Made by a program: the position numbers and the translations under genes. 12,872 bases of DNA from Pseudomonadota bacterium (lineage in GTDB: Bacteria; Pseudomonadota; Alphaproteobacteria; Rhodospirillales; Casp-alpha2). The stretch is from positions 1 through 12,872 of the forward strand of contig JAQBZY010000008.1 in assembly GCA_027620395.1 (NCBI GenBank). Direction: 5' to 3'. The notes under the pieces are model-generated. The model was not told the origin of the DNA and did not search any database. It saw only the letters and a program-made list of their open reading frames with translations. Below, piece after piece: positions 1 through 12,872 of the stretch; the stretch's first letter is position 1; every line of letters starts with the position of its first letter.

Positions 1-503
1 CGACCAATTGGGACTTCTCCGCCGCCGGCGACGGCCCTCGCATTTTCCCGCTGTGGGGCGCCATGGGCGGCGCCGTTCCGATGGGCCTGGGGCTGGCCTT
101 GGCGCAACCAAGCAAGCGTGTTCTGGTCGCCACCGGCGACGGTGAAATGCTGATGGGCATCGGCTCGCTCGCCACTGTCGCCGTCAAGGCGCCGAGGAAC
201 TTGGCCATCTGCGTTTTCGACAACGAGCGCTACGGCGAGACCGGCATGCAGGAAACCCACACCGCCTCCGTCGCCGATCTTTCATTGACCGCCAAGGGCC
301 TGGGGATCGCCAACGCATCGGTGATCGCCGACGACAAGACACTCGCCGCCGAGTTGGAGACCATTCTCAACGCCGACGGCCCGATTTTCCGGGTCATCAA
401 GGTCCGGGCCGAGCCGCTGCCGTTTATCCTGCCGACCAAGGACGGGGTCGAGCTGAAGAACCGGTTTCGAGTCGATTTGCTTGGTGCGGCGGCGTTGCTT
501 TAG
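1..503 (+). CDS. TPP-binding decarboxylase subunit, C-terminal part (sulfopyruvate/phosphonopyruvate decarboxylase beta-like), 5' partial
   Basis: The reading frame is open from base 3 to the TAG at 501-503, so the start lies left of the window; the internal ATG at 63 is not the start. The visible 166 residues hold the pyrophosphate/Mg2+-binding half of a thiamine diphosphate enzyme. A glycine-rich GAMGGAVPMGLGLALA stretch is followed by the GDGE motif (135-146) and, about 25 residues on, DNERYGETG, whose Asn (222-224) closes the GDG-x(~25)-N signature. The spacing and the YGxTGxQxT pattern resemble the small beta subunits of sulfopyruvate decarboxylase and the C-terminal half of phosphonopyruvate decarboxylase. 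Such enzymes decarboxylate a 2-oxo acid to an aldehyde, which fits the aldehyde dehydrogenase two genes downstream. An alpha (PYR) subunit would be expected just upstream, outside the window. The TPP fold is clear; the substrate is not. Confidence 0.85.
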   Translation, partial: TNWDFSAAGDGPRIFPLWGAMGGAVPMGLGLALAQPSKRVLVATGDGEMLMGIGSLATVAVKAPRNLAICVFDNERYGETGMQETHTASVADLSLTAKGLGIANASVIADDKTLAAELETILNADGPIFRVIKVRAEPLPFILPTKDGVELKNRFRVDLLGAAALL

Positions 504-528
504 AATTTTCGGCCTATTCGGCCGCAAT

Positions 529-534
529 GGAGGA
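529..534 (+). promoter_or_regulatory. Ribosome binding site deciding the NTF2-like gene start
   Basis: GGAGGA lies four bases before ATG 539 and overlaps the alternative ATG 527. This favours translation starting at 539. The spacing is short but usable. Confidence 0.55.
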
Positions 535-538
535 CGCC

Positions 539-946
539 ATGAACGCAACCGACCTCAAAGCCATCGAGGCCTGCATCGGCAATTATTTCGACGCGCTTTA
601 TACCGGCGACACCAATCTCCTGATGGGCCAGGTGTTTCATCCGAATGCGCATCTATATGCCGCCAACTTGAACGGCGGGTTCGTCGATTGGCCCATGGAC
701 GCGTTCAAGAAAGTCATCGAGAGTCGGCCGTCGCCGAAAACGCGCGGTTGCAAGCGTCAGGAAAGGATCGTTTCCATCGACGAGGCTGGGCCGGATACTG
801 TCATGGTCAAGGTCGAGGTTCTGGTCGGAACCCGCGACTTCGTCGATTATCTGTCGCTGCTGAAGCTATCGGGCGAATGGCGGATCATTTCCAAGACCTG
901 CGTCCTGATCGACGAATTGACGGAAGCGCAGGCGGCGGCGGAATAA
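539..946 (+). CDS. NTF2-like fold protein, putative lumazine-binding family
   Basis: A 135-residue soluble protein with no signal peptide or membrane segment. It matches the NTF2/SnoaL-like superfamily, most closely the putative lumazine-binding group (Pfam Lumazine_bd_2 type), by pattern: an N-terminal helix IEACIGNYFDALYTGD, then FHPNAHLY, the WPMDAF segment, a RPSP turn, a central strand with VMVKVEV, and DYLSLLKLSGEWRIISK near the C-terminus. Members are small alpha+beta barrels that bind or isomerise small ligands; most have no known reaction. ATG 539 is preferred over the in-frame ATG at 527, because the latter lies inside the Shine-Dalgarno-like GGAGGA at 529-534. The gene sits 35 bp after the TPP subunit and 21 bp before the aldehyde dehydrogenase, so it is probably co-transcribed and may assist that pathway. 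Its function there is unknown. Confidence 0.8.
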   Translation: MNATDLKAIEACIGNYFDALYTGDTNLLMGQVFHPNAHLYAANLNGGFVDWPMDAFKKVIESRPSPKTRGCKRQERIVSIDEAGPDTVMVKVEVLVGTRDFVDYLSLLKLSGEWRIISKTCVLIDELTEAQAAAE

Positions 947-967
947 CGGAAAAACGGACAACGTGGG

Positions 968-2455
968 ATGAGCAATCTGCAAAAATATAAAATGCTGATC
1001 GGCGGCGAGTGGGTCGATGCCGCCAGCGGCAAGCATTTCGAATCCATGAACCCCTATACCGGCAAGGCCTGGGCGCTGATCCCGGAAGGCGGCGCCGAGG
1101 ACATCGACCGGGCCGTCAAGGCCGCCAAGGCGGCGTTTGAATCCGGCCAGTGGTCCAAGATGACGGCGACGCAGCGGGGTCACCTGCTCAGGAAACTCGG
1201 CGATCTGATCGCCGAGAACGCCGACGCTCTGGCCGCCACGGAAGTCCGCGACAACGGCAAGCTGATCGCCGAGATGGGATTGCAACTCAGGTATACGCCG
1301 CAGTGGTATTATTATTTCGGCGGTTTGGCCGACAAGATCGAGGGCTCAGTCATTCCGATCGACAAGCCCGAACACTTCAATTTCACCCGGCACGAACCCT
1401 TGGGCGTCATCGCCGCGATCACGCCCTGGAACTCGCCCTTGATGCTCGCCGGCTGGAAACTGGCGCCAGCGTTGGCCGCCGGCAACACCGTGGTCCTGAA
1501 GCCGTCCGAATTCACCTCGGCATCGTCGTTGGAGTTCGGTCGGTTGTTCGAAAAAGCCGGCTTCCCACCCGGTGTCGTCAACATCGTCACCGGCTTCGGC
1601 CGTGATGCCGGCGCCGCGCTGACCTCGCATCCCGACGTCGCCAAGATCACCTTCACCGGCGGCCCCGAAACCGGCCGGCTGGTTTATGCCACCGGCGCCA
1701 AGCTTTTGAAGAAGGTCAGCCTGGAGCTTGGCGGCAAGTCGCCGAACATCGTCTTTGACGACTGCATCATCGACAACGCCGTCAAGGGCGCCATTTCCGG
1801 CATTTTCGCCGCCACCGGCCAGACCTGCATCGCTGGATCGCGGTTGTTGGTGCAGCGCTCGATCCACGATGAATTCGTCGACAAGCTGGTCGCCTTCGCC
1901 AAGACCGCCAAAATGGGCGATCCGATGTTGCCAGATACCCAGGTCGGTCCAGTGACGACTTTGCAGCAGCACGACAAAATCCTCGGCTACATCGACATCG
2001 CCAAGGGCGAAGGTGCCGAGTGCCTGTTGGGCGGCGCCAAGGCGACGCGCCCGGAATGCGGCAGCGGCTGGTTCGTCGAGCCGACGATTTTTGCCGGCGT
2101 CAACAACAGGATGCGGATTGCCCAAGAGGAGGTTTTTGGCCCGGTGCTGTCGATCATCCCGTTCGAGGACGAGGAAGAAGCGATCCATCTCGGCAACGAC
2201 GTCGCGTTTGGCTTGGCCGCCGGTATCTGGACGCAATCGATCCGCCGCGCGCTGACTGTCTCGGAAAAAATCCGCGCCGGCTCGGTCTGGGTCAACACCT
2301 ACCGCGCGGTCAGCTACATGTCGCCGTTCGGTGGCTACAAGGATTCCGGCGTCGGCCGCGAGAACGGCCAGGACGCGATCCGAGAATACATGCAAACCAA
2401 GTCCATCTGGATCAGCTACGCGACCGACACGCCCAATCCATTCGTGATGCGCTGA
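968..2455 (+). CDS. NAD(P)-dependent aldehyde dehydrogenase
   Basis: A full-length 495-residue member of the ALDH superfamily (class 1/2, betaine-aldehyde dehydrogenase-like size). It oxidises an aldehyde to a carboxylate using NAD(P)+. Signature pieces appear in order: ITPWNSP with the oxyanion Asn155, VLKPSE with cofactor-contacting Lys178, the Rossmann FTGGPETG (229-236), LELGGKSPN with general base Glu253, GQTC with catalytic Cys287, and EEVFGP with Glu389 for the nicotinamide ribose. All key residues are intact. No CoA-acylating hallmark is evident, so a free acid is the likely product. The start has only a weak purine-rich leader (GTGGG just upstream), but translation is probably coupled to the gene 21 bp before. 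An SDR follows after 4 bp. With the upstream TPP subunit, a 2-oxo acid to aldehyde to acid sequence is plausible. The natural substrate cannot be read from sequence. Confidence 0.93.
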   Translation: MSNLQKYKMLIGGEWVDAASGKHFESMNPYTGKAWALIPEGGAEDIDRAVKAAKAAFESGQWSKMTATQRGHLLRKLGDLIAENADALAATEVRDNGKLIAEMGLQLRYTPQWYYYFGGLADKIEGSVIPIDKPEHFNFTRHEPLGVIAAITPWNSPLMLAGWKLAPALAAGNTVVLKPSEFTSASSLEFGRLFEKAGFPPGVVNIVTGFGRDAGAALTSHPDVAKITFTGGPETGRLVYATGAKLLKKVSLELGGKSPNIVFDDCIIDNAVKGAISGIFAATGQTCIAGSRLLVQRSIHDEFVDKLVAFAKTAKMGDPMLPDTQVGPVTTLQQHDKILGYIDIAKGEGAECLLGGAKATRPECGSGWFVEPTIFAGVNNRMRIAQEEVFGPVLSIIPFEDEEEAIHLGNDVAFGLAAGIWTQSIRRALTVSEKIRAGSVWVNTYRAVSYMSPFGGYKDSGVGRENGQDAIREYMQTKSIWISYATDTPNPFVMR

Positions 2456-2459
2456 GCGG

Positions 2460-3212
2460 ATGGCGGAACCTAAAACCGTCCTCATCACTGGCGGCTCGCG
2501 CGGCATTGGCGCTGGTATCGTCCGGCGGTTCGCCGCCGAGGGCTGGCGGGTGATCTTCACCTATGTCTCGAACCAAGCCGCCGCCGACACAGTCGCCGCC
2601 GAAACCGGTGCCCGGGCGGCCCGCTGCGATGTCGGCGCCGAGGCCGATATCCTGGCCCTGTTCGCCACCCTCGATAGGGAAGGCGTGCGGCTCGATGCAC
2701 TGGTCAACAACGCCGGCATCACCGGGCCTAAGCGGCGGCTTTCGGAAGTGACGGCGGCAACCCTTGAGAAAGTCGCCCGGGTCAATTTCATTGGCACGGC
2801 GCTGATGTGCCGGGAAGCCGTCAAGCGGATGTCGACGGCGGCGGGCGGCCCAGGCGAAGGTAAGGGCGGCGCCATCGTCAATCTGTCGTCGACGGCGACG
2901 CTGGCCGGCGGACCCAATCAATGGATCGACTACGCGGCCCTCAAGGGCGCCATCGATGTACTGACCAATGGCCTGGCGCGGGAAGTCGGCGCCGAGGGAA
3001 TCCGCGTTAACGCCGTGGCGCCCGGCTACACCCTGACTGACATGGCCAGGGCCGGCGGCATCGCGGCCCGGTTCGATGCCTACAAGCACGAGGTGCCATT
3101 GGGCCGGATCGGCACCGTCGACGAAGTCGCGGCTGGTGTTTACTGGCTATGTTCGGACGACGCCACCTACGTCACCGGCACCGTGCTCCCGGTCGCCGGC
3201 GGCAGGTGCTGA
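2460..3212 (+). CDS. SDR family NAD(P)-dependent oxidoreductase (FabG-like)
   Basis: A 250-residue classical short-chain dehydrogenase/reductase. The N-terminal cofactor motif TGGSRGIG is at residues 10-17, NNAG at 83-86, the helix-4 Asn at 109, and the catalytic Ser143/Ser144, Tyr158 and Lys162 (YAALK). The C-terminal VLPVAGG closes the fold as in FabG-like enzymes. Arg14 in the glycine motif weakly favours NADP(H). A Gly-rich insertion (about 127-137) between helix 4 and the catalytic serine strand is slightly unusual. The gene starts 4 bp after the aldehyde dehydrogenase stop, so the two are almost certainly co-translated; it ends the plus-strand run and is followed by palindromic repeats. 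It probably oxidises or reduces an alcohol/ketone intermediate of the same pathway, with the substrate unknown. Confidence 0.92.
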   Translation: MAEPKTVLITGGSRGIGAGIVRRFAAEGWRVIFTYVSNQAAADTVAAETGARAARCDVGAEADILALFATLDREGVRLDALVNNAGITGPKRRLSEVTAATLEKVARVNFIGTALMCREAVKRMSTAAGGPGEGKGGAIVNLSSTATLAGGPNQWIDYAALKGAIDVLTNGLAREVGAEGIRVNAVAPGYTLTDMARAGGIAARFDAYKHEVPLGRIGTVDEVAAGVYWLCSDDATYVTGTVLPVAGGRC

Positions 3213-3225
3213 ACCCCGCCGCCAT

Positions 3226-3264
3226 CATCCTTCGAGACGTCGCTTCGCGCCTCCTCACGATGAG
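3226..3264. repeat. Dispersed palindromic repeat, copy D
   Basis: The unit begins CATCCTTCGAGACG and ends CTCCTCACGATGAGG, with a core rich in GCG/CGC. It is the same family and orientation as the copy at 11147-11184. It lies in the convergent gap between the SDR gene and the minus-strand hutG-like gene, where a hairpin in RNA could end or protect both transcripts. REP-like elements of this CATCCTGAGGAGCG type are common between genes in alphaproteobacteria. Confidence 0.75.
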
Positions 3265-3279
3265 GGTTTCGTGCTTTCC

Positions 3280-3342
3280 CCATCCTGAGAAGCGGCAGCG
3301 CCGAGTCTCGTGCGCGAAGCGGGCGGAACGCCTAGGATGAGG
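3280..3342. repeat. Dispersed palindromic repeat, copy E (diverged, longer core)
   Basis: This opens with CATCCTGAG and ends with CTAGGATGAGG, so the outer arms pair with each other, but the roughly 45-base core is longer and more diverged than in the other copies. It faces copy D, about 15 bp away, so D and E together form a larger inverted arrangement filling most of the 144 bp between the two convergent genes. A transcription-terminating or RNA-stabilising role is inference. Confidence 0.6.
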
Positions 3343-3356
3343 TCTGAAGTGACCGC

Positions 3357-4190
3357 CTAGCCCTCGTCGTGCGCCAAGGCCAAATCGGCGAGCGCCCCGT
3401 CGGCAGGGTTGAAATTCAACATGGTTCTGAGAAACCGTTGCAACACCGGCCGCACCCGCCTAGCGAGATCGATGTTGTAAAGATACGGCGGCTCCTCGTC
3501 CATGTAGGTGGCCCAGCTTTGTTCTAGCTGCATGGCGTGGACGCCATTTGCCGGATCGCCATAGTGCCGTGTGATGTAGCCGCCGACGTAGCGGCCGTTC
3601 AAGACGTGGGTGTAGCCGACCAGTCCGACCGCCACTTCCTTGATCCGGGATTCCAAGGCCGGCGCGCAGGTCTTGCCGTGGTTGGTGCCGAAATTGAGAT
3701 CCCAGAGCTTGCCGTTGAAATACCTGGGCAGCCGGCTCTTGATCGAGTGCGCATCCCACAAAAGCGCGTAGCCATGCTTGGCCCTGATCTCGTCGAGGGT
3801 TTCCTTGAGTTTGCCGTGGAAGGGCTGCCAATAGGTCTCGCAACGCTTGCCGACCTCGTCCTGGCTCGGCTCCTCGCCGGGTTTGTAAATCGGATCCTTG
3901 CGCCCCGTCGCCAAGGGGCAAAGTCCCTCTGAATCCTGGCCCGGATAAAGCTTTGCATCGTCCGGCGGCCGGTTCAAATCGACGACGAAGCGGCTGTGCG
4001 TCGCGATCAGCATCGCCGCCCCCATGGCCGGCGCGAAATCGTAAAGCCTATCGACGTTCCAATCGGTGTCCGGCAATTCGTCGGCGACCGCCGACATCCG
4101 CGCCTTCAATTTTTCCGGAATGTGCGTGCCGGCATGCGGCACGCTGACCAGAAGCGGCGTCGTTCCCGCCGTGAATTTAAAAATTTCCAT
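3357..4190 (-). CDS. hutG: N-formylglutamate deformylase (N-formylglutamate amidohydrolase, HutG-like)
   Basis: A 277-residue cytosolic metal-dependent hydrolase of the N-formylglutamate amidohydrolase family. It hydrolyses N-formyl-L-glutamate to glutamate and formate, the last step of one histidine-degradation route. Family features are clear: SVPHAGTHIP (16-25), TDWNVDRLYDFA (42-53), THSRFVVDLNRPP (64-76), LLWDAHSIKSRLPRYFNGK (143-161) with DLNFGTN after it, and a C-terminal LEQSWATYMDE. The size is normal for HutG. ATG 4190 is chosen because the open frame upstream overlaps the amidase coding sequence; an AGCGG/GGAG purine stretch precedes it, and the start lies 4 bp after the amidase stop. 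No other hut gene is in view, so the true substrate might be another N-formyl or N-acyl amino acid. The symbol reflects family, not proven pathway. Confidence 0.85.
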   Translation of the reverse strand: MEIFKFTAGTTPLLVSVPHAGTHIPEKLKARMSAVADELPDTDWNVDRLYDFAPAMGAAMLIATHSRFVVDLNRPPDDAKLYPGQDSEGLCPLATGRKDPIYKPGEEPSQDEVGKRCETYWQPFHGKLKETLDEIRAKHGYALLWDAHSIKSRLPRYFNGKLWDLNFGTNHGKTCAPALESRIKEVAVGLVGYTHVLNGRYVGGYITRHYGDPANGVHAMQLEQSWATYMDEEPPYLYNIDLARRVRPVLQRFLRTMLNFNPADGALADLALAHDEG

Positions 4191-4194
4191 GCCG

Positions 4195-5049
4195 CTACTC
4201 CGCCGCCCGTTCAATAATCCCGCTGCCGATGATTTCATAAGGCCGGTCGTGCTTGAGCGACGGAATCCGGCCCCGCGCCTTGCCGACTTCGGCCGGATCG
4301 ATATCGGCCAGCACGATGGCTTCTTGATCCTCCGGACCCTCGGCCAGGATATCGCCCCAGGGCCCGACGACCAAGGAATGTCCATAGGTGCGGGCCTTGC
4401 CGTGAGTGCCCGATTGGCAGGTGGCAAATACGAAGCAACCGGTCTCGATGGCGCGGGCCCGCAACAGGATGTGCCAGTGCGCCTGACCGCTTTTATGCGT
4501 GAAGGCGGCCGGACAGGTCAGGAAACTGGCCCCAGCCTTGGCCAGATCGCGGTAGAGGTGCGGAAACCTGACATCATAGCAGATCGAGAGCCCCATCGGC
4601 CCCCATGGCGTTTCCGTCAGCACCGCCCGTTCGCCAGGGCAGAGGCTGGCCGATTCCCGGTAGCGGTCGTCGTCGCCGAGATTGACGTCGAACAGATGAA
4701 TTTTGTCGTAGGTTGCTTGCACATCGCCGGCGGCGTCGATGACAAATTGCCGGTTATAGGACCGCCCGTCCGGCGCCGGCACGGTCAGGGAACCCAGCAC
4801 GGTCCAAACGCCGTTGTCGCGGGCGAAGGTTCGGAACATGGCCAATCCCGGATGCGCGGCTTCAGACCTGGGGTCGGTGTGGATGCCCTTGTCGTCGACG
4901 CCGTAGCAGGAAAAGAACTCCGGCAGCACAATCAGCCGGGCGCCGCCGGCAACCGCGTCCGTCGCCAACTCGCGGGCCCGAGCCAGAGTTTTCGCCATGT
5001 CGGCGCTGGCGCAATTTTGGACCAAACCGACTTTGAAAGTATCGTTCAT
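4195..5049 (-). CDS. Carbon-nitrogen hydrolase (nitrilase superfamily, Nit1/Nit2-like omega-amidase or deaminated glutathione amidase type)
   Basis: A 284-residue single-domain nitrilase-superfamily protein. The Glu-Lys-Cys triad is visible: Glu44 in VLPEFF, Lys116 in YDKIHLFDV and Cys157 in LSICYDVRFPHLYRDL. The DKIHLFDV segment, together with TGCFVFATCQSG and the GHSLVVGPWGDIL strand pair, is typical of the Nit branch. That branch includes omega-amidase (2-oxoglutaramate, 2-oxosuccinamate) and deaminated glutathione amidase. The expected reaction is hydrolysis of an amide to acid plus ammonia in the cytoplasm. The ATG at 5049 follows an AAGGAA-type ribosome site about eight bases upstream. 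It is the first gene of a two-gene operon with the HutG-like deformylase. Both hydrolyse C-N bonds of glutamate-like compounds, which suggests a shared nitrogen-salvage task. Assignment within the Nit branch is uncertain. Confidence 0.85.
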   Translation of the reverse strand: MNDTFKVGLVQNCASADMAKTLARARELATDAVAGGARLIVLPEFFSCYGVDDKGIHTDPRSEAAHPGLAMFRTFARDNGVWTVLGSLTVPAPDGRSYNRQFVIDAAGDVQATYDKIHLFDVNLGDDDRYRESASLCPGERAVLTETPWGPMGLSICYDVRFPHLYRDLAKAGASFLTCPAAFTHKSGQAHWHILLRARAIETGCFVFATCQSGTHGKARTYGHSLVVGPWGDILAEGPEDQEAIVLADIDPAEVGKARGRIPSLKHDRPYEIIGSGIIERAAE

Positions 5050-5179
5050 CCGGAAATTCCTTGCTCCTGGACTTAATCACGACGCCGGTCGATTGTCCAT
5101 TGGGGGCCAAGTCCAAGCCCTTTTTCCTGGGTCGATGCGGTGCTAATTTTCCTTGAAGAACATATGGGGAGGAACCGGA
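5050..5179. promoter_or_regulatory. Divergent intergenic region with presumed promoters for both operons
   Basis: This 130-bp gap separates the minus-strand amidase operon from the plus-strand ligase operon and must hold promoters for both, unless they start farther away. I see an interrupted palindrome, TTGG-GGG-CCAA, at 5100-5110 and an AT-rich GCTAATTTT near 5142-5150, which could be a minus-10-like element. No convincing minus-35/minus-10 pair with correct spacing was found. The location is well supported; the exact sites are not. Confidence 0.4.
5168..5174 (+). promoter_or_regulatory. Strong ribosome binding site for the GTG-started acyl-CoA ligase
   Basis: GGAGGAA-like purines lie five bases before GTG 5180. 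A TTG at 5153 in the same frame would place this Shine-Dalgarno inside the gene, so GTG 5180 is the better start. Confidence 0.7.
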
Positions 5180-6838
5180 GTGGCCAAAAAGCTGCCATCC
5201 ACGCCGATTTACGAGACCGGCCTCGATAAGACGGCGGCCAACTACCAGCCGTTGACGCCACTGTCGTTTCTCGATTGGGCGGCCCGCGTCTATCCGGACC
5301 GGACGGCGGTCATTCACGGGCCTTACCGCTCGACGTGGCGCGCCGTCGATCAGCGCTGCAAGCGCCTGGCGACGGCGCTGATGAAACTCGGCATCGGCAA
5401 GGGCGACACGGTCTCGATCATGTCGCCGAACGCGCCGGCGATGCTGGAGGCACACTACGGCGTGCCGATGTCGGGCGCGGTTCTGAATTCCCTGAATTAC
5501 CGGCTCGACGCCGACACCATTGCCTTCATTCTCGGCCATGCCGAAACCAAGGTTCTGATCACCGATCGGGAATTTTCGGGCGTGATTTCCGACGCCTTGG
5601 CCATTCACGGCGACACCGATATCACGGTGATCGATGTCGATGATCCGCTGGCCGAAGGCGGCCGACTGATCGGCGACATGACCTACGAAACATTTCTCGA
5701 AAGCGGTGATCCGGATTTCGAATGGCAACCGCCCGAGGACGAATGGCAGGCGATCTGTCTTAACTACACTTCCGGCACCACCGGCAATCCGAAGGGCGTC
5801 GTCTATCATCACCGGGGTGCCTTTCTGAATGCGCTCGGCAATGCCTTGGTATTCCGCTTGGGACGGGAGAGCGTCTATTTGTGGACGCTGCCGATGTTTC
5901 ACTGCAACGGTTGGAGCTATCCGTGGGCGGTGACGTCTGTCGGCGGCACCCATGTGTGCCTCCGGAAAATCGATCCGGGGCTGATCTTCCCGCTGATCGC
6001 CGAGCATGGCGTGACGCATATGTGCGGCGCGCCGATCGTCTTGAACATGTTGGTGCATGCGCCCGATAGCGTGAAGCGCAAGTTCGAGCATCGGATCGAG
6101 GTCGCCACCGGTGGCGCCGCGCCGCCGAGCGCGGTGATCGCCAAGATGGGCGCCATGGGATTCAACGTCACGCATTTGTATGGCCTGACCGAATCCTACG
6201 GCCCCTCGACAGTGTGCGCATGGCAAGACGAATGGGATGGCCTCGATATTGACGCCAAGGCGCTCAAGATGTCGCGCCAAGGCGTGCGCTATCCGACGCT
6301 CTATGACCAGTCGGTCAGAGATCCCGAAACCATGCAACCGGTGCCGGACGACGGCGAGACCATCGGCGAGATCATGCTCAAATCGAACACCGTCATGAAG
6401 GGCTATCTGAAGAATCCAAAAGCAACCGAGGCGGCGTTCCGCGGCGGCTGGTTTCACACTGGCGATCTGGCGGTGCAGCACGCCGACGGTTATCTGGAAA
6501 TCAAGGACCGCTCGAAGGATATCATCATATCCGGCGGCGAAAACATTTCCTCATTGGAAATCGAGGAATGCCTGTATCGGCATCCCGGCGTCATGGAATG
6601 CGCCGTCGTCGCCATGCCTGACGATAAATGGGGCGAGGTGCCTTGCGCCTTCGTCACTCCCATTGCCGCTGCCGAGGGAATGCTGTCTGGTAAGGATCTG
6701 ATCGATTGGTGCAAGGACCGGATCGCGCGTTACAAGGCGCCGGCACGGGTCGTGTTCGGGCCGCTTCCGAAAACGTCAACCGGCAAAATTCAAAAATTCG
6801 TGCTGCGCGAACAGGCCAAGGAGCTAACGAAGAAATGA
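5180..6838 (+). CDS. Acyl-CoA ligase (AMP-forming; LvaE/DmdB/fatty acyl-CoA synthetase type)
   Basis: A 552-residue member of the ANL adenylating superfamily. It activates a carboxylic acid with ATP and CoA to the acyl-CoA plus AMP. Conserved pieces from the GTG start: the phosphate-binding YTSGTTGNPKG (196-206), LPMFHCNGWSYPW (237-249), YGLTE (334-338), the ribose-binding GWFHTGDL with Asp429, hinge DRSKD with Arg444, and the C-terminal PKTSTGKIQ with catalytic Lys536. The N-terminal TPLSFLDWAARVYPDRTAVIHG and the AHYGVPMSGAVLN stretch are typical of short/medium-chain ligases such as DmdB and AlkK. It leads a five-gene operon and overlaps the next gene by 4 bp. By context it corresponds to LvaE of the levulinate/4-hydroxyvalerate pathway and would supply a 4-oxo- or 4-hydroxyacyl-CoA. 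The enzyme class is sure; the substrate is inference. Confidence 0.93.
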   Translation: MAKKLPSTPIYETGLDKTAANYQPLTPLSFLDWAARVYPDRTAVIHGPYRSTWRAVDQRCKRLATALMKLGIGKGDTVSIMSPNAPAMLEAHYGVPMSGAVLNSLNYRLDADTIAFILGHAETKVLITDREFSGVISDALAIHGDTDITVIDVDDPLAEGGRLIGDMTYETFLESGDPDFEWQPPEDEWQAICLNYTSGTTGNPKGVVYHHRGAFLNALGNALVFRLGRESVYLWTLPMFHCNGWSYPWAVTSVGGTHVCLRKIDPGLIFPLIAEHGVTHMCGAPIVLNMLVHAPDSVKRKFEHRIEVATGGAAPPSAVIAKMGAMGFNVTHLYGLTESYGPSTVCAWQDEWDGLDIDAKALKMSRQGVRYPTLYDQSVRDPETMQPVPDDGETIGEIMLKSNTVMKGYLKNPKATEAAFRGGWFHTGDLAVQHADGYLEIKDRSKDIIISGGENISSLEIEECLYRHPGVMECAVVAMPDDKWGEVPCAFVTPIAAAEGMLSGKDLIDWCKDRIARYKAPARVVFGPLPKTSTGKIQKFVLREQAKELTKK

Positions 6839-7599
6839 CCGAACCAGCGCCGCTCACGGGCAAAATTGCCCTCGTTACCGGAGCGTCGAGCGGCATCGGC
6901 GCACATATCGCCAAGTTACTGGCCAGCAACGGCGCCCGGGTTTGCATCGCCGCCCGCCGCCGTGACCGGCTCGCCGATCTCGCCCACGAAATCGATGCCG
7001 GGGGCGGCAAGGCTTTTGCCGTCGGCATGGATGTCACCGAGCGCGTCAGCGTCGTCGCGGCTTTGGATGAAATTCTCCGCGAAGTCGGACCCCCCAGTAT
7101 TCTGGTCAACAATGCCGGCGTCGCCTCCGGCGCCAATGCGCTCGATGTCACCGATGAGGATTGGCGGCGTGTCATCGACACAAACCTGCAAGGCGCCTGG
7201 ATCGCGGCCCAGGAAACCGCCAAGCGGATGCGCGATGCCGGCGGCGGGGTGATCGTCAACACCGCTTCGATCCTCGGTTTGCGGGTCTCGCCGGGCGTCG
7301 CGCCGTATGCAATCTCCAAGGCCGGCATCGTGCAAATGACCAAAGTCATGGCGCTCGAACTGGCGCGTTATAATATTCGCGTCAATGCCATTGCGCCCGG
7401 TTACATCGCGACCGACATCAATCAGGAATTTCTGGCGTCCGACGTCGGCCAGGCGATGATCAAGCGGATTCCGATGCGCCGGGTCGGCCAAATGAGCGAT
7501 CTCGACGGCCCGATGCTGTTGTTGGTTTCGGATGCGTCCGTCTACATGACCGGCGCCGTCATCCCAGTCGACGGCGGACACTTGGTCAGCAGCCTTTGA
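6835..7599 (+). CDS. SDR family oxidoreductase (LvaD-like position in operon)
   Basis: A 254-residue classical SDR. TGASSGIG lies at 15-22, an AARR segment at the end of strand 2 (39-42), NNAG at 92-95, Asn117, Ser145, Tyr158 and Lys162 (YAISK), with PVDGG near the C-terminus. The two arginines after strand 2 favour NADP(H). The start is ATG 6835 in an ATGA overlap with the ligase stop, preceded by AAGGAG at 6818-6823; farther upstream starts would lie inside the ligase gene. It is not a duplicate of the SDR at 2460, since the sequences differ along most of their length. In P. putida the SDR LvaD reduces levulinyl-CoA to 4-hydroxyvaleryl-CoA, and this gene holds the matching place between the ligase and the dehydrogenase. 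A 4-oxoacyl-CoA/4-hydroxyacyl-CoA role is inferred from that context. Confidence 0.92.
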   Translation: MTEPAPLTGKIALVTGASSGIGAHIAKLLASNGARVCIAARRRDRLADLAHEIDAGGGKAFAVGMDVTERVSVVAALDEILREVGPPSILVNNAGVASGANALDVTDEDWRRVIDTNLQGAWIAAQETAKRMRDAGGGVIVNTASILGLRVSPGVAPYAISKAGIVQMTKVMALELARYNIRVNAIAPGYIATDINQEFLASDVGQAMIKRIPMRRVGQMSDLDGPMLLLVSDASVYMTGAVIPVDGGHLVSSL

Positions 7600-7621
7600 T
7601 CTAAAATTGGAGCGAACGCAC

Positions 7622-8506
7622 ATGCCGATGACTGCACGGAACGGAGTGAAGCTTTACTTCGAAGAAACCGGCACCGGCATGCCGATCCTGTTTCTGCATG
7701 AGTTCGCCGGCGATCATCGAAGTTGGGAGCAGCAGGTCCGGCATTTCACCAGGGATCACCGCTGCATCGTCACCGCCGGCCGCGGCTATCCACCCTCCGA
7801 CGTGCCGGCAAATGAATCCGACTATGGCCAGGACATCGCCATTGCCGATGCCGTGGCCGTGCTCGACCATCTGAAAATCGAGCGCGCCGTCGTCATTGGC
7901 CTTTCCATGGGCGCATACACGGCGCTCCGGATCGCCATGGAACATCCGAAACGGGTCATCGCCGCCGTCGCGGCGTCGGGCGGTTCCGGATCCTGGACCA
8001 TCCAACAAGCGACCTTTTCCGGCGAGGCCAAGAAGCTTTCGGCGCGAATATTGAAGGAAGGGAAAATCCCCGCCGACGATTTCGCCAACGGCCCAACCCG
8101 CACCCAGCTCCGCCGTAAGGATCCGCGCGGCTGGGCCGAGTTCCGCGATCTGATGGCCGGTCGGCCGGCCATGGGGGCCGCCATGACGCTGGCCCGCGTA
8201 CAGGCCGAGCGGCCCTCGTTGATGGGGTTCGAGGCCGAATTCAAGGCCTGCAAGGTGCCGACGCTTTTAATGGTCGGCGACGAGGACGAAGCCTGCATCG
8301 ACATCAACGTCTGGCTAAAACGGATCATGCCCGCCGCTGGGTTGGTGATGTTCCCGAAGTGCGGGCACCTGATGAATCTTGAGGAACCGGGACGGTTTAA
8401 TGCCGAGATCGCCGAATTCCTCCGCGCCGTGCATGGCGGCGCCTGGCCGTTTCGGGAAGCCGCCACCGGCACCTTCGGCGGCGTCGGGCCGGCGGAGAAG
8501 CCTTGA
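7622..8506 (+). CDS. Alpha/beta hydrolase (possible lactone/ester hydrolase)
   Basis: A 294-residue cytosolic alpha/beta-hydrolase fold protein. An oxyanion-hole segment LFLHEFAGDHRSW (23-35) is followed by the nucleophile elbow GLSMG with Ser95, an acid turn VGDEDEAC with Asp220 (or Asp222), and the catalytic His249 in KCGHLMNLEEP. A cap domain of about 85 residues lies between Ser95 and Asp220. The overall pattern is that of MhpC and 3-oxoadipate enol-lactonase relatives. The C-terminal 24 residues are Gly/Pro-rich and probably disordered. ATG 7622 is chosen from GGAG at 7609-7612 with nine-base spacing. The gene starts 22 bp after the SDR and ends 45 bp before the acyl-CoA dehydrogenase. 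It has no counterpart in the lva operon; opening a gamma-lactone to a 4-hydroxy acid, or cleaving an ester or thioester, would fit. The fold is certain, the substrate unknown. Confidence 0.88.
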   Translation: MPMTARNGVKLYFEETGTGMPILFLHEFAGDHRSWEQQVRHFTRDHRCIVTAGRGYPPSDVPANESDYGQDIAIADAVAVLDHLKIERAVVIGLSMGAYTALRIAMEHPKRVIAAVAASGGSGSWTIQQATFSGEAKKLSARILKEGKIPADDFANGPTRTQLRRKDPRGWAEFRDLMAGRPAMGAAMTLARVQAERPSLMGFEAEFKACKVPTLLMVGDEDEACIDINVWLKRIMPAAGLVMFPKCGHLMNLEEPGRFNAEIAEFLRAVHGGAWPFREAATGTFGGVGPAEKP

Positions 8507-8551
8507 TACTGTGCTCTGAACCCGCTACCCGGTGCCGATAGAGAGGTCGCC

Positions 8552-9763
8552 ATGGATTTCACGCTACCCACCGAGATTGAGGAAACCCGCCAGGCGATCC
8601 GCGCCTTTGTCGATGCTCGGATCATTCCGCTTGAGGCGGACCAGAAGAACTACGACGCGCACGAGAACATCCGCTTGGATGTGCTCGATGCCGTCCGGGC
8701 CGAGGCCAAGGCCAAAGGGCTGTGGGCGCTGTCGATGCCGAAGGCGCGCGGCGGCCGTGGTTTCTCGACTGTCGGCATGGCCGCTTGTTACGAGGAGATG
8801 AACCGTTCGATCTTCGGGCCGGCGGCATTCAACGCCGCCGCTCCCGACGACGGCAATATGGTCGTGCTTAACCGCGTCGCCACCGAGGCGCAAAAAGATA
8901 AATGGCTGCAACCGATCGTCGACGGCGAGGTCCGGTCCGCCATCGTCATGACCGAGCCGGCCCCCGGGGCCGGTTCCGATCCGGCCGGCATGATGCTGAC
9001 CCGGGCCGAAAAGAAAGGCGGCAAGTGGGTCGTGCACGGTCGCAAGTGGTTCATCACTGGCGCCGAGGCGGCCAGCCACTTCATCTTGTTGGCCCGCACC
9101 TCCGACGACAACCGCCGCAACCTGACCGCGTTCCTGTATCACAAGGATCAGCCGGGCTGGAAGATCGAGCGGCGGATTCCGGTCATGGGGCCGGAAGAGC
9201 ACGGCGGCCATTGCGAGCTCACCTTCGACGGCCTCGAGATTCCCGATGAGAACCGGCTGATGGGCGTCGGTGAAGGCATGAAATGCGTGCAGATCCGCTT
9301 GGCCACCGCCAGGCTGACGCACTGCATGCGTTGGACCGGCCTGGCCAAGCGCTCGCTCGAAATCGCCAACGATTACATCGCCGAGCGCAAGGCCTTCGGT
9401 GAGACCTTGGCCGACAAGGAAAGCGTGCAGATGCTTTTGGGCGACTCAGCCCTCGGGATCGAGATCGGTCGGCTTTTGACCATGCGCGCCGCCTGGGCCT
9501 TGGATCAAGGCTCGCGCGGCCGCAAAGAAGTCTCGATGGCCAAGGTGGTGGTCGCCGATGCGCTGCAAAAGGCCGTCGACACCGCGATCCAACTTTGCGG
9601 CGCCAAGGGATATTCCAAGGACACCGTGCTTGAATGGATTTACCGCTATGCCCGCCAGGCGCGCCTAGTCGATGGCGCGTCGGAAGTCCACAAGATGGTG
9701 CTGGCCGGACAGCTCCGCGACAACGGCCTCAATTTCTGGAGTTGGGGAGCGACGGACGCCTGA
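8552..9763 (+). CDS. Acyl-CoA dehydrogenase, ACAD10/11-like (LvaC-like)
   Basis: A 403-residue FAD-dependent acyl-CoA dehydrogenase-fold protein of normal length. Visible features are the substrate/FAD loop VMTEPAPGAGSD (132-143), KWFITGA (165-171), GGHCELTFDGLEIP (218-231), RLTHCMRWTGLAKRSLE (254-270), the FAD-binding CGAKG (349-353), and RLVDGASEVH (371-380). The HCMR-x-x-GLA segment and an Asp (374) where ordinary acyl-CoA dehydrogenases have catalytic Glu are features of the ACAD10/ACAD11 branch. Members of that branch act with an APH-fold kinase: 4-hydroxyacyl-CoA is phosphorylated and the phosphate eliminated to an enoyl-CoA. The kinase is the very next gene, sharing 1 bp. A GAGAGG ribosome site precedes ATG 8552. 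Plain alpha,beta-dehydrogenation is the alternative, but the branch features and the neighbour argue against it. Confidence 0.9.
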   Translation: MDFTLPTEIEETRQAIRAFVDARIIPLEADQKNYDAHENIRLDVLDAVRAEAKAKGLWALSMPKARGGRGFSTVGMAACYEEMNRSIFGPAAFNAAAPDDGNMVVLNRVATEAQKDKWLQPIVDGEVRSAIVMTEPAPGAGSDPAGMMLTRAEKKGGKWVVHGRKWFITGAEAASHFILLARTSDDNRRNLTAFLYHKDQPGWKIERRIPVMGPEEHGGHCELTFDGLEIPDENRLMGVGEGMKCVQIRLATARLTHCMRWTGLAKRSLEIANDYIAERKAFGETLADKESVQMLLGDSALGIEIGRLLTMRAAWALDQGSRGRKEVSMAKVVVADALQKAVDTAIQLCGAKGYSKDTVLEWIYRYARQARLVDGASEVHKMVLAGQLRDNGLNFWSWGATDA

Positions 9764-11106
9764 TGGACGCCGACACCACCAAACGTCTGGAAGCCTGGCT
9801 TTCCAAGGAGGCCGGCGGGGCCGTCAAGATCGAGGGCATGGCGCGGCTTTCGGGCGGCGCCATTCAGGAGAACTGGCGCGTCCAATTGGATGTCACGGGC
9901 GGTACGTGGGAGGGCCATCACGATCTGGTGCTGAGGAAGGACGCGCCCTCCGGTGTCGCCGTCAGCCACGGCCGGGCAGCGGAGTTTCGGATACTGAAGC
10001 TCGCTCACAAATCAAGCGTCCTGGCGCCGACGCCCTGCGTGCTCTGCGAGGATACATCGGTCCTCGGGACTCCGTTTTTCATGATGCATCACATCCCCGG
10101 TGCGTCGCTGCGCCAGCCGCTGACCAAGGGGCCGCCGAACGAGGATCTGGTCGCCGATTTAGGCCGCAATCTCGCCCGCATCCACGCGATTTCCGGCGCC
10201 GAGAAACTGGAGTTTCTCGGCAAGCCGACGGCGACACCGGCCGACGCCAGCCTCGCCGACTACCGCCATCACTTGGACAAACTGCCGGACGCGCATCCGG
10301 CGCTCGAATGGGCGATGGCGTGGCTTCGGGAGAACGCTCCGGCGACTCAATCCGTCGCCTTCTGCCATCGCGATTTCCGGACCGGCAACTATCTGGTCGA
10401 GGACGGCAAACTGACGGCAATCCTCGATTGGGAATTCGCCGGCTGGTCGGACCCGATGGAAGACATCGGCTGGTTCACCGCCAAGTGCTGGCGCTTCGGC
10501 GGCATCGACCGGGAAGCCGGCGGCGCAGGCACGCTCGACGCTTTTCTCGCCGGTTACGAGGAAGTCAGCAAGAAGCCGGTCGAGCGCGCCGCCATACCCT
10601 ATTGGCAGGTGATGGCGCACCTGCGCTGGGCGGTGATCGCGTTGCAGCAGGCCGACCGTTTCGTCAGCGGCGGCGAGCGCAATCTGGAACTCGCCCTGAC
10701 AGCGCATATCGTGCCGGAATTGGAGCTGGAAATCCTTCGCATGACGGCGCCCGAGGGCAATCTGATCGGCGTCGATGCCGGCGAGCTTCGAACGATCGAA
10801 CGGCCGGCACCGTCGCTAGCCCAGCTCCTGGATATGGCTCGGGACGTGATCAGGAACGATCTCGCCAAATCTTTGGATGGCGAGGCCAAGTACAAGGCGC
10901 TGATGGCGGCCAACGCAATGGCCATCGTCGGCCGGCAAATCTCCGGGCTCGGGCTCGATCCGACGGCCGGTCAAGAAGTCAGGCGCGGCTTGGCGGAGCG
11001 CATTCGGAACGGCAAGGCGGCGCTCACACCCGATATCCACGCCGAGTTGATCATCGCGCTCGAGACGACGCTGGCCGAAAGCAATCCGCGCGCGCTTGAA
11101 AGATAG
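9763..11106 (+). CDS. APH-fold kinase fused to a C-terminal DUF6285/LvaB-like domain (LvaA-LvaB-like fusion)
   Basis: A 447-residue protein. Residues about 25-300 form an aminoglycoside-phosphotransferase-type kinase: Lys59 in LVLRK, Glu74 in the C-helix, catalytic loop CHRDFRTGNYL with Asp204 and Asn209, and metal-binding Asp222 in LDWEFAGWSDPMEDIGW. No antibiotic-resistance role is suggested; this is the ACAD10/11 and LvaA type, which phosphorylates 4-hydroxyacyl-CoA. Residues about 345-447 form an added helical segment, PAPSLAQLLDMARDVIRNDL followed by KYKALMAANAMAIVGRQI, resembling DUF6285 proteins such as the small LvaB partner that LvaA needs. Naming that domain from memory of the pattern is less certain than the kinase. 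ATG 9763 overlaps the dehydrogenase stop (TGATG), implying translational coupling. Farther upstream in-frame starts lie inside the dehydrogenase gene. It ends the operon, just before palindromic repeats. Confidence 0.87.
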   Translation: MDADTTKRLEAWLSKEAGGAVKIEGMARLSGGAIQENWRVQLDVTGGTWEGHHDLVLRKDAPSGVAVSHGRAAEFRILKLAHKSSVLAPTPCVLCEDTSVLGTPFFMMHHIPGASLRQPLTKGPPNEDLVADLGRNLARIHAISGAEKLEFLGKPTATPADASLADYRHHLDKLPDAHPALEWAMAWLRENAPATQSVAFCHRDFRTGNYLVEDGKLTAILDWEFAGWSDPMEDIGWFTAKCWRFGGIDREAGGAGTLDAFLAGYEEVSKKPVERAAIPYWQVMAHLRWAVIALQQADRFVSGGERNLELALTAHIVPELELEILRMTAPEGNLIGVDAGELRTIERPAPSLAQLLDMARDVIRNDLAKSLDGEAKYKALMAANAMAIVGRQISGLGLDPTAGQEVRRGLAERIRNGKAALTPDIHAELIIALETTLAESNPRALER

Positions 11107-11116
11107 CACCGCCTCC

Positions 11117-11176
11117 CCCTTCGTTACGGCGCTCCGCGCTTCCTCACCCTTCGAGACGGCGCTCCGCGCCTCCTCA
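11117..11176. repeat. 30-bp tandem duplication of a half repeat unit
   Basis: Two adjacent 30-base units (11117-11146 and 11147-11176) both read CCCTTCG-xxx-CGGCGCTCCGCGC-y-TCCTCA. They differ at only a few bases (TTA versus AGA, T versus C). The second copy continues into full repeat A. It looks like a slippage or recombination duplication of the left half of the palindrome. Confidence 0.8.
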
Positions 11177-11184
11177 GGATGAGG
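11147..11184. repeat. Dispersed palindromic repeat, copy A
   Basis: This starts CCCTTCGAGACG and ends CCTCAGGATGAGG. The core GGCGC-TCC-GCGCC (11158-11170) is a perfect 5-bp stem with a 3-base loop. Its orientation is opposite to copies B and C and the same as copy D at 3226. It begins about 40 bp after the stop codon of the kinase operon, so it may help end or protect that mRNA. Confidence 0.8.
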
Positions 11185-11213
11185 TCAAGGGTGCTGCAAA
11201 CTTCCACCATCTT

Positions 11214-11257
11214 CTCATCCTGAGGAGCGAGCCGTGCGAGCGTCTCGAAAGATGAGG
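11214..11257. repeat. Dispersed palindromic repeat, copy B
   Basis: This runs from CTCATCCTGAGGAGCGAG to GCGTCTCGAAAGATGAGG, with outer arms CTCATC/GATGAG. It is followed by GATGAGGTCAAGGGTGCAGC, which also follows copy A with one change, so about 23 bp of flanking sequence is shared. Confidence 0.82.
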
Positions 11258-11289
11258 TCAAGGGTGCAGCAAAAACTTTCCGCCATGCC

Positions 11290-11330
11290 CTCATCCTGAG
11301 GAGCGAGCCATGCGAGCGTCTCGAAGGATG
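11290..11330. repeat. Dispersed palindromic repeat, copy C
   Basis: This matches copy B at nearly every base from CTCATCCTGAGGAGCGAG to GCGTCTCGAAGGATG, in the same orientation, 76 bp after the start of B. The trailing GAGG is lost. B and C form a direct tandem pair. Confidence 0.82.
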
Positions 11331-11404
11331 CCGCGACGTAAAACATCTTGAAATAACCGCCCAACGCATCATCTTACGGTATCGACTAAATTCGAGGACC
11401 CGCC

Positions 11405-12046
11405 ATGCACATCGATATTTTCTCCGATCCCGTCTGCCCATGGTGCCTGATCGGCAAGCGGCGCCTGGAAAAGGCCCTGGCCAGCCGGCCCATCGAAGGC
11501 CTGACGATATCCTGGCGGCCGTTCCAGTTGCACCCGCAGATGCCCAAGGAAGGCGCCGACCGGGCCGAGTTCACGGCCGCCAAGTTTGGCTCCAAGGAGC
11601 GCGCGGCCGCTGTCTACGAGCGGGTTTCCGGCGTCGGCCAGACCGAAGGGCTCGATTTCCGATTCGATCTGATCAAGCGTTCGCCGAACACCGTCGATGC
11701 GCACCGGCTGATCGTCTTGGCCGGCAGCAAGGGCAAGATCAACGATGTGGTCGAGGGATTGTTCGCCGCCTTCTTTTTCGAAGGCCGTGACATCAGCGAC
11801 TTGAATGTCCTGATCGATGTCGCCACGGCCGCCGGCATGGATACAGATGCTGTTCGGACCTATCTTGAGTCCAATCAGGACCGCGACGACGTGATCCAGG
11901 CTGACGAGGAGGCCCGCCGGCTCGGCATCGAAGGCGTGCCGTATTTCGTCATCGACGGCAAGTACGGCATTTCCGGCGCCCAGGCACCTGAGACCTTCGT
12001 CCAGACCTTCGAGCAGGTGCTGGCGGAAAAAGCCGCCGCTGACTGA
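11405..12046 (+). CDS. DsbA-family oxidoreductase, FrnE / 2-hydroxychromene-2-carboxylate isomerase-like
   Basis: A 213-residue thioredoxin-fold protein with a helical insertion, of the FrnE/HCCA-isomerase-like DsbA group. The redox motif is FSDPVCPWCLIGKRRLE with Cys11-Pro-Trp-Cys14. The cis-proline loop is GVPYFVIDGKYGISGAQ with Pro179, and the insertion spans roughly residues 50-160. With CPWC at residue 11 and no signal peptide it is cytoplasmic, unlike true periplasmic DsbA. Relatives act as thiol-disulfide oxidoreductases in stress defence; those lacking the second cysteine act in glutathione-dependent isomerisation. Both cysteines here favour redox chemistry. GAGGA six bases before ATG 11405 supports the start. 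It appears to be a single-gene unit between repeats and a convergent neighbour whose stop lies 6 bp away. The client is unknown. Confidence 0.88.
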   Translation: MHIDIFSDPVCPWCLIGKRRLEKALASRPIEGLTISWRPFQLHPQMPKEGADRAEFTAAKFGSKERAAAVYERVSGVGQTEGLDFRFDLIKRSPNTVDAHRLIVLAGSKGKINDVVEGLFAAFFFEGRDISDLNVLIDVATAAGMDTDAVRTYLESNQDRDDVIQADEEARRLGIEGVPYFVIDGKYGISGAQAPETFVQTFEQVLAEKAAAD

Positions 12047-12052
12047 GCTTCG

Positions 12053-12872
12053 CTATTCCGCCGGCACCGAATGGTATTTGCCGTCCAGGCCAAGGAACTC
12101 CTTGCCCCGGGCGCGGTAAAACGTCTCGGCGCCGGCCTTTTCCAGGACCGCCAGCATCGCCGGCGTCTGACCGTGCGTCTGGCGATACTTGGCCAAGAAC
12201 TTCCTAGGCCCCAAGGCGTCCAACATCTCGAACGGCCCCTTCGACCAAGCGAAACCCCAGCGCATGGCCCGATCCACATTGACCACGTCATCGGAAATTT
12301 CCGGGATCAGCGACGCGGCATAGGCCAGCGTGCCGCCCATGATCGTCCAAGCGAAGGCGCCATCGGCGTTGTTTGAAAATAATACATCGAGACCGACATC
12401 CGCGACGACTTCCTGGGCATCACGCCAATCGCTCCGGTCGAGATCGAAGATTTCCTTCTTGCGGTTGCCGTCAGCAAGTTTGACCAGCCGGTAGAAACCG
12501 CCGCCGGATTTGCGGCCGAGCTGGCCGCGGATCAGCATGTCCATTTCCGGTTTCGGGAATGCCGTGAATTCGGCGCCGATATCGCCCGCCGGAAGATTGA
12601 TGGCCAAGTTCTTGCCGACGAAATCCATGACGTCCAAGCCGATCAAATCGATCAGCCCAAATAACCCAGTCGGCGGCAGCCCCATCGGCGCCGACATCAG
12701 GGCGTCGATCCGTTCCTGCGTGAGCCCCTTGGCCCGCGCTTCCGCCGCCGCGTGCAATCCCATCAACATCCAAAAGCAACCGATGCGATTGCCGATGAAA
12801 TTGACGGTGTCCTTGGCGTGAACGACGCCCTTCTCCATGACATCGCCGAGGAACGATTGGAAGGTGTCGATG
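12053..12872 (-). CDS. 3-hydroxyacyl-CoA dehydrogenase, C-terminal part (FadN-like), start outside window
   Basis: The minus-strand frame is open from the right edge to the TAG at 12053-12055, giving 272 visible residues; the ATG at 12838 is internal. This is the helical C-terminal half of an NAD-dependent 3-hydroxyacyl-CoA dehydrogenase, which oxidises L-3-hydroxyacyl-CoA to 3-oxoacyl-CoA. DTVNFIGNRIGCFWM opens the first dimerisation domain, GLPPTGLFGLIDLIGLDV and GRKSGGGFYRL follow, and RAMRWGFAWSKGPFEMLDALG marks the second. The NAD-binding domain must lie outside the window. The protein ends in GKYHSVPAE, where FadN-type proteins as I remember them continue into an enoyl-CoA hydratase domain. 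That domain is absent here, so this may be the shorter form. It converges on the DsbA-family gene with only 6 bp between stops. Confidence 0.87.
   Translation of the reverse strand, partial: IDTFQSFLGDVMEKGVVHAKDTVNFIGNRIGCFWMLMGLHAAAEARAKGLTQERIDALMSAPMGLPPTGLFGLIDLIGLDVMDFVGKNLAINLPAGDIGAEFTAFPKPEMDMLIRGQLGRKSGGGFYRLVKLADGNRKKEIFDLDRSDWRDAQEVVADVGLDVLFSNNADGAFAWTIMGGTLAYAASLIPEISDDVVNVDRAMRWGFAWSKGPFEMLDALGPRKFLAKYRQTHGQTPAMLAVLEKAGAETFYRARGKEFLGLDGKYHSVPAE

Follow-up and report, generated by a model that had tools for sequence, protein, structure and literature searches.

Does the five-gene operon at positions 5180-11106 of the contig studied here encode a route of the levulinic-acid (lva) type, in which a 4-hydroxyacyl-CoA is phosphorylated and the phosphate then eliminated, and if so, what compound feeds it? 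The window, by which we mean the whole stretch of DNA analysed, is an entire contig of 12,872 bases from a draft genome that is 67% complete. Judging from sequence comparison, we consider it highly likely that the cluster is an lva-type operon in which LvaA and LvaB form one chain, with an acyl-CoA dehydrogenase (ACAD) of a third branch, a phosphorylate-then-eliminate route for 4-hydroxyacyl-CoAs and an additional module upstream.

Gene layout and relation to the lva operon

A sequence-only reading of this DNA had described five consecutive genes, and all five proved to be intact plus-strand ORFs at the positions it gave, each assigned by Pfam. The ligase stop overlaps the SDR start as ATGA (6835-6838), and the ACAD stop TGA (9761-9763) and the kinase ATG at 9763 have one base in common; the remaining gaps are 22 nt (SDR/hydrolase) and 45 nt (hydrolase/ACAD), bearing out the two overlapping junctions and short gaps of that reading. 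Scanning positions 4900-11500 with a simple sigma-70-like promoter model gave an uninformative 0 sites against a mean of 1.4 in shuffled sequence.

Comparison with lva was made through a named homologue on p12939-PER (locus L008) rather than with P. putida itself. That operon comprises a regulator, a kinase, a gene annotated lvaB, an ACAD, an SDR, a ligase, DUF485 and ActP. By homology, the window covers every core function of the Pseudomonas levulinate operon (LvaA-E), with the genes co-linear. In contrast to lva, the window order is ligase-SDR-hydrolase-ACAD-kinase·LvaB (E-D-hydrolase-C-A·B), with LvaA and LvaB fused and an extra alpha/beta hydrolase. The claim that this order exactly reverses lvaA-B-C-D-E was wrong: the order is otherwise reversed, but A still precedes B in the fusion.

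The acyl-CoA ligase (AMP-binding; 5180..6838, plus strand; PF00501, E 3e-78) starts with GTG at 5180, with an alternative TTG upstream at 5153. It is 57.9% identical to LvaE of p12939-PER, and both proteins score above cut-off for the same NCBIfam subfamily, PRK08162. The SDR (6835..7599, plus strand; PF13561/PF00106), a putative 4-oxoacyl-CoA/4-hydroxyacyl-CoA oxidoreductase, is 52.6% identical to LvaD of p12939-PER and 55-60% identical to the cluster SDRs of five further loci (L005, L006, L007, L010 and L011). Both the identities and the overlapping or short junctions place an LvaD-type SDR and an LvaE-type ligase in one operon with the kinase.

The alpha/beta hydrolase (7622..8506, plus strand; PF00561) is a candidate gamma-lactonase or salvage esterase that probably opens the gamma-lactones formed by 4-hydroxy acids. 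Its closest PDB relative, over residues 1-123 only, is 5egn (E 1.4e-26), which we take to be the AHL-lactonase Est816, and its top NCBIfam model is the PcaD enol-lactonase, at 87.8 bits under a cut-off of 255.9. Residues S95, D220, D222 and H249 reach at least 90% conservation across 11 aligned rows, which amount to 9 distinct genes (L099 is a fragment of the window, and L129 and L014 are one gene).

A kinase fused to LvaB

The last gene (9763-11106, plus strand) had been read as an APH-fold kinase. The kinase assignment stands, while a fused C-terminal DUF6285/LvaB domain had been overlooked. The kinase domain, a putative 4-hydroxyacyl-CoA kinase resembling LvaA, spans residues 1 to about 336 (9763..10770; PF01636, E 1.3e-38), and its catalytic residues H202-R203-D204...N209 and D222 (HRD...N, DWE) are the same in every sequence of two alignments (18 and 24 sequences). 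Its placement with LvaA holds: it is 48.6% and 52% identical to the LvaA proteins of two named lva operons (p12939-PER and L007, respectively), against only 29% to the other APH kinase of the same genome. An antibiotic-resistance APH was rejected as an identity, since the NCBIfam APH(3') match reaches 33 bits against a 205-bit cut-off and the identities point to LvaA. The AF2 model of the whole fused chain has a pLDDT of 79.8 and a pTM of 0.80. By E-value the top Foldseek match of the predicted kinase is the 25-hydroxysteroid kinase 9fsg; among the solved-structure matches listed, no entry is named LvaA. Fold ranks of this kind depend on which structures happen to be solved.

The LvaB domain (residues 347-447; 10801..11103, plus strand) scores above cut-off for PF19802, matches an alignment of 55 LvaB sequences (hhalign 99.2%, E 2.6e-19) and is 36% identical to the gene annotated lvaB on p12939-PER; we found no credible solved relative of LvaB in this analysis. 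Among the 88 related loci nearest the query, LvaB is fused to the kinase in 11 and next door in 73 (84 of 88), and LvaA-LvaB fusions occur in four separate kinase groups, two of them with several members. According to PMC6692424, P. putida strains deleted for lvaA, lvaB or lvaC fail to grow on levulinate, and LvaB co-purifies with LvaA in a pull-down. The natural fusions provide independent genetic evidence for the small protein LvaB acting as a kinase subunit.

The acyl-CoA dehydrogenase represents a third branch

The ACAD (8552..9763, plus strand) has 4hr3, 2wbi and 8v3u/8v3v (ACAD11) as its best solved relatives. Aligned with mouse ACAD11, its residues R249...R254..H257-C258-M259-R260 (9296..9331) correspond to R626/R631/H634/C635/M636/R637, by equivalence the 4-phosphate site, and D374 (9671..9673) aligns with the catalytic base D753. 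In ACAD10/11, according to PMC12440821, the ACAD step is blocked by substitutions at R626, H634 or R637, though only partly by R637K. The window enzyme thus keeps the catalytic Asp and the Arg/HCMR phosphate site, reading RRHCMRD at the seven positions. Counting every ACAD row rather than the tree subsample, and among the loci nearest the query, this signature is present in 50 of 50 ACADs of the window type, that of the window among them, and in 30 of 30 of the LvaC type; on the ACAD tree the CMR label changes once.

Phylogeny had been named beforehand as a test on which the reading could fall, and by sequence the reading survives it: the ACAD lies inside a clade with the LvaC and ACAD11 types (SH-aLRT 100) that includes none of the 19 other ACAD rows of the tree. 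Within it, the window ACAD sits in a branch that has its own SH-aLRT of 100, sister to the LvaC clade and outside the ACAD11 subclade. Both trees were quick searches with SH-aLRT support only, each drawing a program warning that long branches meet; in the ACAD tree three weak rows were omitted and the window and LvaC types were subsampled to 24 and 18. Against the characterised types, or sequences standing in for them, identity is 35-43% (42.8% with LvaC of p12939-PER, 35% with mouse ACAD11 over the part that matches). By this placement the enzyme is neither LvaC nor ACAD11 proper and forms a third branch within the ACAD11/LvaC clade. Clade placement and signature led us to reject an ordinary dehydrogenase. 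A separate ACAD11-like ACAD is also present in the genome (L097).

As in mammalian ACAD11 and ACAD10, which act on 4-hydroxyacyl-CoA, an APH kinase here accompanies an ACAD with the catalytic Asp and R/HCMR phosphate site. Unlike those kinase-ACAD fusions, the window encodes the two as separate ORFs and joins the kinase to LvaB instead, and unlike ACAD10 its proteins carry no HAD domain.

A larger island in related genomes

The left edge of the window cuts a larger island. In the four nearest relatives with long enough contigs the order is tripartite tricarboxylate transporter, ThDP 2-oxoacid decarboxylase, aldehyde dehydrogenase (ALDH), operon. On the plus strand of the window the island begins with a decarboxylase beta subunit truncated by the contig edge (3..503; PF02775), which is linked to the kinase in relatives. 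It continues with a Lumazine_bd_2 (NTF2-like) protein (539..946; PF12893), the ALDH (968..2455; PF00171, E 7.5e-181) and a second SDR (2460..3212; PF13561; orthologues at 72-74%), all three in the same place in genomes G042, G043, G045 and G046. The window itself holds no LvaR regulator and no LvaF or LvaG (DUF485/ActP) transporter by ORF and Pfam analysis. The earlier remark that no lva-type transporter or regulator is in view is thus true of the window, and near relatives have a transporter just past the cut edge. Within flanks of at most 9 kb, LvaR-like and ActP-like genes accompany 8/30 and 3/30 LvaC-type loci against 2/49 and 0/49 window-type loci excluding the window. These counts describe the loci nearest the query, the best 80 of 490 confirmed in the genome scan, with at most 9 kb per side and many contigs shorter.

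The beta subunit in the window resembles sulfopyruvate/phosphonopyruvate decarboxylases, and at L022 the island's alpha subunit (170 aa) and beta subunit (200 aa) match two-subunit ComDE-type models best; all score under the curated cut-offs. We therefore do not claim a ComDE identity, and the 2-oxo acid of the island enzyme is probably a different one.

Of 48 genomes searched in the family to which the window belongs, 33 have window-type ACADs, each time beside the kinase. By the best match in each of the 48 genomes, 16 of the 33 have the decarboxylase no more than 14 kb from the kinase; these 16 span five genus groups, and in 15 of them the two share a strand (hand count). In L027, L032 and L051 the decarboxylase directly adjoins the ligase, without an ALDH in between. 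Of the 15 family genomes that lack the window-type ACAD, 9 have a beta-subunit orthologue in the absence of the operon; two of the 9 (G041 and G047) belong to the genus group with the fused kinase. In the two single-contig genomes G031 and G032 the decarboxylase is 0.7-0.8 Mb from the operon, and in G037 it is accompanied by a ligase and an SDR and by no such kinase or ACAD. Its tie to the operon's pathway is therefore not obligate, although the linkage makes it likely that the decarboxylase belongs to that pathway.

Proposed pathway and substrate

From the homology, active-site residues, fusion and synteny seen in the sequence we infer the individual reactions, the lactonase role and the substrate. 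The ligase would form a 4-oxo- or 4-hydroxyacyl-CoA, and the SDR would convert 4-oxo into 4-hydroxy forms and back. Fused to LvaB, the kinase would place phosphate on the 4-hydroxyl, and the ACAD (FAD, base D374, phosphate held by R249/H257/R260) would eject it to give a 2-enoyl-CoA for beta-oxidation. Lactones would enter through the hydrolase, and the upstream transporter, decarboxylase and ALDH module probably supplies the acid. The phosphorylation/elimination chemistry first proposed for this operon is well supported by sequence, with LvaA-E all matched, the ACAD signature intact and LvaB present as a fusion, and the cluster very probably channels 4-hydroxy (or 4-oxo) acids into beta-oxidation by adding and then ejecting phosphate.

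What the acid is divides the readings. We regard as unlikely a plain levulinate or 4-hydroxyvalerate operon, merely rearranged from that of P. putida: it would account for the full LvaA-E set and for a ligase in LvaE's subfamily, but the ACAD forms a separate branch, LvaR- and ActP-like genes are scarce, and relatives carry TctCBA and the ThDP decarboxylase, often with ALDH, which levulinate does not need. Because the nearest relatives show this arrangement, levulinate is probably not the imported substrate, and the caution that the substrate may differ is strengthened. Far less probable is a kinase that modifies a hydroxyl elsewhere on a larger molecule, with the ACAD using the product or acting as a normal dehydrogenase. 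The Foldseek match to 9fsg recalls the 25-hydroxysteroid system of Sterolibacterium denitrificans, in which an APH-fold kinase phosphorylates an alcohol so that elimination can follow, by a lyase that a 2021 paper (PMC8449060) still describes as unknown. That system, however, uses a tertiary steroid alcohol and is not CoA-linked, the match reflects the structures solved, identity to LvaA is far higher, LvaB is fused and the ACAD bears the 4-phosphate signature.

It is also possible, though doubtful, that the operon serves medium-chain 4-hydroxy fatty acids as ACAD10/11 do, the transporter and decarboxylase island being an unrelated neighbour. Genomes with the beta subunit alone and the unlinked arrangement of G031 and G032 would fit, but the recurrent same-strand linkage across genus groups and the decarboxylase-ligase junctions argue against it, and the ACAD11-like L097 could serve longer 4-hydroxy acids. 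Conversely, the entire island may be one undescribed pathway, a proposal we hold only as quite improbable conjecture. The transporter would import a 2-oxo dicarboxylate or a precursor, and the decarboxylase would yield succinate semialdehyde or a substituted form of it, an aldehyde-acid that already counts as a 4-oxo acid. Ligase and SDR would convert this through the 4-oxoacyl-CoA to a 4-hydroxybutyryl-type CoA, and kinase·LvaB and the third-branch ACAD would lead to a crotonyl-type CoA. The role of ALDH would then be that of a side exit, which fits the three loci lacking it between decarboxylase and ligase. The known 4-hydroxybutyryl-CoA dehydratase is a radical enzyme; if true, such an island would be an ATP-driven, oxygen-tolerant replacement for it.

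Leaving that proposal aside, the favoured lva-type reading adds a third branch of ACADs to the phosphorylate-then-eliminate route. This branch occurs in 33 of 48 family genomes, and in 16 of them a 2-oxoacid decarboxylase lies no more than 14 kb away. The cluster is a rearranged, partly fused relative of the levulinic-acid pathway, and its starting compound is apparently a different one.

An lva-type operon with a kinase-LvaB fusion

The window is one complete contig (C7, 12,872 bases) of a 2.2 Mb draft genome (441 contigs, 67% complete) whose nearest named relatives are Rhodospirillales draft genomes. The sequence-only reading had described a five-gene operon with two overlapping junctions and short gaps, and all five open reading frames and their junctions are present as claimed. 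On the forward strand these encode an acyl-CoA ligase (5180-6838), an SDR (6835-7599), an alpha/beta hydrolase (7622-8506), an acyl-CoA dehydrogenase (ACAD; 8552-9763) and an APH-fold kinase (9763-11106). Ligase and SDR genes meet in an ATGA overlap, gaps of 22 and 45 nt flank the hydrolase gene on its SDR and ACAD sides, and the ACAD/kinase junction is TGATG, an overlap of one base. Identity to the corresponding lva protein is 57.9% for the ligase and 52.6% for the SDR, and both the window ligase and the lva ligase score over the cut-off of one shared NCBIfam subfamily.

On sequence evidence, the last gene of the operon encodes LvaA and LvaB as a single chain. Pfam DUF6285 scores over its cut-off at kinase residues 370-443; in the lva-type operon of P. 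aeruginosa plasmid p12939-PER (regulator-kinase-LvaB-ACAD-SDR-ligase-DUF485-ActP) the gene after the kinase is recorded as lvaB, "4-hydroxypentanoyl-CoA kinase subunit LvaB"; the Stutzerimonas protein at that operon position is annotated DUF6285; and the C-terminus of the window kinase aligns, at 99.2% probability, with a profile of 55 free-standing LvaB proteins. AF2 gives a fair model of the fusion (pLDDT 79.8, pTM 0.80). LvaB alone, from locus L075, is confidently predicted to be all-helical (pLDDT 93, pTM 0.70), and a comparison of this model with the PDB gave no clear match. In KT2440, LvaA pull-down is reported to bring LvaB along, and growth on levulinate to require each of lvaA, lvaB and lvaC (PMC6692424).

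Among 88 homologous loci (the best 80 of 490 from a genome scan plus eight from plasmids), LvaB is fused to the kinase in 11, adjoins it in 73 and is not seen in four, in one of which (L034) the sequence stops inside the kinase. To account for the fusions on a 91-kinase tree, four or more changes are needed, in the window's clade (7 rows), in a clade of L029, L041, L048 and L081 (4 rows), and in the singletons L047 and L062, each one draft-genome locus. These two single fusions could be assembly errors; the L062 kinase sits on a long branch.

A histidine-phosphatase family gene often lies 3' of LvaB in LvaC-type and plasmid clusters (L005, L007, L009, L011, and also L052, L057, L064 and others). 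On a Cupriavidus pinatubonensis plasmid (L012) the kinase-DUF6285 pair adjoins an SDR, a thiolase and indolepyruvate ferredoxin oxidoreductase, another 2-oxo-acid enzyme beside LvaAB; no ACAD is annotated within the 19 kb shown.

A third branch of the LvaC/ACAD11 enzymes

The best solved relatives of the window ACAD are 4hr3 and ACAD11. Over matched parts its identity is 43% with the LvaC stand-in from p12939-PER, 37% with 4hr3 and 35% with mouse ACAD11. A quick tree search over 66 ACADs, which came with a program warning that long branches meet, put window-type (24 rows), LvaC-type (18) and ACAD11-type (4) enzymes together with one Thermus enzyme in a single clade (SH-aLRT 100); the window-type and LvaC-type subclades each reach SH-aLRT 100 as well. 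Substitution of R626, H634 or R637 in mouse ACAD11 is reported to block the ACAD step in ACAD10/11 (PMC12440821). The equivalents of these residues and the catalytic Asp occur in all 50 window-type ACADs (the window's own counted), all 30 LvaC-type ACADs and mouse ACAD11. Of the 25 remaining rows, three carry the set (L009, L097 and L077_5481), all within the clade, and 22 lack it. In 4hr3, A replaces the C of HCMR; with 4hr3 scored positive, the CMR label requires one change on the tree. Judged from sequence, the window ACAD is thus a third branch of the same kind of enzyme as LvaC and ACAD11.

The same genome encodes a separate ACAD11-like ACAD with the motif RLGPGRIHHCMR, 60% identical to mouse ACAD11 (contig C72; L097/L140), and a second APH kinase, 29% identical to the window's (contig C230; L001/L139). 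Since both are present, on different contigs, the genome may hold a second phosphorylate-and-eliminate system.

A possible role for the hydrolase

Gamma-lactones form by cyclisation of 4-hydroxy acids and of their CoA esters, so the hydrolase may serve in lactone-opening salvage. Its nearest solved relative is 5egn, which we take to be Est816. Est816 is reported to be an AHL lactonase. By BLAST count, 7 of the 49 other window-type loci have a homologue; L028 yielded short matches only.

Linkage to a transporter-decarboxylase island

At its upstream end the window cuts into a ThDP decarboxylase of the two-subunit kind, whose truncated beta-subunit gene (3-503) is followed by genes for an NTF2-like protein, an ALDH and a second SDR. 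Inside this island the reverse strand carries an N-formylglutamate amidohydrolase-like gene (3357-4199) and a nitrilase gene (4195-5049; deaminated-glutathione-amidase-like, below the cut-off). In g14, a genus group of eight genomes with the fused kinase, the kinase was found in six, and in four of these (G042, G043, G046 and the single-contig chromosome G045) the contig reaches far enough to give the order TctC-TctB-TctA-decarboxylase alpha-beta-NTF2-like-ALDH-SDR-(nitrilase)-ligase-SDR-hydrolase-ACAD-kinase·LvaB. The decarboxylase alpha subunit has no separate ORF call in G042. The nitrilase gene keeps its place on the opposite strand in all four, and the formylglutamase is likewise called in two. 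In the other two kinase-bearing genomes, G040 and G044, contigs end within the region. The last two g14 genomes, G041 and G047, gave no kinase match in the genome search and carry decarboxylase beta orthologues of 80% and 84%; transporter-decarboxylase genes are present in G041. In a second group (L022, L026, L027, L032, L035, L051) the decarboxylase pair lies 0-1 ORF upstream of the ligase, and five of these six loci also show Tct genes; Pfam assignment of the island proteins was made on L022 and L035 proteins.

A DsbA-family thioredoxin-fold protein is encoded just downstream of the operon (11405-12046, forward strand). Of the 49 other window-type loci, 10 have a homologue, but there it lies upstream of the ligase gene in the opposite orientation. 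At L134/L138 (G037), transporter-decarboxylase-ALDH genes lie near ligase-SDR genes without kinase and ACAD.

The decarboxylase pair falls within the fetched flanks of 8/49 window-type loci versus 0/30 LvaC-type loci. Across the family, 33 of 48 genomes carry the window-type ACAD, always adjoining the kinase, and 32 of these 33 have a decarboxylase beta orthologue (at least 55% identity). By hand count, 16 of the 33 genomes, spread over five genus groups, have decarboxylase beta no more than 14 kb from the kinase. In most of the rest of the 33 the two genes are on different contigs, but in G031 and G032, both single-contig genomes, they are 0.7-0.8 Mb apart. Of the 15 genomes lacking the window-type ACAD, 9 have the orthologue too. 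The linkage is therefore real but not obligate.

Proposed route

Phosphorylate-then-eliminate chemistry is already known from lva and ACAD10/11 and would be common to the window operon. Nor are lva-type genes in Alphaproteobacteria new in themselves, since Rand et al. are reported to have found homologues of lvaABCD in Alpha-, Beta- and Gammaproteobacteria (PMC6692424). As far as our searches show, three features are new: the fusion of LvaA with LvaB, the third branch of ACADs, and the operon's tie to a tripartite-tricarboxylate/ThDP-decarboxylase module. None of these appears in the open-licence titles and abstract beginnings of the partial listings searched.

Operon homology, fusion, active-site residues and synteny can be read from the comparisons themselves, and every reaction of the route is carried over from characterised relatives. 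In the most likely route the ligase would convert an acid to its acyl-CoA, which the SDR, given a 4-oxo acid as the starting compound, would reduce to the 4-hydroxyacyl-CoA; kinase·LvaB would then form the 4-phosphoacyl-CoA, and the ACAD would yield 2-enoyl-CoA and phosphate.
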